DNA of 64,000 nucleotides from Haploplasma axanthum (GTDB taxonomy: Bacteria; Bacillota_I; Bacilli_A; Acholeplasmatales; Acholeplasmataceae). Of the stretch, positions 1 to 64,000 are shown one piece after another; position 1 is the first letter of the stretch; each line of letters starts with the position of its first letter. The position numbers and the translations under genes were made by a program. The stretch covers positions 434,001-498,000 of the forward strand of contig NZ_LR215048.1 of assembly GCF_900660745.1 (NCBI RefSeq). The letters are read 5' to 3'. The notes under the pieces were generated by a model. The model ran no database searches, had not been told where the DNA came from, and worked only from the letters and a program-made list of their open reading frames with translations.

Positions 1-1
1 T

Positions 2-634
2 AAGTATTTAAACTACATGAAATATTATAATGAAATGTTTAAGTATATGTTTGAAGATGTTAATGGATATGGAACTGATTATGAATATTCAGAGGATAAT
101 TTATATAAACGTAAAAAAATTGCTTATGTATTCTATGGGGACCATGGATCAGCATTAAAAGCTAATGACATAAATACATTATTTAATAATGAGTTGAGTT
201 CATTAGAAATCCGCCAAAAGTTGTTACAAACAATGTCGTTTATATATGTTCCTGGTGAAAATACTGTTACTAAAGAAATTGATGGACATACTATAACATA
301 TCGTGAAGGACTTCTAAAGGGTGAACAAAATTTAGTTAGAGGACAAACAGACTTATATCGTACAATCGTTGATTTGTTTGGATTGCCAATTAAAGATAGT
401 GATTATTTATTTGGAGTCCATGGAATGAGTACTGAACCTACATATTCAATTGATAATAAAACATTGGATATTGTTACTGATGAATTCTTTGGAACTGTAA
501 GAAATAGTAATAGTTATATTATTTTTAATAATATTACTTTAGAAGAAATTGAAAGAATTAAACTTGCAATTATTAAACTTAAAAAGAATAGTGATATTGC
601 AATGAATAATAATATGTATAAAAGTTTCAAATAA
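2..634 (+). CDS. LTA synthase-like sulfatase, C-terminal part (5' truncated by window edge)
   Basis: The reading frame is open to the left edge, so the gene starts outside the window and the first in-frame ATG at 17 is probably internal. The visible 210 residues contain a YGDHGS segment. In lipoteichoic-acid synthase and other alkaline-phosphatase-superfamily proteins, the Asp-His of such a motif binds the catalytic metal. Family members are polytopic membrane proteins whose extracellular sulfatase domain transfers glycerol-phosphate from phosphatidylglycerol; only the end of that domain is seen here. A good terminator follows directly. LtaS versus another membrane sulfatase cannot be decided from this fragment. 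Confidence 0.7.
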   Translation, partial: KYLNYMKYYNEMFKYMFEDVNGYGTDYEYSEDNLYKRKKIAYVFYGDHGSALKANDINTLFNNELSSLEIRQKLLQTMSFIYVPGENTVTKEIDGHTITYREGLLKGEQNLVRGQTDLYRTIVDLFGLPIKDSDYLFGVHGMSTEPTYSIDNKTLDIVTDEFFGTVRNSNSYIIFNNITLEEIERIKLAIIKLKKNSDIAMNNNMYKSFK

Positions 635-636
635 TT

Positions 637-671
637 AAAAGGCTATAAATTAAAAAATATAGCCTTTTTTT
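637..671 (+). terminator. Rho-independent terminator after the sulfatase gene
   Basis: AAGGCTATA at 639-647 pairs with TATAGCCTT at 658-666 and is followed by a T run, just after the stop codon at 634. Confidence 0.85.
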
Positions 672-699
672 AAAGAAAAATTATAGAGGAGTATTTATT

Positions 700-1650
700 T
701 TGAAAAGTAGAACAAAGTATTTATTAACAGATGATGAAATAAAAAAGATTTATAGTAAATATTCTAGTGAATCAATTGATAAAATCAATGTTTTATCTAA
801 TGGTGAATTTAATTCAGTTTATTTAATAGAATCAAATGATCAAAAATATGTTTTGAAAGTTGGAACTAATCTTTTAATTGATGTAATGCCTCATGAAAAG
901 AATATGATAAGTAATGAAGTTTTTTGGTATAAAAAGATAAAAGAGCATACAAATATCAATATACCTGATATTTTGTATCATAATACAACAAAAGAGATTA
1001 TTAATGCTGATTATTTTATCATGTCATATATCAATGGAAATGAACTTGATATAGATAAACTAGAAACAACTAATAAATTAAATGCAATTAATGAAAAAAT
1101 GAAGATTATTGCGGATTTTCACAATATTAAATCTGATAAATTTGGATATATTACTGATAGACTATTTGAAAATTGGTATGATGCTATAAAAAATATGGTC
1201 ACTAATATCAAAGATAAGAGCTTATCTTTAGGTAAAGATATTTTTAATTCAAATAGACTTTTAGATTTTATAGAGATAAATAAAGAGGTTTTAATAAATG
1301 TTCAAAGTAGTGCAGTTTTCTTTGATTTGTGGGATTCAAACATTCTTATAGATGATAATGATTATTATGTTATCGATCCTGAAAGATGTTTTTATGGTGA
1401 TCCTATTTGTGACTTTGTTGCAACAGTATTTACACAAACGTTAGAAGAAGGTAGGGATTCTATTCTTTTATACAATCAATACAGTCAAAATAAAATAGAA
1501 ATAAATAATGAAACTGAAATAAGATATAAAGTAGCATTGGGGTATTTAGCATTGATTATGGAAGTTGAAAAGTATCTTAGATATGAAGAAGATCATGAAT
1601 TATATAAAAGAAATGATGGAATTTCAAAATGGTTATTTAGTTTGATTTGA
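700..1650 (+). CDS. APH/choline-kinase-fold phosphotransferase family protein
   Basis: A 316-residue protein with the layout of the aminoglycoside/choline/fructosamine kinase fold. It has an N-terminal glycine-rich ATP-binding segment (SNGEFNSVYLIE, about 28-39) with a following VLKVG lysine. A C-terminal catalytic loop has the form FDLWDSNIL (about 208-216), and a metal-binding IDPE motif follows. The usual HGD of the catalytic loop is FFD here: Asp and the downstream Asn are kept, but His is replaced by Phe. The start is TTG, set by AGAGGA at 685-690 with nine bases of spacing. The gene stands alone between two terminators. The substrate cannot be inferred; a small-molecule kinase or a resistance-like enzyme are both possible. 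Confidence 0.65.
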   Translation: MKSRTKYLLTDDEIKKIYSKYSSESIDKINVLSNGEFNSVYLIESNDQKYVLKVGTNLLIDVMPHEKNMISNEVFWYKKIKEHTNINIPDILYHNTTKEIINADYFIMSYINGNELDIDKLETTNKLNAINEKMKIIADFHNIKSDKFGYITDRLFENWYDAIKNMVTNIKDKSLSLGKDIFNSNRLLDFIEINKEVLINVQSSAVFFDLWDSNILIDDNDYYVIDPERCFYGDPICDFVATVFTQTLEEGRDSILLYNQYSQNKIEINNETEIRYKVALGYLALIMEVEKYLRYEEDHELYKRNDGISKWLFSLI

Positions 1651-1677
1651 AACAAGGAGTAATCCTTGTTTTTTTCT
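1651..1677 (+). terminator. Terminator of the kinase-like gene
   Basis: AACAAGGA/TCCTTGTT 8-bp stem (1651-1658 with 1663-1670), GTAA loop and a T tail, starting at the base after the TGA stop. Confidence 0.88.
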
Positions 1678-1678
1678 T

Positions 1679-1714
1679 TAAAAAAAGTGCTTTAGAATTT
1701 AATCTAAAACACTT
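1679..1714 (-). terminator. Terminator of lysS
   Basis: Read on the minus strand, a 12-bp stem with one G-U pair (1703-1714 with 1685-1696) and a six-base loop is followed by a T run. It lies immediately after the lysS stop and faces the terminator of the convergent gene. Confidence 0.85.
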
Positions 1715-1721
1715 ATGTTTA

Positions 1722-3206
1722 TTATCTATGTCTTGCGTGTGGGAATAAGATAACATCTCTAATATTTGGTGTGTTTGTTAATAACATAACTAGTCTATCA
1801 ATACCAATTCCTAGTCCACCAGTTGGAGGCATACCATATTCTAAAGCTTCAACGAAATCAGTATCCATTTCGGTTGCTTCATCATTTCCTAAATCTTTTT
1901 CTTTTAATTGAGCTTCAAAACGTTCTCTTTGATCGATTGGATCATTAAGTTCGCTAAAAGCATTCGCAAATTCTGCTCCGACAATGAATAATTCAAATCT
2001 TTCAGTGAAGCGTGGATCATTTTCATCTTTTTTAGCTAAAGGGCTGATATCAGTTGGATGTCCAAAAATCATTGTTGGTTGAATTAGTGTTTCTTCAACA
2101 TATTTTTCGAAGAATGCTTCGACAATATGACCATATTTGAAATGTTTTGGAACATCAATCTTATGTTCTTTAGCAAGTTTTTTTGCATCTTCTAATGAAT
2201 AGTCATTGAAGAAGTTAATACCAGTTTTTTCATTTATAGCATCAACCATATGAATTCTTTGCCATGGTTTTTGCATATGAACTATTTGTTCTTTAAATGT
2301 TATATCATATGTACCTAAAACATTGAATGTAACTGTTGATAAACAATCTTCAATTAAATTCATCATACCTTTCATATCTGAATAAGCAAGATAAGCTTCA
2401 ATTGTTGTAAATTCAGGATTATGTTTGTAACTAATTCCTTCGTTTCTAAATAAACGACCTATTTCATAAACTGCTTCAAGACCTCCAACGATTAAACGCT
2501 TTAAAGGTAACTCTGTCGCTATACGTAAGTAGAAGTCCATATCAAGTGTATTATGGTGCGTAACGAAAGGACGAGCAGCAGCACCACCAAGGATTGAGTG
2601 TAGTACAGGAGTTTCAACTTCAACAAATCCTTTAGAATCAAAATAATTTTGGATTGCTCTAATTATTCTTGGACGTAGTAATGCAATTCTTCTAGAATCT
2701 TCATTAACAATTAAATCTACATAACGACGACGTCTTGCTTCTTCAACATCTTGAAGTCCATGATATTTATCAGGTAGTGGGCGAAGAGCCTTTGTTAAGT
2801 GTGTAAATTTAGTTGCTTTAATTGTTAGTTCATCAGTTTTTGTTCTAAAAAGAACGCCATCAATACCAACAATATCTCCAAGATCTGCATGTTTATAAAC
2901 ATCATATTGTTCTTCCCCGATAGCATCCAATCTTACATATACTTGGATTTTTCCATCGCGGTCTTGAAGATGCATAAAACCAGCTTTACCTTGTCCACGT
3001 TTTAATACTATTCTTCCTGCAACAATTACAGGAACTTTCATTTCTTCTAATTGGTCATGATTGTATTTTGAATATTCACTTATTATATCAACAATTTTGT
3101 GAGTTCTATCAAAAGCCTTACCAAAAGGATTAATCCCTTTATCAGCTAATTCTTGGGCTTTTTGTCTACGAACTAATTGTTGTTCATTTAAATCTGTATC
3201 GTTCAT
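1722..3206 (-). CDS. lysS: Lysine--tRNA ligase (class II)
   Basis: Charges tRNA-Lys with lysine in the cytoplasm. The 494-residue length is typical of bacterial LysS. An N-terminal OB-fold anticodon-binding domain (about 55-150) is followed by the class II catalytic core. Motif 2 is recognisable in [14 protein letters not shown] and motif 3 in [14 protein letters not shown] near the C-terminus. The ATG start has a strong AGGAGGA site on the minus strand. It has its own promoter (3233-3241) and terminator, so it is a single-gene unit just downstream of the rqcP terminator. In Bacillus the same neighbourhood (tilS, hprT, ftsH, hslO, dus, lysS) is conserved in order. Confidence 0.97.
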
Positions 3207-3232
3207 TAAAATTCCTCCTTAAAACATTAGTT

Positions 3233-3241
3233 ATTATATCA
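3233..3241 (-). promoter_or_regulatory. Extended -10 promoter of lysS
   Basis: TGATATAAT on the minus strand is a TGn-extended consensus -10, about 27 bases ahead of the lysS start. There is no convincing -35 box, and the upstream side is the T run of the rqcP terminator. Confidence 0.6.
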
Positions 3242-3261
3242 TATTTTAATTAAAAAAATAA

Positions 3262-3294
3262 GATAAAGAAAAGACAAAGGCAAAAACCTTTGTC
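3262..3294 (-). terminator. Terminator of the tilS-hpt-ftsH-rqcP operon
   Basis: Minus-strand stem GACAAAGG/CCTTTGTC (3287-3294 with 3273-3280), six-base loop, then a T-rich tail. The stem overlaps the rqcP stop codon. Confidence 0.82.
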
Positions 3295-3535
3295 ATAAAT
3301 ACTTTTCACTTATCAATTGGTACATTAATTCCTCTTTTTTAGAAGTTAAACTAGTAACTTTAACAATAATTTGTTTAGTTCCAAGGTTTAATGTAACAAT
3401 ATCATCAAGTTTTACTCTTGCAGATGGTTTTACTAATTTATCATTTATATATACTAATTCTTTAGTAGCAGCATCGTTAGCAATTTTTCTACGTTTTATT
3501 AATCTTGATGTTTTTAAAAATAAATCAATTCTCAT
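3293..3535 (-). CDS. rqcP: S4-domain RNA-binding protein RqcP (YabO/HSP15 family)
   Basis: An 80-residue basic protein that is almost entirely an S4 RNA-binding fold: [20 protein letters not shown] at the N-terminus and YINDKLVKPSARVKLDDIV in the middle. In Bacillus the homologue RqcP works with RqcH on stalled 50S subunits in ribosome-associated quality control, supporting C-terminal alanine tailing. Its ATG overlaps the ftsH stop codon by one base (TAATG), so it is probably translationally coupled. The yabO-tilS-hprT-ftsH neighbourhood of Bacillus supports the assignment. The protein ends at the operon terminator. Confidence 0.85.
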   Translation of the reverse strand: MRIDLFLKTSRLIKRRKIANDAATKELVYINDKLVKPSARVKLDDIVTLNLGTKQIIVKVTSLTSKKEELMYQLISEKYL

Positions 3536-5481
3536 TATTGTTCATCTTTTTTAATTTCTTCATTAACAGGTGTTACTGTTGCATCAATAATTGTTGTTTC
3601 AGTTTTATCATTTTCTTTTTCATACCATGATAGTTTACCTGTTGCAACTATTTCATCAATATCAGCTTTTGTTAATGTTTCAACTTTGATTAAGTAATCA
3701 GCAATAGTATCTAATAATTGTTTGTTTTCTTTTAGAATTGTTCTTGCTTCTTCAAGACAAGAAGTAATAATTTTTCTAACTTCATTATCAATTTCATGAG
3801 CTACTTGGTCTGAGAAATTCTTTTCGTTAAAGTAATCTCTTCCTAAGAACACATTTTGTCCACGGTTTTCATATTGGATTGGTCCTAAATCACTCATTCC
3901 ATATTCTGTAACCATTGCTCTTGCTATTTTAGTCGCCATTTCAAAGTCATTATATGCACCAGTAGTGATTGAATTAAATTCAATTTCTTCAGCAACACGT
4001 CCACCAAGATAACCAGTGATTGTTTGAACTAATGAATCTTTCGTTTGTAAGAATGTTTCTTCAGCGGGCATCATTAAGTTATAACCACCAGCACGACCTC
4101 TAGGAATAATAGTTACTTTTTGAACAACGTTAGCATGTTCAAGTTTGATACCAATTACAGCATGTCCAGCTTCATGATAAGCAACAACACGTTTTTCACG
4201 TTCATTGTATTTACGACTTTTCTTAGCAGGTCCCATACGAACACGGTCCATTGCTTCATCTAAATCTTTTTCATGAATAACACGACGATTACCTCTTGCA
4301 GCAAGTAATGCAGCTTCATTAAGTAAGTTTTCAATATCTGCTCCTGAGAATCCTGGAATTCTTTGAGCTAATAATTTAAAGTTTACATCACTATCAATTT
4401 TTTTATTACGAGCGTGAATATGTAAAATTGCTTCACGTTCTCTAATATCAGGTAAATCAATAATTATTTGACGGTCAAAACGTCCTGGACGAAGAAGTGC
4501 AGGATCTAAAACGTCAGATCTATTTGTTGCAGCAATAATAATAATACCTTGGTTTGTTGAGAAACCATCCATTTCTACTAGTAATTGATTAAGTGTTTGT
4601 TCACGTTCATCGTGTCCCCCACCTAAACCAGCACCTCTTTGGCGTCCAACAGCATCGATTTCATCAATAAAGATAATACATGGTGAATTTTCTTTCGCTG
4701 TTTTAAATAAATCACGAACACGAGAAGCACCAACACCGACAAACATTTCCACGAAGTCAGAACCAGAAATTGAGAAGAATGGAACATCAGCTTCACCAGC
4801 AACGGCTCTTGCTAATAAAGTCTTACCAGTACCTGGAGGACCAACAAGAAGAACACCTTTTGGAATTCTAGCTCCAATTTCATTATATTTTTTAGGATTC
4901 TTTAAGAAGTCGACAACTTCTGCAAGTTCCTCTTTTTCTTCAATTGAACCAGCGACATCATTAAATGTAACTGATTTATTTCTTGAAAGTTTTGCTCTAT
5001 TTTTACCAAAGTCAAATGCTTTGTTATTACTATTAGAAGCATTTCTAAATATGAATATAAAGAATATAACTGCTAAGATTAATGGTAATATGCTAAAGAA
5101 TATTGACCAAAAGTTTATTCCTGATGGAATATGGACAATACCATTAGTATCCATAATAACTAAAAGATCTTTTGCATCTTCATAAGCAATTGTTGCAGTA
5201 TAATTAAAAGTTTGTAAATTATTTGCAGTCTTATACGTTTCAGTTACTCTACCAGTAATGATATAAAAGTTTGTATCATTACTTTTTGTCATTTCATATG
5301 TTTCAATTCCACCAGTAGTTACTGCTTCAGTAAGCTCATTATGTGTTAAAGCCACTGGTTTGTTAAGTGTATTTCTTACGAAATAGAAAACACCGAAAAT
5401 TATTAAAATGGAAATAATAATCACTAAATAGTCAGGTCTTCTTTTTGTTACTGGTTTTTTAGTTTGATTATTCAACGCCAT
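3535..5481 (-). CDS. ftsH: ATP-dependent zinc metalloprotease FtsH
   Basis: Membrane-anchored AAA+ protease that degrades unassembled membrane proteins and short-lived regulators. Two N-terminal membrane segments (about 20-36 and 125-148) flank an extracytoplasmic domain. The AAA module follows, with Walker A GPPGTGKT (near 214), Walker [12 protein letters not shown], and a second region of homology ending in RPGRFDRQI. The zinc protease motif HEAGH is present. About 648 residues is the usual length. The start is ambiguous: GTG 5484, ATG 5481 and TTG 5475 are in frame behind AGGAG at 5486-5490. ATG is given here although its spacing of four bases is short. It lies between hpt and rqcP in one operon. 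Confidence 0.96.
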
Positions 5482-5492
5482 CACTCTCCTTC

Positions 5493-6026
5493 TTATTTAT
5501 CATAAAATTCTTTTTTTAATACACCAATATATGGTAAATTTCTATATTTTTGTTGGAAATCAAGTCCATAACCTAAAACGAATTTATTTGGAATAGTAAA
5601 CCCAACATATTCAGCTTTTAAGTTGTTATTATCTTTTTTATCAAGTAGTGAAACTACTTTGATTGATTTAGCACCACGAGTTTCAAATAGTTTTTTAACT
5701 GCTTTAATTGTTTGACCGGTATCAATGATATCTTCAACAAGCAAGATATCGCGATCTTTAATTGGTACTTCTAAATCATACTTAATTTGTATCTCATTAG
5801 AAGAAGCAGTACCACCATGATAACTACTCACAATCATATATTGAACTTCCAACGGTAATTCAATATGTTTTGCTAAATCAGATAGAAATGGTATGCACCC
5901 TTTTAAAAGTCCAACTAAAACTAAATCTTTATTTTCATAATCTTTAGTTATTTCACTACCTAATCTTTTACACGCTTCAGCAATTTGTTTCTCACTTACT
6001 AATATTTCTTCAATAACGTTGTTCAT
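5493..6026 (-). CDS. hpt: Hypoxanthine phosphoribosyltransferase
   Basis: Salvages hypoxanthine and guanine to IMP and GMP using PRPP. The 177-residue protein carries the PRPP-binding loop LLVEDIIDTGQTI (about 94-106), the defining motif of type I phosphoribosyltransferases. It also has the short conserved loop LVGLLKG near residue 37. The gene overlaps the 3' end of tilS by 17 bases and precedes ftsH, the classic tilS-hprT-ftsH arrangement. In Bacillus and Listeria TilS and HprT also interact at the ftsH promoter; whether that holds here cannot be read from sequence. Confidence 0.95.
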   Translation of the reverse strand: MNNVIEEILVSEKQIAEACKRLGSEITKDYENKDLVLVGLLKGCIPFLSDLAKHIELPLEVQYMIVSSYHGGTASSNEIQIKYDLEVPIKDRDILLVEDIIDTGQTIKAVKKLFETRGAKSIKVVSLLDKKDNNNLKAEYVGFTIPNKFVLGYGLDFQQKYRNLPYIGVLKKEFYDK

Positions 6027-7302
6027 TTTTACCTTTCTCCCATAAAAATTGTAGTTGTTTTTCTGAACCTAGAGTTTCATTAATATAGATATTAGAAACC
6101 CATAAAATAATATCATTGCTATCAGTGATTAACCAAAGTTTATCTCGTTCATATTTTGGAAGTTTTAAGTCTATAAGATAGTCTTTCAACTTTTTTCTTC
6201 CATATTTAAACGAAAGAGTATCGCCTGGTTTTCGAGTTCTCGCACGCAATGGCAATGATAATTTATTATAACATATTTTTACTGTTTCATTATCTATATT
6301 ACTAGGATTATTAAAAAATGTGATTTTTTCCATATTTGGCAAAATATTTAAAGAATCATTTAATGTAATGTCAAAAACATTCTTAGTTTGATTTTTTTTA
6401 ATAAAAGCTTCGTTATAAGCCTTTATAAAAGTATATTTATTCTCTAAAGTGTATTCTTGATTTGGAGAATCATTTAGTAACATACATCTAATTTTATCGA
6501 TTGTTTCGAATGTCGTTTCAAGATTATCTTGTTCAAATAGGATAGCAATCATTTCTTTTTGAATAACTACATCTAATTTTTTAAAATTTTCGATATTAAT
6601 GGAGTTATTATGAAGTTCTTTTAAAGCTTGATTTTTTATGTATGATGCTGCATCTTTTAGTTGAGTATGAAAGTTATAAACTTTTTTTAAAAACTGTTGA
6701 TTTTCCTGTTTCAAAATTGGAATTACAGTATGACGATATCTATTTCTCAAATAGTTATCAGAGTAATTTGATTCGTCAGTAAAATAAGGAATTTTATGTA
6801 ATAGTGCATAGTCAATAATTGTCTTTTTATCAATATTTAGTAAAGGTCTAATATAAGTTATTTCGTCTTTAACGTAAAGTGGCTGAATACCTGAGTAACC
6901 ATATAGATTGCTACCTCTAGTCATTTTGATTAAAATTGTTTCAGCTAAATCATCTAAGTGATGTGCTGTAGCAATGTAACTAGTTTTATATTTTTTAGCA
7001 ATCATTCTTAATTTTTCATAGCGTAAGTCCCTTGCCTCACTTTGAAAATTGCCTTCATTAATGTTAATGCTGAAAATATGATAAATAAGATTGTTGTTTT
7101 TAGAGAAATTGATAATTAGATCTTGATCACGTTCATTTGTTTTTCTAGTATTATGGTTAAAATGAACTACAATTGGTTTGTATTTTTCAGTAATTAAAAT
7201 ATTCAATAATACCATTGAGTCAATTCCGCCACTAACTGCTACGATGATTGGAATCTTTTTATCAATCTTAAAGGATGATAATAGATTAGTAATATTTAAC
7301 AT
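6010..7302 (-). CDS. tilS: tRNA(Ile)-lysidine synthase
   Basis: Modifies C34 of the tRNA-Ile CAU anticodon to lysidine, which is essential for reading AUA codons. The N-terminal PP-loop ATPase motif VAVSGGIDS lies at about 21-29, followed by HFNHNTRK and AHHLDDLAET, both typical of TilS. The C-terminal third (from about 345, LPLRARTRKPGD) is the TilS C-terminal domain. Length 430 is normal. It is the first gene of the minus-strand operon and is read from an extended -10 promoter that overlaps the divergent maf promoter region. Confidence 0.95.
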   Translation of the reverse strand: MLNITNLLSSFKIDKKIPIIVAVSGGIDSMVLLNILITEKYKPIVVHFNHNTRKTNERDQDLIINFSKNNNLIYHIFSININEGNFQSEARDLRYEKLRMIAKKYKTSYIATAHHLDDLAETILIKMTRGSNLYGYSGIQPLYVKDEITYIRPLLNIDKKTIIDYALLHKIPYFTDESNYSDNYLRNRYRHTVIPILKQENQQFLKKVYNFHTQLKDAASYIKNQALKELHNNSINIENFKKLDVVIQKEMIAILFEQDNLETTFETIDKIRCMLLNDSPNQEYTLENKYTFIKAYNEAFIKKNQTKNVFDITLNDSLNILPNMEKITFFNNPSNIDNETVKICYNKLSLPLRARTRKPGDTLSFKYGRKKLKDYLIDLKLPKYERDKLWLITDSNDIILWVSNIYINETLGSEKQLQFLWEKGKNEQRY

Positions 7303-7325
7303 AGAAAAGCCTCCTATTCATACTA

Positions 7326-7334
7326 ATTATAACA
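7326..7334 (-). promoter_or_regulatory. Extended -10 promoter of the tilS operon
   Basis: TGTTATAAT on the minus strand, a perfect TGn-extended -10, 24 bases from the tilS ATG. Its upstream side shares DNA with the maf -35 box at 7345. Confidence 0.7.
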
Positions 7335-7344
7335 TAAAAGATAT

Positions 7345-7373
7345 TTGACATTAATAGTAAAAAGTACTACAAT
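7345..7373 (+). promoter_or_regulatory. Sigma-A promoter of maf
   Basis: TTGACA at 7345-7350, 17-base spacer, TACAAT at 7368-7373. This is a near-consensus housekeeping promoter 35 bases before the maf ATG. Confidence 0.82.
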
Positions 7374-7407
7374 CAAAGGGAAGAAAACCAAAAAGGGGAA
7401 ATGATTA

Positions 7408-7965
7408 ATGATAATACTTGCTAGTAATTCAGTTAGAAGAATTGAACTTTTGAAAGATGCCGGTGTTGATTTTAAAGTTATTCCAAGTAATGTGGTCGAA
7501 GTAATTGATGAAAAGTTAAAACCAGAAGATAATGCCATGAACTTAGCATTTTTAAAGGCGAATGATGTTTTTAACAGAAATCCTGGTGATTTAGTTATAG
7601 CAGCTGATACAATAGTTACATTGAATAATAGAATTTTTGGTAAACCAAAGGATGAAGAAGAAGCATTTGAGATGTTAAAGACATTGTCAAATAAAAGACA
7701 TGAAGTAATCACTGGTGTTGCTATTTTATATAGAGATCGAAAAGATGTTTTTTATTCAAAATCAACTGTTAAATTTAAAGATTTAACGGATGAACAAATT
7801 AATGATTATATTGCTACTAAAGAACCATTTGGTAAAGCAGGAGCATATGCTATTCAAGGAATTGGAAAGAGCATTGTAGATACATTTGAAGGTGACTTTT
7901 TTACAATAGTAGGATTGCCACTTAAAGATGTTTTAAAGCGAATAAAAGAAATTGAGGCCATTTAA
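7408..7965 (+). CDS. maf: Maf-family nucleoside triphosphate pyrophosphatase
   Basis: House-cleaning enzyme that hydrolyses non-canonical or modified NTPs (dTTP/UTP-type activity in the Maf family) to monophosphates. The 185-residue protein starts with the diagnostic MIILASNSVRRIELLKDAG. It keeps the family's acidic residues and the segment VIAADTIVTLNNRIFGKPKD (about 68-87), with GKAGAYAIQGIG near 150. The start is set by AAAGGGGAAA upstream of ATG. It is transcribed divergently from tilS and is followed by a weak terminator. The link to septum inhibition seen in Bacillus is family knowledge only. Confidence 0.93.
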   Translation: MIILASNSVRRIELLKDAGVDFKVIPSNVVEVIDEKLKPEDNAMNLAFLKANDVFNRNPGDLVIAADTIVTLNNRIFGKPKDEEEAFEMLKTLSNKRHEVITGVAILYRDRKDVFYSKSTVKFKDLTDEQINDYIATKEPFGKAGAYAIQGIGKSIVDTFEGDFFTIVGLPLKDVLKRIKEIEAI

Positions 7966-7982
7966 ATAATGGTTCTTTTTTT
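7956..7982 (+). terminator. Weak terminator after maf
   Basis: GCCATT/AATGGT short stem that includes the maf stop codon in its loop, followed by TCTTTTTTT. The stem is short with a G-U closing pair. Confidence 0.5.
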
Positions 7983-8039
7983 GTGTTTTTAAAAAAATAT
8001 GTTAGAATAAGAAGCAATTAAAAAAATATGAGGTAATTT

Positions 8040-8474
8040 ATGATAAGAAAAATGAATAAAAAAGATATTCCAAATATTTTGAATTTATGGTTAGAAACAA
8101 ACCTTGAAGCACATAGTTTTATTGATAATGCGTATTTTGTTAGCAATGTTAATAATGTTAAAGAAGAATTATCAGATGCAATAGTCTATGTCTATGAAGA
8201 AAATGAAGAAATTATTGGATTTATTGGTTTAGAAGATAATTACATCGCTGGAATATTTATTGATAGTAAGTATCAAGGAAAGGGAATTGGTAATGAACTT
8301 TTATCAAAAGTTAAAGAAATTGATGAAAATTTAACTTTAAAAGTTTATGCTAAAAATGAAAAAGCCCTTAATTTTTATAAGAAACAAGGTTTTATTATTG
8401 TTCATGAAGTATTAGATGAAGTTAATAATGAAAAAGAACTAGTAATGGTTTATACAACAAAAAAACAGGCTTAG
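8040..8474 (+). CDS. GNAT-family N-acetyltransferase
   Basis: A 144-residue single-domain acetyltransferase that would use acetyl-CoA. The pyrophosphate-binding motif A is YQGKGIGNELL (about 79-89). Motif B follows as LKVYAKNEKALNFYKKQGF (about 100-118). These fit the small YjaB/PhnO-like branch of the superfamily, whose substrates vary. AGGTAA lies just upstream of the ATG. The coding sequence runs into the terminator shared with hslO. The acceptor substrate is not predictable. Confidence 0.85.
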   Translation: MIRKMNKKDIPNILNLWLETNLEAHSFIDNAYFVSNVNNVKEELSDAIVYVYEENEEIIGFIGLEDNYIAGIFIDSKYQGKGIGNELLSKVKEIDENLTLKVYAKNEKALNFYKKQGFIIVHEVLDEVNNEKELVMVYTTKKQA

Positions 8475-8490
8475 ACCTGTTTTATTTTTG
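8461..8490. terminator. Bidirectional terminator between the GNAT gene and hslO
   Basis: AAAAACAGG (8461-8469) pairs with CCTGTTTT (8476-8483). Both strands have a T run after the stem, and the stop codons of both convergent genes lie inside the structure. Confidence 0.82.
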
Positions 8491-9351
8491 ATTTTCTCTA
8501 ATTTTTAATAAATCATTTTTATCAAAATGATATTTTTTCTTACAAAAGTGACAAACAACTTCAATTCCATTATCTTCAATTAGTTCATTCATTGTAGCAT
8601 TATCAAGTGCTGATAGTGAACGAGCAAAACCATCTTTCGAACAATGACATTTATAATGTAAATCTTTAATGTCTAAAACTTTTTCAGTTTTATTAGCAAT
8701 TGCTGAAACTAGTGATTCTAAAGACTTTTGTTCATCAAACCATCTACTTACTGGACCAATATCATAAATAGTTCTTTCTAATTGACTAATTGTTTCATCT
8801 GATGCACCTGGCATTACTTGAACAATAAATCCACCAGCTGATCTAACTGTTTGATCATTTTCAACTAAAACACCAAGTGAAACAGCAGTAGGTGTTTGTT
8901 CACTAACAACGAAGTAATTTGCAAAGTCTTCGGCAATTTCACCAGTTTTTAATTCTGATGAAGATGTAAACATACTTCTCATGTTTAAGTCTTTTGTAAC
9001 GTGTAAGAATCCATTACCGACTGCGGCACCAACATCAAGTTTTCCTTTTACTTCACTTCTAATATAAACATGAGGGTTAATAATATCTCCTCTAACTTCA
9101 CCATTTCCACATGTGTCAACTAGCATTGTTCCGATTGGACCATTGCCTTTTATTTGTAATGTTAATTTTTCTTCATCTTTATACATAAGTCCCATCATTG
9201 CAGAAACTGTTAAAAAACGTCCAAAAGCTGCGGTAGCAGTTGGCCATGTATCATGTATTACTCTTGCCTCATTGACAAGATTTGTTGTTTTTGATGCATA
9301 TATTCTAATTTCACTGTTATATGCGGTTGCTATAATTGCGTAATCTTTCAT
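8482..9351 (-). CDS. hslO: Redox-regulated chaperone Hsp33
   Basis: A holdase activated by oxidative unfolding stress. The 289-residue protein has the Hsp33 N-terminal domain. Its C-terminal redox switch keeps all four zinc cysteines: C235-x-C237 (CHC) and C267-x2-C270 (CHFC). In the family, disulfide formation releases the zinc and exposes the client-binding surface. The gene has its own extended -10 promoter and is divergent from dusB, as in the Bacillus yacC-yacF neighbourhood. Confidence 0.95.
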   Translation of the reverse strand: MKDYAIIATAYNSEIRIYASKTTNLVNEARVIHDTWPTATAAFGRFLTVSAMMGLMYKDEEKLTLQIKGNGPIGTMLVDTCGNGEVRGDIINPHVYIRSEVKGKLDVGAAVGNGFLHVTKDLNMRSMFTSSSELKTGEIAEDFANYFVVSEQTPTAVSLGVLVENDQTVRSAGGFIVQVMPGASDETISQLERTIYDIGPVSRWFDEQKSLESLVSAIANKTEKVLDIKDLHYKCHCSKDGFARSLSALDNATMNELIEDNGIEVVCHFCKKKYHFDKNDLLKIRENQK

Positions 9352-9369
9352 TATTCCACCTCATCATTT

Positions 9370-9378
9370 ATTTTAACA
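9370..9378 (-). promoter_or_regulatory. Extended -10 promoter of hslO
   Basis: TGTTAAAAT on the minus strand, about 20 bases before the start. A TTGTAT lies upstream with a 19-base gap. Confidence 0.55.
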
Positions 9379-9392
9379 TGAATGAAAAGATA

Positions 9393-9401
9393 TGATACAA
9401 T
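9393..9401 (+). promoter_or_regulatory. Extended -10 promoter of dusB
   Basis: TGATACAAT on the plus strand, 16 bases before the chosen ATG. It predicts a very short 5' leader beginning near the GGTGAT ribosome binding site. Confidence 0.6.
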
Positions 9402-9417
9402 AAATGCGGTGATAAAT

Positions 9418-10386
9418 ATGTCTTTTAAGATTAAGAATATAGAAATAAATAATAAAGTAATTCTCGCACCTATGGCTGGTGTGTCAAATAGTCCTTTTAG
9501 AAAACTAGCAAGAAAATATGGAGCAGGTTTAGTTTATGCTGAAATGGTTTCGGATAAAGGGTTAATAAATGCGAATGATAAAACTAAAAAAATGCTTTAC
9601 ATGGAAGATTTTGAAAAACCAATGATTCAACAAGTTTTTGGTTCTGATATTGAATCAATGGTTGAAGCAGCTAAATTTATTGACGAAAATAGTAATTGTG
9701 ATGCTATAGATATTAATATGGGATGTCCAGTTCCTAAAGTTGCTATAAAAGCGCAAGCAGGTTCATCTTTAATGAAAGATCCAGCTAAAATTTATGAATT
9801 AGTAAAAGCAGTAAAAGAAGCTGTTAATAAACCAATAACTGTAAAAATTAGAAGTGGTTGGGATTCTGATAGTGTTAATGCTGTTGAGGTTGCTAAAAAA
9901 ATTGAAGAAGCTGGTGCATCAGCAATTACAGTTCATGCGAGAACTCGTGCTCAAGGTTATTCTGGTGAACCAGATTTAGATGTTATAAAAGCAGTAAAAG
10001 AAGCTGTTAGTATTCCTGTTATAGGAAATGGAAATATTGTTGATGGAATTAGTGCAAAAAAAATGCTTGAATATACTAAATGTGATGCTGTTATGATTGG
10101 AAGAGCAGCACTTGGTAATCCATGGGTTTTCAGAGAAATTGATGCATTTTTAAATGGTGAAGAAATTCCACCTCGACCAACTAATAAGGAAATTTTTGAT
10201 TTAATAATGACTCATATGGAAGAACTTATAAAGTTTAAAGGTGAAAAACTTGGTATCTTAGAAATGAGAGGTCATTCTCCTTGGTATTTAAAAGGCATTC
10301 CAAATGCTAGTGAAGTCCGTAAAAATCTTACAAAATGTAATTCTAAAGATGAAATGGAAGCTGTTTTAAGAGACTTTCTTCTATAA
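9418..10386 (+). CDS. dusB: tRNA-dihydrouridine synthase DusB
   Basis: FMN enzyme that reduces uridines in tRNA. The 322 residues begin MSFKIKNIEINNKVILAPMAG, colinear with Bacillus DusB. The FMN-site APMAGV motif and the catalytic cysteine in NMGCPVPK (about 100-107) are intact. The C-terminal motif MRGHSPWYLKG corresponds to the RKHxxWYxKG of relatives. The frame is open 36 bases further upstream to an ATG at 9382, but that stretch contains the -10 box, and the ribosome binding site GGTGAT fits the ATG at 9418. It is divergent from hslO. Confidence 0.93.
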   Translation: MSFKIKNIEINNKVILAPMAGVSNSPFRKLARKYGAGLVYAEMVSDKGLINANDKTKKMLYMEDFEKPMIQQVFGSDIESMVEAAKFIDENSNCDAIDINMGCPVPKVAIKAQAGSSLMKDPAKIYELVKAVKEAVNKPITVKIRSGWDSDSVNAVEVAKKIEEAGASAITVHARTRAQGYSGEPDLDVIKAVKEAVSIPVIGNGNIVDGISAKKMLEYTKCDAVMIGRAALGNPWVFREIDAFLNGEEIPPRPTNKEIFDLIMTHMEELIKFKGEKLGILEMRGHSPWYLKGIPNASEVRKNLTKCNSKDEMEAVLRDFLL

Positions 10387-10400
10387 AGGAATAAAAATAC

Positions 10401-10412
10401 TTTGAATTTAAA
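10401..10412 (+). promoter_or_regulatory. Imperfect FabT-type operator, upstream box
   Basis: TTTGAATTTAAA overlaps the -35 box of the degV-fabT promoter. It is a direct partner, 40 bases away, of the better box at 10441. Both boxes are preceded by AATAC. Confidence 0.5.
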
Positions 10413-10429
10413 ACTATTTATGATATCAT
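10402..10429 (+). promoter_or_regulatory. Promoter of the degV-fabT operon
   Basis: TTGAAT (10402-10407), 16-base spacer, TATCAT (10424-10429) with a TGn extension at 10421. It sits between the two FabT-like boxes. Confidence 0.65.
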
Positions 10430-10440
10430 ATTACTAATAC

Positions 10441-10453
10441 TTTGAATATCAAA
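10441..10453 (+). promoter_or_regulatory. FabT-type operator, downstream box
   Basis: TTTGAATATCAAA is a near-perfect palindrome that differs at one base from the core TTTGATTATCAAA of the streptococcal FabT box. It lies just after the predicted transcription start, where a bound repressor would block initiation. Confidence 0.65.
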
Positions 10454-10469
10454 CAAAAAGGAGAGTATT

Positions 10470-11321
10470 ATGAAACAAAAAATAGGTATAGTTGTCTGTG
10501 GAAATTCTGGTATTGATTATTTAGATATTGATTTCCCAATTGAAGTAATAAGAGCTACATTAGTAATTGATAAAAAAGAATATGAAGATTTTGTCGATAT
10601 TACAGCAGAGAAATTTTATGATATAGTTGTTAAGAATCCAAATATAGATTTGTCGACATCACAAACATCAACAGGTAGAATAGCAGATGTTTATGAAAAA
10701 TTAAAAAATGAAGGGTATACAGATGTTATCGTTGTTACAGTATCATCAAAATTATCTGGAACATTCCAAGGTGCAGTACTAGCAAAAGAACTGGTTGAAG
10801 GAATAAATATTTATCCTATTGATTCAAGAAGTGTTTCTCAAGGTGAAGTTTATTTAGTTTTAGAAGCTATTAAAATGATCAAAGAAGGTAAAGAAGTTAA
10901 AACAATCATTGATAAATTAGAAAAAATGAGAGATAATATAAGTGTCTACGTTTTAGTTGATACGCTTAAGTACTTGGTTAAGAATGGAAGATTATCTGCA
11001 ACAAGTGGTTTTTTAGGAACATTGTTAAAGATTAAGCCACTTTTAAAAATCCAAAAAGATGGAAGTTTAGTTCCACATGAAAAAATAAGAACGACTAAGA
11101 AAGCTAGAGAAAGATTGATCGAAATTATTAAAGATGAAATTAAAGGTAAAAATATTGGTTTATTTATTGTTCATACGAACAATAGAGATGAGGCATTATC
11201 TTTAAAAGAAGATTTCTTGAAATTAAATTCGAAACTAGAAATTGATGTAGTTCCACTTACACCTGTTGTTGGTGTACATGCAGGACCAGGAACTTTAGCA
11301 GTTGGATATATTATAAGATAA
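10470..11321 (+). CDS. DegV-family fatty-acid-binding protein (FakB-like)
   Basis: DegV/FakB proteins bind a free fatty acid and present it to the FakA kinase, giving acyl-phosphate for phospholipid synthesis. The 283 residues show the family layout. The Ser/Thr-rich ligand motif STSQTSTG lies at 62-69 in place of the usual TSQPS, and the C-terminal GVHAGPGTLA (268-277) has its histidine. AAAGGAGAG precedes the ATG. It is co-transcribed with the FabT-like regulator 20 bases downstream and sits behind two FabT-type boxes, supporting a role in fatty-acid uptake. FakA is not in the window. Confidence 0.88.
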   Translation: MKQKIGIVVCGNSGIDYLDIDFPIEVIRATLVIDKKEYEDFVDITAEKFYDIVVKNPNIDLSTSQTSTGRIADVYEKLKNEGYTDVIVVTVSSKLSGTFQGAVLAKELVEGINIYPIDSRSVSQGEVYLVLEAIKMIKEGKEVKTIIDKLEKMRDNISVYVLVDTLKYLVKNGRLSATSGFLGTLLKIKPLLKIQKDGSLVPHEKIRTTKKARERLIEIIKDEIKGKNIGLFIVHTNNRDEALSLKEDFLKLNSKLEIDVVPLTPVVGVHAGPGTLAVGYIIR

Positions 11322-11341
11322 AAAATTGGGAGGAAATCTAC

Positions 11342-11779
11342 ATGGGAAAAGCTAAGAATTTAGTGAATGAGTTATTGGTTGAAGTTTTTAATCAAATATT
11401 AACAATTGAGGAAAAAATTCTTAAGAAAAAAGGTGTAGAACTCTCAATGACTGAAATACATGTATTAGAAGCGATAAGAAATGTTGAACCACCAACAATG
11501 AGTAACGTTGCTAATAGACTTAGAGTTACTGTTGGTACTTTAACAACATCAATTCATACATTAGTAAAAAAGAATTATGTTATTAGAAAACGTGATGAGT
11601 ATGATAAAAGAATAGTTTTATTAGAACTTACAGATGAGGCAATTGATGTTCTGAAAATTCATGATAATTTTCACGATGAGATGATCGATTCGGTTTTTAA
11701 AGAACTGAAATTAGATGAAGATGAAGTTTTAATAAAATCTCTTGAAAGAGTTAGTGAGTACTTTAAAACGAAATATTAA
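11342..11779 (+). CDS. fabT: MarR-family regulator, FabT-like
   Basis: A winged-helix repressor of 145 residues. The N-terminal dimerisation helix (5-25), the HTH around 52-77 with the stretch VTVGTLTTSIHTLVKK, and the wing RDEYDKRIVLLELT (84-97) align closely with streptococcal FabT, where the equivalent segment is VTLGTVTTSLNNL. FabT represses type II fatty acid synthesis genes, with acyl-ACP as corepressor. Here it follows a DegV gene and palindromes matching the FabT consensus lie in front of the pair, so autoregulation is likely. The name rests on sequence resemblance and context, not on any test. Confidence 0.75.
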   Translation: MGKAKNLVNELLVEVFNQILTIEEKILKKKGVELSMTEIHVLEAIRNVEPPTMSNVANRLRVTVGTLTTSIHTLVKKNYVIRKRDEYDKRIVLLELTDEAIDVLKIHDNFHDEMIDSVFKELKLDEDEVLIKSLERVSEYFKTKY

Positions 11780-11788
11780 GAATAATAG

Positions 11789-11813
11789 AAACAATCGAAA
11801 GATTGTTTTTTTG
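11789..11813 (+). terminator. Terminator of the degV-fabT operon
   Basis: AAACAATC-GAAA-GATTGTTT hairpin (11789-11808) with a GAAA tetraloop and a T7 tail. Confidence 0.9.
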
Positions 11814-11895
11814 TTTCAAAAAAACGATTTTTCTAATTTAAAAAGACAAATAAAAATAGTTTTAGTAAAACTGTGTAAAAACACCCCACAATAAT

Positions 11896-11933
11896 GATTA
11901 ATTAAGAGTAAATGAGATTAATCAAGATATAAT
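11896..11933 (+). promoter_or_regulatory. Promoter region with inverted repeat ahead of the ROK-like gene
   Basis: TATAAT at 11928-11933 is the likely -10; no good -35 is visible. GATTAAT (11896-11902) and ATTAATC (11917-11923) form a perfect 7-bp inverted repeat across the -35 region, a possible operator. A further inverted repeat AGTTTT-AGT-AAAACT lies upstream around 11857-11871. Confidence 0.4.
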
Positions 11934-11967
11934 TTTTCTTGTATCAAAATAAAGGGGGAGTTAATTT

Positions 11968-12771
11968 ATGAAAACAAATATTGTTTTTGTAAGAATAAAT
12001 AATGATGTTTGTAATGTTGAAATTGTCAGTAAATTAAAAATATTTAATGTAACAAAAAGATATAAATGTTCATATCATGATTTTATCGCAAACAAAGATT
12101 TATTTATTAAATGTGATAAAGTTGTTCTGTTTTATGAAAAAAAACAAAGTGAGTATATAAAACAGATTGAAACTGAACTAAAAAAGATAATGAAAGTTCT
12201 CGTAGTTTCTAGTGTAGATCTTAAAAAACTTGATGAAATAGTTGTCTATTATGAATATGATAAAGATGTTAGTGGAAAAATAATAATTGGAAATAAAGTG
12301 TTTGAAGGTGGAAATGGATTTGCAGGTAGTTTTGGAAATTTAAAAGTTATTGATGAAACTGGGTTTAACAAAAGTTGTATGCTTAGTGATTTTACAAGTG
12401 TTTTTAGTTTGAAGAGGCTGATTGAAAAATATTCATACTTATATAAAAATGAATTTTTTAATAATAAAGAAATTAGTATTAAACAAATATATGAAAACTA
12501 TAAGAAAAACGATCTTTTAGCAAAAAAAGTTCTTGATATTCTTTTAGAAGTAATTGCAGAAAGTCTTGAAAATCTTATCCATATAATTGATCCTAATTTG
12601 ATTATCCTAAATTTTAATTTGGGAAAATATGAAAAAGAGTTTATCGGAAAAATAAAAGAAAAATTATATAAAAATACATTTCAAATGTTTAAAGCGCGTA
12701 TCGAAAGATTTGATAGTACTAATAAAAACTATCTTCTTAAAATTGTATGTGGTAGTATCTATGAAAATTAA
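11968..12771 (+). CDS. Degenerate ROK-family-like protein
   Basis: A 267-residue protein that I read as a diverged ROK (repressor/ORF/kinase) protein. Residues 103-122 (GKIIIGNKVFEGGNGFAG) follow the ROK pattern of a hairpin GxIxxGxLxxGxxGxAGE. Residues 181-220, including ENLIHIIDPNLIILNF, match the ROK C-terminal helix and strand (LxNLxxxLDPxxIVLGG). The N-terminal part lacks the DxGGT phosphate-binding motif, and no zinc-site CxCG cysteines are seen, so kinase activity is unlikely. GGGGGAG precedes the ATG. It overlaps the next gene by 11 bases, so the two probably act together. Assignment is by eye and moderate. Confidence 0.5.
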   Translation: MKTNIVFVRINNDVCNVEIVSKLKIFNVTKRYKCSYHDFIANKDLFIKCDKVVLFYEKKQSEYIKQIETELKKIMKVLVVSSVDLKKLDEIVVYYEYDKDVSGKIIIGNKVFEGGNGFAGSFGNLKVIDETGFNKSCMLSDFTSVFSLKRLIEKYSYLYKNEFFNNKEISIKQIYENYKKNDLLAKKVLDILLEVIAESLENLIHIIDPNLIILNFNLGKYEKEFIGKIKEKLYKNTFQMFKARIERFDSTNKNYLLKIVCGSIYEN

Positions 12772-13879
12772 ATTAGAACAAATGGAACAAATTAACCTAA
12801 CTATCGATGAATATATTGATGATTTTATAAGAATCGAAGGAAATTATAACGGATACTTTACTGAAAGATATTTGATTGTTAATTATATTGTAATTGTTTG
12901 TGAGGAATTTAGACGATTACTTAATGAAAAAAAGCATTTAGAAATTGAAGAGTATGTCCATAAGTATATTGAAGATTTGACGCTAATATCAGAGAATAAA
13001 AAAAGGTTGAAAAATTATGTGATAGTAGTTAAAAATGGAATAAAAATAATGCACTTGAATATGAAAGAAAGAATATTAGAAAAATGTAGCTGCGAAATAA
13101 AATCAAGAAGATTTGAATTCATTAATAATAATAGTGAAAATGAATACGGAACTTTGACAATGTATATTGATTTAAGGGAGTTCTATAAAGAAAGTGATTA
13201 TTTCCCTACAATTGATTTTATATTTGAAAATATTAAAAATAGAATTATTGGAGTTAGAAAAATATACATAGTTTTACCGATTTTTTTAACGACCAAATCA
13301 CTAATTTTTGATAGTATGAATCACGGGTATCACAAAGTATATTATGAGTACGAAAGGTATTATCAAAAACTATTTGATAGGTTATCAAAGCTGGATGTTG
13401 AAACTTATTTTATTATATCGAATTTTATGCGATATAAAGATTTTAAAATGTGGAGTTCAAGTATTAAAAAACAATTCTTGAAAGATCAAATAAAGATTGG
13501 AATAATGATAGAAGATTATGATGTTGTCTATGATTTTGAAGATGATAATATTGATTTATACATTATTGATTATGATTCGGTCCTTGAAGATTTTTCCGAT
13601 AAGAAATGTATTAGTTATCAAGAGTTTAAAGAAAATTTTGAAAATCTATATCGTGATGTCCATTTATACGTTAAAGAGAAAAAAAGATGTTTAGTGGTGA
13701 AAACTACTGAGTTAAATAACGAAAAAATTATCGAAAAACTATTCATCATGGGGTTTAAAAGTTTTATTTATGATAATAAAAATAATCAGTATATTATTAA
13801 TTCTATTAATAATTATATGAGTAGAAGAGGTAAATATAGTACAAAAACAATAAAAGAAAAAGAAGGGCTTGCAATCTAA
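12761..13879 (+). CDS. Degenerate PTS enzyme I-like (PEP-utilising barrel) protein
   Basis: A 372-residue protein of uncertain family. The C-terminal half resembles the TIM barrel of PTS enzyme I. KIGIMIED (245-252) matches KxGIMIExP. DLYIIDYD (265-272) matches DFFSIGTNDL, and MGFKSFI (330-336) matches LGxxEFS near the end of the barrel. VRKIYIVLPIF (165-175) matches the kIMfPMI strand. The phosphoryl-histidine domain and the CGE active-site cysteine motif are missing, so it is probably not an active phosphotransferase. A longer frame starts at 12710, but ATG 12761 gives a natural 11-base overlap with the ROK-like gene. The promoter of the ribosomal operon lies inside its last codons. Confidence 0.45.
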   Translation: MKIKLEQMEQINLTIDEYIDDFIRIEGNYNGYFTERYLIVNYIVIVCEEFRRLLNEKKHLEIEEYVHKYIEDLTLISENKKRLKNYVIVVKNGIKIMHLNMKERILEKCSCEIKSRRFEFINNNSENEYGTLTMYIDLREFYKESDYFPTIDFIFENIKNRIIGVRKIYIVLPIFLTTKSLIFDSMNHGYHKVYYEYERYYQKLFDRLSKLDVETYFIISNFMRYKDFKMWSSSIKKQFLKDQIKIGIMIEDYDVVYDFEDDNIDLYIIDYDSVLEDFSDKKCISYQEFKENFENLYRDVHLYVKEKKRCLVVKTTELNNEKIIEKLFIMGFKSFIYDNKNNQYIINSINNYMSRRGKYSTKTIKEKEGLAI

Positions 13880-13897
13880 TGGCGCATAGTATATAAT
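13869..13897 (+). promoter_or_regulatory. Promoter of the S10-spc-alpha ribosomal superoperon
   Basis: TTGCAA (13869-13874), 17-base spacer, TATAAT (13892-13897). It overlaps the stop codon of the preceding gene, and the next convincing terminator is beyond rplQ. Confidence 0.85.
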
Positions 13898-13903
13898 AAT
13901 AAG

Positions 13904-14014
13904 GCTTATGTCTAAGCAGGCTAAGATATGGAAGGTTGTCGGTACACGGGTAGCCGTTGTCAATGTATCGGGTTTTTCCAAGGAGCAAGTTTATAAAACA
14001 TAATTATAGGCGAA
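13904..14014 (+). ncRNA. Structured 5' leader of rpsJ, candidate r-protein autoregulatory element
   Basis: About 120 untranslated bases separate the promoter from the rpsJ ATG, and this segment is visibly richer in G and C than its surroundings. GCTTA/TAAGC at 13904-13917 forms a small hairpin. CGGTAC-ACGG-GTAgCCG at 13940-13956 forms a 6-bp stem with one bulged G. In many bacteria L4 controls the S10 operon through such a leader; the specific ligand here is inference. Confidence 0.5.
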
Positions 14015-14026
14015 AGGAGAATAAAA

Positions 14027-14338
14027 ATGGCAAATAAAGATGTAATTAAAATTCGTTTAAAGGCATATGATCACAGATTAATTGATCAAGCAGCTAAGAA
14101 AATTGTTGAAAGTGCAGTTAAGACAGGTGCTAAAGTTAATGGACCAATTCCATTACCAACACAAAAAGAAGTATTCACTGTTTTAAGATCACCACATGTT
14201 AACAAAGATTCACGTGAACAATTCGAAAGAAGAACTCACAAGAGATTAATTCAAATAGTTGATCCAAACCCAAAAACAATTGACGCATTAATGCACATTG
14301 ATTTACCTTCAGGTATTGACATTGTGTTAAAGAAATAA
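14027..14338 (+). CDS. rpsJ: 30S ribosomal protein S10 (NusE)
   Basis: First gene of the superoperon. The 103-residue protein is full length and shows the S10 core [20 protein letters not shown] and the loop [19 protein letters not shown]. Besides its place in the 30S head, S10 acts as NusE in antitermination complexes. GAAAGGAG lies before the ATG. rplC follows after 32 bases, in the usual S10 operon order. Confidence 0.98.
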
Positions 14339-14370
14339 CAAAAAAATAAAATTAAGGAAAGAGGTATATC

Positions 14371-15009
14371 ATGGCCAAAGGAATCTTAGGTAGAAAAATT
14401 GGTATGACACAAATTTTCGATGAAAATGGTGTTTTAATACCTGTAACAGTTGTTGAAGTTGCTGATAACGTAGTACTACAACAAAAAACTGTTGAAACAG
14501 ATGGTTATGTGGCTACTCAATTAGGTTTTGAAAGTAAGAGAGAAAAACTTGCTAATAAACCAGAGTTAGGACACGTAGCAAAAGCAAACACAGCCCCTAA
14601 GCGCTTCGTTAGAGAAATTCGTTTCCCACTTACAGAAAACGACTTAACAAACTTAGCAGTAGGAGATGTAGTTTCAAGTGATATATTCGCTATAGGCGAA
14701 GAAGTAGACGTAACAGGAACTTCAAAAGGTAAAGGTTTTGCAGGTTCAATCAAACGTCATAATCAATCAAGAGGACCAATGACACACGGTTCTAGATACC
14801 ATCGTGGTCCAGGTTCAATGGGACCAATTAAAGGAAATATGAAAGGTAAAAACTTACCTGGTCATATGGGAGATGAAAAAGTGACAATCCAAAACTTAAA
14901 AGTTGTTGGTGTTGACACTGAAAATCAATTGCTGTTAATTAGCGGTAGCGTACCTGGTCCTAAAAAGGGTCTTGTAATAGTTAGAACTGCTATTAAGAGT
15001 ACTAAGTAA
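14371..15009 (+). CDS. rplC: 50S ribosomal protein L3
   Basis: Early assembly protein close to the peptidyl transferase centre. 212 residues begin [19 protein letters not shown], the diagnostic L3 N-terminus. The long central loop with [13 protein letters not shown] (about 130-150), which reaches into the 23S core, is present. Eleven bases before rplD. Confidence 0.98.
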
Positions 15010-15020
15010 GGAGGAAGAAC

Positions 15021-15650
15021 ATGCCAAAATTAACAATCATTAATCAAACTGGTGAAAAAGTAGGTAATATCGAACTTTCAGACTATGTATTTGGTATTGC
15101 TCCTCACCAACAAGCAATCTTTGATGTTGTAAATGCACAAAGAGCTGCAATGAGACAAGGAACAAGCGCAGTTAAGAGCCGTGCAGAAGTTCGCGGTGGT
15201 GGAAAAAAACCATGGCGTCAAAAAGGAACTGGTCGTGCAAGACAAGGTTCAATTAGATCACCACAATGGCGTGGGGGTGGAATTGTTTTCGGACCAACTC
15301 CAAGATCATACTCAGTTAAAATAAACAAAAAAGTAAGAAATCTTGCTTTCAGATCAGCATTATCATCACATGTTTTAGAAAACAAATTAACTGTTTTAGA
15401 TAAATTAATTTCTGAAAATGGTAAAACAAAAGAATTCCAAGCAATTTTAAATAGTTTAAACTTGGAAGGAAAAGTATTATTTATTTCTAATGAGTTTGAT
15501 GGTAAAGAAGTAAGAGCTGGTAGAAATATTCCGCGAGTTCAATTCGCTGATGTTAAACATGTTAGTGTTTATGATGTTTTAAATACTAAGAATTTAGTTT
15601 TAACAGAAGGTGCTGCTAAAGCTTTAGAGGAGGCATTAGGAAATGAGTAA
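15021..15650 (+). CDS. rplD: 50S ribosomal protein L4
   Basis: Lines the nascent-chain tunnel. The 209 residues include the extended loop with GGGKKPWRQKGTGRARQGS (about 54-72), the part that reaches the tunnel and where macrolide-resistance changes occur in other species. In many bacteria L4 also represses its own operon. It overlaps rplW by eight bases, so the two are probably translationally coupled. Confidence 0.98.
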   Translation: MPKLTIINQTGEKVGNIELSDYVFGIAPHQQAIFDVVNAQRAAMRQGTSAVKSRAEVRGGGKKPWRQKGTGRARQGSIRSPQWRGGGIVFGPTPRSYSVKINKKVRNLAFRSALSSHVLENKLTVLDKLISENGKTKEFQAILNSLNLEGKVLFISNEFDGKEVRAGRNIPRVQFADVKHVSVYDVLNTKNLVLTEGAAKALEEALGNE

Positions 15651-15942
15651 TAAAATGAACCTTTATTATGATTTAGTGAGAGAACCAATTATTACTGAAC
15701 AAAGCTCTCGTTTAATCGAAGAATTCAATCGTTATACTTTCAAAGTTTCTAAAGATGCTAACAAAGTTGAAATTAAAAAAGCAATTGAAGCAATCTTTAA
15801 CGTGAAAGTTGTAAAAGTAAATACATTAAATGTTAAGCCTAAGTTTAAAAGAGTGGGACAACATGAAGGATATACAGCTGCTTATAAAAAAGCAATTGTA
15901 CAATTAGAAGAAGGTCAAAAGATCGACGCTTTTAATATATAA
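15643..15942 (+). CDS. rplW: 50S ribosomal protein L23
   Basis: Sits at the tunnel exit and is the docking site for trigger factor and SRP. 99 residues with the L23 features VREPIITEQSSRLIEEFNRYTF and EIKKAIEAIFNVKVVKVNTLNVKPK. GAGGAGG inside the end of rplD sets the ATG at 15643; a second ATG five codons on is possible. Confidence 0.97.
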   Translation: MSNKMNLYYDLVREPIITEQSSRLIEEFNRYTFKVSKDANKVEIKKAIEAIFNVKVVKVNTLNVKPKFKRVGQHEGYTAAYKKAIVQLEEGQKIDAFNI

Positions 15943-15970
15943 TACGTGAAAAATATAGGAGGTTTTTAAC

Positions 15971-16801
15971 ATGGCGGTTAAAAAATATAAAGCAACAACA
16001 AATGGTCGTCGTAACATGAGTGTGTTAACGTTCGATGAATTAACAACATCTACTCCTGAAAAATCACTAATTGCGCCTTTGACTCGTACTGGCGGTCGTA
16101 ATAATACAGGTAAAACAACTGTAAGACATATCGGCGGCGGAGCTAAGAGAAAATATCGCTTAATTGATTTTAAAAGAAACAAGGATAATGTAGAAGGTAA
16201 GGTAGCAACAATTGAATACGATCCAAATCGTAGTGCTAACATTGCTTTAATTCATTATGTAGATGGAGAAAAAAGATATATTATAGCACCTAAAGGTATT
16301 GAAGTTGGACAAGTTGTTCAATCAGGTGAAAATGCAGATATTAAAGTTGGTAATGCATTACCACTTGCTAGTATTCCAGTTGGTACTGTTGTACACAACG
16401 TTGAATTAAAACCAGGTAAAGGTGGACAATTAGCAAGAAGTGCTGGAACATCAGCACAAATCTTAGGACGTGAAGAAAAATACGTTCTATTACGCTTACA
16501 ATCAGGAGAAGTTCGTAAGGTTCTTGGAACTTGCCGTGCAACAATCGGACAAGTTGGTAATGAATCATGGGAATTAATTAACTGGGGTAAAGCTGGACGC
16601 GTTCGTCATTTAGGAGTTAGACCTACTGTACGTGGTTCTGTAATGAACCCTAACGATCACCCTCACGGTGGTGGTGAAGGTAGAACACCAGTTGGTAGAG
16701 TTTCACCAATGACTCCATGGGGTAAAAAAGCTCGTGGTGTTAAGACTAGAGACACTAAAAAAGCGTCTAACGATTTAATCATTCGTCGCCGTACGAAATA
16801 A
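15971..16801 (+). CDS. rplB: 50S ribosomal protein L2
   Basis: Required for subunit association and peptidyl transferase activity. 276 residues. The conserved [20 protein letters not shown] segment lies at about 43-62. The C-terminal [13 protein letters not shown], which contains the histidine near the catalytic centre, is intact. Standard position between rplW and rpsS. Confidence 0.98.
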
Positions 16802-16814
16802 TTAGGAGGAAAAC

Positions 16815-17108
16815 ATGGCACGTTCAATTAAAAAAGGACCATTCTGTGACCATAAACTTTTAGGAAAAGTTCAGGCACAAAATGTTGCAAATGAAAAGAA
16901 AGTGATCCAAACTTGGTCACGCCGTTCAACGATTTTCCCTGATTTCGTTGGGCATACGATTGCGGTTCATAACGGTAAAGAACATGTTCCAGTTTATATT
17001 ACTGAAGACATGGTTGGGCATAAGTTAGGTGAATTTGCACCAACAAGAACTTATCGTGGACATAGCAAAGATGAAAAAAAGGGTCGCGACAAAAAAGCGG
17101 GCTATTAA
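16815..17108 (+). CDS. rpsS: 30S ribosomal protein S19
   Basis: 30S head protein that contacts S13 and the tRNA. 97 residues starting [15 protein letters not shown], with the conserved [22 protein letters not shown] (about 57-78). AGGAGG is seven bases from the ATG, and 13 bases separate it from rplB. Confidence 0.98.
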
Positions 17109-17124
17109 TGGAGGAGAATAAAAA

Positions 17125-17472
17125 ATGGAAGTAAAAGCAATACATAGAACAGCAAGAATTGCTCCTCGTAAAGCACGTTTAGTTATCGACCTTATAAGAG
17201 GTAAGAACGTTAAAGAGGCACAAGCAATCTTAATGTTTACACCAAGAGCAGCTTCACCAATAATATCAAAAGTATTAAAGAGTGCTGTTGCGAATGCAGA
17301 ACATAATAACAAGTTAAATGTTGAAAATTTATTTGTAAAAGAAGCATACGTGAGTGAAGGAGTAACAATGAAAAGAATGTTACCTAGAGCTCAAGGTAAA
17401 GGTGACATTATTCAAAAAAGAACAAGTCATATTACTGTTATCGTAGCTGAAAGAGAAATGGGTGGTGAATAA
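17125..17472 (+). CDS. rplV: 50S ribosomal protein L22
   Basis: Contacts all domains of 23S rRNA and extends a hairpin into the exit tunnel. 115 residues with the N-terminal [20 protein letters not shown] and the C-terminal hairpin [21 protein letters not shown], the L22 tunnel loop. Ends two bases before rpsC. Confidence 0.98.
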
Positions 17473-17474
17473 GA

Positions 17475-18251
17475 ATGGGACAAAAAGTTAATCCAATAGG
17501 TTTTCGTGTTGGTGTAATTAGAGACTGGGATTCAAAATGGTATGCTGATAAAAAAATCGTTCCAGCCCTAGTTAAAGAAGACGCTGTAATTAGAAAATTC
17601 TTAAACAAAAAATATAATAATGCCGCAGTTTCTCACGTTGAAATTGAAAGACTAAAAGGAGCTCAAGGTAAAGAAAGAGTTAAAATTACTCTACATTCTG
17701 GTAAACCTGGAGTTGTAATTGGTCGTGAAGCAGCTACAATGAAAGAAACTATTGCTAGTTTAGAAAAACTAACTAAAAAAGAAATAGTATTTAATGTTGT
17801 TGAAGTTAGAAAACCAGAAGTTGTTGCTACATTAGTTGCACAAAGTATGGCAGAACAACTTGAAAACCGTGCTTCATTTAGAAGAGTACAAAAAATTGCT
17901 ATGCAAAGAGCATTAAAGTCAGGAGCTAAAGGTATTAAAACTTCTATCTCAGGACGTTTAGGTGGAGCAGAAATGGCTCGTACTGAAGGATATTCAGAAG
18001 GTCAAGTTCCATTACATACTCTAAGAGCAGATGTTGAATACGCAACTGCTGAAGCACAAACTACTTATGGTATTTTAGGTATCAAAGTATGGATTTATCA
18101 TGGTGAAATCTTACCAGGACAAAGCCACGAAGAATTAAGAAAAGAAAGACAAAGTTCAGCATCATCAAATCATGGTGGTGGAAAGAGACGTCCTTCTCGT
18201 AAAGGACCTCGTCGTTCACAAGAAGATGCTGCCACAGAAGGAGGGAACTAA
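17475..18251 (+). CDS. rpsC: 30S ribosomal protein S3
   Basis: Forms part of the mRNA entry site and helicase activity of the 30S subunit. 258 residues: the N-terminal [12 protein letters not shown] motif, a type II KH domain with [14 protein letters not shown] (about 76-89), then the C-terminal domain. It ends in a basic, serine-rich tail of about 35 residues, longer than in E. coli. Overall length and order are typical. Confidence 0.98.
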
Positions 18252-18253
18252 TT

Positions 18254-18670
18254 ATGTTAATGCCAAAAAGAACAAAGTTCCGTCGTCCTCATCGCGTTAG
18301 TTACGAAGGTAAAGCGAAAGGTAGAAACGAAATCATTAATGGAGATTATGCTTTAGTTGCATTAGAAGGTGCTTGGGTTACAAACCGTCAAATAGAAGCT
18401 GCCAGAATTGCAATGACAAGACATATGCGAAGAGTTGGTAAAGTGTGGATTAATATTTTCCCTCATATGTCAATGACTAAAAAACCTCTTGAAGTACGTA
18501 TGGGTTCCGGTAAAGGGGCTCCAGATCATTGGGTTGCAGTTGTTAAAGAAGGAAAAATTATGTTTGAAATTGGACAAGTTAGCGATGCAATTGCTAAAGA
18601 AGCCCTAAGACTTGCTTCACACAAATTACCAGTTAAAACTAAGATTGTTAAAAGAGGTGAGCAAGAATGA
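18254..18670 (+). CDS. rplP: 50S ribosomal protein L16
   Basis: Organises the A-site tRNA pocket and 5S rRNA region. 138 residues beginning [14 protein letters not shown], the normal L16 start, with [19 protein letters not shown] (about 76-94). The final four bases overlap the rpmC start (ATGA). Confidence 0.98.
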
Positions 18671-18858
18671 AAGCCCTAGAAATTAGAAAGTTAACTACAC
18701 AAGAGTTAGAAGCTAGAATTTCTGAATTAAAACAAGAATTATTCAATTTACGCTTTCAACTTGCAGTAGGCCAATTAGAAAATACAGCAAGAATTAAAAC
18801 TGTTAAAAGAACCATCGCACAAATGAAAACTATCATTAGCGAACGAGTAGAAAAATAG
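18667..18858 (+). CDS. rpmC: 50S ribosomal protein L29
   Basis: Small helical-hairpin protein near the tunnel exit. 63 residues with the diagnostic [20 protein letters not shown] and RTIAQMKTI. Translationally coupled to rplP by a four-base overlap. Confidence 0.97.
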
Positions 18859-18872
18859 GGAGGAGACAAATT

Positions 18873-19133
18873 ATGGAACGTAATAATAGAAAAGTATATA
18901 CTGGAATTGTTACATCAAATAAAATGGAAAAAACAATTACTGTAGAAATTACTAATTATAAAAAGTCGCCTTTATATGGAAAACTCGTAAAGGTTACTAA
19001 AAAAGTTCATGTTCATGATGAAGAAGGCTTAGCAGGAATTGGTGATCGCGTTAAAGTTATGGAAACTAGACCATTATCTAAGACAAAGAGATTCCGTCTT
19101 GTAGAAGTTATTGAAAAAGCGAAATTAGCGTAA
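18873..19133 (+). CDS. rpsQ: 30S ribosomal protein S17
   Basis: Primary 16S-binding protein with an OB fold. 86 residues with [34 protein letters not shown] and [15 protein letters not shown], all standard S17 elements. Strong GGGAGGAG site before the ATG. Confidence 0.98.
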
Positions 19134-19149
19134 GAAGGAGGAACTATAA

Positions 19150-19518
19150 ATGGTACAACAAGAAACAAGATTAGTTGTTGCTGATAACAGCGGAGCTAAA
19201 GAAATACTTGTAATTAAAGTGCTTGGTGGTTCTGGACGTCGTTATGCTAATATCGGTGATATTATTGTAGCGGCTGTTAAGAAATCAACACCAGCTGGAG
19301 CAGTAAAAAAAGGAGACGTTGTTAAGGCAGTTATCGTTCGTTCAAAACAAGGTGTCCGCAGAGCAGATGGTTCAGTAATCAAATTTGATGAGAACGCAGC
19401 TGTAATTATTAAAGAAGATTTAAATCCACGTGGAACTCGTATTTTCGGACCAGTGGCTAGAGAGTTAAGAGAAAAAAACTTTATGAAGATCGTTTCTCTA
19501 GCTCCAGAAGTATTATAA
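19150..19518 (+). CDS. rplN: 50S ribosomal protein L14
   Basis: Forms the intersubunit bridge with helix 44 region contacts and is the binding site of the RsfS silencing factor in other bacteria. 122 residues; [20 protein letters not shown] at the N-terminus and [24 protein letters not shown] at the end are canonical. Confidence 0.98.
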
Positions 19519-19531
19519 GGAGGTCGCATCT

Positions 19532-19888
19532 ATGTACATTAAAACTGGAGACACAGTAGCAATCATTGCAGGAAGCGATCAATTTGTTACTGATAAAAAA
19601 GGCAATAAAACAAGAAAAACTGGAAAAGTTATAAAAGTTTATACTAAAACTAATCGTGTATTAGTTGAAGGTGTTAACATTGTTAAAAAGCATCAACGTC
19701 CAAGCCAAGCTAACGAAAAAGGTGGAATTGTTGAAGTTGAGGCTGCAATTCATGCTTCAAATGTAGCATTAATTGATCCTAAAACAAATCAACCTACAAG
19801 AGTTAAAATTTTGACTGAGATTGATGATAAAGGTAAGAAGAAAAAAATTCGTGTCGCTACTAAATCTGGCGAAAGAATAGATAAATAA
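19532..19888 (+). CDS. rplX: 50S ribosomal protein L24
   Basis: Assembly initiator with a KOW domain: [15 protein letters not shown] followed by [21 protein letters not shown]. 118 residues, a little longer than the usual 100-105, the excess being a lysine-rich C-terminal tail. AAGGAGG precedes the ATG. Confidence 0.97.
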
Positions 19889-19899
19889 GGAGTTTGCAA

Positions 19900-20439
19900 A
19901 TGAGTAGATTAAAAGAAAAATATGATAACATTGTCAAACCCGAACTTATGAAAGAATTCAACTATTCTTCAATAATGGAAGTACCTCGTTTAGAAAAAAT
20001 AGTTGTTAACGTTGGTGCTGGTGATGCTGTTAGTAATTCAAAAGTGTTAGATGACATTGTTGAAGAACTAAGAACTTTAACTGGACAACAACCAGTAGTT
20101 ACTAAAGCTAAAAACTCAATTTCTAACTTTAAACTTAGAGAAGGTATGCCAATTGGTGCTAAAGTTACATTAAGAGGAGAAAAAATGTTCTACTTCTTAG
20201 ATAAATTAGTATCAATCGCATTACCACGTGTTCGTGACTTTAGAGGAGTTTCTGCGAATTCTTTTGATGGTCGCGGAAATTATACAATGGGTGTAAAAGA
20301 ACAAATTATTTTCCCTGAAATTAATCTTGATAAGATTAAAAAAGTTCGTGGGATGGACATTGTTATTGTTACAACGGCTAATACAGACCAAGAATGTTTT
20401 GCATTGTTAAAACATTTAGGTATGCCGTTTAAGAAATAA
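19900..20439 (+). CDS. rplE: 50S ribosomal protein L5
   Basis: Binds 5S rRNA and the P-site tRNA. 179 residues. ATG 19900 is chosen over an in-frame TTG at 19894, because AAGGAG at 19887-19892 leaves seven bases to the ATG but one to the [23 protein letters not shown] and the conserved [19 protein letters not shown] are present. Confidence 0.97.
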
Positions 20440-20450
20440 GGAGACGGAAA

Positions 20451-20720
20451 ATGGCTAAAAAATCAAAAATTGTTAAAGACCAAAAACGTCGTGATGTTGT
20501 TGAACGCTATCGTGAAAAACGTGATGCTTTATTAGCAGCAGGTGACTATGAAGCACTACAAAAGTTACCACGCAATGCTTCAGCAACACGTTTAAGAAAT
20601 CGCGATTCGCTTGATGGCAGACCACGCGGTTATATGAGAAAGTTTGGATTATCACGTGTTAAATTCCGTGACTTAGCGCACAAAGGTGAATTACCTGGTG
20701 TTAAGAAATCAAGCTGGTAA
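20451..20720 (+). CDS. rpsN: 30S ribosomal protein S14, zinc-independent (C-minus) form
   Basis: 30S head protein. This copy is the long 89-residue form and has no cysteine at all, so it lacks the CxxC...CxxC zinc ribbon of the 61-residue form that many Firmicutes carry at this operon position. Core motifs [22 protein letters not shown] and [20 protein letters not shown] identify it clearly. It lies between rplE and rpsH, the normal place. Together with the cysteine-free L36 in the same operon it points to a zinc-sparing ribosome. Confidence 0.97.
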
Positions 20721-20735
20721 TAAGGAGGAAGAAAT

Positions 20736-21134
20736 ATGGTTATGACTGATCCAATTGCAGATATGCTTACACGTATCCGCAACGCAAATAGTATGCGTCA
20801 TGAAAAAGTAGAAATACCAACTTCTAGATTAAAAGCTGATATTTTATCAGTTCTTAAAAAAGAAGGATTCATCAAAGATTTCATCATCGATGAAACTGGT
20901 AAGTTCAGTAAAATAGTAGTAACTTTAAAATACACAACTACAAAAGATCGTGTAATTAAAGGTTTAAAAAGGATATCGAAACCAGGTCTTCGCGTTTATG
21001 CTACAGTAGATGAACTACCAAAAGTATTAAACGGATTAGGTGTTGCTCTTGTATCAACATCAAATGGAATTATGACTGATAAAGAAGCTAGACTTGCAAA
21101 CGTTGGTGGCGAAGTATTAGCTTATGTATGGTAA
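20736..21134 (+). CDS. rpsH: 30S ribosomal protein S8
   Basis: Central-domain assembly protein and, in other bacteria, repressor of the spc operon. 132 residues with [15 protein letters not shown], the [15 protein letters not shown] loop (about 77-91) and the [14 protein letters not shown]-terminal motif. AAGGAGG site 8 bases from the ATG. Confidence 0.98.
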
Positions 21135-21150
21135 TAAAGGAGGAATATAA

Positions 21151-21690
21151 ATGAGTCGTATAGGTAATAAAGTGATTCACGTTCCTGCTGGTGTTACCGT
21201 TGAAATAAGTGATAATAACTTTGTCAGCGTAAAAGGACCAAAGGGAAGTCTTGAATTCAAATTCAATGAAGTATTAGATATTAAATTAGAAGGAACTGAA
21301 ATTACAGTTTCTAGACCAAACAATGAAATTTTCACTCGTAAAATTCATGGAACAACTAGAGCATTGTTATCTAACATGGTTGAAGGTGTTAACACAGGAT
21401 TTAAAAAAGAGTTAGAACTTCGTGGTGTTGGTTACCGTGCCAACCTTGAAGGTAAGAAATTAAACTTAAGTTTAGGTTTCTCACACCCAATCATTTTAGA
21501 TATTCCTGAAGGAGTAACAGTAAATGTTCCAAAGAACACTGAAGTTATTGTTGAAGGATATGACAAGCAAGTTGTTGGTGAATTTGCAGCAAAAATTAGA
21601 AGCTATCGTAAGCCAGAGCCTTATCTTGGAAAAGGTATTCGTTATGTTGATGAATATGTTCCACGTAAAGCCGGTAAGACAGCTAAATAG
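21151..21690 (+). CDS. rplF: 50S ribosomal protein L6
   Basis: Two similar domains near the factor-binding site. 179 residues; [16 protein letters not shown] at the start and the C-terminal [20 protein letters not shown] signature are canonical. Sixteen bases after rpsH. Confidence 0.98.
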
Positions 21691-21702
21691 GAGGGAACAT
21701 AA

Positions 21703-22056
21703 ATGATTAAGCAAGTTTCGAAAAATGATAGTAGACAAAAACGTCATCTTCGTATTCGTAAAATTGTTACTGGAACAGCTGAAAGACCACGTTTATCAGT
21801 ATATCGTTCTAATACAGCAATTTATGTTCAATTAATTGATGATGTTAATCAAAAAACATTATTTAGTGCTAATTCAAAAGAATTGGGATTAAAAGCGTCA
21901 AATGTTGAATCAGCTGTAGCAGTTGGTAAAGCAATCGCTGAAAAAGCTACTAAAGGTGGCTTAACTAATGTTGTATTTGACCGTAGTGGATATTTATACC
22001 ACGGTAAGATTAAAGCTTTAGCTGATGCAGCTCGTGAAGCTGGATTACAATTCTAA
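21703..22056 (+). CDS. rplR: 50S ribosomal protein L18
   Basis: 5S rRNA-binding protein. 117 residues with [20 protein letters not shown] and [20 protein letters not shown], the two most conserved L18 segments. GGAGG before the ATG. Confidence 0.98.
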
Positions 22057-22074
22057 GGAAGGAGAATATAAATT

Positions 22075-22590
22075 ATGGCTGATGTAAAAAGAAAAAAAGT
22101 TCAACAAGAAGAACAAAACCCTTTTGAAGAACGTGTTGTTGCGATCAACCGTGTTACAAAGGTTGTTAAGGGTGGACGCCGTTTTAAATTCTCTGCACTT
22201 GTTGTAATAGGAAATAAAGCGGGTCAAGTTGGATTTGGTACTGGGAAAGCCCAAGAAGTTCCAGATGCAATTAAAAAAGCAGTTGAAAATGCTAAAACTA
22301 ATATAATTACTGTTCCACTTGTTGGAACAACAGTTCCACACGAAGTGATTGGTCACTTCGGTGCAGGAAAAGTATTTTTCCGTCCTGCTTCAGAAGGTAC
22401 TGGAATTGTCGCTGGGGGTGCTGTTCGTTCAATATTTGAATTAGCCGGCGTTAATGACATTTTATCAAAATCATTGGGTTCAAGAACTCCAATTAACATG
22501 GTAAGAGCTACTTTTGCAGGATTAAAAGAACTAAGAACAATTGAAGAAGTTGCAAATCTTCGTGGACTTTCAGTATCGGAGATTCGATAA
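22075..22590 (+). CDS. rpsE: 30S ribosomal protein S5
   Basis: Affects decoding accuracy and helps form the mRNA entry site. 171 residues. The N-terminal double-stranded-RNA-binding-like fold includes [21 protein letters not shown] and [17 protein letters not shown], and the C-terminal [21 protein letters not shown] is typical. AAGGAGG is spaced 12 bases from the ATG. Confidence 0.98.
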
Positions 22591-22591
22591 T

Positions 22592-22768
22592 ATGAAAGTA
22601 CAAATTACATTAACAAGAAGTTTAATTGGTAGAAAACCAAATCAAGTTAAAACAGCACATGCACTTGGTCTTCACAAAATTAATCAAGTTGTTGTTCATG
22701 AAAAAAATGATGCTATTAACGGAATGATTAATACAATTAGTCATTTAGTGTTAATAGAAGAAGTATAA
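22592..22768 (+). CDS. rpmD: 50S ribosomal protein L30
   Basis: Small 58-residue protein: [20 protein letters not shown] and [13 protein letters not shown] are the L30 signature. The start is the ATG one base after the rpsE stop codon; the reading frame extends upstream into rpsE but that part is not conserved L30 sequence. Confidence 0.96.
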
Positions 22769-22780
22769 GGAGGGGACTTT

Positions 22781-23218
22781 ATGTTACATGAATTAAAACC
22801 TACAGAAGGTGCAAGAAAAGAACGTAAACGTCTCGGACGCGGTACAGGTAGTGGTACAGGTAAAACTGCGGGTAAAGGTCATAAAGGACAAAAAGCTCGT
22901 TCAGGTAAAACTCTTAGACCAGGATTTGAAGGGGGACAAATTCCTTTCTTCCAAAGAATACCAAAACGCGGATTCAATAACGTTAATAAAAAAGAATTTG
23001 CTATCGTGAATTTAGATGATTTAAATAAATTCAATGATGGTGATGTAGTTACACCAGAATTATTGCTTGAAAAAGGAGTTATTACTAAATTTTTATCAGG
23101 AGTAAAAGTTTTAGCAAACGGAACACTTGAGAAAAAAGTTACAGTTAAAGCACATCGTTTTTCTAATGCTGCGAAAGAAGCAATTGAAAAGAACGGTGGA
23201 GTAGTAGAGGTAATATAA
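22781..23218 (+). CDS. rplO: 50S ribosomal protein L15
   Basis: Late assembly protein with a long glycine- and lysine-rich N-terminal arm. 145 residues: [20 protein letters not shown] (about 15-34) and [18 protein letters not shown]. One base before secY, suggesting coupling. Confidence 0.98.
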
Positions 23219-23219
23219 T

Positions 23220-24494
23220 ATGTGGAAACGTCTAGCAACAGTTTTGAGTAATAAAAAAGTGATGGTAAGACTAGCGATCACGCTAGCTTTACTATTAGTA
23301 TTTAGATTTGTTAGTCATATTCCAATCCCACTATTTAATGCGGATGCGATAACACAAGCAATCCAAACAGAGGGAAGTTTCTTTGCCATCTTAAATAACT
23401 TCACAGGTGGTGCACTAGGTAGATTTTCAGTTTTAGCTTTAGGTATTTCACCATATATTACTGCATCAATTGTTATCCAATTGTTGCAAATGGTAGTTCC
23501 AGCAGTTAAAGAATGGTCTGAACAAGGTGAAGAAGGAAAACAAAAGGTAAACAGAGTAACAAGATATGTTGCAATGGCACTAGCATTTATTCAAGGGTTA
23601 GCATTAATTCTTGGAGCTAGTCAAAGAGGAAGTATCTTTGTTCCATCTATTACTAAGCCAAATGGATTCTTATATATCTACATGGCGCTTGTTATCACAG
23701 CTGGTACAGCGTTTTCAATATGGTTAGCAGATTTAATTACTAAAAAAGGAATTGGTAATGGTACATCATTACTAATTACAATTGGTATCACATCAACAAT
23801 GCCTGCAATGTTTAAGACATTGGGTGATACTTACTTAGGTACTAATGCTAACGCGTCAAACATTATAATCTTTATAGCAGTAATCTTAGTTTATTTCATT
23901 ATTTTATTTGGAGTTGTTTACTTGCAAATTGCATCACGTAAGATTCCAGTTCAATATGCTAATAGACAAGGTAAAAGTGACTCTAACATCCCTATTAAAT
24001 TAAATAGTGCTGGAGTTATGCCAGTAATTTTTGCATCAACAATTATGAGTATTCCATTAACATTCGGACAATTATTTAATCCAAATATTAGTGATGGAAG
24101 TTGGCTAGTTCAAATTTTTTCATCTGAAAAACCAATTGGCTTTATCTTCTATGTATTCTTAATTGTAATCTTCTCATTCTTCTATTCATTTATGACAATA
24201 GATCCTGAAAAGATTGCTGATAATCTTTCTAAATCTAATGCTTATATAAAAGGTATTAGACCAGGAGATGATACAAAAAATTATGTTGCAAGAGTATTAT
24301 TTAAAGTAACTGTTATTGGTACTATATATTTAGTATTATTAGCAATTATTCCAATTGTAGGAGTAATCCTTGGATTACCTTCAGCAGTAACGCTTGGAGG
24401 AACAGGATTATTAATCGTTGTTGGGGTAGCAACTGAAACAACTCAACAAGTTGAAACAGATGCTGAACAAACACAATATAGTGGTATTTTTTAA
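23220..24494 (+). CDS. secY: Protein translocase subunit SecY
   Basis: Channel subunit of the Sec translocon in the cytoplasmic membrane. 424 residues with ten predicted membrane segments. The second-segment plug region GGALGRFSVLALGISPYITASIV and the cytosolic loop with YANRQGKSDSNIPIKLNSAGVMPVIFA are diagnostic. It would export the lipoproteins of the 36-53 kb island. Located between rplO and adk as in Bacillus. Confidence 0.98.
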   Translation: MWKRLATVLSNKKVMVRLAITLALLLVFRFVSHIPIPLFNADAITQAIQTEGSFFAILNNFTGGALGRFSVLALGISPYITASIVIQLLQMVVPAVKEWSEQGEEGKQKVNRVTRYVAMALAFIQGLALILGASQRGSIFVPSITKPNGFLYIYMALVITAGTAFSIWLADLITKKGIGNGTSLLITIGITSTMPAMFKTLGDTYLGTNANASNIIIFIAVILVYFIILFGVVYLQIASRKIPVQYANRQGKSDSNIPIKLNSAGVMPVIFASTIMSIPLTFGQLFNPNISDGSWLVQIFSSEKPIGFIFYVFLIVIFSFFYSFMTIDPEKIADNLSKSNAYIKGIRPGDDTKNYVARVLFKVTVIGTIYLVLLAIIPIVGVILGLPSAVTLGGTGLLIVVGVATETTQQVETDAEQTQYSGIF

Positions 24495-24529
24495 ACAAGG
24501 TATAAAACATGAAAAGGAAGGAAAATGTG

Positions 24530-25180
24530 ATGCGCATCATTATTATGGGCCCTCCCGGAGTAGGTAAGGGAACAGAAGCTAGTATGCTAGAAGCACAATT
24601 TAATATTCCACATGTATCAACAGGCGACATCTTCCGTGCGTTGTTTCGCACGGATGACCCTATTGGTATTGAAGCACGTGAATATATTGATAAAGGTTTG
24701 CTAGTTCCAGATGAATTAACAAATAGAATTGTTGAAACAAGATTTAGAACAGAAGATGTACATCATGGATTTATCTTTGATGGTTATCCAAGAAATGTTG
24801 CTCAAGCTGAAGCTTTTACAAAGTTCTTAAATGAACGTAATTGGAAAGTTGATACTGTCATTAACGTTGACACTAAAGATGAAACAATTATTGAAAGATT
24901 AAGTGGAAGAAGAGTATGTCCTAAATGTGGAGCTACATATCATATTGTTTCTAACAAACCACGAATTGAAAACATATGTGACAATGATCAAACAGAATTA
25001 ATCCAAAGAAAAGATGATAAACCAGAAACAATTAAAAATCGTTTGGAAATTTATCATAGAGAAACTAAACCAGTGATTGAATACTATCGTAAGGCTGGAT
25101 TATTAGTTAATGTCGATGGATCTGGTGATATTGAAAATACACATCGTCAAGTATTAAAAATTATTGGTGATTTAAAGTGA
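24530..25180 (+). CDS. adk: Adenylate kinase, zinc-binding type
   Basis: Interconverts AMP plus ATP and two ADP. 216 residues; P-loop GPPGVGKGT (7-15), AMP site STGDIFRA and FDGYPRN. The lid carries a zinc site of Cys-Cys-Cys-Asp type: C130, C133, C150, D153, the form known from Bacillus stearothermophilus. The ATG at 24530 fits AAGGAAGG at 24514-24521; an upstream in-frame ATG at 24509 has no site. It overlaps map by four bases. Confidence 0.97.
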
Positions 25181-25926
25181 TAGTGATTAAATCGCAAAGA
25201 GAAATAGAAATTATGAGAAAAGCAGGGAAGATACTTGCTTTGACCAGACAAATGTTAGAACCACATATTAAACCGGGTATTACGACTCAAAAATTAGATA
25301 AGCTTGCAGAGGAATTCATTATAAGTCAAGGAGCATATCCTTCATTTAAAGATTATAATGGTTTTCCAGGGTCAATATGTACATCGGTTAATGAAGTTGT
25401 TGTTCATGGAATTCCATCCAAGAAAACAGTTCTAAAGAATGGTGATATAATAACAGTTGATTTAGGTGTTTATTATGAAGGATATCATGCAGATTCTGCA
25501 TATACTTATCCAGTAGGACATGTAAATGATAAAGTTAAAGAATTGTTAAAGATTACTGAAGAATCCTTATATATAGGATTAAGCGAAGCCAAACCCGGTA
25601 ATCATTTATCAAATATATCCCATGCTATTGAAGAATATATTAAACCATATAACTATGGTATAGTAGAAGAATTTACTGGACATGGAATAGGAAAAGAATT
25701 ACATGAAGATCCTTATGTACCAAATTTTGGTAAACCTAATGAAGGACCAATCCTTAAAGAAGGAATGACTTTCTGTGTTGAACCAATGGTTAACTTAGGA
25801 ACTAAAAATGTAAAAGTTTTAAGAGATAACTGGACAACAGTTACAATTGATCGAAAACCAAGTGCTCATTTTGAACATACAATTGTTATAACAGAAGATG
25901 GGTACGAAATATTGACGAAATTATAA
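25177..25926 (+). CDS. map: Type I methionine aminopeptidase
   Basis: Removes the initiator Met from new proteins. 249 residues with the metal-binding residues in context: [20 protein letters not shown] (two Asp), [14 protein letters not shown] (His), MTFCVEPMV (Glu) and [11 protein letters not shown] (Glu). The start is GTG 25177, giving a GTGA overlap with the adk stop codon; GTG 25183 is an alternative. Confidence 0.97.
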
Positions 25927-25938
25927 AGGAGTGAATCT

Positions 25939-26157
25939 ATGGCAAGAGAAGACTTGATTGAAGTTAATGCAAAAGTCGTCGAAGTATTACCAAATGCACA
26001 ATTTAAAGTAGAATTAGAAAATGGTGCTACAGTATTAGCACATATATCTGGTAAAATCCGTATGAATAAAATACGCATTTTACCTGGTGACAACGTACTT
26101 GTAGAATTGTCACCATATGATTTAACACGCGGCAGAATAACGTATCGCCGTAAATAA
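25939..26157 (+). CDS. infA: Translation initiation factor IF-1
   Basis: Single OB-fold protein of 72 residues that blocks the A site during initiation. [20 protein letters not shown] and [18 protein letters not shown] are canonical. Twelve bases after map, twelve before rpmJ. Confidence 0.98.
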
Positions 26158-26169
26158 GGAGGAAGACAA

Positions 26170-26286
26170 ATGAAAGTAAGATCATCCGTAAAAAAACGTA
26201 GTGAAGATGATATTATTGTCCGTCGTAAAGGACGAGTTTATGTCATCAATAAAAAAGTTAGAAGAAACAACCAAAGACAAGGTTAA
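26170..26286 (+). CDS. rpmJ: 50S ribosomal protein L36, zinc-independent (C-minus) form
   Basis: A 38-residue gene between infA and rpsM, too short for most gene finders. The protein starts [14 protein letters not shown] and ends NNQRQG, so it is clearly L36. The three cysteines and the histidine of the zinc ribbon (normally CEKC...C...H) are replaced by Ser, Asp, Asn and Arg. GGAGGAAG lies before the ATG. This matches the cysteine-free S14 upstream. Confidence 0.95.
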
Positions 26287-26299
26287 TTAGGAGGAACTA

Positions 26300-26665
26300 A
26301 TGGCTAGAATAGCAGGAATAGATGTACCACGCGATAAACGCGTTGTAATATCATTAACATACATTTATGGTATTGGTAAAAAAACAGCTATCGATATTTT
26401 AAAAAATGCAAACGTTAGTGAAGAAATCAGAGTTAAAGACTTAACAGAAGATCAATTAAACAATATTCGTCAAGAAGTGGCTAAATTACAATTAGAAGGT
26501 GATTTACGTCGTGAAGTAGCTATGAATATTCGTAGATTAATGGAAATTGGTTCATACCGTGGTATGCGCCATCGTCGTGGCTTACCAGTACGCGGACAAA
26601 ACACAAGAAACAATGCACGTACACGTAAAGGTAAAAAATCAGCTGCGGCTAAGAAAAAGAAATAA
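26300..26665 (+). CDS. rpsM: 30S ribosomal protein S13
   Basis: Bridges the 30S head to the 50S subunit. 121 residues: [45 protein letters not shown] and a lysine-rich tail. AGGAGG eight bases before the ATG. Confidence 0.98.
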
Positions 26666-26678
26666 GGAGGAATAAAAA

Positions 26679-27065
26679 ATGGCACGTAAAAAAACGACAA
26701 AACGTCGAGTTAAGAAAAATATTCCCCTAGGTGTTGCCCACATTCATACAACATTTAACAATACAATTGTTACTATAACTGACTTAGAAGGTAATGCAAT
26801 ATCATGGTGCTCAGCAGGTGCTCTTGGTATTAAGGGTAGTCGTAAATCTACACCATTTGCGGCTCAAATGTCTGCTGAAACTGCAGCTAAAACAGCTGTT
26901 GAAAGTGGAATGCAAAGAGTTGAAGTAAATGTAAAAGGTCCAGGACCAGGTAGAGAAGCAGCAATTAGATCACTACAAACAGCTGGATTAGAAATTACAG
27001 CAATCAGAGACGTAACACCACTACCACATAATGGATGTAGACCACCAAAACGTCCACGTGGTTAA
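26679..27065 (+). CDS. rpsK: 30S ribosomal protein S11
   Basis: Platform protein near the mRNA exit. 128 residues with [39 protein letters not shown] and the C-terminal [15 protein letters not shown]. Confidence 0.98.
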
Positions 27066-27083
27066 AATAGGGAGGGGTAACTT

Positions 27084-28070
27084 GTGAAAGAATTAAAGTT
27101 TGAAAAACCTAATGTAGAAGTTAAAGTTGGAGAAAATAATACAATTGAATATCAAATTAAACCACTTGATCGTGGATTTGGTATCACTCTAGGAAATACA
27201 CTTAGAAGAGTATTATTATCATCAATACCAGGTGCAGCAATCGTTAATGTTAAAATTGACGGTGTTGAGCACGAATTCTCTACAATTGAAGGGGTATATG
27301 AAGATGTAATGGGAATCATATTAAACCTAAAACAAGTTGTTTTTAGTGTTGATTCTGAAGATCCTAATTTTGAGCAAACAATAGAATTATACGCAGAAGG
27401 TCCTATGACTGTTACTGCGGCTGATTTTAACAAAGTAACAGGTGTTAATGTTATTAACCCTGACCAAGTGATTGCAAATTTAGCTGACAAAGGAACGCTA
27501 TCAATGGAAGTAACTGTTCGTCGCGGTGTTGGCTATGTAAGTGCACAAGACAATAAAATATATAACTATAACCGTTTAGGTGTGATTGCTATTGATTCAA
27601 TTTTCTCACCAGTTAAACGAGTATCTTATCATGTTGATAAAATTCGTGGAGATAATGACTCATTAACAATGAACATCGAAACAGACGGCTCAATTGATGG
27701 ACGTGAAGTATTACCTATCGCTTCAAAAATGTTAGTTGATTACTTAAATGCAATCGTTGAAATAAGCGATGAAGTAATTAATGCAGACTATATTAAAGAA
27801 CAAGAAAAAGAACCCATTAATGAAAAATTAGAAATGAGCATTGATAAACTAGACTTAACAGTTCGTTTATATAATAGCTTAAAACGTTCAGGGATTTATA
27901 CAGTTGCACAAATTGTTAATGAAACTGAAGAAGATATCATGCGCCTACGTAGTTTAGGTAGAAAATCATTTAGAGAATTAAAAGAAAAACTTGAAGAAAA
28001 TGGTTTAAGTTTTGCAAATAGTACTCTAAAAGACGATAAGAAAAAATCCCTTGAGGAAGAAGAGGAGTAA
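27084..28070 (+). CDS. rpoA: DNA-directed RNA polymerase subunit alpha
   Basis: Assembly platform of RNA polymerase and contact for activators. 328 residues: the N-terminal dimerisation domain with RGFGITLGNTLRRVLLSSIPG (about 30-50), and a C-terminal domain with VRLYNSLKRSGIYTVAQIV and LRSLGRKSFRELKEKL (about 258-308). The start is GTG behind GGGAGGGG. Three bases separate it from rplQ. Confidence 0.98.
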   Translation: MKELKFEKPNVEVKVGENNTIEYQIKPLDRGFGITLGNTLRRVLLSSIPGAAIVNVKIDGVEHEFSTIEGVYEDVMGIILNLKQVVFSVDSEDPNFEQTIELYAEGPMTVTAADFNKVTGVNVINPDQVIANLADKGTLSMEVTVRRGVGYVSAQDNKIYNYNRLGVIAIDSIFSPVKRVSYHVDKIRGDNDSLTMNIETDGSIDGREVLPIASKMLVDYLNAIVEISDEVINADYIKEQEKEPINEKLEMSIDKLDLTVRLYNSLKRSGIYTVAQIVNETEEDIMRLRSLGRKSFRELKEKLEENGLSFANSTLKDDKKKSLEEEEE

Positions 28071-28073
28071 ACT

Positions 28074-28430
28074 ATGGCATATAGTAGATTAAGAAGAACA
28101 AGTAGCCAACGTAAAGCATTATTACGTGATTTAGTTACTGATATTATAATTAATGAACGAATTATTACAACTGAAGCAAAAGCAAAAGAACTTAAAAAAC
28201 TAGCTGATAGAATGATTACACTTGCTAAAGAAGATACTTTAGCATCACGTAGACAAGCAGCAACATTAGTTCGTTTTGAAGCAGCTAATGAAAATCAAAA
28301 TGCCTTACAAAAGTTATTTAGTGATTTAGGACCACGTTACAAAGAACGTACTGGTGGTTATACTAGAATCATTAAAACAGTACCAAGACGCGGAGATGCT
28401 GCGCCTATGGCTATTATTGAATTTGTATAA
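28074..28430 (+). CDS. rplQ: 50S ribosomal protein L17
   Basis: Last gene of the superoperon, 118 residues: [20 protein letters not shown] at the start and [23 protein letters not shown] at the end are canonical. Only two bases after its stop codon the target duplication of an ISL3 element begins, so its original terminator is now at 33680-33716. Confidence 0.98.
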
Positions 28431-28432
28431 AA

Positions 28433-28440
28433 CTTATAGG
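28433..28440. repeat. Target site duplication (left) of outer ISL3 element
   Basis: CTTATAGG, repeated exactly at 33675-33682 on the other side of the element. Confidence 0.85.
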
Positions 28441-28530
28441 GGCTCTTAGTAATATCGTGTGGTTTTATTGAAAACACCTATGTAATTAGGTGTGGCTAAG
28501 TAGCCTATGTAATATAATGTGGTATGTAAT

Positions 28531-28568
28531 AAAGCGGAAGAATCTAAACCTGATTTCTTCCGCTTTTT
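28531..28568 (+). terminator. Strong hairpin inside the left end of the outer ISL3 element
   Basis: AAAGCGGAAGAA (28531-28542) pairs with TTCTTCCGCTTT (28555-28566), followed by T5. It terminates plus-strand reading, so it now serves rplQ, but by position it belongs to the insertion sequence and would shield the element from outside transcription. Confidence 0.85.
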
Positions 28569-28584
28569 CTATCCAATCTATTTT

Positions 28585-30048
28585 GGATCAATGTCAAGGG
28601 TAGGGGTAGACAATAAATAAACCTACAAAACAAGTAAAGTTTGAAATATAACAATACTTGTTTTTTTATGCAATAATACAAAAATCATTGTTGAATAAAG
28701 AAATAATACGTTTTTTAAAGCGATTAAAAGATCTAAAATTATAAGACATACGTCTAGTAGTCTTGATGAAATTATTAACACCTTCAATAAAACCATTAGA
28801 ATAAAACTTAATATTATTATTAGAATCAAGGTAAGTAAGACATAAAGAATTAGCAATTTCAACCTTCCAATTAATAAACATACCAGCAAGACTAATAAAC
28901 TCAGGAAGTTTAGAAGCATATAATTTATTGATGAAATCATCTATAAAAGACATTGCATCATCAAAAGAATCAAAAGGAGTATTAGTGCTGACTTGGAAAT
29001 AAGAATATAAATTATAAGCATTAGTTAAATCATCGCCATAGGAAATAATATCTCTAACAATAGTATATTCACTCATAAACTTTTTAAAATGTTTATTGTA
29101 GGAGAACATATAACTAAGGTTAAAATGATTCTTAATCAAAAGTTTATGAAATTTTTTTAAAACTTTATAACCAGAAGAGTTAGGTTTATAAGAATTCATA
29201 GTTCTAATTCTAATATCATTAAGAGCCCAAACAAAATTTCTAACAAAATGAAATCTATCAATGACAAGCTTAGCATTAGGGAAGTACTTCTTAGAAACAT
29301 CTCTATAAGGGGGCCACATGTCAATAATAACGGTATTAACAGTATTTAACTCACTAAAGGGAATGGAATCCAAATAAGAAATAAAAGGATCTTTTCTTCT
29401 ATTAGGAATAATGTCAATAATAGACTTATTAATAGGATCAGCAATAGCAAGAGCATACTTACCAAATTTAGAATTAGAATTAGATTTTTTAAATTCATCA
29501 ATAGAAATAACAGAAGAAAGTTTATATTGATTGATAGAGAAATGTTTATCAAATCTTCTAATAACAGTAGAGGAAGAAACATTATTATTTTTAGCAACCT
29601 GTTTAAAAGTGACAGAATCTTTCATAGAATGGATAAGCATATTATTTAGCTGATTAGAAATCTTTGAATACTTATCAATAAAGAAATTATTCTCGGGGAA
29701 TCTGGTATTACAGTACTTACAAACATAACGACGTCTATTATATATAACATGTAAGAAATAATTATTAACAACACCATGTTTAAACTTCCTAGTACGATAA
29801 TCATGGACATTCGAAGTTTTAGAATTACAAGAAGGGCAGTTATGTTCTTTAACTTCAAGACTAATATTAACAAACATATTAGCACCTTCATAACTTAATT
29901 TATTAATTAATATTGACTCATTATCTTTAAAACCTAACAATTTTTTGATAAAATACTTATACATAGATAATTCTCCTTTCGTTTGGTCACGTATATTGTA
30001 GAATTATCTATGTTTTTTTTCAAGCACCCCTAACTTAATTATAGAACC
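28585..30048 (-). mobile_element. Inner ISL3-family insertion sequence
   Basis: 1464 bp. The ends GGATCAATG... and GGTTCTATA... form imperfect inverted repeats of about 25 bp that share TAGGGGT at the same offset (28601-28607 and 30026-30032). TCTATTTT is duplicated exactly on both sides (28577-28584 and 30049-30056), the 8-bp footprint of ISL3 transposases. It carries one intact transposase gene. It lies inside the outer ISL3 element, just downstream of that element's transposase stop codon. Confidence 0.9.
28666..29964 (-). CDS. ISL3-family transposase (inner element)
   Basis: 432-residue DDE transposase, apparently intact. The N-terminal zinc-ribbon-like domain has CPSC (near 40) and CKYC (near 77), followed by an HTH region around 110-135. 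The catalytic Asp residues lie in SVISIDEF and VIIDMWPPY. The catalytic Glu lies in FIEGVNNFIKTTRR near the end, the EGxNNxIK pattern of ISL3 enzymes. AAAGGAG precedes the ATG. It resembles the transposase of the surrounding element in layout, but the sequences are clearly different. Confidence 0.93.
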   Translation of the reverse strand: MYKYFIKKLLGFKDNESILINKLSYEGANMFVNISLEVKEHNCPSCNSKTSNVHDYRTRKFKHGVVNNYFLHVIYNRRRYVCKYCNTRFPENNFFIDKYSKISNQLNNMLIHSMKDSVTFKQVAKNNNVSSSTVIRRFDKHFSINQYKLSSVISIDEFKKSNSNSKFGKYALAIADPINKSIIDIIPNRRKDPFISYLDSIPFSELNTVNTVIIDMWPPYRDVSKKYFPNAKLVIDRFHFVRNFVWALNDIRIRTMNSYKPNSSGYKVLKKFHKLLIKNHFNLSYMFSYNKHFKKFMSEYTIVRDIISYGDDLTNAYNLYSYFQVSTNTPFDSFDDAMSFIDDFINKLYASKLPEFISLAGMFINWKVEIANSLCLTYLDSNNNIKFYSNGFIEGVNNFIKTTRRMSYNFRSFNRFKKRIISLFNNDFCIIA

Positions 30049-31293
30049 TCTATTTTAATTTATTCGGGTATTTTAAGGGCTACATCTTTATTAATAGAAT
30101 AAATGATTCTAGCTCTTAATCTCTTAAAACTTTTAATCCCATTACTAGTCTTAATAATAGTCTTTATTCTAGAATTAGTACCTTCAATTGGTCCATTAGA
30201 TAATCTTCTGTTAGAATCAGATTTAATAAAGGAATTAATAATCTCATCTTTCCAATTAGAAAGTAATTTACCAAAAGATCTAATATCTTCTAACCTGTGA
30301 TTACGATATTTAGTAATTAAATCAGATAATAATTCTTTAGCATCATCAAAATTAGTGTTTCTATTAAACTCACGATATTCTTCCTTGATTTTATAAACTT
30401 CAGTTAAATCATCATCAATGGATAAAAGAAAATCTTTAATAGAAGATTTATTAAGACTAATTCTAAACTTAGGAATAGAAATATAACCATTATAGATATT
30501 ATCGTATTCTTTAGTAAAGAAATAATGAAACTTCTTTAACATATAATATTTATCATTCTTATAAGTTTTAAACTCAATATTACCAGCATATTTATTCATT
30601 ACTTTAATACGATGCTTATTAACGATATCATTAATATGTTTAATAACATGAAAAGAATCAATAGCTATTAAAGCTTTAGGCATAACTTTAGATATAACGT
30701 CTTTATAAGGCTTCCACATATCAATAATAACTACTTTAACACTATCTAATTCAGTATGTTTAAGACTAGATAGATATTCTAATAGATATGATTTATGACG
30801 AGTTTTTAAAACATCAATTATTTTTTTTGTTTCAAAATCTAAGAATAGACAAGCATAAGGATGTTTAGTCCTTTTTGAAACATGAAATTCATCGATACAT
30901 AAAAACTTAGGTAATATATTTCTATTTGGATCAACATAATCATCAAAAATATCAATAACAGTTTTAGTAGAAACATTAAAGATAGTAGAAGCACTAGTAA
31001 ATGTATTAGAAGGATTCTTTAAGTGTTCTAAAATAGATAATTTAGTATAATGACTAATTCTATCTTTATTAATAGTAAAAGGGTTAGGTTCAAAGAAAGT
31101 TTTATTACAAAACTTACAAATGAACCTCCTATGTCTAAAAATAATGTTAACAGGATTACTATTAGAAATACTATGAGTGATAGTTTTAGTTTTATAACCA
31201 TGTATTTTAGAATCTACAGAGTTACATACTGGACAATTGATCTTTTTGAGTGACAGAGTTAAATGAACATTGGTTATTGAATTTGAATTGGTA

Positions 31294-31299
31294 ACATCT
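31294..31299. repeat. Target site duplication (left) of the nested IS21 element
   Basis: ACATCT, repeated at 33449-33454. Deleting one copy with the element restores the ISL3 transposase reading frame. Confidence 0.75.
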
Positions 31300-31413
31300 T
31301 ATAAATGGTTAAATAAGAGTACCCAATAGTGTGCAAATAAGAATCCCCAATTCTTAGCACTAAAAGGTACTCTTTTTTGTTAGAATATTTATTAACGAAA
31401 GGTTGATGATATT

Positions 31414-32667
31414 ATGACAAAAATACTACTAGAACAAATAACAAATATAAAAGATTTACTACTATTTAGTAGAGCATACAAGGAGGGCTTAATAAAATTG
31501 AATATTAGCAAACTATCAAAAGAGTTAAATAAAGATAGAAAAACAATTAAGAAATACTTAAACGGTGAAGTTCCAAAGGAAACTAGAAAGAGAGTTAAAT
31601 ATTTAGATGAACATAGAAAATATATACTAGAAGTCTTAACTGATAAATATCAGAGTTTCGACTACATTGATCACTTGTTTAAATATCTAAAAAGAGAAAA
31701 AAATATAACTTGCTCAAGAACAAGTTTAAATAGATATATTAGAAATGATAATGAGTTAAATAAACTATTTAAAAGAAAAAAGGATATGAGTTTTACAGAA
31801 AGATTTGAAACAAATCCAGGGATACAAGCACAGTTTGATATGAAGGAGAAAGTAAAACTTATTGATAAAAACAATAATGAAACAGTTATAACAATACCAA
31901 CATTAACATTATCATGGTCTAGGTATAATGTAAGAAAACTAATATTAGATACTAAAACAGAAAACTTATTAGAGTTTTTAGCTTTAAGCTTTGAAGAAAT
32001 AGGTGGGGTACCACATGAACTCGTTATTGATAACTTAAAACAATTCGTAGAAAAACCAAGATATAAAGATAATGAAGCAATCATTACCAATAAACTAGTA
32101 GAGTTCGCTAAGGATTACAATATTAAGATTAAACCATGTATGCCATATAGACCACAAACTAAAGGAAAAACAGAAACACAAAATAAAATAGTTGACCAAC
32201 TAAAAAACTATAATGGTAAGTATAAGGATATCTATGAAATGCATGAAAAACTAGAAATAATTCATAAGGAAGATAATGATAATATCAGTCAAGCTACTAA
32301 ACTACCAAGAAGGTTTCTATTAGAAAAAGAAAAAGGTGACTTAAGCCCACTCCCTAGAAAAGAAATCAGACAAAAGTATCACCTTAGTTTAAAAGAGGTT
32401 CATGTAACAAATGAATCACTAATATCCTATAAATCTAATAAATACTCTGTCCCTAGAAAATTTATTGGTTTAAAAGTAGGATTAACAGTTATCAAAGGAA
32501 ATGAACTCCATATTTATTATAAAGGAAAAATCATAACAATCCACAAAATAACGGATAAATTATTAAATATTAAAGATGAACATGATTTAAAATACGAAAA
32601 AGAAATAAAAACAAAAGAAAGAACAACTATTATAAACAATGAGATGAGGAATATAAAATATGATTAA
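31414..32667 (+). CDS. istA: IS21-family transposase IstA
   Basis: 417 residues. An N-terminal HTH (NISKLSKELNKDRKTIKKYL, about 29-48) is followed by an RNase H-fold integrase core. Acidic residues lie in FDMKEKVKLI, in LVIDNLKQFV and in RPQTKGKTETQNKIV, matching the DDE triad of IstA. A C-terminal beta-rich domain follows. It is shorter than the IstA at 34.9-36.3 kb and only distantly related to it. Confidence 0.92.
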   Translation: MTKILLEQITNIKDLLLFSRAYKEGLIKLNISKLSKELNKDRKTIKKYLNGEVPKETRKRVKYLDEHRKYILEVLTDKYQSFDYIDHLFKYLKREKNITCSRTSLNRYIRNDNELNKLFKRKKDMSFTERFETNPGIQAQFDMKEKVKLIDKNNNETVITIPTLTLSWSRYNVRKLILDTKTENLLEFLALSFEEIGGVPHELVIDNLKQFVEKPRYKDNEAIITNKLVEFAKDYNIKIKPCMPYRPQTKGKTETQNKIVDQLKNYNGKYKDIYEMHEKLEIIHKEDNDNISQATKLPRRFLLEKEKGDLSPLPRKEIRQKYHLSLKEVHVTNESLISYKSNKYSVPRKFIGLKVGLTVIKGNELHIYYKGKIITIHKITDKLLNIKDEHDLKYEKEIKTKERTTIINNEMRNIKYD

Positions 32668-33412
32668 CGAAGTACTTAATCAATTAACATATCTAAAACT
32701 TAAAAGTGCATATACATATTTAAAAGAACTGCATATTAATGATGAGATAACAAATACTGATTTAAAAGGAATTCATAAGATATTGAATAAAGAGGTTTTA
32801 GCTAAGGAAGAAAATAATAAATTATACAATGTTAAAGTAGCAGGTTTCCCGTTTCTTCGAACTATTGATGAATATGATTTTAGTTTTCAACCAGGTGTTA
32901 ATGAAGAAAAAATAAGAGGAATCATTGAATCAACCTTCTATGAAGAAGCAATTAATATATGCTTAATTGGTAACCCTGGTGTTGGTAAAACACATTTAGC
33001 TATATCAATAGCGTACTCAGTCGCTATAAGACGTAATAGTGTATATTTTATTAAGTTTAACAAACTAATAACAATCCTTAAAAACGCTTATAATGATGGA
33101 ACATTTAATCGAAGACTAGGTCACTTCTTTAAATACAAACTACTTATCATTGATGAAGTGGGATTTAATGAAATAACACCTTTGGAAGCAAAGTTATTCT
33201 TTCAATTAATTGATTTACGATATACAAAAAGATCAACAATATTTACATCTAATATGACTTTTGATAAGTGGCCTCAAATATTAGGTAATGATGAAATGAT
33301 AACAAAAGCTATATTAGATAGAATCATTCATCAGTCTTATTTATTTAATATTATTGGTCCTTCATATAGGCTTAAAGATAAACTTGAACTGAATCAAACT
33401 GAGGAATCTTAA
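32660..33412 (+). CDS. istB: IS21-family helper ATPase IstB
   Basis: 250-residue DnaC-like AAA+ ATPase that assists IstA in target selection. Walker A is GNPGVGKTHL (about 104-113) and Walker B is LLIIDEVGF. An arginine-containing segment ILDRIIHQSY lies near the end. Its start overlaps istA by eight bases. Confidence 0.93.
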   Translation: MINEVLNQLTYLKLKSAYTYLKELHINDEITNTDLKGIHKILNKEVLAKEENNKLYNVKVAGFPFLRTIDEYDFSFQPGVNEEKIRGIIESTFYEEAINICLIGNPGVGKTHLAISIAYSVAIRRNSVYFIKFNKLITILKNAYNDGTFNRRLGHFFKYKLLIIDEVGFNEITPLEAKLFFQLIDLRYTKRSTIFTSNMTFDKWPQILGNDEMITKAILDRIIHQSYLFNIIGPSYRLKDKLELNQTEES

Positions 33413-33674
33413 TTGCACACTTTTGTCCATTCTTATATTGACATTTATACATCTAGAATATCAAATTGAAAATCAAAAGAATCATTATGTTTTAAATTTA
33501 GAAATTTTATGATATCATCATACATGAAGGACCTCCTTTGTTAGATTTGGATAGTAACAATATCATAACATAAGAGGTCTTTTTTTAAATGATTAAAAGA
33601 ACCTATGTAAAAAAGTGTGGTCACCACACTATATTACATAGCTATACGATGACCACACGATATTACTAATAACT

Positions 33675-33682
33675 CTTATAGG
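33675..33682. repeat. Target site duplication (right) of outer ISL3 element
   Basis: CTTATAGG, identical to 28433-28440. It overlaps the stem of the displaced rplQ terminator. Confidence 0.85.
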
Positions 33683-33716
33683 GATTACCGAAGGGTAGTC
33701 CTTTTTCTTTTTTTTG
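33680..33716 (+). terminator. Displaced native terminator of the ribosomal superoperon
   Basis: AGGGATTACC (33680-33689) pairs over 10 bp with GGTAGTCCTT (33694-33703), two G-U pairs, GAAG loop, then a long T-rich tail. Excising the outer ISL3 element places it immediately after the rplQ stop codon. Confidence 0.85.
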
Positions 33717-34073
33717 TAATTTATTGTATTAATAAAAAGAAGAAAAAGAAATAAGTAAGTATTTGTCTGATATAAGCAAAACTGCAAAATTTGTAAAAGA
33801 TAATTTTATAGGAAAAAAGTATATTTATTTGCTTGAAGACGATGGTATATAAATATAAAGTTGAAATTAAGGGTTATTGCAGAAATAGATAAGACTATAA
33901 TAAATAAAGTAATATTATGTACAAAAGGTCAAATTGGATAAGTTAAATATAGTTTAGCAATAAGAACTAAAAAAAGTATAATACTTGTTGCTCTGGTATA
34001 ATAAAGAATAGTTATATTTCAATATCAGTTATTAATCTTCAAAAACAAAATAAGATTCCTAGTGGAAATAAAA
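33717..34073. other. Gene-free segment with possible decayed coding remnants
   Basis: No intact gene. Plus-strand pieces in different frames still read like protein. A run ending at about 33852 gives KYLSDISKTAKFVKDNFIG followed by KKYIYLLEDDGI and a stop. A second near 33961-34002 gives KYSLAIRTKKSIILVALV. They may be remains of one gene broken by stops and frameshifts. I cannot name the family with any certainty. Confidence 0.35.
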
Positions 34074-34127
34074 TGTAAATGTCAATACCAAACTAGGTCA
34101 CTATATTGGTGCGAAACTAGGTCAGTA

Positions 34128-34868
34128 TTAATTACTTAACCATTCCTTTGTTTCTTTAATTCTATATGAGTCACCCTTAATATTTATAACTGTAGCTTTG
34201 TGTGCTAATCTATCAACCATAGCTGCAGTAAGTGTTGGATCACCAAATATTTCTTCCCACCTAGTAAATGCTAAGTTAGTAGTAATGATTATAGACTTAG
34301 TCTCATTTCTCATAGAAAGTAAATTAAATAATAATTCACTACCTTCTTTATCAAAACCAATATAACCGAGTTCATCTAATATGACTAAGTCATAACTGAT
34401 GAACCTTTTTTTATAATTTGTAAGTTGGTTTAGTGTCATTGATTCCTTTAATTCAGTAATTAAATTAGGTACTGTTATGTATAAAACATTTTTGCTTTTC
34501 ATATTAGCGGCGATACCTAAACCTATTGCTGTATGTGTTTTACCAACTCCAGGATTACCTACTAATATTACATTTCTGCCTTCATCTAAAAATCTTAATG
34601 ATTGAAGTTCTCTAATTTGATTAGATACCTCAATTGGAAATGATTCTAGTTTAAGATCATGTAGATATTTAAGGTGTGGATATTTAGCTATTCTAATTCT
34701 GCGGTTAATACCATTTGATTCTCTAGCTCTTGTTTCACTAGTTAATACTAGTTTTAAGAAGTCTTCATAACTTGCATTATTATCCATTGCTTCACTAATA
34801 ATACTTTGGTAATTATCTCTTATATTTGCTAGTTTTAAAATACTTGCTAATTGCTCAATTGTTTTCAT
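34128..34868 (-). CDS. istB: IS21-family helper ATPase IstB (second element)
   Basis: 246 residues. Walker A GNPGVGKTHTAIG (about 104-116), Walker B LVILDELGY, sensor segment IIITTNLAF, and MVDRLAHKATVINIKGDSYR at the end, all as expected for IstB. Overlaps istA by four bases. Confidence 0.95.
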   Translation of the reverse strand: MKTIEQLASILKLANIRDNYQSIISEAMDNNASYEDFLKLVLTSETRARESNGINRRIRIAKYPHLKYLHDLKLESFPIEVSNQIRELQSLRFLDEGRNVILVGNPGVGKTHTAIGLGIAANMKSKNVLYITVPNLITELKESMTLNQLTNYKKRFISYDLVILDELGYIGFDKEGSELLFNLLSMRNETKSIIITTNLAFTRWEEIFGDPTLTAAMVDRLAHKATVINIKGDSYRIKETKEWLSN

Positions 34869-36340
34869 TGTATAGTTTCTCCTTGATTAAATAGATTTGA
34901 TATTTGACTTAATTGATTAGAACTAACTTCTTCAATAGTAATTTCCATTGATTTAATAGTTGTTAGTTTATGACCATTATTAAGTTTTATTAATAACTCA
35001 TTTAATTCATAAATATCATTTTCATTAATCAATTTAATGAAATCCTTTGGCTTTGTGGTAAAATATTTATGAAAAAGAGTTTGGATAACTTTTGGTGCTT
35101 GCTTTAAAGCGATTGAGTTTAAAAGTGCACCTGGCTTTTTCGTGAAAGTGGTAGTGAAGTGGAATATATCGATAGTATATTCTCCTTTGCCCACTTTTTT
35201 ATTATGGCTTGCTATTAGTTCATGTTTTAAGTTATAAACGTTTATATGTTCTAAATAAACATTAGAATAGACATTTTCACCAACATATGAATCAGGAACT
35301 GAGTAATAATTTGAATCAATCATTATTATTGATTCATGATTTACTTTTGCTTGAATAAGTCTTCCTAGTTCATATTTGGCTTTTGGTAGTTTAATTAAAT
35401 TAACTCTTTCATTCACTACCTTTACTTTATCTTGATTAATCTTAAAAATTTCATCAACTACATATTTCCTTAAATTATCTAAAGAATAAAATTTATAGTT
35501 GAAGGTAAATAGTTCACTTCTTGCTATTTTGCCGCTAGTTTCTACATGTCCTTTTTCATTACCGCTTCTTGGATTAGTAGTCATAATCTTAAAACCATAA
35601 TAGTTAGATAATTTAATTAGCTCTTCATTATAAACTTTAGCACCACCATAGACAAATTTACTTACTACATTTCTCATGTTATCGAAAACCATTGTTTTAG
35701 GTACACCATTAATTTCTTCGAAGAATGTTACTAAACTGTCAATAAATGATTCAAATTTCTGGTTTTGATAATGTTTAACAAATATATAGTTACTGTGAGG
35801 TAGGGTTATTGTTGCTTGATATAATTTTTTTACCTGATCATCAATTAACACTTTCACTTCATGAAAGTCATATTCAGCTCTAAAGCCTGGAGCATATTGC
35901 TGTTTGATAAAAGCTTCCTTGTTTTTATTTTTATAACGTTTATATTCAATTTGGATTGTTGTTATACCAACATCAAAACCTTCTGATCTTAGTTTACGGT
36001 GAAGAAGAGATGCAGTTAGTTTTTGTTTGTTTAAACCAAGTAATAAATCTTTTTCTTCATCTTGTTTTAATAGTTCATAAAATCTGTGTTCCAACTCTCC
36101 ACTAAAAACTTTTCTAACACTTACCCCTTTTCTTACAGGTGCACTTACTAACTCTTTTTGTAATTCAATAATTTTACTTTTATCTGATTCATTTTCTATT
36201 AACTTTGTTATAACCTTCATTTCTTTAACGTATTTATTAACTGTATCTTTTGAAATATTTAATGTTAATGCTATTTTACGATTAGACATTCCATTACGCT
36301 TTAGTGATAATATATCGTTTTTCATGTATATTGATACCAT
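34865..36340 (-). CDS. istA: IS21-family transposase IstA (second element)
   Basis: 491 residues, normal IstA length. The N-terminal HTH (MSNRKIALTLNISKDTVNKY, about 18-37) precedes the integrase core, with Asp in EYDFHEVKVLI, Asp in MVFDNMRNVV and Glu in RSGNEKGHVETSGK. The C-terminal domain is beta-rich with YYSVPDSYVGENVY. GAGGTAG lies before the ATG; a second in-frame ATG six codons later is also possible. Confidence 0.94.
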   Translation of the reverse strand: MVSIYMKNDILSLKRNGMSNRKIALTLNISKDTVNKYVKEMKVITKLIENESDKSKIIELQKELVSAPVRKGVSVRKVFSGELEHRFYELLKQDEEKDLLLGLNKQKLTASLLHRKLRSEGFDVGITTIQIEYKRYKNKNKEAFIKQQYAPGFRAEYDFHEVKVLIDDQVKKLYQATITLPHSNYIFVKHYQNQKFESFIDSLVTFFEEINGVPKTMVFDNMRNVVSKFVYGGAKVYNEELIKLSNYYGFKIMTTNPRSGNEKGHVETSGKIARSELFTFNYKFYSLDNLRKYVVDEIFKINQDKVKVVNERVNLIKLPKAKYELGRLIQAKVNHESIIMIDSNYYSVPDSYVGENVYSNVYLEHINVYNLKHELIASHNKKVGKGEYTIDIFHFTTTFTKKPGALLNSIALKQAPKVIQTLFHKYFTTKPKDFIKLINENDIYELNELLIKLNNGHKLTTIKSMEITIEEVSSNQLSQISNLFNQGETIQ

Positions 36341-36459
36341 TCTTTCTACCTCACATTATTTAAATTATATGAGGTTATTATACTATGTATGAATATACTG
36401 ACCTAGTTTCCTACCAACTTTATTTAATTTATTGACCTAGTTATATACTAACAAATACA

Positions 36460-36608
36460 TAAAATTAAGAGTATACTAGTTTTTGAGTATAAAACAAAAA
36501 AACAAAAAGTCATTTTTTAAACAAATAATAAGGTATATGCTGCGTATTAATGCAGTATTTTTATTTATTTGGGATAAGTAAATATACAATACATTTACAA
36601 GTGTTCTA
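36460..36608. terminator. Intergenic stretch with an orphan terminator-like hairpin
   Basis: Between the second IS21 element and the lipoprotein promoter. ATGCTGC (36537-36543) pairs with GCAGTAT (36552-36558) with one G-U pair, followed by a T-rich tail, on the plus strand. It may be the terminator of whatever gene stood here before the IS21 insertion. Nothing else is recognised. Confidence 0.4.
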
Positions 36609-36637
36609 TTGTTTAATATAGTTTACTATGTTAAAAT
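36609..36637 (+). promoter_or_regulatory. Promoter of the 880-aa lipoprotein gene
   Basis: TTGTTT (36609-36614), 17-base spacer, TAAAAT (36632-36637) with TGT before the -10. Confidence 0.65.
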
Positions 36638-36670
36638 TATAAATGGAAAATAACGAAGGAGAATGTGTGG

Positions 36671-39313
36671 ATGAAGAAATTTATTTCAGGGTTAAGTATT
36701 TTACTTTTAACTTTATTTTTAGTTTCATGTGGTAAAAAAGATGTATATTTTACAGTAACTTTTGACACGGATGGTGGTACACCATTGGTTGAAAAAAGAG
36801 AAGTTTTAAGCGATTCATTAACTGAAAAACCAAGTGATGATCCATTTAAAGAGGGATTTGAATTTAGATTTTGGGTTAATAGTAAGACAAATGAAGAATG
36901 GATTTTTGAAAGTAATAAAGTTTTAGAAGAAACAGCACTAATTGCTAAATATGAGATTTTAAATGAGAATATAACTTATACAGTTACTTTTGATTTAGGT
37001 TATGATGGAGCGGTTGCAATTAATCCTCAAGAAATTGTTGAAAATGGAAAAATAGAAAATATTTCTAATCCTACAAGAGTTGGTTATACATTTGTTGGAT
37101 GGTATATACTAGAGGAGAAAGTTTCGTTTGAAACATATTTAGTTAACTCAGATATAACATTAGTGGCTAAATGGAATAAAGATGATAATGGTACTGATCC
37201 AATTGAAGATGAGAAAATTTTAGTAACATTTGATTATGGATATGATAATAAAGTTAAGACCGTTGAAATAAAATATGAAACATCAATAACTGAACCTGAT
37301 GTACCAGTAAGAGATGGTTATACATTCTTAGGTTGGTATGATAGCCAAGAAGATACGATTTATAATTTTGCAAATGAAGTATATGAAGAAATAACACTTA
37401 TAGCTAAATGGACTTTAAATGTTGAGATACCAGCAGATTATACTGAACAAAAAGGATATCAAACTGGTTTTGAAGCAAATGAAGGTTTTGAAAATAGTAC
37501 AGTATATAATGAACTTAAGTATGGTGGAACAAGTGAAGAACAATGGAGAATTTTTTACGGTTCGGCATCAATTGGTTCAACAACAGTTATCCCTATTACA
37601 GGGGAGCAATCAATACAACTTAGATATTACTCTAATACCCCAACATCTAAGCCATATATTGAAACAATGTTTTCAACAGAGTTTTTAACAAGAATTGTAT
37701 TTAGCGCTAAATCAAATGTTGCTGGAACTAAATTAAAAGTATTATATTCACTTGTTGAAGGTGAATATGAAGGGGTACAAAATCATGGTGGCTTATACGA
37801 ATTAACGACTGAAAATGCAACATACACTAGTACTATCCCAAATCATTTTAAAAAAGGAAATGTTTTTGTAAGATTTGAAATGGTAACAACATCAGAAACA
37901 GAAAATAAAACTAATATTCAATTAGATGATGTAGAGTTTTATAATATGAAGAAACAAGAAGCATCATATACTGTTAAGTTTGAAACTAATGGTGGTACAA
38001 ATATTAATGATCAAGAAGTATTATTTGGCGACACTGTAGATTTAAGCGTTATAACAAGTCGTAATGGATATGATTTTGCTGGATGGTTTACAGATAAAAA
38101 TTTAGAAAATGAGTTTAATGAAGAAATAGAAATTAAAGATAACATAACTTTATATGCAAAATGGATAAAAATAGAGAACTATTTTGAAGGCGAATTTAAG
38201 TTTACAGGTAAAACTAAATTTGAAGATAAGAAAATATACTTGGAATTTGCATTTTATGTTCTTGATGAAATAATTGATTTATCAACAATGGCTAAAAAAG
38301 AATTATTAATAAATGGTACTATAACTGGGTTTGAATTAGTTGATAAATTAATATTAATTGATTTAGAGACTAAAGGTGAAATCTATTTCAAATTTATTGA
38401 TACTGATGAATATGTATATGACTCTTACTTGGTATTAGATAATTATTTTGATGAATTAAATATAGTTAATACTGGAAAAGAACCAAGCAAGTATATTTTA
38501 AGTGATGAATTATATTATGTAGAATATGAAATAAAAGATATAAATCTTGAAGAAGTTGAAAGTATTTATTATTTTAATACAGAATGGGTTAAGAAAGATA
38601 ATTTAGAGATTAATCATTATGAAATTGCATCTAGTGAAACTGGATATAGAAAAGTATTAGTTGTTGGCAAAGATGGTTCATTAAATTTAGCAACATTTGC
38701 ACACTCAGAATATAATCTTATTACTTTTGTTAATGAAGGTGTAGAATCGTATAAACATGTTTTAAATGGAAGTAAAGTAGTAAAACCAAATGTAACAGCG
38801 CCAGAAGGTAAAAAAGTAGTTTGGTTAGATGATAAAGAAAATGTATTTGATTTTAATACACCAATTAGTGATGATATAGCACTTACTTTAAGTTTTATTG
38901 ATTCAGTAGAAAATGAGAAATTTAGAATTACTATTAATGTTAAAAAAACAAATACTAATGCATTAACTGCAACTGAGATAAATGAAACATTAAATACTAC
39001 GCTATTTTTAAACTCAGTTTCGGCTTTCTTTGATACTGATGGGGATAAGATTGTTCTTAAACTAGGGTCAAGTAGTAAAAATGGTTCAGTGAAACTTAGT
39101 GTAGAAGGTATATCAAGAATTGAATTAGTTGCTCGTGTTTATAAAACGGATAAGTCAATTATAGTTGTTAATGGGGAACAAAAAGAATTATCAACAGAGT
39201 TGGTTACGTATAGTTTTTTAATAACAGGTAATGAAATTATTATTGAAAACATGAAAACGCCAAGTGGTGCTAAAAATAGAGTTAATATTCATGAAATCAT
39301 TTTTTATGGATAA
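36671..39313 (+). CDS. InlB-repeat surface lipoprotein, 880 aa
   Basis: Predicted to be lipid-anchored outside the cell: hydrophobic signal with the lipobox LVSC and Cys20. Three Listeria-Bacteroides (InlB B-type) repeats of about 70 residues follow (about 25-260), each ending near GYTFVGWY...ITLVAKW. A beta-sandwich-like segment (about 265-440) contains YQTGFEANEGFE and IQLDDVEFYN, reminiscent of carbohydrate-binding modules. A fourth InlB repeat (about 445-510) and further beta-rich segments follow, ending in a second module with VNIHEIIFYG. GTG 36665 is in frame, but AAGGAG at 36656-36661 fits ATG 36671. No enzyme motif is seen; an adhesin or binding role is inference. Confidence 0.8.
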   Translation: MKKFISGLSILLLTLFLVSCGKKDVYFTVTFDTDGGTPLVEKREVLSDSLTEKPSDDPFKEGFEFRFWVNSKTNEEWIFESNKVLEETALIAKYEILNENITYTVTFDLGYDGAVAINPQEIVENGKIENISNPTRVGYTFVGWYILEEKVSFETYLVNSDITLVAKWNKDDNGTDPIEDEKILVTFDYGYDNKVKTVEIKYETSITEPDVPVRDGYTFLGWYDSQEDTIYNFANEVYEEITLIAKWTLNVEIPADYTEQKGYQTGFEANEGFENSTVYNELKYGGTSEEQWRIFYGSASIGSTTVIPITGEQSIQLRYYSNTPTSKPYIETMFSTEFLTRIVFSAKSNVAGTKLKVLYSLVEGEYEGVQNHGGLYELTTENATYTSTIPNHFKKGNVFVRFEMVTTSETENKTNIQLDDVEFYNMKKQEASYTVKFETNGGTNINDQEVLFGDTVDLSVITSRNGYDFAGWFTDKNLENEFNEEIEIKDNITLYAKWIKIENYFEGEFKFTGKTKFEDKKIYLEFAFYVLDEIIDLSTMAKKELLINGTITGFELVDKLILIDLETKGEIYFKFIDTDEYVYDSYLVLDNYFDELNIVNTGKEPSKYILSDELYYVEYEIKDINLEEVESIYYFNTEWVKKDNLEINHYEIASSETGYRKVLVVGKDGSLNLATFAHSEYNLITFVNEGVESYKHVLNGSKVVKPNVTAPEGKKVVWLDDKENVFDFNTPISDDIALTLSFIDSVENEKFRITINVKKTNTNALTATEINETLNTTLFLNSVSAFFDTDGDKIVLKLGSSSKNGSVKLSVEGISRIELVARVYKTDKSIIVVNGEQKELSTELVTYSFLITGNEIIIENMKTPSGAKNRVNIHEIIFYG

Positions 39314-39355
39314 GAGTGTTTTAATAAGCTAATAAATATATTAAAAAACAAGAAA

Positions 39356-39396
39356 AAGAAGCTTTATGTATAAAAGTTGTAAAGTTTCTTTTTTTG
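39356..39396 (+). terminator. Terminator of the 880-aa lipoprotein gene
   Basis: AAGAAGCTTTA (39356-39366) pairs over 11 bp with TAAAGTTTCTT (39380-39390), one G-U pair, T run to 39396. Confidence 0.82.
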
Positions 39397-39418
39397 CATT
39401 TTTTTCCTATTATATCTA

Positions 39419-39427
39419 TGATATAAT
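39419..39427 (+). promoter_or_regulatory. Extended -10 promoter of the giant lipoprotein gene
   Basis: TGATATAAT, a perfect TGn-extended -10, 36 bases before the ATG at 39463. The nearest TTGCAT is 22 bases away, too far for a normal spacer. Confidence 0.62.
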
Positions 39428-39462
39428 TTGCTTATAAAACATAAAGGGAGCGAACACGAATA

Positions 39463-42400
39463 ATGAGAAAACGATTATTAAGTCTAGTATTAGTTGTATT
39501 TGGTTTAATGATTCTTTCAGCATGTACTGATAAAAAGATTGATTTAGATACAGTTGCTGATGAATTAGTGAATATTTACCAGTCAGGTGATAGTGAGAAG
39601 AATGTTACAAAGGATTTGAATTTAAAGACAACAACAACAATATCAAATGATGTTGTCATTTCTTGGAACAGTTCTAATCAAGATATAGTATCAAACAATG
39701 GTAAGGTAAATAGACCAAATGATAATGATGTTAATGTAGAATTAGTTTTAACGGTTAGTTATGAATCATTAGAAGCAAAAAGAACATTTAATCTTGTTGT
39801 TAAAAAGACAGAAGATGTAATTGTTGAAAAAGTTTCTGTTAGTTTTGACTACTGGTATGAAAATGCGCCATCAGGATTAGTTATAGAAATTGATAAGAAT
39901 ACTAAAGTTACTCAAATTGAAGATCCAATAAGAGTTGGATATAAATTTGTTGGATGGTTTAATGGCGAAGAAAAATACGATTTTAATTTAAACGTTAGTG
40001 CTGATTTAGATCTTGTTGCTAGATGGGAAAGATTTCTTGATATTACGCTCCCAGAAAGTGTTACTACAAGTGTAATTGAGATTATTAGAGGTACAGAAGT
40101 AACATTAACAGTAAACGTTCCAAATGGTAAGGAATTAGTAAGTCTAAAAGTTAATGAGCAAATTGTTGAAGTTACTAATAACAAATATACTTTTATAGCT
40201 ACTGAAGACATTATAGTTTTAGTAGAATTTAAAGACATTGAAGTTGTTGAAACATACAGTATAGAACTACCTGATACAGTAGTTGCAAATGTAAGTGATT
40301 TAACTAAAGTAACAGAGGGGACAAGTGTTACTTTAACAGTAAATATTCCAGAAGGTAAGGAATTAGTAAGTCTAAAAGTTAATGAGGAAACTGTTGAAGT
40401 TACTAATAACAAGTATACTTTTATAGCTACTGAAGACATTATAGTTTTAGTAGAATTTAAAGATATTGTTGTTGGTGAGACATATAGCATAGAACTACCT
40501 GATACAGTAGTTGCAAATGTAAATGATTTAACTAAAGTAGCAGAGGGGACAAGTGTTACTTTAACAGTAAATGTTCCAGAAGGTAAAGAATTAGTAAGTC
40601 TAAAAGTTAATGAGGAAACTGTTGAAGTTACTAATAACAAGTATACTTTTATAGCTACTGAAGACATTATAGTTTTAGTAGAATTTAAAGATATTGTTGT
40701 TGGTGAGACATATAGCATAGAACTACCTGATACAGTAGTTGCAAATGTAAATGATTTAACTAAAGTAACAGAGGGGACAAGTGTTACTTTAACAGTAAAT
40801 ATTCCAGAAGGTAAGGAATTAGTAAGTCTAAAAGTTAACGAAGAAACTGTTGAAGTTACTAATAATAAATATACTTTCGTAATTACTACTGATGTTATAG
40901 TATTAGTAGAATTTAAAGATATTGTAGTTGGTGAGACATATAGCATAGAACTACCTGATACAGTAGTTGCAAATGTAAATGATTTAACTAAAGTAGCAGA
41001 GGGGACAAGTGTTACTTTAACAGTAAATGTTCCAAATGGTAAGGAATTAGTAGAACTTATTGTTGATGGAAACAAAGTAGAAGTTACTAATAATCAATAT
41101 ACTTTTGAAATTACTAAAGATATAGTTGTAAGTGTTGAATATAAAAATGCACCAATCTATTATACAATTACGTTACCTGAATGGGTTATAAGTAGTGCAG
41201 GAACTAGAGTTTTAGAAAATACTGAAACAGGATTAACAATAATAAATATTCCTCAGTTTGATTTGTATTACTCACTATTATTAAATGGTAAAAAAGTAAA
41301 TGTTGAAGAAGAAAAATATTATAATTTTGTTGTTACAGAAAATATTGAAATAAAAATAGAATTTAATTTAGATAAGATAGAAATAACACCGATTTTGGAA
41401 GCTCAAAATAGTGAAAATGGCGATGTATTTATTGCAGGAATTCTTTCAAAAAAAGTTGGTCAGTATAAATATCAAGTAACAAATCAAGAAGGAAGTATTG
41501 AAGTTAGTGTTTATGAAGATCAAGCAGAAGATGTTTTAGAATACTTAGATGCATTGATTGGAAAGAAAGTTATATTAAAAACAGACAAATACGATGATTT
41601 TATATATATATATTACACTGCTGATGTTTTAGAATATGATTATGTTGAAAAAGAAAAATATGATGTTACATTTAATACAAATGGTGGAAGTCAATTAGAA
41701 AGTATTAAAGTTGTTGAAGGCAAGAAAATAACTAAACCTTCAAATCCTGAAAAACTTAATAGTATTTTTGTAGGATGGTTTAGTGATGAAGAATTAACAG
41801 TAGCATGGGATTTTGATCAAGTTGTTAACAGTGCTGTTACATTATATGCAAAATGGGATTTAGTTTCATTTACAAAGAGTAATGTATTTACAATAAGCGA
41901 AGACGGAAAAATAATCTACCAAGCAATAACTGTATTAGTTAATGGAGTTAAGATTCTTGTTACTGATGCTACAGAGTTATTATTAATAGATGGTAGTTTA
42001 TATGTTAATGCTTTAGAAGATAAAACATATGAAGATATCTTAGAAATAAATGGTGAATTAATTACTGTTTCTTATTCATTTGAAAAAGAAATAGTTGAAG
42101 TAACTTCAGCTGCAATAAGTGGAGAATTCAAATATAATAGTGAATTAGGAAAATTCTACAAAGGATATAATGTTTTAGTTGATGGAAACATATTGGAAAT
42201 AAAAGATCCAGAGTTTGTTTTAACAGCAAGAAAAAATCAAGATGTTTGGACTAAGGGAATATTAACAAATACTGGAAGTGGTGTTTGGTTTGATTCAAAT
42301 AAGGAACAAGGTTTATATGAGTTTGTTGCTATTGACAAAGATGGATTAATATATTTAACAACTATCGATTTTACTTTTGAAAGTAAGACATATGAAGTTG

Positions 42401-45330
42401 ATTCTGTTGAAGCATTGTTAAATGTAGTCGAAATTAATAAAAATGAAACTGAAACAACTATTATTTTAATTAACGATATTGTTTTTGAAGTAGAGAGAGA
42501 AATTAGGTTTATTAATAAAGTTACAATTACTGGTGGTAAAGAGTTAAAGAATGTTTATCTTGAAGTTATTGAAGGTTCAAATATTGAAGGGATAACAGTT
42601 ACTGAACCGGAAAAAACAAGACACACTGTTATATTTGAAAGTGAAGGATTAGAAATTGAAAAAGTAAATGTCATTGAAGGACAAAAAGTAGCAGCAATTG
42701 CAAATCCTGAAAGACAAGGTTATATATTTGCTGGATGGTTAAACAATGATACAATATTTAATTTTGATACTGAAATCAATAGTAACATAACACTTACTGC
42801 TAAGTGGGATAATGAATCTATTAGTGGGGTATTAGAAAGTATTGAAGCCAATTCGAAAACAATTACAATTACTTTCACAAGTGCAGTTAAATTTAAGGGA
42901 ATTAGATTAGAAGAATTAGATTTAACAAGTGCTGATACTAAGTTTGAATTACTAAATAGTTTATTCTTTATATACAGTTATACACAACAACAAGAGCGTG
43001 AAGTCTTAAGTTCAGCTTTAATGAATATTGAAAATGTTCAAATTATCACAAGTAAAGATAGTATTAAAATTACACTTGGTGATAATGTATTCAATAGAGA
43101 ATTCTATAAACAAATAGTTAATGAAGAAAGATATGAAAATGGTATTTATAGAATGACAGTTGAAAGATTAGAATATAATGATTTCACACATGCCATTAAT
43201 GACTCTAAAGTAGTAGGTGGACAAGAAAATACATCATTTAGAGTTAAATTCTCACTTCCATTTGCTAATGGCGTGGTTGATCTTGATGGTACATTAAATG
43301 CAATATTCCAAACAAAGGAACAAGCAGAAAATGATAGTGCAACTGATCCTAAAGTGGATAAGTATGCACCTCAAATTGAAGAAGCTGAATTTAATATAGT
43401 TAATGGAAGATTAGTATTAGTTGTAAAAGCATATGATGAAAACTTGAAAGAATTAGAAATAGATCATAATTTAGAAAGATTAGCTGAATTACCAGAGTTT
43501 AGTGTTTATGCAGATAGCACTAATCCTTATGGAGATAGTAAGAATGCATTTGAACAACTTGGGGTAATAGTTACATTTAAAGATGGTGAATGGACAATTA
43601 CATTCGGTGAATCAAGAGAAGAAATTATTAAGAATAATACAAATAAATTTGTTGTATACTTTGTTGTTAGTGATTATGCTGGAAATAAATTTGGATCAAT
43701 GGATCCAACAACACCAGGAAATACAATTGAAATAAATGTATATAATGTTTCAACTACTATTTATGAAGACGTTATAGAGAAAAAAGTTTTTGAAGGTGAA
43801 AAATTAGATTTAGAAGCTCCTAAATCAAATGATGAATATATGTTCGAATTTGATGCTTGGTACCTTGATAATACAAAATACGACGTTAATGAACCAGTGA
43901 ACAGTGATTTAGCTCTTGTTGCTAAATTTAATGAAATAGTATATTTAACAATTGAAGAAGTACTAGCATTAGGAAAAGGAAAAGATGTTAAAGTTAGAGC
44001 AATACTAGAAAAGAGAGTAAAAGATAGTAATTTTGATATTATTGATAGCACAGGACGTATAAGAATATATAAGAGTAAAAGTGATAGTGAACTTAGTAAT
44101 GCTATAGGAAAAGAAGTAATTATTATAGGAACAAGAGATGTATATGACAGAGAACAAGTACAGCAAATTGCATGGACTGAAATTAAAATTCTTGATTTAA
44201 CTGATGAAAGAAAATTACACTATGTATCAAATAGTGATTTAACAGAGGTAAGAAAGTTCGAAGTTGAAATGGGTTCTGAAGTTATGTTGCCAACTGAAAT
44301 TACTAAACTTGGAATAAAAGTTGATATTGAATGGAACTTAGATGAATTTGTAACAGATAATAAGTTTAATAGTGTAACAGAAAGTAAAACAGTTGAATTA
44401 GTTGGGTATTTAATAAGTGGAGATGCTAGAAAAGAAATAAAAGCAGAGTTAATAATTAAAAAAGTTGCATTCCATGAAATTACTTTTAAAGTAGAAGGAT
44501 TTGAAGATATTATTGTTACATATAAAGAAGATGAAGATATTAAATCTCCAAACTTTAGTTTACCAGAAGGAAAGAGAATAACTGGCTGGTATTTAGATTT
44601 AGAACTTACTGAAGTATATGAGTTTGGAAAAGCAACTAGTGCTCTAATAATCTATGGTAAAGTAGAAGAAACAAGCTATTTAATTGTTACATACAATTTA
44701 AATGGTGGAAACTTTGAAGAAGGTATTGTTCCAAAGACTGAATATATTAATGATGAAAAATTAGTAAAACCTGAAAATCCAGTTCGTGAAGGCTTTGCTT
44801 TTGTTGGATGGTTTAGAGATGAATTACTTCAAACAGAATGGATTTTTATTGATGATGAAATTAATAGCAATATTACTCTATATGCTAAATGGGAAGAAAA
44901 AAATGAAGAAATAAATACTTATGATTTGGATTTTATAAATGTTAATTATCCAACTAGTTATTCGTCAGGAAAGTACAGTGTAAAAAATTTAATCAATGGT
45001 GAACAAACTGAGATTGTTACATTTGATAAAGTATTTAAAGATAATGGTGCTAGACTTAACAAAAAAGGATCAATTGTTATAGAATTAGAATCAAAGATTA
45101 AAAGAATAGAAATAAAAATTGCTATATGGACTGTAAAAGAAACTACTTCTATAGAATTTCAAACTATCGATGGATCTAGTTGGAAAAAAGAATTTGAATT
45201 AATAGAAAAAATGAATAGTCCTAAGGACAAACAATATGTTTCAATTGTACTTGAAGGTCTTGATATTGATAGATTTAAATTATATAGTGATGGAAGATTT
45301 TTAGTTCAAAATATTAAAATTTGGCAATAG
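39463..45330 (+). CDS. Giant mosaic surface lipoprotein, 1955 aa
   Basis: Signal with lipobox LSAC, Cys21. A bacterial Ig-like domain (about 25-125, ISWNSSNQDIVSNNGKV) is followed by an InlB repeat (about 127-185). A tandem array of divergent InlB-type repeats of 76 residues comes next (about 190-640), with the consensus TYSIELPDTVVANVNDL, four of them nearly identical. Further on are more InlB repeats (near 730, 1060, 1440 and 1750), OB-like segments (ILSKKVGQYKYQV; ILEKRVKDSNFDI) and a C-terminal beta module (from 1830). It is strongly acidic and has only the lipidation cysteine region near the N-terminus. No catalytic motif is visible; binding to polymers or cells is inference. Confidence 0.8.
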   Translation: MRKRLLSLVLVVFGLMILSACTDKKIDLDTVADELVNIYQSGDSEKNVTKDLNLKTTTTISNDVVISWNSSNQDIVSNNGKVNRPNDNDVNVELVLTVSYESLEAKRTFNLVVKKTEDVIVEKVSVSFDYWYENAPSGLVIEIDKNTKVTQIEDPIRVGYKFVGWFNGEEKYDFNLNVSADLDLVARWERFLDITLPESVTTSVIEIIRGTEVTLTVNVPNGKELVSLKVNEQIVEVTNNKYTFIATEDIIVLVEFKDIEVVETYSIELPDTVVANVSDLTKVTEGTSVTLTVNIPEGKELVSLKVNEETVEVTNNKYTFIATEDIIVLVEFKDIVVGETYSIELPDTVVANVNDLTKVAEGTSVTLTVNVPEGKELVSLKVNEETVEVTNNKYTFIATEDIIVLVEFKDIVVGETYSIELPDTVVANVNDLTKVTEGTSVTLTVNIPEGKELVSLKVNEETVEVTNNKYTFVITTDVIVLVEFKDIVVGETYSIELPDTVVANVNDLTKVAEGTSVTLTVNVPNGKELVELIVDGNKVEVTNNQYTFEITKDIVVSVEYKNAPIYYTITLPEWVISSAGTRVLENTETGLTIINIPQFDLYYSLLLNGKKVNVEEEKYYNFVVTENIEIKIEFNLDKIEITPILEAQNSENGDVFIAGILSKKVGQYKYQVTNQEGSIEVSVYEDQAEDVLEYLDALIGKKVILKTDKYDDFIYIYYTADVLEYDYVEKEKYDVTFNTNGGSQLESIKVVEGKKITKPSNPEKLNSIFVGWFSDEELTVAWDFDQVVNSAVTLYAKWDLVSFTKSNVFTISEDGKIIYQAITVLVNGVKILVTDATELLLIDGSLYVNALEDKTYEDILEINGELITVSYSFEKEIVEVTSAAISGEFKYNSELGKFYKGYNVLVDGNILEIKDPEFVLTARKNQDVWTKGILTNTGSGVWFDSNKEQGLYEFVAIDKDGLIYLTTIDFTFESKTYEVDSVEALLNVVEINKNETETTIILINDIVFEVEREIRFINKVTITGGKELKNVYLEVIEGSNIEGITVTEPEKTRHTVIFESEGLEIEKVNVIEGQKVAAIANPERQGYIFAGWLNNDTIFNFDTEINSNITLTAKWDNESISGVLESIEANSKTITITFTSAVKFKGIRLEELDLTSADTKFELLNSLFFIYSYTQQQEREVLSSALMNIENVQIITSKDSIKITLGDNVFNREFYKQIVNEERYENGIYRMTVERLEYNDFTHAINDSKVVGGQENTSFRVKFSLPFANGVVDLDGTLNAIFQTKEQAENDSATDPKVDKYAPQIEEAEFNIVNGRLVLVVKAYDENLKELEIDHNLERLAELPEFSVYADSTNPYGDSKNAFEQLGVIVTFKDGEWTITFGESREEIIKNNTNKFVVYFVVSDYAGNKFGSMDPTTPGNTIEINVYNVSTTIYEDVIEKKVFEGEKLDLEAPKSNDEYMFEFDAWYLDNTKYDVNEPVNSDLALVAKFNEIVYLTIEEVLALGKGKDVKVRAILEKRVKDSNFDIIDSTGRIRIYKSKSDSELSNAIGKEVIIIGTRDVYDREQVQQIAWTEIKILDLTDERKLHYVSNSDLTEVRKFEVEMGSEVMLPTEITKLGIKVDIEWNLDEFVTDNKFNSVTESKTVELVGYLISGDARKEIKAELIIKKVAFHEITFKVEGFEDIIVTYKEDEDIKSPNFSLPEGKRITGWYLDLELTEVYEFGKATSALIIYGKVEETSYLIVTYNLNGGNFEEGIVPKTEYINDEKLVKPENPVREGFAFVGWFRDELLQTEWIFIDDEINSNITLYAKWEEKNEEINTYDLDFINVNYPTSYSSGKYSVKNLINGEQTEIVTFDKVFKDNGARLNKKGSIVIELESKIKRIEIKIAIWTVKETTSIEFQTIDGSSWKKEFELIEKMNSPKDKQYVSIVLEGLDIDRFKLYSDGRFLVQNIKIWQ
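40252..41163 (+). repeat. Four tandem 228-bp coding repeats in the giant lipoprotein
   Basis: Units begin at 40252, 40480, 40708 and 40936. The second and third are almost identical at the DNA level, and the fourth changes after its first half. A more divergent unit precedes (from 40033) and another follows. The period keeps the frame (76 codons). Confidence 0.93.
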
Positions 45331-45441
45331 GATTACAAATAGTATAAACGTGACCTGCTGTCTTAATATGAGATAAATATTAGTGATTTAAATAGTAAAA
45401 AGGAATTATGTAGAAGAGAAAATAGTAAGATATATAAAGAT

Positions 45442-45467
45442 AAAGGGACAAAATTTGTCCCTTTTTA
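45442..45467. terminator. Bidirectional terminator between giant lipoprotein and nuclease gene
   Basis: AAAGGGACAA pairs with TTGTCCCTTT, with T runs on both strands. It serves the plus-strand gene ending at 45330 and the minus-strand gene ending at 45470. Confidence 0.8.
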
Positions 45468-45469
45468 CT

Positions 45470-46726
45470 TTAATTATTAAGTTTATAGTGTTCTGGCCAT
45501 ACTAGATATACTAAGTCTGGGAAATCAATGAATGGATTTCTATTTCCTTGAAAACCAAATAAAACTTCATTTCTATGAATCTCAAACTCATCAACTGGGT
45601 CTTCTAAATGCCATTTAAGAAGTTGCATAAATCCGTCATTTTCGAAAACTGTTCGATATTCATTTCCTTTATTATTAAGATTTGCTTTAACATTATTATT
45701 TGAAAAATCTAAGGCATCTTTAACCATAATCATCATATAAAAATAAATTCTTGCTGTATCGCCTTTATGATCATCACCCGGATAAAAGCGTTTAGCTGTT
45801 TTGTCTAATTCCCATCCACCATTTTTATCAAAGTAACCATAATTTGATCTTGCACTATTTGTACTTGTTTTACTGACTCTTAAGTTATGAACATCACCTT
45901 TATTCTTTGAATATCCAGGATAGCCGATATACCAAGATTTTGGCATTACATGTTCTTTATTACCGAAACTTGAAATACCATCATATATCGTCCAAAGTTT
46001 TTTAGTAACAGGGCTAGTATCTGCTTCAGTTAAAATACTGTTTAAGCCACTGCCATAATTTCTAATGTTAGTACCATCATAAAGTCTAGTATTTAGTTTG
46101 TTGATAAGTAATTGACCTAATAGACCATCAAGACCATAACCTTGATAGTATTTAATACTATCGAAGTTAACATTAATTCCATCAGGATTTGGTAGTGCTT
46201 TAAATACACCGTAGAGAATTAGGTTTGTATTTAGTGGTAAAGTATAATCAAATTCAGTGCCGTTTATTTTTGTAGACCAATGAAGAAATTGATCTTTATT
46301 ACTTTCTGTATAGTAAGAATTCATTTCTGATTTTGATAATAAGCTGTTCTTAGGCATATTAAACTCTTTATATATTTGATTATTTATATATAGACTAATC
46401 TTATAGTCTGTATTAGGAGTAGGAATTGGATTACCATTATCGTTGTTAGAATATACAGCATATAACTCTAAATCACTAGTTATAGGTAGTTCAAAGGTAT
46501 ATTTAACACCATCTTTGGAAGTAGACCAATATTTGAAATTATCTTTTGTAATCAAAGTATCAAATTCTTCTTTACTTAGTGAGTTACCATGTTCAACAAA
46601 ATAGTTATTGATCAATGAATTATTATCATAGACTTTAATAGTGTATGTTTTTGAGGGCTCTTTACCACAACTAACTAAGATGATAGAAGAAGTTATTAAT
46701 AAAATTAGATATAGTATTTTTTTCAT
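45470..46726 (-). CDS. Endonuclease I-family lipoprotein (copy 1)
   Basis: Predicted lipid-anchored extracellular nuclease of 418 residues. Lipobox LVSC (Cys20), two InlB-like repeats (about 27-95 and 105-177), then an endonuclease I (EndA/NucM/Vvn type) beta-beta-alpha-metal domain (about 190-410). Active-site elements are complete: NKEHVMPKSW with E258-H259, GDVHNLR with H280-N281, the Asn290 region, YPGDDHKGD and QGNRNPFIDFPDLV. These enzymes cut DNA and RNA without strong sequence preference. Last gene of a three-nuclease minus-strand cluster, 11 bases after copy 2. AAAGGA precedes the ATG. Confidence 0.9.
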   Translation of the reverse strand: MKKILYLILLITSSIILVSCGKEPSKTYTIKVYDNNSLINNYFVEHGNSLSKEEFDTLITKDNFKYWSTSKDGVKYTFELPITSDLELYAVYSNNDNGNPIPTPNTDYKISLYINNQIYKEFNMPKNSLLSKSEMNSYYTESNKDQFLHWSTKINGTEFDYTLPLNTNLILYGVFKALPNPDGINVNFDSIKYYQGYGLDGLLGQLLINKLNTRLYDGTNIRNYGSGLNSILTEADTSPVTKKLWTIYDGISSFGNKEHVMPKSWYIGYPGYSKNKGDVHNLRVSKTSTNSARSNYGYFDKNGGWELDKTAKRFYPGDDHKGDTARIYFYMMIMVKDALDFSNNNVKANLNNKGNEYRTVFENDGFMQLLKWHLEDPVDEFEIHRNEVLFGFQGNRNPFIDFPDLVYLVWPEHYKLNN

Positions 46727-46737
46727 GTTTTTTTCCT

Positions 46738-48006
46738 TTATTGTATGTAATTACGTTTTTCTTCAAAAAATAGTATTTCAGTTGATATAAGATTGATTAG
46801 TACCTTATTAGTATTATTGATAATTGATGTTTTAGTTACTTTTGATCCCCAAATCATATCTGCGAATTCCGGATGATCGATAAATGGGTTTCTATTTCCT
46901 TGCATATCATGGATTACGTCATTTCTTTGTTTTTCAAAATTACTAACTGCATCTTCCTTGTGCCATCTTAGAAACATTTCTTTTGATCCAATACTGTTTC
47001 CAAAATTCAATTGTGGATATCTAACAATCATATACATTACAATTCTTGCCACATCACCCTTATGTTCATCACCAGGGAAATATCCGCCAGAAACTCGTTT
47101 ACCATAATCACCACTTCCTTCTGCAAAAGGATCATTACCACGATTACTATTTGTTTTAACATCAGATGCTCTTAAATTATGAGATTCACCTTTTGGAGCA
47201 CCATTTAATTTAGATTGTGGCCAAACGTGTTCTCTATTCCATGTTGCTGCATTATCCCATTTATTATGTGTTTCTTTACTATCATAAATCAAGTGTAATC
47301 TATTAGTTGAGCCATAAACTAAATCGGCTCTTACTAGAACAGCTTTTACTTGATCATAAGAAGTTGCTTTTGCAGTACCAATTACTTTATTTAAACCATT
47401 TTTAAGGCTGTCACCATTAAGACCTTTAACACTCTTATAATAAGTTCCTAAATCAATTGGCTCAGTAGGTTCAGGAGTTGGATCAGGGATGCTATTAGTT
47501 TCAAAAACAGCATAAAATGTTAGATCTGTTGTTACTGATATGGGGAACATATATTTTGTTCCATTATTTGTTGCAGACCAATGTTTAATAGTCTTTGAAC
47601 CAGTATATTTACTAGTTAAGATTTCTTCTGTTAGTAAACTATCTTTATCAAGTTCAAATGTTGATTGTTTGCTATCAATTATTAATGTGATTCTTATTTT
47701 ATTAATAGGTGTTGGTGGTAATACAGATTCATAAACAGAATATAACTCTAAATCACTAGTTATAGGCAGTTCAAAAGTATACTTAACACCATCTTTGGAA
47801 GTAGACCAATATTTAAAATTTTCAGAAGTAATTAGAGTATCAAATTCTTCTTTATCTAAAGATTCACCGTGCTCAATAAAGTAATTATTTATTAATGAAT
47901 CATTATCATAGACTTTAATAGTATATGTTTTTGAGGGTTCTTTAGCACAACTAACTAGAATAATTGAAGTAGTGATTAAGAGTAGTAAGTAAAATATTTT
48001 TTTCAT
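46738..48006 (-). CDS. Endonuclease I-family lipoprotein (copy 2)
   Basis: 422 residues with the same plan as its neighbours. The lipobox is LVSC (Cys20). The N-terminal 90 residues are nearly identical to copy 1 and are followed by a second InlB-like repeat. The nuclease domain has NREHVWPQSK (E259-H260), GESHNLRASDVKTNSNRGN, FPGDEHKGDVARI and QGNRNPFIDHPEF. It has an extra C-terminal extension of about 30 hydrophobic and charged residues (after DMIWG) not present in copies 1 and 3. A TATAAT on the minus strand at 48024-48029 may give it a promoter of its own. Confidence 0.9.
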   Translation of the reverse strand: MKKIFYLLLLITTSIILVSCAKEPSKTYTIKVYDNDSLINNYFIEHGESLDKEEFDTLITSENFKYWSTSKDGVKYTFELPITSDLELYSVYESVLPPTPINKIRITLIIDSKQSTFELDKDSLLTEEILTSKYTGSKTIKHWSATNNGTKYMFPISVTTDLTFYAVFETNSIPDPTPEPTEPIDLGTYYKSVKGLNGDSLKNGLNKVIGTAKATSYDQVKAVLVRADLVYGSTNRLHLIYDSKETHNKWDNAATWNREHVWPQSKLNGAPKGESHNLRASDVKTNSNRGNDPFAEGSGDYGKRVSGGYFPGDEHKGDVARIVMYMIVRYPQLNFGNSIGSKEMFLRWHKEDAVSNFEKQRNDVIHDMQGNRNPFIDHPEFADMIWGSKVTKTSIINNTNKVLINLISTEILFFEEKRNYIQ

Positions 48007-48035
48007 TTTATTCTCCTATTTTTATTATATTTCAA

Positions 48036-48064
48036 TTAAAAAAGAGCGATATAAATCCCTCTTT
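48036..48064 (-). terminator. Terminator-like hairpin after nuclease copy 3
   Basis: AAAGAG/CTCTTT stem (48059-48064 with 48041-48046) on the minus strand, 12-base loop, then a T run. The stem is short, so partial read-through into copies 2 and 1 is possible. Confidence 0.6.
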
Positions 48065-48070
48065 AATTAT

Positions 48071-49270
48071 TTATTTTGATGGGTAATGCTCTGGCCATAA
48101 AAGATATACTAGGTTTGGATAATCAATAAAAGGATTTCTATTACCTTGCATGTCATGAATTACATTATTACGTTTAATCTCAAATTCATCAACTGGATCT
48201 TCTAAATGCCATTTTAATAACACATCCCAAGGATTGTTATTAGTAATCATTGAATTTATTTTAAGGTTTGGATATTTAATTAGTCCATAAAGAAGAATTC
48301 TTGCCACATCCCCTTTATGATCATCGCCTGGGAAGAAAGAAGAAGAATTGTTATAATTTCCACTTCCATCAATAAAACGTTTATTACCACGATCCCTATT
48401 TATTTTAACATCGGCAGCTCTTAGATTATGTTGATTACCTGTAAAATTAGTGTATCCTGCACTTTCTAACCAACTCTTAGCCATAACATGCTCCTTGTTC
48501 CATTGTCCGGCACTGCCACCACTAAGATTAACAGAACGATCTTCGCCATTATAGATTAACCAAACAGTACTTGTACTATTTAAAGATAAATCTGCTTTTT
48601 TTAGTGTAGCCCAATCACTTGAACTATAGGATTTAATATTTGTTCCTGTGCTTATAATTCTTGCAAGTTCAGTTTTTAGTTTGCTAGCAATAAAATCAGT
48701 GCTTAATGCATTATAATAGCCATTAAACAAGCTAAAATCTATTTCTCCGTTATTGTTATTATTTGAATTGAAAACAGCGTAGAGTGTTAATGAGCCATCT
48801 GCAGTAACCGGTAATTGATATTTACTACCATTATTTGTTGTTGACCAATGCTTAATAGTCTTAGAACCAGTATATTTACTATTTAGAATTGCCTCTGTTA
48901 ATGAACTACCTTTATCAATATCAAATGTTGATTGGTTGCCATCAATTACTAATGTAATTCTTACTTTATTATTTGGTGTTGGTGGTAATATCGATTCATA
49001 GACAGAATATAAAGATAAATCTGCAGTGATTTTTATATCGAAAGTATACTCAATTCCATCTTTACTAGTAGACCAAAACTTAAAGTTATCATTTGTTACT
49101 ATGCCTGTTAGTTTATCTTTTGTAAAGATTTCACCATGCTCAATAAAATAGTTATTGATATTAACATCTTTGTCATATACTCTAATAGTATGTGTTTGAG
49201 GTTCTTTCCCACAACTAACTAAGATAAAAGTTGTGATTAATAATAATATAAAACCTAGTGTTTTTTTCAT
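48071..49270 (-). CDS. Endonuclease I-family lipoprotein (copy 3)
   Basis: 399 residues, first gene of the minus-strand nuclease cluster. Lipobox LVSC (Cys20), two InlB-like repeats similar to copies 1 and 2, then the nuclease domain with NKEHVMAKSW, GNQHNLRAADVKINRDRGN, FPGDDHKGDVARI and QGNRNPFIDYPNLV, so all catalytic positions of the family are kept. A strong promoter (49296-49324) lies upstream. Confidence 0.9.
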   Translation of the reverse strand: MKKTLGFILLLITTFILVSCGKEPQTHTIRVYDKDVNINNYFIEHGEIFTKDKLTGIVTNDNFKFWSTSKDGIEYTFDIKITADLSLYSVYESILPPTPNNKVRITLVIDGNQSTFDIDKGSSLTEAILNSKYTGSKTIKHWSTTNNGSKYQLPVTADGSLTLYAVFNSNNNNNGEIDFSLFNGYYNALSTDFIASKLKTELARIISTGTNIKSYSSSDWATLKKADLSLNSTSTVWLIYNGEDRSVNLSGGSAGQWNKEHVMAKSWLESAGYTNFTGNQHNLRAADVKINRDRGNKRFIDGSGNYNNSSSFFPGDDHKGDVARILLYGLIKYPNLKINSMITNNNPWDVLLKWHLEDPVDEFEIKRNNVIHDMQGNRNPFIDYPNLVYLLWPEHYPSK

Positions 49271-49295
49271 TTGTATATACGCCTCCGTAAGAATT

Positions 49296-49324
49296 ATTAT
49301 AGTGTAAAAAGATATCTATTTCAA
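49296..49324 (-). promoter_or_regulatory. Promoter of the minus-strand nuclease cluster
   Basis: TTGAAA, 17-base spacer, TATAAT on the minus strand (-35 at 49319-49324, -10 at 49296-49301), 26 bases from the start of copy 3. Confidence 0.78.
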
Positions 49325-49427
49325 CCTATTTTCGATATTTACGAAAAATATACAAGTCAAATTTTCGAAAGGTTAAAAAACTCTTTTTTTTACACTATAA
49401 TTAACAAATTTAACTAATTGGTATTAC

Positions 49428-49456
49428 TTTACAAAAAGTTCTAATACTATTATAAT
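49428..49456 (+). promoter_or_regulatory. Promoter of the Wzy-like gene and nuclease copy 4
   Basis: TTTACA (49428-49433), 17-base spacer, TATAAT (49451-49456). A second TATAAT at 49396-49401 has only a weak -35. Confidence 0.75.
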
Positions 49457-49485
49457 AGTTGTATGAGTTAAGAAGTAGTTAATAG

Positions 49486-49511
49486 TCCTTAGATGTTTCT
49501 AAGGATTTTTA
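49486..49511 (+). terminator. Terminator-like hairpin in the leader of the Wzy-like gene
   Basis: TCCTTAGA-TGTT-TCTAAGGA (49486-49505), perfect 8-bp stem, then TTTTT. It lies between the promoter and the ribosome binding site AAAGGGG of the gene at 49531, so it could act as an attenuator. Confidence 0.75.
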
Positions 49512-49530
49512 TATAAAGGGGTTTGAAAAT

Positions 49531-50871
49531 ATGACTAATGAATACTTAGAGAAGAATCGAATTCAAATACTTCTCCCAATCTTTGCCTTATTAAGTTTCA
49601 CAACATGGGTTTTAAAGATTCCACAAATATATAATATAATTCTATATCTAACGATATTATTTCTTTTAATTATTTTTAAATTTAAGACATTCACTTTAAT
49701 TATGTTTTCACTATTTAGTTTAATGTCGAATTTTAGAGCTGATAAACATCAATTAGTATTTCAAATAGTGTTTGGTGTACTTTCAATTTATTTAGTATTT
49801 CAGTTACTTTACAAGTGTTTATATAAAAAACAAAAATTGAAAGGTAAATTATTAATTCCTTTAATAATATTTTTAGGATATAGTTTAATTACTTTTATTT
49901 GGACAGTTAATGTTGTATCAGCAATTTCTAGAGTATCAATTATTATTCAGGGCTATGTTTTATATTTAGCATTAGTAAATAGTGATGACAAAGTTGAATT
50001 TAAAGAGATTTCATGGTTCTTTAGCTTATTTTTATTAACATTAAGTTTTGAATATATTGTGATTCTTGCAAGAGCAAACGTATTTTTTAATTTTGAAACA
50101 AAATATTATTTAATGGATTTATGGGCTAATCCAAATATAGTTGCTACTGTATTTGCAATTGGTTTTGTTCCATCATTGTATAAATACTTTATAAAAGATG
50201 GAAGTAAATTAAAATACTTATATTTGCCGCTTGAAATTTTAATAGTTTATGCTATTTATGCAACACAATCAAAAGGTTTGTATTTTGGATTGTTTGTAAT
50301 GATTTTAATGATACCAATAATTATATTAATCAAGAATAAAAAACTTATTTTAACATCTATATATACTATTATTTTTGGATTTGCAGGAGCAATGATATTA
50401 CTCGTTATTTTTAAAGATAATTTTCCAGAACTTTTTACAAAAATTGATAGTTTTTCAAGCAGTAGAGTAAGAATATATGAAATAGGAATTAACGAACTTA
50501 AAAATCCGTTCACACTTTATTTTGGAAAAGGAATAGGATCAACACATCATATTTTATTAGATAATGGATTTTCAAATTTTTATTTCCATAGTTGGTTTTT
50601 CCAAACATTGGTTAATCAAGGCTTAATTGGTATTACAATCACTTTAACAAATCTTTACTTAATATTCAAAATGTGTCTTAATACAAAAGATAAGTTTAAG
50701 TATTTTGCATATTTAGGATTAATAGCTTATGTATTTCATACGCTTATAGATGTGGGTTATGAATATCAGTTTTTAGGTGTAATGTATTATATGTTAGTTG
50801 CTGTTTTAGAAAAGAATTTAAATCCTTTGGAAAGTGGTGAAGCGAATGAAAAAACTTTTATTAGTAGTTAA
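49531..50871 (+). CDS. O-antigen ligase/polymerase (Wzy-like) membrane protein
   Basis: 446 residues with about eleven predicted membrane helices. The large loop near 310-360 contains SSRVRIYEIGINELKNPFT, GKGIGSTHH and FYFHSWFFQTLVNQGLIG, the pattern of the O-antigen ligase / Wzy polymerase superfamily. Such proteins join lipid-linked sugars into polymers or onto acceptors. In a cell without an outer membrane the product would be a capsule, a lipoglycan or a glycosylated surface protein; that is inference. AAAGGGG precedes the ATG. Its last 26 bases overlap the start of the fourth nuclease gene. Confidence 0.8.
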   Translation: MTNEYLEKNRIQILLPIFALLSFTTWVLKIPQIYNIILYLTILFLLIIFKFKTFTLIMFSLFSLMSNFRADKHQLVFQIVFGVLSIYLVFQLLYKCLYKKQKLKGKLLIPLIIFLGYSLITFIWTVNVVSAISRVSIIIQGYVLYLALVNSDDKVEFKEISWFFSLFLLTLSFEYIVILARANVFFNFETKYYLMDLWANPNIVATVFAIGFVPSLYKYFIKDGSKLKYLYLPLEILIVYAIYATQSKGLYFGLFVMILMIPIIILIKNKKLILTSIYTIIFGFAGAMILLVIFKDNFPELFTKIDSFSSSRVRIYEIGINELKNPFTLYFGKGIGSTHHILLDNGFSNFYFHSWFFQTLVNQGLIGITITLTNLYLIFKMCLNTKDKFKYFAYLGLIAYVFHTLIDVGYEYQFLGVMYYMLVAVLEKNLNPLESGEANEKTFISS

Positions 50872-52699
50872 TATTGTTATATTCTCTATTGTTTTAGTAT
50901 CATGTAACTTTATTAGAAAAGAAAAATTTCGAGTAACTTTCAAATTAGATGGTGAGGTACATGAACAAAAAGAAATTGAAAAAGGAAATTTAATTACTAA
51001 ACCAAGTGAACCAAATAAAGTTGGGTTTGAAATAATTGGTTGGTATAAAGATATAAATGATGAAGAAACAAAATGGAATTTTGAGACTGATAAAGTTTTA
51101 GAACATTTAGAATTAACTGGTAAATGGAAAAGAAAAGATAATTATTTAGAAATCCAAGATTTACGGCATGAAGATTCAATTCTTACTTGGCTTGAAATTC
51201 CAAATGCTGAATATGAAATAAGGCTTTTATACAACATAGAACGAACTAGCAATAATTCTTTTGATATTAGTAAGTATAAAGAAATTATTGCAGAAAAAGA
51301 AATACTGACTATTGTTCCTATAAAAGAAGGTTTTATAGGTTTGGAGAGAGTCATTGATGTTCAATATAAAAAAGCAAATGAAAAAGAGAATATAAATTTA
51401 AATTTTGATTCATTAAGTAAAGGAAATTATGCATCAAGTATGATTGATTTTTCAGGATTTATTTTCGAACTCAATGGTGCTTTAATTGGTACAAGTGCTA
51501 GCGATTTAAAAAATGGAGCAAAGTCAGTTAGAATGCAAGAAAATGGATTTATTTCATTTGTTACTGGAATAAATAGATTCCAACGATTAACATTTAATTT
51601 GGGTACATATGGAACTAATAATGATTCAAATGTTAATGTTTATGTAAAAGGATTTACAGAAACTGAATATAGACAAATTAAAACATTTAAAACAATTAAA
51701 GAATTAGTAAATGTTGAAGTTAGTATTAATGATGTGCCAGAAGATATAAGAAATAATACGTTATTGTTTAAAATAGAAAAAGATAATGTAGCAAATGCCA
51801 GGGTTAATATTGATGATTTAATTGTTTATGATTTAGGAGAAGAAAAATACATAATTGGTGCTGATGAAGATATTGATTTACTTCCATATTACGAATCGGT
51901 AAGAGGATTGAAGGGTGAAAAATTAGTTGAAGAACTTAGAATCATTCTAAATACAAATTTTAATTCCTTAAAATATGAAGACGCAAAATATGTTTTAGCA
52001 AACAGTGATAGAAACCCACTTGATGGTAATAATTCATTACTTGGCATGTATGATAATGATTCAATCGTTACTTATTGGACTACAGGTGCAAATGCATGGC
52101 AAAGAGAGCATGTTTGGCCTAATTCAAGACTTGGTATTGAAAGAGTTAAGGAAAGTAGTAGGAATCAAGGGAGCGATATGCATAACCTAAGAGCGATAAC
52201 TGGTATTAATCAAACAAGATCGAATAGGCATTTTACAAATGGAAATGGTGTTGCAACTAAAGTTGGATCAAATGCATTTTATCCTGGTGATGATCATAAG
52301 GGCGATGTCGCTAGAATTCTTCTTTATATGGCAGTTAAGTATGATTTCTTAATGTTAACTAAAAATGAAACATTACTTAGCAACAGTGATTCATACTTAC
52401 CAAAAGGTGCATATGGTGGAAGACTTGATTTATTGCTTGATTGGCATAATGATGATCAGGTTGATGAATTTGAAAAAAATAGAAATGAATTTATATTTTC
52501 AGGTGTAGCAAAAAAAGAAAATGGATCTAGTATCTCTCCTCAGGGAAATAGAAATCCATTTATTGATCATCCTGAGTTGTTTACAGAAGTATATAATTAT
52601 TTTTTAAATGCAGATTTAAAAAGACTGGCTAATATGAATGTTAGTGTTGACTTAATTATTGATTATTATAAGTTTATGATGGATATGAAAAATATTTAA
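50846..52699 (+). CDS. Endonuclease I-family lipoprotein (copy 4)
   Basis: 617 residues, the longest nuclease of the set. Lipobox LVSC (Cys20), one InlB repeat (about 27-85), a fibronectin-like segment (about 90-170), a beta-sandwich module (about 180-325; ARVNIDDLIVYDLG), then the nuclease domain (about 335-600). The active site is QREHVWPNSR, GSDMHNLRAITGINQTRSN, YPGDDHKGDVARILLY and PQGNRNPFIDHPELF, all intact. The start ATG 50846 is preceded by GGTGA; an in-frame GTG at 50834 is possible. It overlaps the Wzy-like gene, suggesting coupling. Confidence 0.9.
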   Translation: MKKLLLVVNIVIFSIVLVSCNFIRKEKFRVTFKLDGEVHEQKEIEKGNLITKPSEPNKVGFEIIGWYKDINDEETKWNFETDKVLEHLELTGKWKRKDNYLEIQDLRHEDSILTWLEIPNAEYEIRLLYNIERTSNNSFDISKYKEIIAEKEILTIVPIKEGFIGLERVIDVQYKKANEKENINLNFDSLSKGNYASSMIDFSGFIFELNGALIGTSASDLKNGAKSVRMQENGFISFVTGINRFQRLTFNLGTYGTNNDSNVNVYVKGFTETEYRQIKTFKTIKELVNVEVSINDVPEDIRNNTLLFKIEKDNVANARVNIDDLIVYDLGEEKYIIGADEDIDLLPYYESVRGLKGEKLVEELRIILNTNFNSLKYEDAKYVLANSDRNPLDGNNSLLGMYDNDSIVTYWTTGANAWQREHVWPNSRLGIERVKESSRNQGSDMHNLRAITGINQTRSNRHFTNGNGVATKVGSNAFYPGDDHKGDVARILLYMAVKYDFLMLTKNETLLSNSDSYLPKGAYGGRLDLLLDWHNDDQVDEFEKNRNEFIFSGVAKKENGSSISPQGNRNPFIDHPELFTEVYNYFLNADLKRLANMNVSVDLIIDYYKFMMDMKNI

Positions 52700-52774
52700 T
52701 TTAGTTGTAGTAAAGCATTTAAAGGTAAATAGATTGTTTTAAAATGAAAACATGGGAAGATAATTTGAAAAAAG

Positions 52775-52802
52775 AAGATGAAGCTGATACTTCATCTTTT
52801 TA
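52775..52802 (+). terminator. Terminator of the Wzy-nuclease unit
   Basis: AAGATGAAG (52775-52783) pairs with CTTCATCTT (52790-52798), six-base loop, T tail. Confidence 0.88.
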
Positions 52803-52814
52803 AAATATAAAAAT

Positions 52815-52843
52815 TTAACAAATAATCAATTTTATGGTAAAAT
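52815..52843 (+). promoter_or_regulatory. Promoter of the CBS-domain gene
   Basis: TTAACA (52815-52820), 17-base spacer, TAAAAT (52838-52843) with TGG before the -10. Confidence 0.68.
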
Positions 52844-52866
52844 TACTCATAAAGGAGAGGAAAAAT

Positions 52867-53277
52867 ATGAATATATTATTTCACTTACTTCCCAAAGAAA
52901 AAGTAGCTTATATTAATGAAAATTCAACTCTTAGACAAGCGATGGAAAAGATGGAATTTCATAGATATACTGCTGTTCCTATTATTAGTGATGAGGGAAA
53001 ATATGTTGGTGTGCTAAGAGAAGGAGATATTTTATGGTATATAAAGAATCTTGAGAAGTTTGAAATTCAATTAGCAGAGAAAGTAACGATTAAAGAATTA
53101 CCAAGAAAAAAAGATCATAATGAAGTATCAATTAATACCGATATGGAGAGATTAGTTGAGTTATCAATAGACCAGAATTTTATTCCGGTTGTTGATGATA
53201 GAGGTAATTTTATTGGTATTGTAACGAGAAAATCAATAATAACATATTTAGCAAATGGAAAAGGAGAAAACAAATGA
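52867..53277 (+). CDS. Two-CBS-domain protein (DarB/CbpB-like)
   Basis: 136 residues made of two CBS motifs: about 8-62 (ENSTLRQAMEKMEFHRYTAVPIIS) and 72-130 (DMERLVELSIDQNFIPVVDDRGNFIGIVT). CBS pairs bind adenosine nucleotides. Size and layout are like Bacillus DarB, a cyclic-di-AMP receptor that acts on Rel and pyruvate carboxylase, but the ligand is not proven by sequence. AAAGGAGAGG fits ATG 52867 rather than the upstream in-frame ATG at 52834, which overlaps the -10 box. Four bases overlap the peptidase gene. A c-di-AMP riboswitch lies 5 kb downstream. Confidence 0.75.
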   Translation: MNILFHLLPKEKVAYINENSTLRQAMEKMEFHRYTAVPIISDEGKYVGVLREGDILWYIKNLEKFEIQLAEKVTIKELPRKKDHNEVSINTDMERLVELSIDQNFIPVVDDRGNFIGIVTRKSIITYLANGKGENK

Positions 53278-54965
53278 AATTTAGCGAATATAAATACGAA
53301 AGACCAAATATTAAAAAATATGAAGAAGAAGCAAAGAGACTTTTAGATTTAATTGCAACAGGTAAAACTGCTAAGGAAGAAATAGCAGCAATTAATGAAT
53401 TCCACAAATTAGATGAAGAAGTATCTACAATGCTAACATTAGCATCAATTAGAAATAGTATTAATACAAAAGATGAGTTCTATGAACAAGAACAAGAATT
53501 CTTTGATGAAAATATGCCTCACTTACAAGCAATTAGTAATGAATTTACAAATAAATTACTTGCTAGTAAGAATAGAGTTGAGTTAGAAAAAGAATTTGGA
53601 AAATTAATTTTCGATCAAGCAGAAGTTTCTAAAAAAATATTTAAACCAGAAATAATTGAAGATTTACAATTAGAAAACAAATTATCGACTGAATATTCAA
53701 AACTTACATCAAGTGCACATATTGAATTTGATGGAGGAGTTTATAATTTAAGTCAAATGGCACCTTTTACACAATCAAAAGATCGTGATACAAGAAAAAG
53801 AGCTAATCTTGCAGTATCAAAATTCTTTAATGATAATCTAGAATCATATGATAGAATCTATGATCAAATGGTTAAAGTTAGAACTGAGATTGCTAAAAAA
53901 TTAGGATATGATAATTATGTTCAATTAGGATATGACAGATTTGGTAGAACTGATTATACTAAAAAAGAGGTTGCATTATATAGAAAACAAATCTTTGAAG
54001 ATGTTGTTCCATTTGTTGAAGAACTTACAAAAAGAAAAGCAAAACGTTTAGGAATTAAAAATCCTCAAAGTTATGATTTATCATTATCATTTTTATCAGG
54101 TAATCCTACACCAAAAGGTGATAGAGAATGGCAAGTTCTTAAAGCAACTAAAATGTATAATGAAATGTCAAAAGAAACAAGCGAATTCTTTAACTTTATG
54201 TTAGAAAATGAATTGTTAGAATTAGATAGTAAACCAGGAAAACAAGGTGGTGGATATTGTACATATATTCCATCATATAGAGCTCCATTTATATTTGCTA
54301 ATTTCAACGGAACTAGTCATGATGTGGATGTTTTAACACATGAAGCAGGACATGCATTCCAAGTTTATCAAAGTAGAGATTTAATTCCTGAATATCGTTG
54401 GCCAACAATGGAAGCTGCTGAAATTCATTCAATGAGTATGGAATTTCTAGCTTGGCCATGGATTCATGAATTTTTCCAAGAAGATACTGAGAAATATAAA
54501 TTTGATCATTTAGCTAGTTCAGTAAGTTTCTTACCATATGGTGCTCTTGTAGATCATTTCCAACATGAAGTTTATGAAAATCCTGGAATGAGTCCAGAAG
54601 AAAGACGTCAAACATGGAGAAAACTAGAAAAAGCTTATTTACCATTCAAAAAATATGATGAAGATTCATTCTTAGAAAATGGTGGATTCTGGTTTAGACA
54701 AGGTCATATATTTAGTAGTCCATTTTATTATATTGATTATACACTTGCTCAAGTATGTGCATTCCAATATTGGACAAAGAGTAGAAATGATTATAAGAGT
54801 GCATGGGAAAGTTATTTGAATTTATGTAAACAAGGTGGTTCAAAGAGTTTCTTAGGACTTGTTAATTATGTTAATTTAAGAAATCCTTTTGAAAAAGGAA
54901 GTATTAAAGAAATTATGGAACCGATAAAGAAATATTTAGATTCAGTTGACGATAAGAAATTATAA
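53274..54965 (+). CDS. M3-family oligoendopeptidase (PepF-like)
   Basis: Cytoplasmic zinc metallopeptidase that trims short peptides. 563 residues, the usual size. The zinc motif is HEAGH (H356, E357, H360), with the third ligand Glu in AAEIHSMSME about 25 residues on. The substrate-side segment GGYCTYIPSYRAPFIFANF and the C-terminal YYIDYTLAQVCAFQYW are characteristic of the M3 oligoendopeptidase branch. It is translationally coupled to the CBS gene (ATGA overlap). Confidence 0.93.
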   Translation: MKFSEYKYERPNIKKYEEEAKRLLDLIATGKTAKEEIAAINEFHKLDEEVSTMLTLASIRNSINTKDEFYEQEQEFFDENMPHLQAISNEFTNKLLASKNRVELEKEFGKLIFDQAEVSKKIFKPEIIEDLQLENKLSTEYSKLTSSAHIEFDGGVYNLSQMAPFTQSKDRDTRKRANLAVSKFFNDNLESYDRIYDQMVKVRTEIAKKLGYDNYVQLGYDRFGRTDYTKKEVALYRKQIFEDVVPFVEELTKRKAKRLGIKNPQSYDLSLSFLSGNPTPKGDREWQVLKATKMYNEMSKETSEFFNFMLENELLELDSKPGKQGGGYCTYIPSYRAPFIFANFNGTSHDVDVLTHEAGHAFQVYQSRDLIPEYRWPTMEAAEIHSMSMEFLAWPWIHEFFQEDTEKYKFDHLASSVSFLPYGALVDHFQHEVYENPGMSPEERRQTWRKLEKAYLPFKKYDEDSFLENGGFWFRQGHIFSSPFYYIDYTLAQVCAFQYWTKSRNDYKSAWESYLNLCKQGGSKSFLGLVNYVNLRNPFEKGSIKEIMEPIKKYLDSVDDKKL

Positions 54966-54971
54966 TTAAAG

Positions 54972-55001
54972 AAAAGGCTACAGATTTCTGTAGCTTTTTT
55001 A
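54972..55001 (+). terminator. Terminator of the CBS-peptidase operon
   Basis: GCTACAG-ATTT-CTGTAGC stem extended by A-T pairs, with a T6 tail. Confidence 0.88.
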
Positions 55002-55026
55002 AATAGTAAAGGAAGTATTAATAAAT

Positions 55027-55500
55027 ATGTCATTTTTAAAAATAAAGAAAGATAAAAATAATTTAGAATATGTTGATTTACCTAATGCTGTTGCAGCATT
55101 TATAGTTAATCAAAAAAATGAAGTTATTATTGTTAATGTTAAAAGACCACTCATAGATTCATCAATTGAAATACCTGCAGGGTTAATTGATAATGATGAG
55201 ACAGAAGAATCTGCAATAATTAGAGAGTTAATAGAAGAAACAAGTATTGATTTTAGTGATGAGATTAATGATAAAACATTTAATATCCAATTTAATTCTG
55301 CAATAGGATATTCAAATCAATTATTAACACTATATGTTTTTAGAACAAAAAAAGAAATTATTTTTAAAAAAGAAAAACTTGATCAAGAAATAATTAATGT
55401 CGGATTAATTAATATCGAAAAATTAGATGAAATAATAAGTAATAAGGAATTAATAGATTATAAAACAATCCTTGGATTATCAGTATATAAAAAATTATAA
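55027..55500 (+). CDS. NUDIX hydrolase
   Basis: 157 residues. The Nudix box is at 52-74 (GLIDNDETEESAIIRELIEE), matching Gx5Ex7REUxEE, although the usual Gly near its end is Ser. The preceding EIPAG fits the ADP-ribose pyrophosphatase branch. Likely acts on a nucleoside diphosphate linked to another moiety. AAAGGAAG lies about 11 bases from the ATG. The last six bases overlap the convergent acetyltransferase gene. Confidence 0.87.
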   Translation: MSFLKIKKDKNNLEYVDLPNAVAAFIVNQKNEVIIVNVKRPLIDSSIEIPAGLIDNDETEESAIIRELIEETSIDFSDEINDKTFNIQFNSAIGYSNQLLTLYVFRTKKEIIFKKEKLDQEIINVGLINIEKLDEIISNKELIDYKTILGLSVYKKL

Positions 55501-56397
55501 AGTCTTTTTTAATGTTACGAAAGATTGAACAATTTCGAAGCCAGCATCTTGATATATTTTTAGTGCTTTATTAGTTCTACCTGTATATAAACTCATATAG
55601 GTTGCACCCATTTTATATAACTCTTGATGGAGATTATAAAATAGAAGTTTTCCAAGACCAAAACCCTGAGCATCGTTAATGACACCAATACCTGAAAATT
55701 CGCCTCTTTTATCATTTGCAACACTCAATGGGCCTGCAAATCCAACTACGTTATTATTAATTGTTGCAACTAAGATAGGCTTATTAGTTTCAGATAAAAC
55801 TTTTTCCCAATTAGAATTCTTTAATTCTTTTAAGAAATAATTAAATCCAGAATGTATGTTTTTGTTATAGTAACTAATACATACATTTTTTTCTTTATGT
55901 ATAGAAACTAATTCTATTGATAATGTAGGTTTGTTCTTTTTTGAAAGCATCATAAATAAGGTTTCTTGAACACTGTTAAATTTATATTTATTTTCAATAT
56001 AAAATTTATGAAGTTTACTATTTTCTATTACACCTTGATAATTTGTATGCATATAAGTATCTTTTATTTTAAAAGGTAATTGATATGGTGAGAAGCAGTG
56101 AATCCAAATTTCTTTTTGATTTATTTCCTTTTGATGTGTTTCAATGAATTTTAAAAAATCTAAATCATAACTATTATCAAAGTAAATTTGAATAAAAGAC
56201 AAATTATCTTTTTTTGATAATATAGCTAAAGAAAAAATATCATTATCAATACTTTTAAAGTAAGTAAAAGAGTTTTTCAAAATTTCTTTAAATAGTTCAA
56301 TATCAATAACAATCATATCGGTATATTTCAAAGTGAAACAAACATAAAAATCATAAAGTTTAGTAATTGAATAGTTATTATTATAAACATTAAACAA
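55495..56397 (-). CDS. Two-domain GNAT-family protein
   Basis: 300 residues. The C-terminal GNAT domain (about 160-300) has the acetyl-CoA motif DAQGFGLGKLLFYNLHQEL (about 238-256) and TGRTNKALKIYQDAGFEIV. The N-terminal half (about 1-140) is of similar size and probably a degenerate GNAT fold, as in tandem GNAT proteins. The substrate is unknown. Convergent with the NUDIX gene; no clear terminator lies between them. Confidence 0.75.
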   Translation of the reverse strand: MFNVYNNNYSITKLYDFYVCFTLKYTDMIVIDIELFKEILKNSFTYFKSIDNDIFSLAILSKKDNLSFIQIYFDNSYDLDFLKFIETHQKEINQKEIWIHCFSPYQLPFKIKDTYMHTNYQGVIENSKLHKFYIENKYKFNSVQETLFMMLSKKNKPTLSIELVSIHKEKNVCISYYNKNIHSGFNYFLKELKNSNWEKVLSETNKPILVATINNNVVGFAGPLSVANDKRGEFSGIGVINDAQGFGLGKLLFYNLHQELYKMGATYMSLYTGRTNKALKIYQDAGFEIVQSFVTLKKTL

Positions 56398-56527
56398 AAT
56401 ATCACTTCCTTTTATAATAATAATATCATGTTGAAAACAGTCTTTGTAATACTTTAAAAAATATTATTTGAATAATCAATTTTTGAATGTTTTTTTCATA
56501 GTTGCCGATTAAAATGTGAAAGGAGAA

Positions 56528-56557
56528 GGTTAATATTTTGTTAACGTTAACCTTAAA
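56528..56557. promoter_or_regulatory. Inverted repeat / palindrome upstream of the CDF gene
   Basis: GTTAACGTTAAC (56543-56554) is a perfect 12-bp palindrome. It lies inside a larger inverted repeat AAGGTTAA...TTAACCTT that ends about ten bases before the -35 box. A candidate operator; the binding protein is unknown. Confidence 0.4.
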
Positions 56558-56566
56558 ATTTAGTGC

Positions 56567-56595
56567 TTGACAGAGCCGTTTTATCTAACTATAAT
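56567..56595 (+). promoter_or_regulatory. Consensus sigma-A promoter of the CDF gene
   Basis: TTGACA (56567-56572), exactly 17 bases, TATAAT (56590-56595): a perfect match to consensus. It shows that the reading frame opening at 56567 is not translated from there. Confidence 0.88.
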
Positions 56596-56617
56596 ACTAC
56601 TATTGAAGGTGATTGAA

Positions 56618-57484
56618 TTGATTAAAGAAGTTAAAAGAATTTTTGTTGCTGGCTTAATTCTAAATATAGTATTGACGATTATAAAACTACTTGGTGGATA
56701 CTTAGGAAAATCTAATTCTTTAGTTAGTGATGGATATAATTCATTATCTGATATTTTTATAAGTTCATTATTATTGATTTTTATTACAATATCAAATAAA
56801 AAAGCTGATAAGAACCATCCGTATGGACATGAAAAATATGAAGGTATAATTAGTTTTGTTTTAGGTTTATTTTTGATGATAATGTCTTTATATATTATTT
56901 ATCTAGGAATTAATGATTTATTTAAATATGATAATACAATAGTCTATGAAAAACCTAAGTTATTCACGATTGTTGTTGCAGTAATAAGTATCTTAATAAA
57001 ACTCATAATTTATTTTATAAATATAAAAGGCTATAAAAAGTATAATCAAATTAGCTTGAAAGCAGATGCATATAATCACTTAGGCGATATATTTGCAACA
57101 TCAGCAAGTTTAATTGGGATAGTACTTGCAAGTATTTCTTTTGTTTATTTTGATTATATAGCATCAATTATTATTGGATTAATAATCTTTAAAAATGGTT
57201 TTGATGTTACAAAAGAAGCCATCTCATTTTTAGTAGATGAAGCACCTAGTAAAGATGAGATTAAGAATATAAAAAAATCTATTCTAGAAATAGATGGTGT
57301 TATGGGGATTGATGATTTTAAAGCTCGAAAACATATGAATAAAATTTATGTTGATGTTGAAATTGCTGTTTCAAAAAAATTAAGTTTAATCGATGCTCAT
57401 AAGATTGCAGAAGATGTTCATCTTAAAATAGAAGATAAATACGAAAATGTTATTCACTGTATGGTGCATGTTAATCCAAGGTAA
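56618..57484 (+). CDS. Cation diffusion facilitator family transporter
   Basis: Membrane exporter of divalent metal ions (zinc, manganese or iron in the family). 288 residues from TTG 56618, chosen because AAGGTGA is five bases upstream and the promoter at 56567-56595 excludes earlier starts. Six membrane helices. The metal sites are DGYNSLSD in helix 2 (DxxxD) and DAYNHLGD in helix 5 (HxxxD), with HPYGHEKYE between helices 2 and 3. A cytoplasmic C-terminal domain (about 205-288) follows, with HCMVHVNP at the end. Aspartates at the first position of both sites resemble the manganese/iron branch, but ion choice is uncertain. Confidence 0.9.
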   Translation: MIKEVKRIFVAGLILNIVLTIIKLLGGYLGKSNSLVSDGYNSLSDIFISSLLLIFITISNKKADKNHPYGHEKYEGIISFVLGLFLMIMSLYIIYLGINDLFKYDNTIVYEKPKLFTIVVAVISILIKLIIYFINIKGYKKYNQISLKADAYNHLGDIFATSASLIGIVLASISFVYFDYIASIIIGLIIFKNGFDVTKEAISFLVDEAPSKDEIKNIKKSILEIDGVMGIDDFKARKHMNKIYVDVEIAVSKKLSLIDAHKIAEDVHLKIEDKYENVIHCMVHVNPR

Positions 57485-57493
57485 GGATATCAT

Positions 57494-57522
57494 TTCCAAT
57501 TTCAAAAACTTCTTGATATAAT
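57494..57522 (+). promoter_or_regulatory. Promoter of the GlsB-type gene
   Basis: TTCCAA, 17-base spacer, TATAAT (57517-57522) with TGA before the -10. Confidence 0.55.
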
Positions 57523-57551
57523 AAAAGAAAAAGAGAGAGAGGAAGTATGTT

Positions 57552-57833
57552 ATGGTTATTTTAGGAATTGCAGAATTTTTTGGTAATATTTGGCCTTTAG
57601 TTGTTACAATTGTTATTGGTGCATTAATTGGATGGATTGCAGGAATTCTTATGGGTTCTAAGGGTGGATTAATTAGAAATGTCATCATTGGTATACTAGG
57701 TGCCTTTGTTGGTGGTATTTTAGGATCACTAATCCCTTTTACTGGAAATATTCCTTTTGGAAGTTTTATAATGGCTGTAGTAGGTGCAGTATTAGTTATT
57801 TGGGTTGTTAGATTTTTATCAGGGAAAAAATAA
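57552..57833 (+). CDS. GlsB/YeaQ/YmgE-family small membrane protein
   Basis: 93 residues with three glycine-rich membrane helices: ALIGWIAGILMGSKGGLIRNVIIGILGAFVGGILG is the core pattern of the transglycosylase-associated (YeaQ/YmgE) family. In Lactobacillales and enterococci GlsB accompanies envelope stress proteins; the molecular role is unknown. GAGGAAG lies five bases before the ATG; another ATG at 57547 is out of frame. Confidence 0.85.
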   Translation: MVILGIAEFFGNIWPLVVTIVIGALIGWIAGILMGSKGGLIRNVIIGILGAFVGGILGSLIPFTGNIPFGSFIMAVVGAVLVIWVVRFLSGKK

Positions 57834-57840
57834 AAAAGCC

Positions 57841-57870
57841 TTGATAAGTAAGCTTAATATATGTTACTAT
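57841..57870 (+). promoter_or_regulatory. Promoter of the c-di-AMP riboswitch transcript
   Basis: TTGATA (57841-57846), 18-base spacer, TACTAT (57865-57870) with a TGT extension. The start would be about ten bases ahead of the riboswitch. Confidence 0.6.
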
Positions 57871-57881
57871 TGATATGTTAA

Positions 57882-57996
57882 GATCCGAATCAAAAGTGAG
57901 TGGGGAAACCAATAATTGGGGTGAATTCTTGTTTAGAGACAAGAAGGGGAAACTTGGAGTTCCTAACCCGACAGCTAACCTCATAGGAGTTATCCA
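57882..57996 (+). ncRNA. ydaO-type cyclic-di-AMP riboswitch
   Basis: The segment holds the conserved ydaO/yuaA pieces in order: TGGGGAAACC (57901), TTGGGGTGAATTC (57917), AAGGGGAAACTT (57943), TCCTAACCCGACAGCTAACC (57961) and TCATAGGAGTTATCC. ACCCGACAGCTAACCTC is the most diagnostic. In the known class c-di-AMP binding favours the terminator. Here a clear terminator follows at once, so high c-di-AMP should turn the downstream genes off. Confidence 0.93.
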
Positions 57997-58026
57997 AGCG
58001 TGCGATATTTTTGTTGCGCGCTTTTT
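57996..58026 (+). terminator. Expression-platform terminator of the riboswitch
   Basis: AAGCGTGCGA pairs with TTGCGCGCTT (two G-U pairs), 8-base loop, T5 tail. Confidence 0.85.
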
Positions 58027-58063
58027 ATATTTTATTATATTATTTTTATAAATAATATATAAA

Positions 58064-58072
58064 TGTTATAAT
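58064..58072 (+). promoter_or_regulatory. Possible second promoter, downstream of the riboswitch
   Basis: TGTTATAAT, a perfect TGn-extended -10, between the riboswitch terminator and the first V-ATPase gene. No good -35 is seen in the AT-rich DNA before it. Confidence 0.5.
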
Positions 58073-58112
58073 TAATTTGAGAAAAGTAATATTAATGAAG
58101 GTGGTGATTAAA

Positions 58113-58427
58113 TTGTCAAAGCAATTAGAAAAGATTATGGATGCAGAAAAGAAAATTCAAAAAGAGATTAATAAAGCAAATGAAAGGCGTGAATTATTAG
58201 TTTCTATTGCTGTTGAAGAAGGAACAAATGAGTCAAATAAGCTACATGAAGAAACAGAAATCAAAATAAAACAAATGTTCAATGATAAGAAACAAAGAAT
58301 TAGTGAAATTGATGAAGAATTAGAAACTGTAATGAAACGTGAAAGCGAAAAAATGACAAAGAAAGTAAGTAAAAAAATAGATAATATTATTGAACAAATT
58401 TATGAGGAGGCGTTAGGTAGTGATTAA
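58113..58427 (+). CDS. ntpF: V-type ATPase peripheral stalk subunit (NtpF/H-like)
   Basis: 104-residue charged helical protein, a coiled coil along most of its length (KKIQKEINKANERRELLVSI and following). This fits the G/H-type stalk subunit that pairs with subunit E. The start TTG 58113 follows AAGGTGGTGA; in-frame starts further upstream (58077, 58095) lack a site. First gene of the V-ATPase operon, overlapping subunit I by eight bases, as in Enterococcus ntpF-ntpI. The assignment rests largely on position and the coiled coil. Confidence 0.78.
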   Translation: MSKQLEKIMDAEKKIQKEINKANERRELLVSIAVEEGTNESNKLHEETEIKIKQMFNDKKQRISEIDEELETVMKRESEKMTKKVSKKIDNIIEQIYEEALGSD

Positions 58428-60342
58428 GTCAGTTAGAAAAGTCAAAATAATTGTTCCAAAAGAGTCAAAAGAAGAATTATTAATGACATTACAAAAAGAA
58501 GCAATTGTGATGCTTCCTAAACATGATGAGAATAGTGGAGTTATTGATGTTAGCAACGAAGATGAAGTAATATCAAGAACTAATAACGCTCTAAAAAAAT
58601 TAGGTTCTTATCGAAAGAAAAACAGAAAGTTTTTTCAATATAGCACAGTTAAATATGAGAACTTTGTTGGTGGAGTTAATGAACGTTTAGACCTTTTAAA
58701 TAGTATAGAAGAAAAATTTGACCAATATAATTTTTTAACGAGTGAAAATAAAGAGGAACAAAAACTAATTAACGAGGTTTATCCTTTTAAAGATTTGGAG
58801 TATACGACAAAAGAATTAGAAGATAGTTTATATGTTTCATTTCATTTAGGATATGTTCCTGAGAATCGATGGGATTTCTTTAGAGATTATTCAAATAGAG
58901 CAGGTGTTTCATATGTAACATATGGAACAAGTGAATTAGGACACCATATTTTAGTTTATTTGGATAATGATGAAGAGGATAAAGAGATTAATCAATTGGA
59001 AAGATTTGGGTTCGTTTTACAAGAGTTACCAATTCTTGAAGAAAAATTCTCACAATATATTAAAAAGAAACAAACAATAATAAATAATAACAATACAAAA
59101 ATTAATGAAATAACGACTTATTTTACTAATAGCACTGAAGAAGATAATGAACTTAAGATATTAGCAGATCAAATGATTGCTCAAAAGAGTCGAAGATTAG
59201 TTATTTATAAAGAAAATGATAAAGACGTTATTTTTGATGGCTGGATTAGTGATGAGTTTGCTGGAAGCCTTCAGGCTATTGTTAAAAAGGTTACGTTGTT
59301 ATATCAGTTAGAATTTCAAGAACCAACTGAATATGATTATGTCCCTACATTATTAAAAAATAATAAATTTGTAACACCATTTGAATCAATTACGAATACA
59401 TATTCTGTTCCAAATTACCGAGAAATTGATCCAAACCCTGTTATGTCAATATGGTACTGGATTATCTTTGGATTAATGATTGGTGATGTTGGTTATGGGT
59501 TAATGATGTTACTAGTATTTGGATTGTTTACTAAATATAAAAAGCCAAAAGGTGAGTTTGGACAATTAGTTAAAATATTTTTCTATAGTGGTATAACAAG
59601 TATTATCGCAGGGATTTTATATGGCAGCTTCTTTGGTGTTGATTTTAACCTCTTTGGTATTATCGGTAATATCTTTGGGCAAAATTGGAATTCTGTGCTT
59701 TTAGACCCAATCAATGAGACTATGACAATGTTAATATTCTCGATTGGACTGGGTGTCTTACACTTAATAACAGCACTAGTAATGAAAGTCATATTATCTG
59801 TTAAACAAAAAGATGTTATTACAGGAATAGCAGATGGCTTAAGTTGGATCTTTATATTACTTGGTGTTTCAATGTTTGCAGCAGCAAGTATCTTAAGTCT
59901 TTTAAAAACAATTGGAATAGTTTTCTTAATTATAGGAATTGTCGTTTTAATTGTCTTTAAAGGTTTAAAGAAGAAAGGTATTCTAGGAAAAATCTTTGGT
60001 GGATTTGGTGGTCTCTTTGGAGTAACAAGTTACTTAAGTGACTTACTAAGTTATTCAAGAATTTTAGCACTTGCACTATCTTCTGGGATAATTGCATATA
60101 CAATGAATTTATTAGCGGGATTAGTTAATGGTAATGGTTCTAATTTTATTGGAATAATTATCTCAATTCCGATTTATATCGGAGGACATTTATTTAATTT
60201 CGCAATGGGCTTGTTATCGGCATATGTACATAGTTCAAGATTACAATACTTAGAGTTTTATAATAAATTTTATGAAGGTGGCGGATACTTATTTGAGCCT
60301 TTAAAATTTAATACAAAATATATAAATGAAATTACAAATTAG
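58420..60342 (+). CDS. ntpI: V-type ATPase subunit I (a-type membrane subunit)
   Basis: 640 residues. The N-terminal half is a soluble stalk-contacting domain (to about 330). The C-terminal half has about seven or eight membrane helices that form the ion half-channels next to the c-ring. DPNPVMSIWYWIIFGLMIGD and the SYLSDLLSYSRILALALSSG helix (about 545-564), which contains the essential arginine, are diagnostic. GTG start behind GAGGAGG. Confidence 0.95.
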   Translation: MIKSVRKVKIIVPKESKEELLMTLQKEAIVMLPKHDENSGVIDVSNEDEVISRTNNALKKLGSYRKKNRKFFQYSTVKYENFVGGVNERLDLLNSIEEKFDQYNFLTSENKEEQKLINEVYPFKDLEYTTKELEDSLYVSFHLGYVPENRWDFFRDYSNRAGVSYVTYGTSELGHHILVYLDNDEEDKEINQLERFGFVLQELPILEEKFSQYIKKKQTIINNNNTKINEITTYFTNSTEEDNELKILADQMIAQKSRRLVIYKENDKDVIFDGWISDEFAGSLQAIVKKVTLLYQLEFQEPTEYDYVPTLLKNNKFVTPFESITNTYSVPNYREIDPNPVMSIWYWIIFGLMIGDVGYGLMMLLVFGLFTKYKKPKGEFGQLVKIFFYSGITSIIAGILYGSFFGVDFNLFGIIGNIFGQNWNSVLLDPINETMTMLIFSIGLGVLHLITALVMKVILSVKQKDVITGIADGLSWIFILLGVSMFAAASILSLLKTIGIVFLIIGIVVLIVFKGLKKKGILGKIFGGFGGLFGVTSYLSDLLSYSRILALALSSGIIAYTMNLLAGLVNGNGSNFIGIIISIPIYIGGHLFNFAMGLLSAYVHSSRLQYLEFYNKFYEGGGYLFEPLKFNTKYINEITN

Positions 60343-60354
60343 GAGGAATAAAAT

Positions 60355-60816
60355 ATGGACGGTTTAACATTAGCGCTTATTGGCGCGATTACAGCAACAC
60401 TTTTATCAGGGATAGGATCAGCGATTGGTGTAGGAATAACAGCACGTGCAGCATCTGGTGTTCTTACAGAAAAACCCAATTTATTTGGAAAACTTTTAGT
60501 TTTATTAGCATTACCAACTACAAATGGTATATATGGGTTTCTAATTTCAATTTTGATATTAGTTCAAACAGGAATTATTGGCGGAGCAGCAGTTGATGTA
60601 TCAATGAATGAAGGATGGAAGTATCTATTTGTATCATTACCTGTGGGCATTGTTGGTATTTTTGCAGGTATTGCACAAGCTAAGGCGGCAGCTGGAGCTA
60701 TTTATATGACAGGTAAAAAACCTGAATTATCTGCTCGCGGTATTGTTATGGCATCACTAATTGAAACATATTTGATTTTAGCTTTACTAATTAGTGTATT
60801 GATTATTTTTAGTTAA
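60355..60816 (+). CDS. ntpK: V-type ATPase subunit K (c-ring proteolipid)
   Basis: 153 residues, a tandem duplication of the two-helix c subunit giving four helices, as in Enterococcus NtpK. The ion-binding Glu is in SLIETYLIL (E137). Other predicted ligands of the Na+ site of NtpK (Thr64, Gln65, Gln110) correspond to T56, N57 and Q108. The first hairpin has no carboxylate, so one ion site per four helices is expected. GGAGG before ATG. Confidence 0.95.
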   Translation: MDGLTLALIGAITATLLSGIGSAIGVGITARAASGVLTEKPNLFGKLLVLLALPTTNGIYGFLISILILVQTGIIGGAAVDVSMNEGWKYLFVSLPVGIVGIFAGIAQAKAAAGAIYMTGKKPELSARGIVMASLIETYLILALLISVLIIFS

Positions 60817-60831
60817 TGGGAGTTGATTACT

Positions 60832-61434
60832 TTGGGTTTAGGTGAGAAAATTATAAAAAAAGGAACAGAAGAAGCAAAAAGAATTTTAGATGTAGCTAAA
60901 TTAGAAGCTAAACAAACTAAATTAAATATAATTGCAGAAGCAAAAGAAGATTGTGAAATAAAAGTAAAAAACGTTAAAAGAGAAATTGATAAAGAATTAA
61001 AAACTAAAGAAAAAATGTTGCAGTTTGAAAGAAAACAAGCAGAATTAATCGCTAAACAAAGTGTTATTGATAAGATTTTTGGAACTGTAAGTGAAAGAAT
61101 TAATAATTTGAAAGATGAAGAACTTTTTAATTATGTCTTAAATCAAATTAAGAGTGAAAAACTTACAGGTGATGAAGTAATGCGTACAAATAAATTGCAG
61201 TATGAAAAGTATTTAAAGGCTTTATCAACTAAAAAAAGTGGGAAATTAGTTGAGTTAGATAAAATAAATGATATTTTAAAAACGAATTTCAAATTATCTA
61301 ATGAACATATTGATATTAATAATGGGTTTATATTAGAAGGAAAATTCTTTGATTTGAATTTTGCTATTGAAGAGGTAATTGATAGATTACGCGATAAGTA
61401 CGAAAGAAAAATCGTTAAAGAATTATTTGAATAG
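60832..61434 (+). CDS. ntpE: V-type ATPase subunit E
   Basis: 200-residue stalk subunit with a long N-terminal helix (GTEEAKRILDVAKLEAKQTK) that pairs with the NtpF-type subunit, and a C-terminal head (about 105-200) ending with FAIEEVIDRLRDKYERKIV. TTG 60832 is nine bases after GGGAG; the earlier in-frame TTG at 60823 touches the site and is less likely. Confidence 0.88.
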   Translation: MGLGEKIIKKGTEEAKRILDVAKLEAKQTKLNIIAEAKEDCEIKVKNVKREIDKELKTKEKMLQFERKQAELIAKQSVIDKIFGTVSERINNLKDEELFNYVLNQIKSEKLTGDEVMRTNKLQYEKYLKALSTKKSGKLVELDKINDILKTNFKLSNEHIDINNGFILEGKFFDLNFAIEEVIDRLRDKYERKIVKELFE

Positions 61435-61445
61435 TGGTGGTTAAT

Positions 61446-62360
61446 ATGGATATTAACTTTTTAAACGGAGTATATAACGTTAAAGTAGATTCAATGTTAA
61501 GTGATGATGATTTTAATACATTGAAAAGATTAGAAAAATCTTTATTCTTTAAATATCTAAAAACAAAAGATTATGGATTTGGTAGTAAATATCATTCGTT
61601 AGATGAAATTATTGCTCAAGAGATTATTAATACAAAACTAGAATTAGAAAGTTATACTGATGAAAAAATTATTTCATTTGTATTTTACTTAGAACACGAT
61701 TTAACAAATATAAAAATTGTATTTAAAGAATTAAAATATAATGTTGTATCAACAATGTATGATAATGTTGGAAACTTTCCAAATGAAGCGTTGCATCAAT
61801 TTTTTAAATATGATAACAAGGCTTTATTACCTAATGAAGTATATGAACTTTTTGATAGAATCAAATTAATTGATAGTAAAAATATTCAAGAAACACTTCA
61901 AAATATTGAAAAATGTGTTTATGATTTTTATGATGAATATTTAAACAAAAAGAAAACTTATTATCCATTAAAAGCATATTTAGAATATGACAAGGTAGTT
62001 AGTAATCTTAAAACGTTACTTAGATTAAGAAATCGTAATACAAGTCTTAATGATTTTAAAGATGCTTTACTGAATGAAAGTATTGTTGGTATTGATAATT
62101 GGGTTAATGCTTATGAATTACCAGAGAGAGAAATGGTAAATAAATTATCAATGTATTTTGATGATTTTGTAATTGATGGAATAAATGATTTTCTAAAAAA
62201 TAATGACGCTAATGAACTTGAATATGTTTTTTTAGATTATTATGACGAGAAGCTTAAGGAATTAACATATGATGATAATTCTATTGCAGCTATTTTGTAC
62301 TATCTACATTTAAAGAGAGTTGAGACATTTAAGTTAAGGGAGATGTATTATGAAAAATAA
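61446..62360 (+). CDS. ntpC: V-type ATPase subunit C (d-type)
   Basis: 304 residues, all-helical, the collar that joins the central rotor to the c-ring. YPLKAYLEYDKVVSNLKTLLRLRNRN and the C-terminal [20 protein letters not shown] are typical of the bacterial V-type C subunit. ATG 61446 is preceded by GGTGG. Overlaps the next gene by 11 bases. Confidence 0.88.
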   Translation: MDINFLNGVYNVKVDSMLSDDDFNTLKRLEKSLFFKYLKTKDYGFGSKYHSLDEIIAQEIINTKLELESYTDEKIISFVFYLEHDLTNIKIVFKELKYNVVSTMYDNVGNFPNEALHQFFKYDNKALLPNEVYELFDRIKLIDSKNIQETLQNIEKCVYDFYDEYLNKKKTYYPLKAYLEYDKVVSNLKTLLRLRNRNTSLNDFKDALLNESIVGIDNWVNAYELPEREMVNKLSMYFDDFVIDGINDFLKNNDANELEYVFLDYYDEKLKELTYDDNSIAAILYYLHLKRVETFKLREMYYEK

Positions 62361-62661
62361 ATCGATAATTGCTCTAGGACATAATGAAAATGTTTATGTT
62401 TTTAATGCGATAGGAATTGATGGAGTAATCATTCAAAGAGACGTATTTATTAAAGTTGTTAATGAATATATAAAAGAAGGAATAAAAATATTTTTTGTTA
62501 GTCAAGAGTTTAATGATTTAATCAGAGAAATAAAAGAGGAAAATGATACAGAAGCATATCCAATCTTTTTATCGCTATCAATGGATAAAAATGTTGAAAG
62601 TATTGGGGTAGAAGAGATAAGAAAAAATGTTGAAAAAGCAACAGGAATAAATTTAATTTAA
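62350..62661 (+). CDS. ntpG: V-type ATPase subunit F (NtpG)
   Basis: 103-residue Rossmann-like rotor subunit bound to subunit D. The frame [20 protein letters not shown] and [11 protein letters not shown] fits the F subunit family (named NtpG in Enterococcus). AAGGGAGA lies before the ATG inside the end of ntpC. Confidence 0.88.
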
Positions 62662-62674
62662 GGGAGTGAATATA

Positions 62675-64000
62675 TTGAAGAAAAATAATGAAAAAGAAGT
62701 AGGTATAGTAACAAAAGTTTCTGGTCCCTTAATTGTTGCCAAAAATATGCAAAGTGCTCAAGTCTATGACGTTGTTAAAGTTAGTGATAAAAGACTAACT
62801 GCAGAAGTAATTGAACTACGTGGAGATTTAGCATCAATCCAAGTATATGAAGAAACTGCTGGTATTGGACCAGGAGAACCAGTTTATTTTACTAATGAAG
62901 TCTTATCAGTAGAACTTGGACCGGGGTTAATAGGAAGTATATTTGATGGTATTCAAAGACCTTTAGATAAAATCTATGAAGTTAATTCAAAAATCATTCC
63001 AGCAGGTATTGAAGTTCCAAAACTTGATAGAAATAAAAAATGGAAATTTGAAGCAATTGCTAAAGCTGGTGATGAAGTAAGTGGTGGAGATGTTTTAGGA
63101 ACAGTTTTAGAAACTAATATTGTTAAACATAAGATTATGGTTCCAAATAATATTAAAGGGAAGATTATTGAGATTAAAAGCGTTGAAGCAACCATAGCTG
63201 AATCAATTGTGAAACTTGAAAAGACAAATGGTGAAATAATCGAACTTACAATGATTCAATCATGGCCTGTCAGAAAGAAAAGACCATATAAAAAGAAAAT
63301 AACTCCTTTCAAACCAATGATTACAGGTCAAAGAGTTATTGATACATTATTTCCAATAGCTATTGGAGGAATTGCTGCAGTTCCAGGACCATTTGGTTCA
63401 GGGAAAACAGTTGTTCAACATCAACTTGCTAAATGGAGCGATGCAGATATTATTGTTTATGTTGGGTGTGGAGAACGTGGAAATGAAATGACTGACGTTT
63501 TAAGAGAATTCCCACAGTTAAAGGATCCAAAAACTGGTGAATCGCTGATGGAGCGAACAGTCTTGATCGCTAATACATCAAATATGCCAGTTGCTGCAAG
63601 AGAAGCAAGTATTTATACTGGAATCACAATTGCTGAATACTATCGTGATATGGGATATAAGGTTGCTTTAATGGCTGATTCAACATCTCGTTGGGCTGAG
63701 GCACTTCGTGAAATGAGTTCAAGATTAGAAGAAATGCCAGGCGAAGAAGGATATCCTGCATATTTAGGTTCAAGACTTGCTGAATTCTACGAAAGAGCTG
63801 GGCTTGTTGAATGTTTAGGAAATGGTAGTAGAGAAGGGGCTGTAACAGTTATTGGTGCAGTGTCACCTCCAGGTGGAGATACATCAGAACCGGTAAGTCA
63901 AGCAACGCTTAGAATTGTTAAAGTATTCTGGGGATTAAGTGCAAGCTTAGCTTATAGAAGACACTTCCCAGCTGTTGATTGGATAAGAAGTTATTCATTA
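62675..64000 (+). CDS. ntpA: V-type ATPase catalytic subunit A (3' truncated by window edge)
   Basis: 442 of about 590 residues are visible; the frame is open to the right edge. TTG start behind AGGGAG (62661-62666). The N-terminal barrel has [16 protein letters not shown], and the A-type bulge domain lies at about 110-200. The nucleotide-binding P-loop is GPFGSGKT (about 236-243). [16 protein letters not shown] carries the catalytic Glu, and the [20 protein letters not shown] block follows. It drives rotation by ATP hydrolysis; subunits B and D should follow outside the window. Confidence 0.97.

Follow-up and report, generated by a model that had tools for sequence, protein, structure and literature searches.

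The window, a stretch of 64,000 nucleotides of the Haploplasma axanthum genome that was analysed as a whole, contains a c-di-AMP riboswitch directly upstream of an operon for a V-type ATPase (ntp), and among the 33 of 34 riboswitch copies of the order that were examined it is the only one before ntp. The riboswitch is probably functional, and a promoter proper to the ntp operon seems to lie 3' of the riboswitch terminator, so far as can be judged from sequence. Control of ntp by c-di-AMP would then probably be partial, through read-through from a promoter upstream of the riboswitch. The features of the locus, all on the forward strand, are the following.

57552-57833 (+): GlsB/YeaQ-type transglycosylase-associated gene (Pfam PF04226, Transgly_assoc, 38.5 bits)
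57841-57870 (+): candidate riboswitch promoter P1, TTGATA-18-TACTAT, its -10 extended by TG (consensus match only)
57873-58005 (+): c-di-AMP riboswitch aptamer (RF00379, 79.3 bits) with loop-tail pairing CUUGGA/UCCAAG
57996-58023 (+): intrinsic terminator, a 12-pair stem and then a T-run (hairpin scan and leader folding)
58045-58072 (+): candidate promoter P2 of ntp, TTTATA-16-TATAAT, 3' of the terminator
58113-58427 (+): ntpF, G/H-like stalk subunit of the V-ATPase, with a TTG start (PF03179, 22.7 bits, under the cut-off)
58420-60342 (+): ntpI (PF01496, 96.6 bits)
60355-60816 (+): ntpK, rotor subunit of 153 aa (NF005124, 155.2 bits)
60823-61434 (+): ntpE (38% identity to the E-position gene of congener G001)
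61446-62360 (+): ntpC (35% and 46% identity to the C-position genes of congeners G001 and G002, respectively)
62350-62661 (+): small subunit of the ATP-synt_F family, ntpG in the E. hirae nomenclature (PF01990, 27.8 bits)
62666-64000 (+): ntpA, catalytic subunit, continuing past the window end (PF00006, 249.9 bits)

The neighbours of the riboswitch are as a preliminary description of this DNA had named them, with the GlsB/YeaQ type upstream and V-ATPase subunits downstream. The most likely start of ntpF is the TTG at 58113, 3' of AAGGTGGTGA, and both the ribosome-binding site and the start are aligned with those of the two congeners. The Pfam match of ntpE is to a coiled-coil model and lies below the cut-off, and ntpC had no Pfam match; both were assigned from their place in the operon and their similarity to neighbouring ntp operons. 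In the genome, ntpA is followed next by ntpB and ntpD (locus L004, ORFs 6667-8451, 8451-9827 and 9837-10505). There is no gene between the riboswitch and ntpF, and ntp is the only downstream gene that the riboswitch could gate.

The aptamer was identified with Infernal and Rfam as RF00379 (c-di-AMP, ydaO/yuaA) at 57873-58005 (+), with an E-value of 9e-17, a score well above the gathering score of 38 and a match spanning the full model (1-134), confirming the ydaO-type assignment of the preliminary description. It is the sole Rfam match across the 64 kb window, in agreement with that description, which had it as the only regulatory RNA between the GlsB-type gene and ntpF. The riboswitch was also said there to have its own terminator, and this is the 12-pair hairpin with T-run at 57996-58023, which prevails when the full leader is folded, with a probability of ~1; shuffled sequences had a mean of 0.3 terminator-like hairpins per region. 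No strong antiterminator was found by nascent-RNA folding, in which the one candidate, a weak one, paired with the extreme 5' end.

With near-invariant columns defined from 32 relatives of the order, the window aptamer keeps 59 of 59, or 60 of 61 with its sister copy in the same genome (L002) excluded from the definition. The long-range pairing CUUGGA/UCCAAG between loop and tail is intact in the window aptamer; five of its six positions are paired in 32-33 of the 33 copies, and two positions alternate between A-U and G-C. At the variable columns, the window aptamer and L002 differ in 36 of 93 (39%). If half of this divergence had arisen unconstrained on the window branch, zero changes at the 61 columns would have a P of ~2e-6 and at most one change a P of ~3e-5; these values are rough, as all columns are treated alike, and they are also compatible with constraint under an earlier target and a move only recently. 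The near-complete invariant core, kept despite the 39% difference from the sister at variable columns, argues for a riboswitch that probably still functions. The genome also has genes for the diadenylate cyclase CdaA (TIGR00159, 206 bits) and for a fusion of a GdpP-type phosphodiesterase with ribosomal protein L9 (L104, 457-2907, 816 aa, NF011110, 933 bits), so that c-di-AMP should be both made and degraded. A model for the bifunctional GdpP/L9 protein exists in NCBIfam.

Two copies of RF00379 are present in the genome (1.88 Mb, one contig). The second, L002, lies at 1060749-1060868 (-), directly 5' of a gene for a CPA2 cation:proton antiporter (TIGR00932, 41 bits, under the cut-off). Within the order, RF00379 was found in 33 of 160 genomes, with 34 copies in total, and a CPA2 antiporter is the next gene downstream in all 32 other copies examined (of 33, the G073 copy being left out). 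At 17 further loci of the class, the genes downstream of the riboswitch are CPA2 (10), TrkA-like (2) and others (3), the remaining two being without assignment. In other families of the class, TrkA-like genes follow the riboswitch at L078 and L083, and at the single loci L080 and L091 it stands 5' of a chemoreceptor-like and a thymidine-phosphorylase-like ORF (all named by eye). No other riboswitch adjoining a V_ATPase_I match was found in the phylum sample, in which two candidates per genome were scored, and no c-di-AMP riboswitch was found in a scan of 20 loci around the V-ATPase I genes of relatives. Co-conservation of the riboswitch with ntp, which the preliminary description had put forward as a check, is therefore not seen at the loci searched in relatives; the searches were confined to the phylum, and the pairing could occur elsewhere, for instance in Clostridia.

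The aptamer tree places the window copy together with L002 and the copy of G001 (L023), with a local support of 0.918, the branching order within this group having a support of 0.107, and the nearest copy to the window aptamer is L002 (75%). The aptamer sequences support a duplication of the riboswitch within the genus, and the window riboswitch looks like a lineage-specific copy of a switch whose usual target is a cation antiporter. The P1 region has a weak similarity to the region upstream of the L002 riboswitch, equalled in score by 24 of 1000 shuffles, and it is plausible that a promoter was duplicated jointly with the aptamer. Promoter-like sites are not enriched in the leader region, with seven found and 5.2 expected from shuffles.

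Both congeners carry the orthologous ntp operon, with ntpB 86% (G001) and 89% (G002) identical to that of H. axanthum. In G001, ntpF follows directly on the gene for a CDF transporter, and neither the GlsB-type gene nor the riboswitch is present there; in the window, the CDF transporter gene stands 5' of the GlsB-type gene, which had no match in either congener. In G002 the gene before the ntp operon is another one; the upstream end of this operon lies on another contig and was read directly, and the sole riboswitch of G002 stands before an antiporter, with none at ntp. The candidate promoter P2 has the extended -10 element TGTTATAAT at 58064-58072. An extended -10 of the form TGnTATAAT, as also present in the window, lies 39-49 nt 5' of ntpF in both congeners, and its dinucleotide-shuffle P in regions of 70 nt is 0.035 for the window, 0.008 for G001 and 0.004 for G002. 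Among more distant family members this site is variable or absent, so that the argument for a separate promoter is drawn from three congeneric genomes.

Control of the V-ATPase by the riboswitch, as suggested in the preliminary description, is thus upheld in part. The riboswitch is real and almost completely conserved, with ntp as the one target within its reach; the link to ntp is not shared with relatives, and a P2-like site is present. Exclusive control is contradicted by the combination that the preliminary description had itself named as refuting: the antiporter-linked riboswitches of the relatives, which precede a different gene, together with the TGnTATAAT site 3' of the terminator, a predicted separate promoter of ntp.

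Here it is proposed, with moderate confidence, that a module of promoter, aptamer and terminator was duplicated within the genus and landed before ntp, adding a c-di-AMP-gated promoter to the basal one. The antiporter-linked copy would have been the source, and the module would have been inserted 3' of the CDF transporter region, ahead of the ntp operon. Basal expression of ntp would come from P2, as in the congeners. In c-di-AMP riboswitches of this class, ligand binding should favour termination. A tandem system terminates with c-di-AMP (PMC9337991), and from this class behaviour an OFF polarity is proposed for the window copy, in which bound c-di-AMP would promote the terminator at 57996-58023 and cut short the transcripts from P1. 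At low c-di-AMP, transcripts from P1 would read through into ntp and raise the V-ATPase above the level given by P2. This proposal is weakened by P1 being a consensus match of a kind no commoner here than in shuffles, and by the lack of a strong antiterminator in the folding, and the occurrence of the association in one genome only also counts against it. P2 could carry nearly all of the ntp expression, and the core may have been conserved while the copy still had another gene as its target.

An unlikely reading is that the riboswitch moved to, or was left at, its place before ntp recently and is now uncoupled, terminating its own short transcript while ntp is expressed from P2 alone. This agrees with a P2-like site that is kept in the congeners and positioned 3' of the terminator, with congeners that run ntp without a riboswitch, and with a pairing that is found in no relative searched. 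It agrees less well with the retention of nearly all invariant positions at the sister divergence and P values given above, although that argument is itself compatible with a recent move. It is improbable that the riboswitch is the sole entry to the ntp operon, with c-di-AMP directly setting the V-ATPase supply: the intact riboswitch does lie immediately 5' of ntpF with no intervening gene, but the extended -10 common to both congeners sits between the terminator and ntpF, and the orthologous operons, which have no riboswitch, are presumably expressed all the same. Very improbable is a role as an insulator or source of a short terminated RNA that shields ntp from transcription of the GlsB-type gene, since a strong terminator does follow this gene, itself absent from the congeners, but a conserved ligand-binding core would be needless for a plain terminator.

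If the proposed control by read-through is true, c-di-AMP would reach primary ion pumping, beyond the transport of K+ and osmolytes, and the locus would show clearly how a riboswitch module, copied within a genus, can recruit a new target that already has a promoter. If it is not true, the locus is a warning that a riboswitch may adjoin an operon without being the main means of its control.

The genome has three V-ATPase operons, at ~492 kb (window 58113-64000), 522 kb (L054/L055) and 898 kb (L056), and a search of it for an F-type gamma subunit gave none; V-type enzymes appear to be the sole rotary ATPases of the cell. The operons at 522 kb and 898 kb are without an RF00379 riboswitch, since the genome has only the two matches described above. 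Directly after the 522-kb operon there are TrkH- and TrkA-like genes for K+ uptake (L055, 7241-9210), in the manner of ntpJ in the Enterococcus hirae ntp operon, and in the genome G012, Trk-like genes (named by eye) lie directly upstream of the ntp operon (L062, 4593-7152). The K subunit of the 898-kb operon (L056, 9270-9695) is extended at its N-terminus, has one hairpin only, and is of a type unlike the other two.

The nearest solved chain to the NtpK of the window is 2bl2, subunit K of the V-type sodium ATPase of E. hirae. The Na+ ligands, which are taken here to be L61, T64, Q65, Q110 and E139 in the numbering of E. hirae NtpK, are kept at four of five positions, with Q65 replaced by N and with the Thr, the second Gln and the Glu retained. 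The motif at this site is LPTTN in the window, LTTTN in G002, and LPGTQ in both the G001 operon and the 522-kb operon, so that one Na+ ligand position is altered in this clade. Given LPTTN where these operons have LPGTQ, no coupling ion should be taken for granted, and the Na+ specificity of the pump is uncertain. A wider possibility, offered tentatively as it is rather doubtful, is that c-di-AMP sets the supply of the rotary V-ATPase in a cell without an F-type ATP synthase and co-regulates the CPA2 antiporter through the sister riboswitches, the pump making the gradient that the antiporter spends; the change from LPGTQ to LPTTN might then reflect a changed coupling ion.

Compared with known systems, the order of subunits in the window operon is similar to that of the E. 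hirae ntp operon for its Na+ V-ATPase. The two-hairpin form of the E. hirae K subunit is also that of the window NtpK, in which LPTTN replaces LPGTQ. As for the RNA, the reported targets of c-di-AMP riboswitches are K+ transporters, amino acid transporters, and cell-wall and osmotic genes (PMC7266159). No report of such a riboswitch before V-ATPase genes was found in the literature searched, in which the main target list (Nelson et al. 2013) was not included. The window copy resembles the rest of the RF00379 class in its full-length match, near-invariant core, loop-tail pairing and downstream terminator, and differs in that its downstream operon encodes a V-ATPase, whereas the order copies examined otherwise always precede CPA2. 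In Bacillus thuringiensis, the kdpFABC operon is reported to be under a c-di-AMP riboswitch (PMC6488665); this system is alike in having such a riboswitch at the operon of a primary ion pump, although Kdp is a P-type K+ importer and the window pump a rotary V-ATPase whose operon probably has a second promoter. In enterococci and clostridia, the Na+-I (DUF1646) riboswitch is located upstream of V-type ATPase genes (PMC9337991), which is likewise a riboswitch before a bacterial V-ATPase operon, but both the RNA class and the ligand differ from those of the window. The riboswitch described here is a member of a known RNA class with an unusual target, one that is apparently confined to a single lineage.
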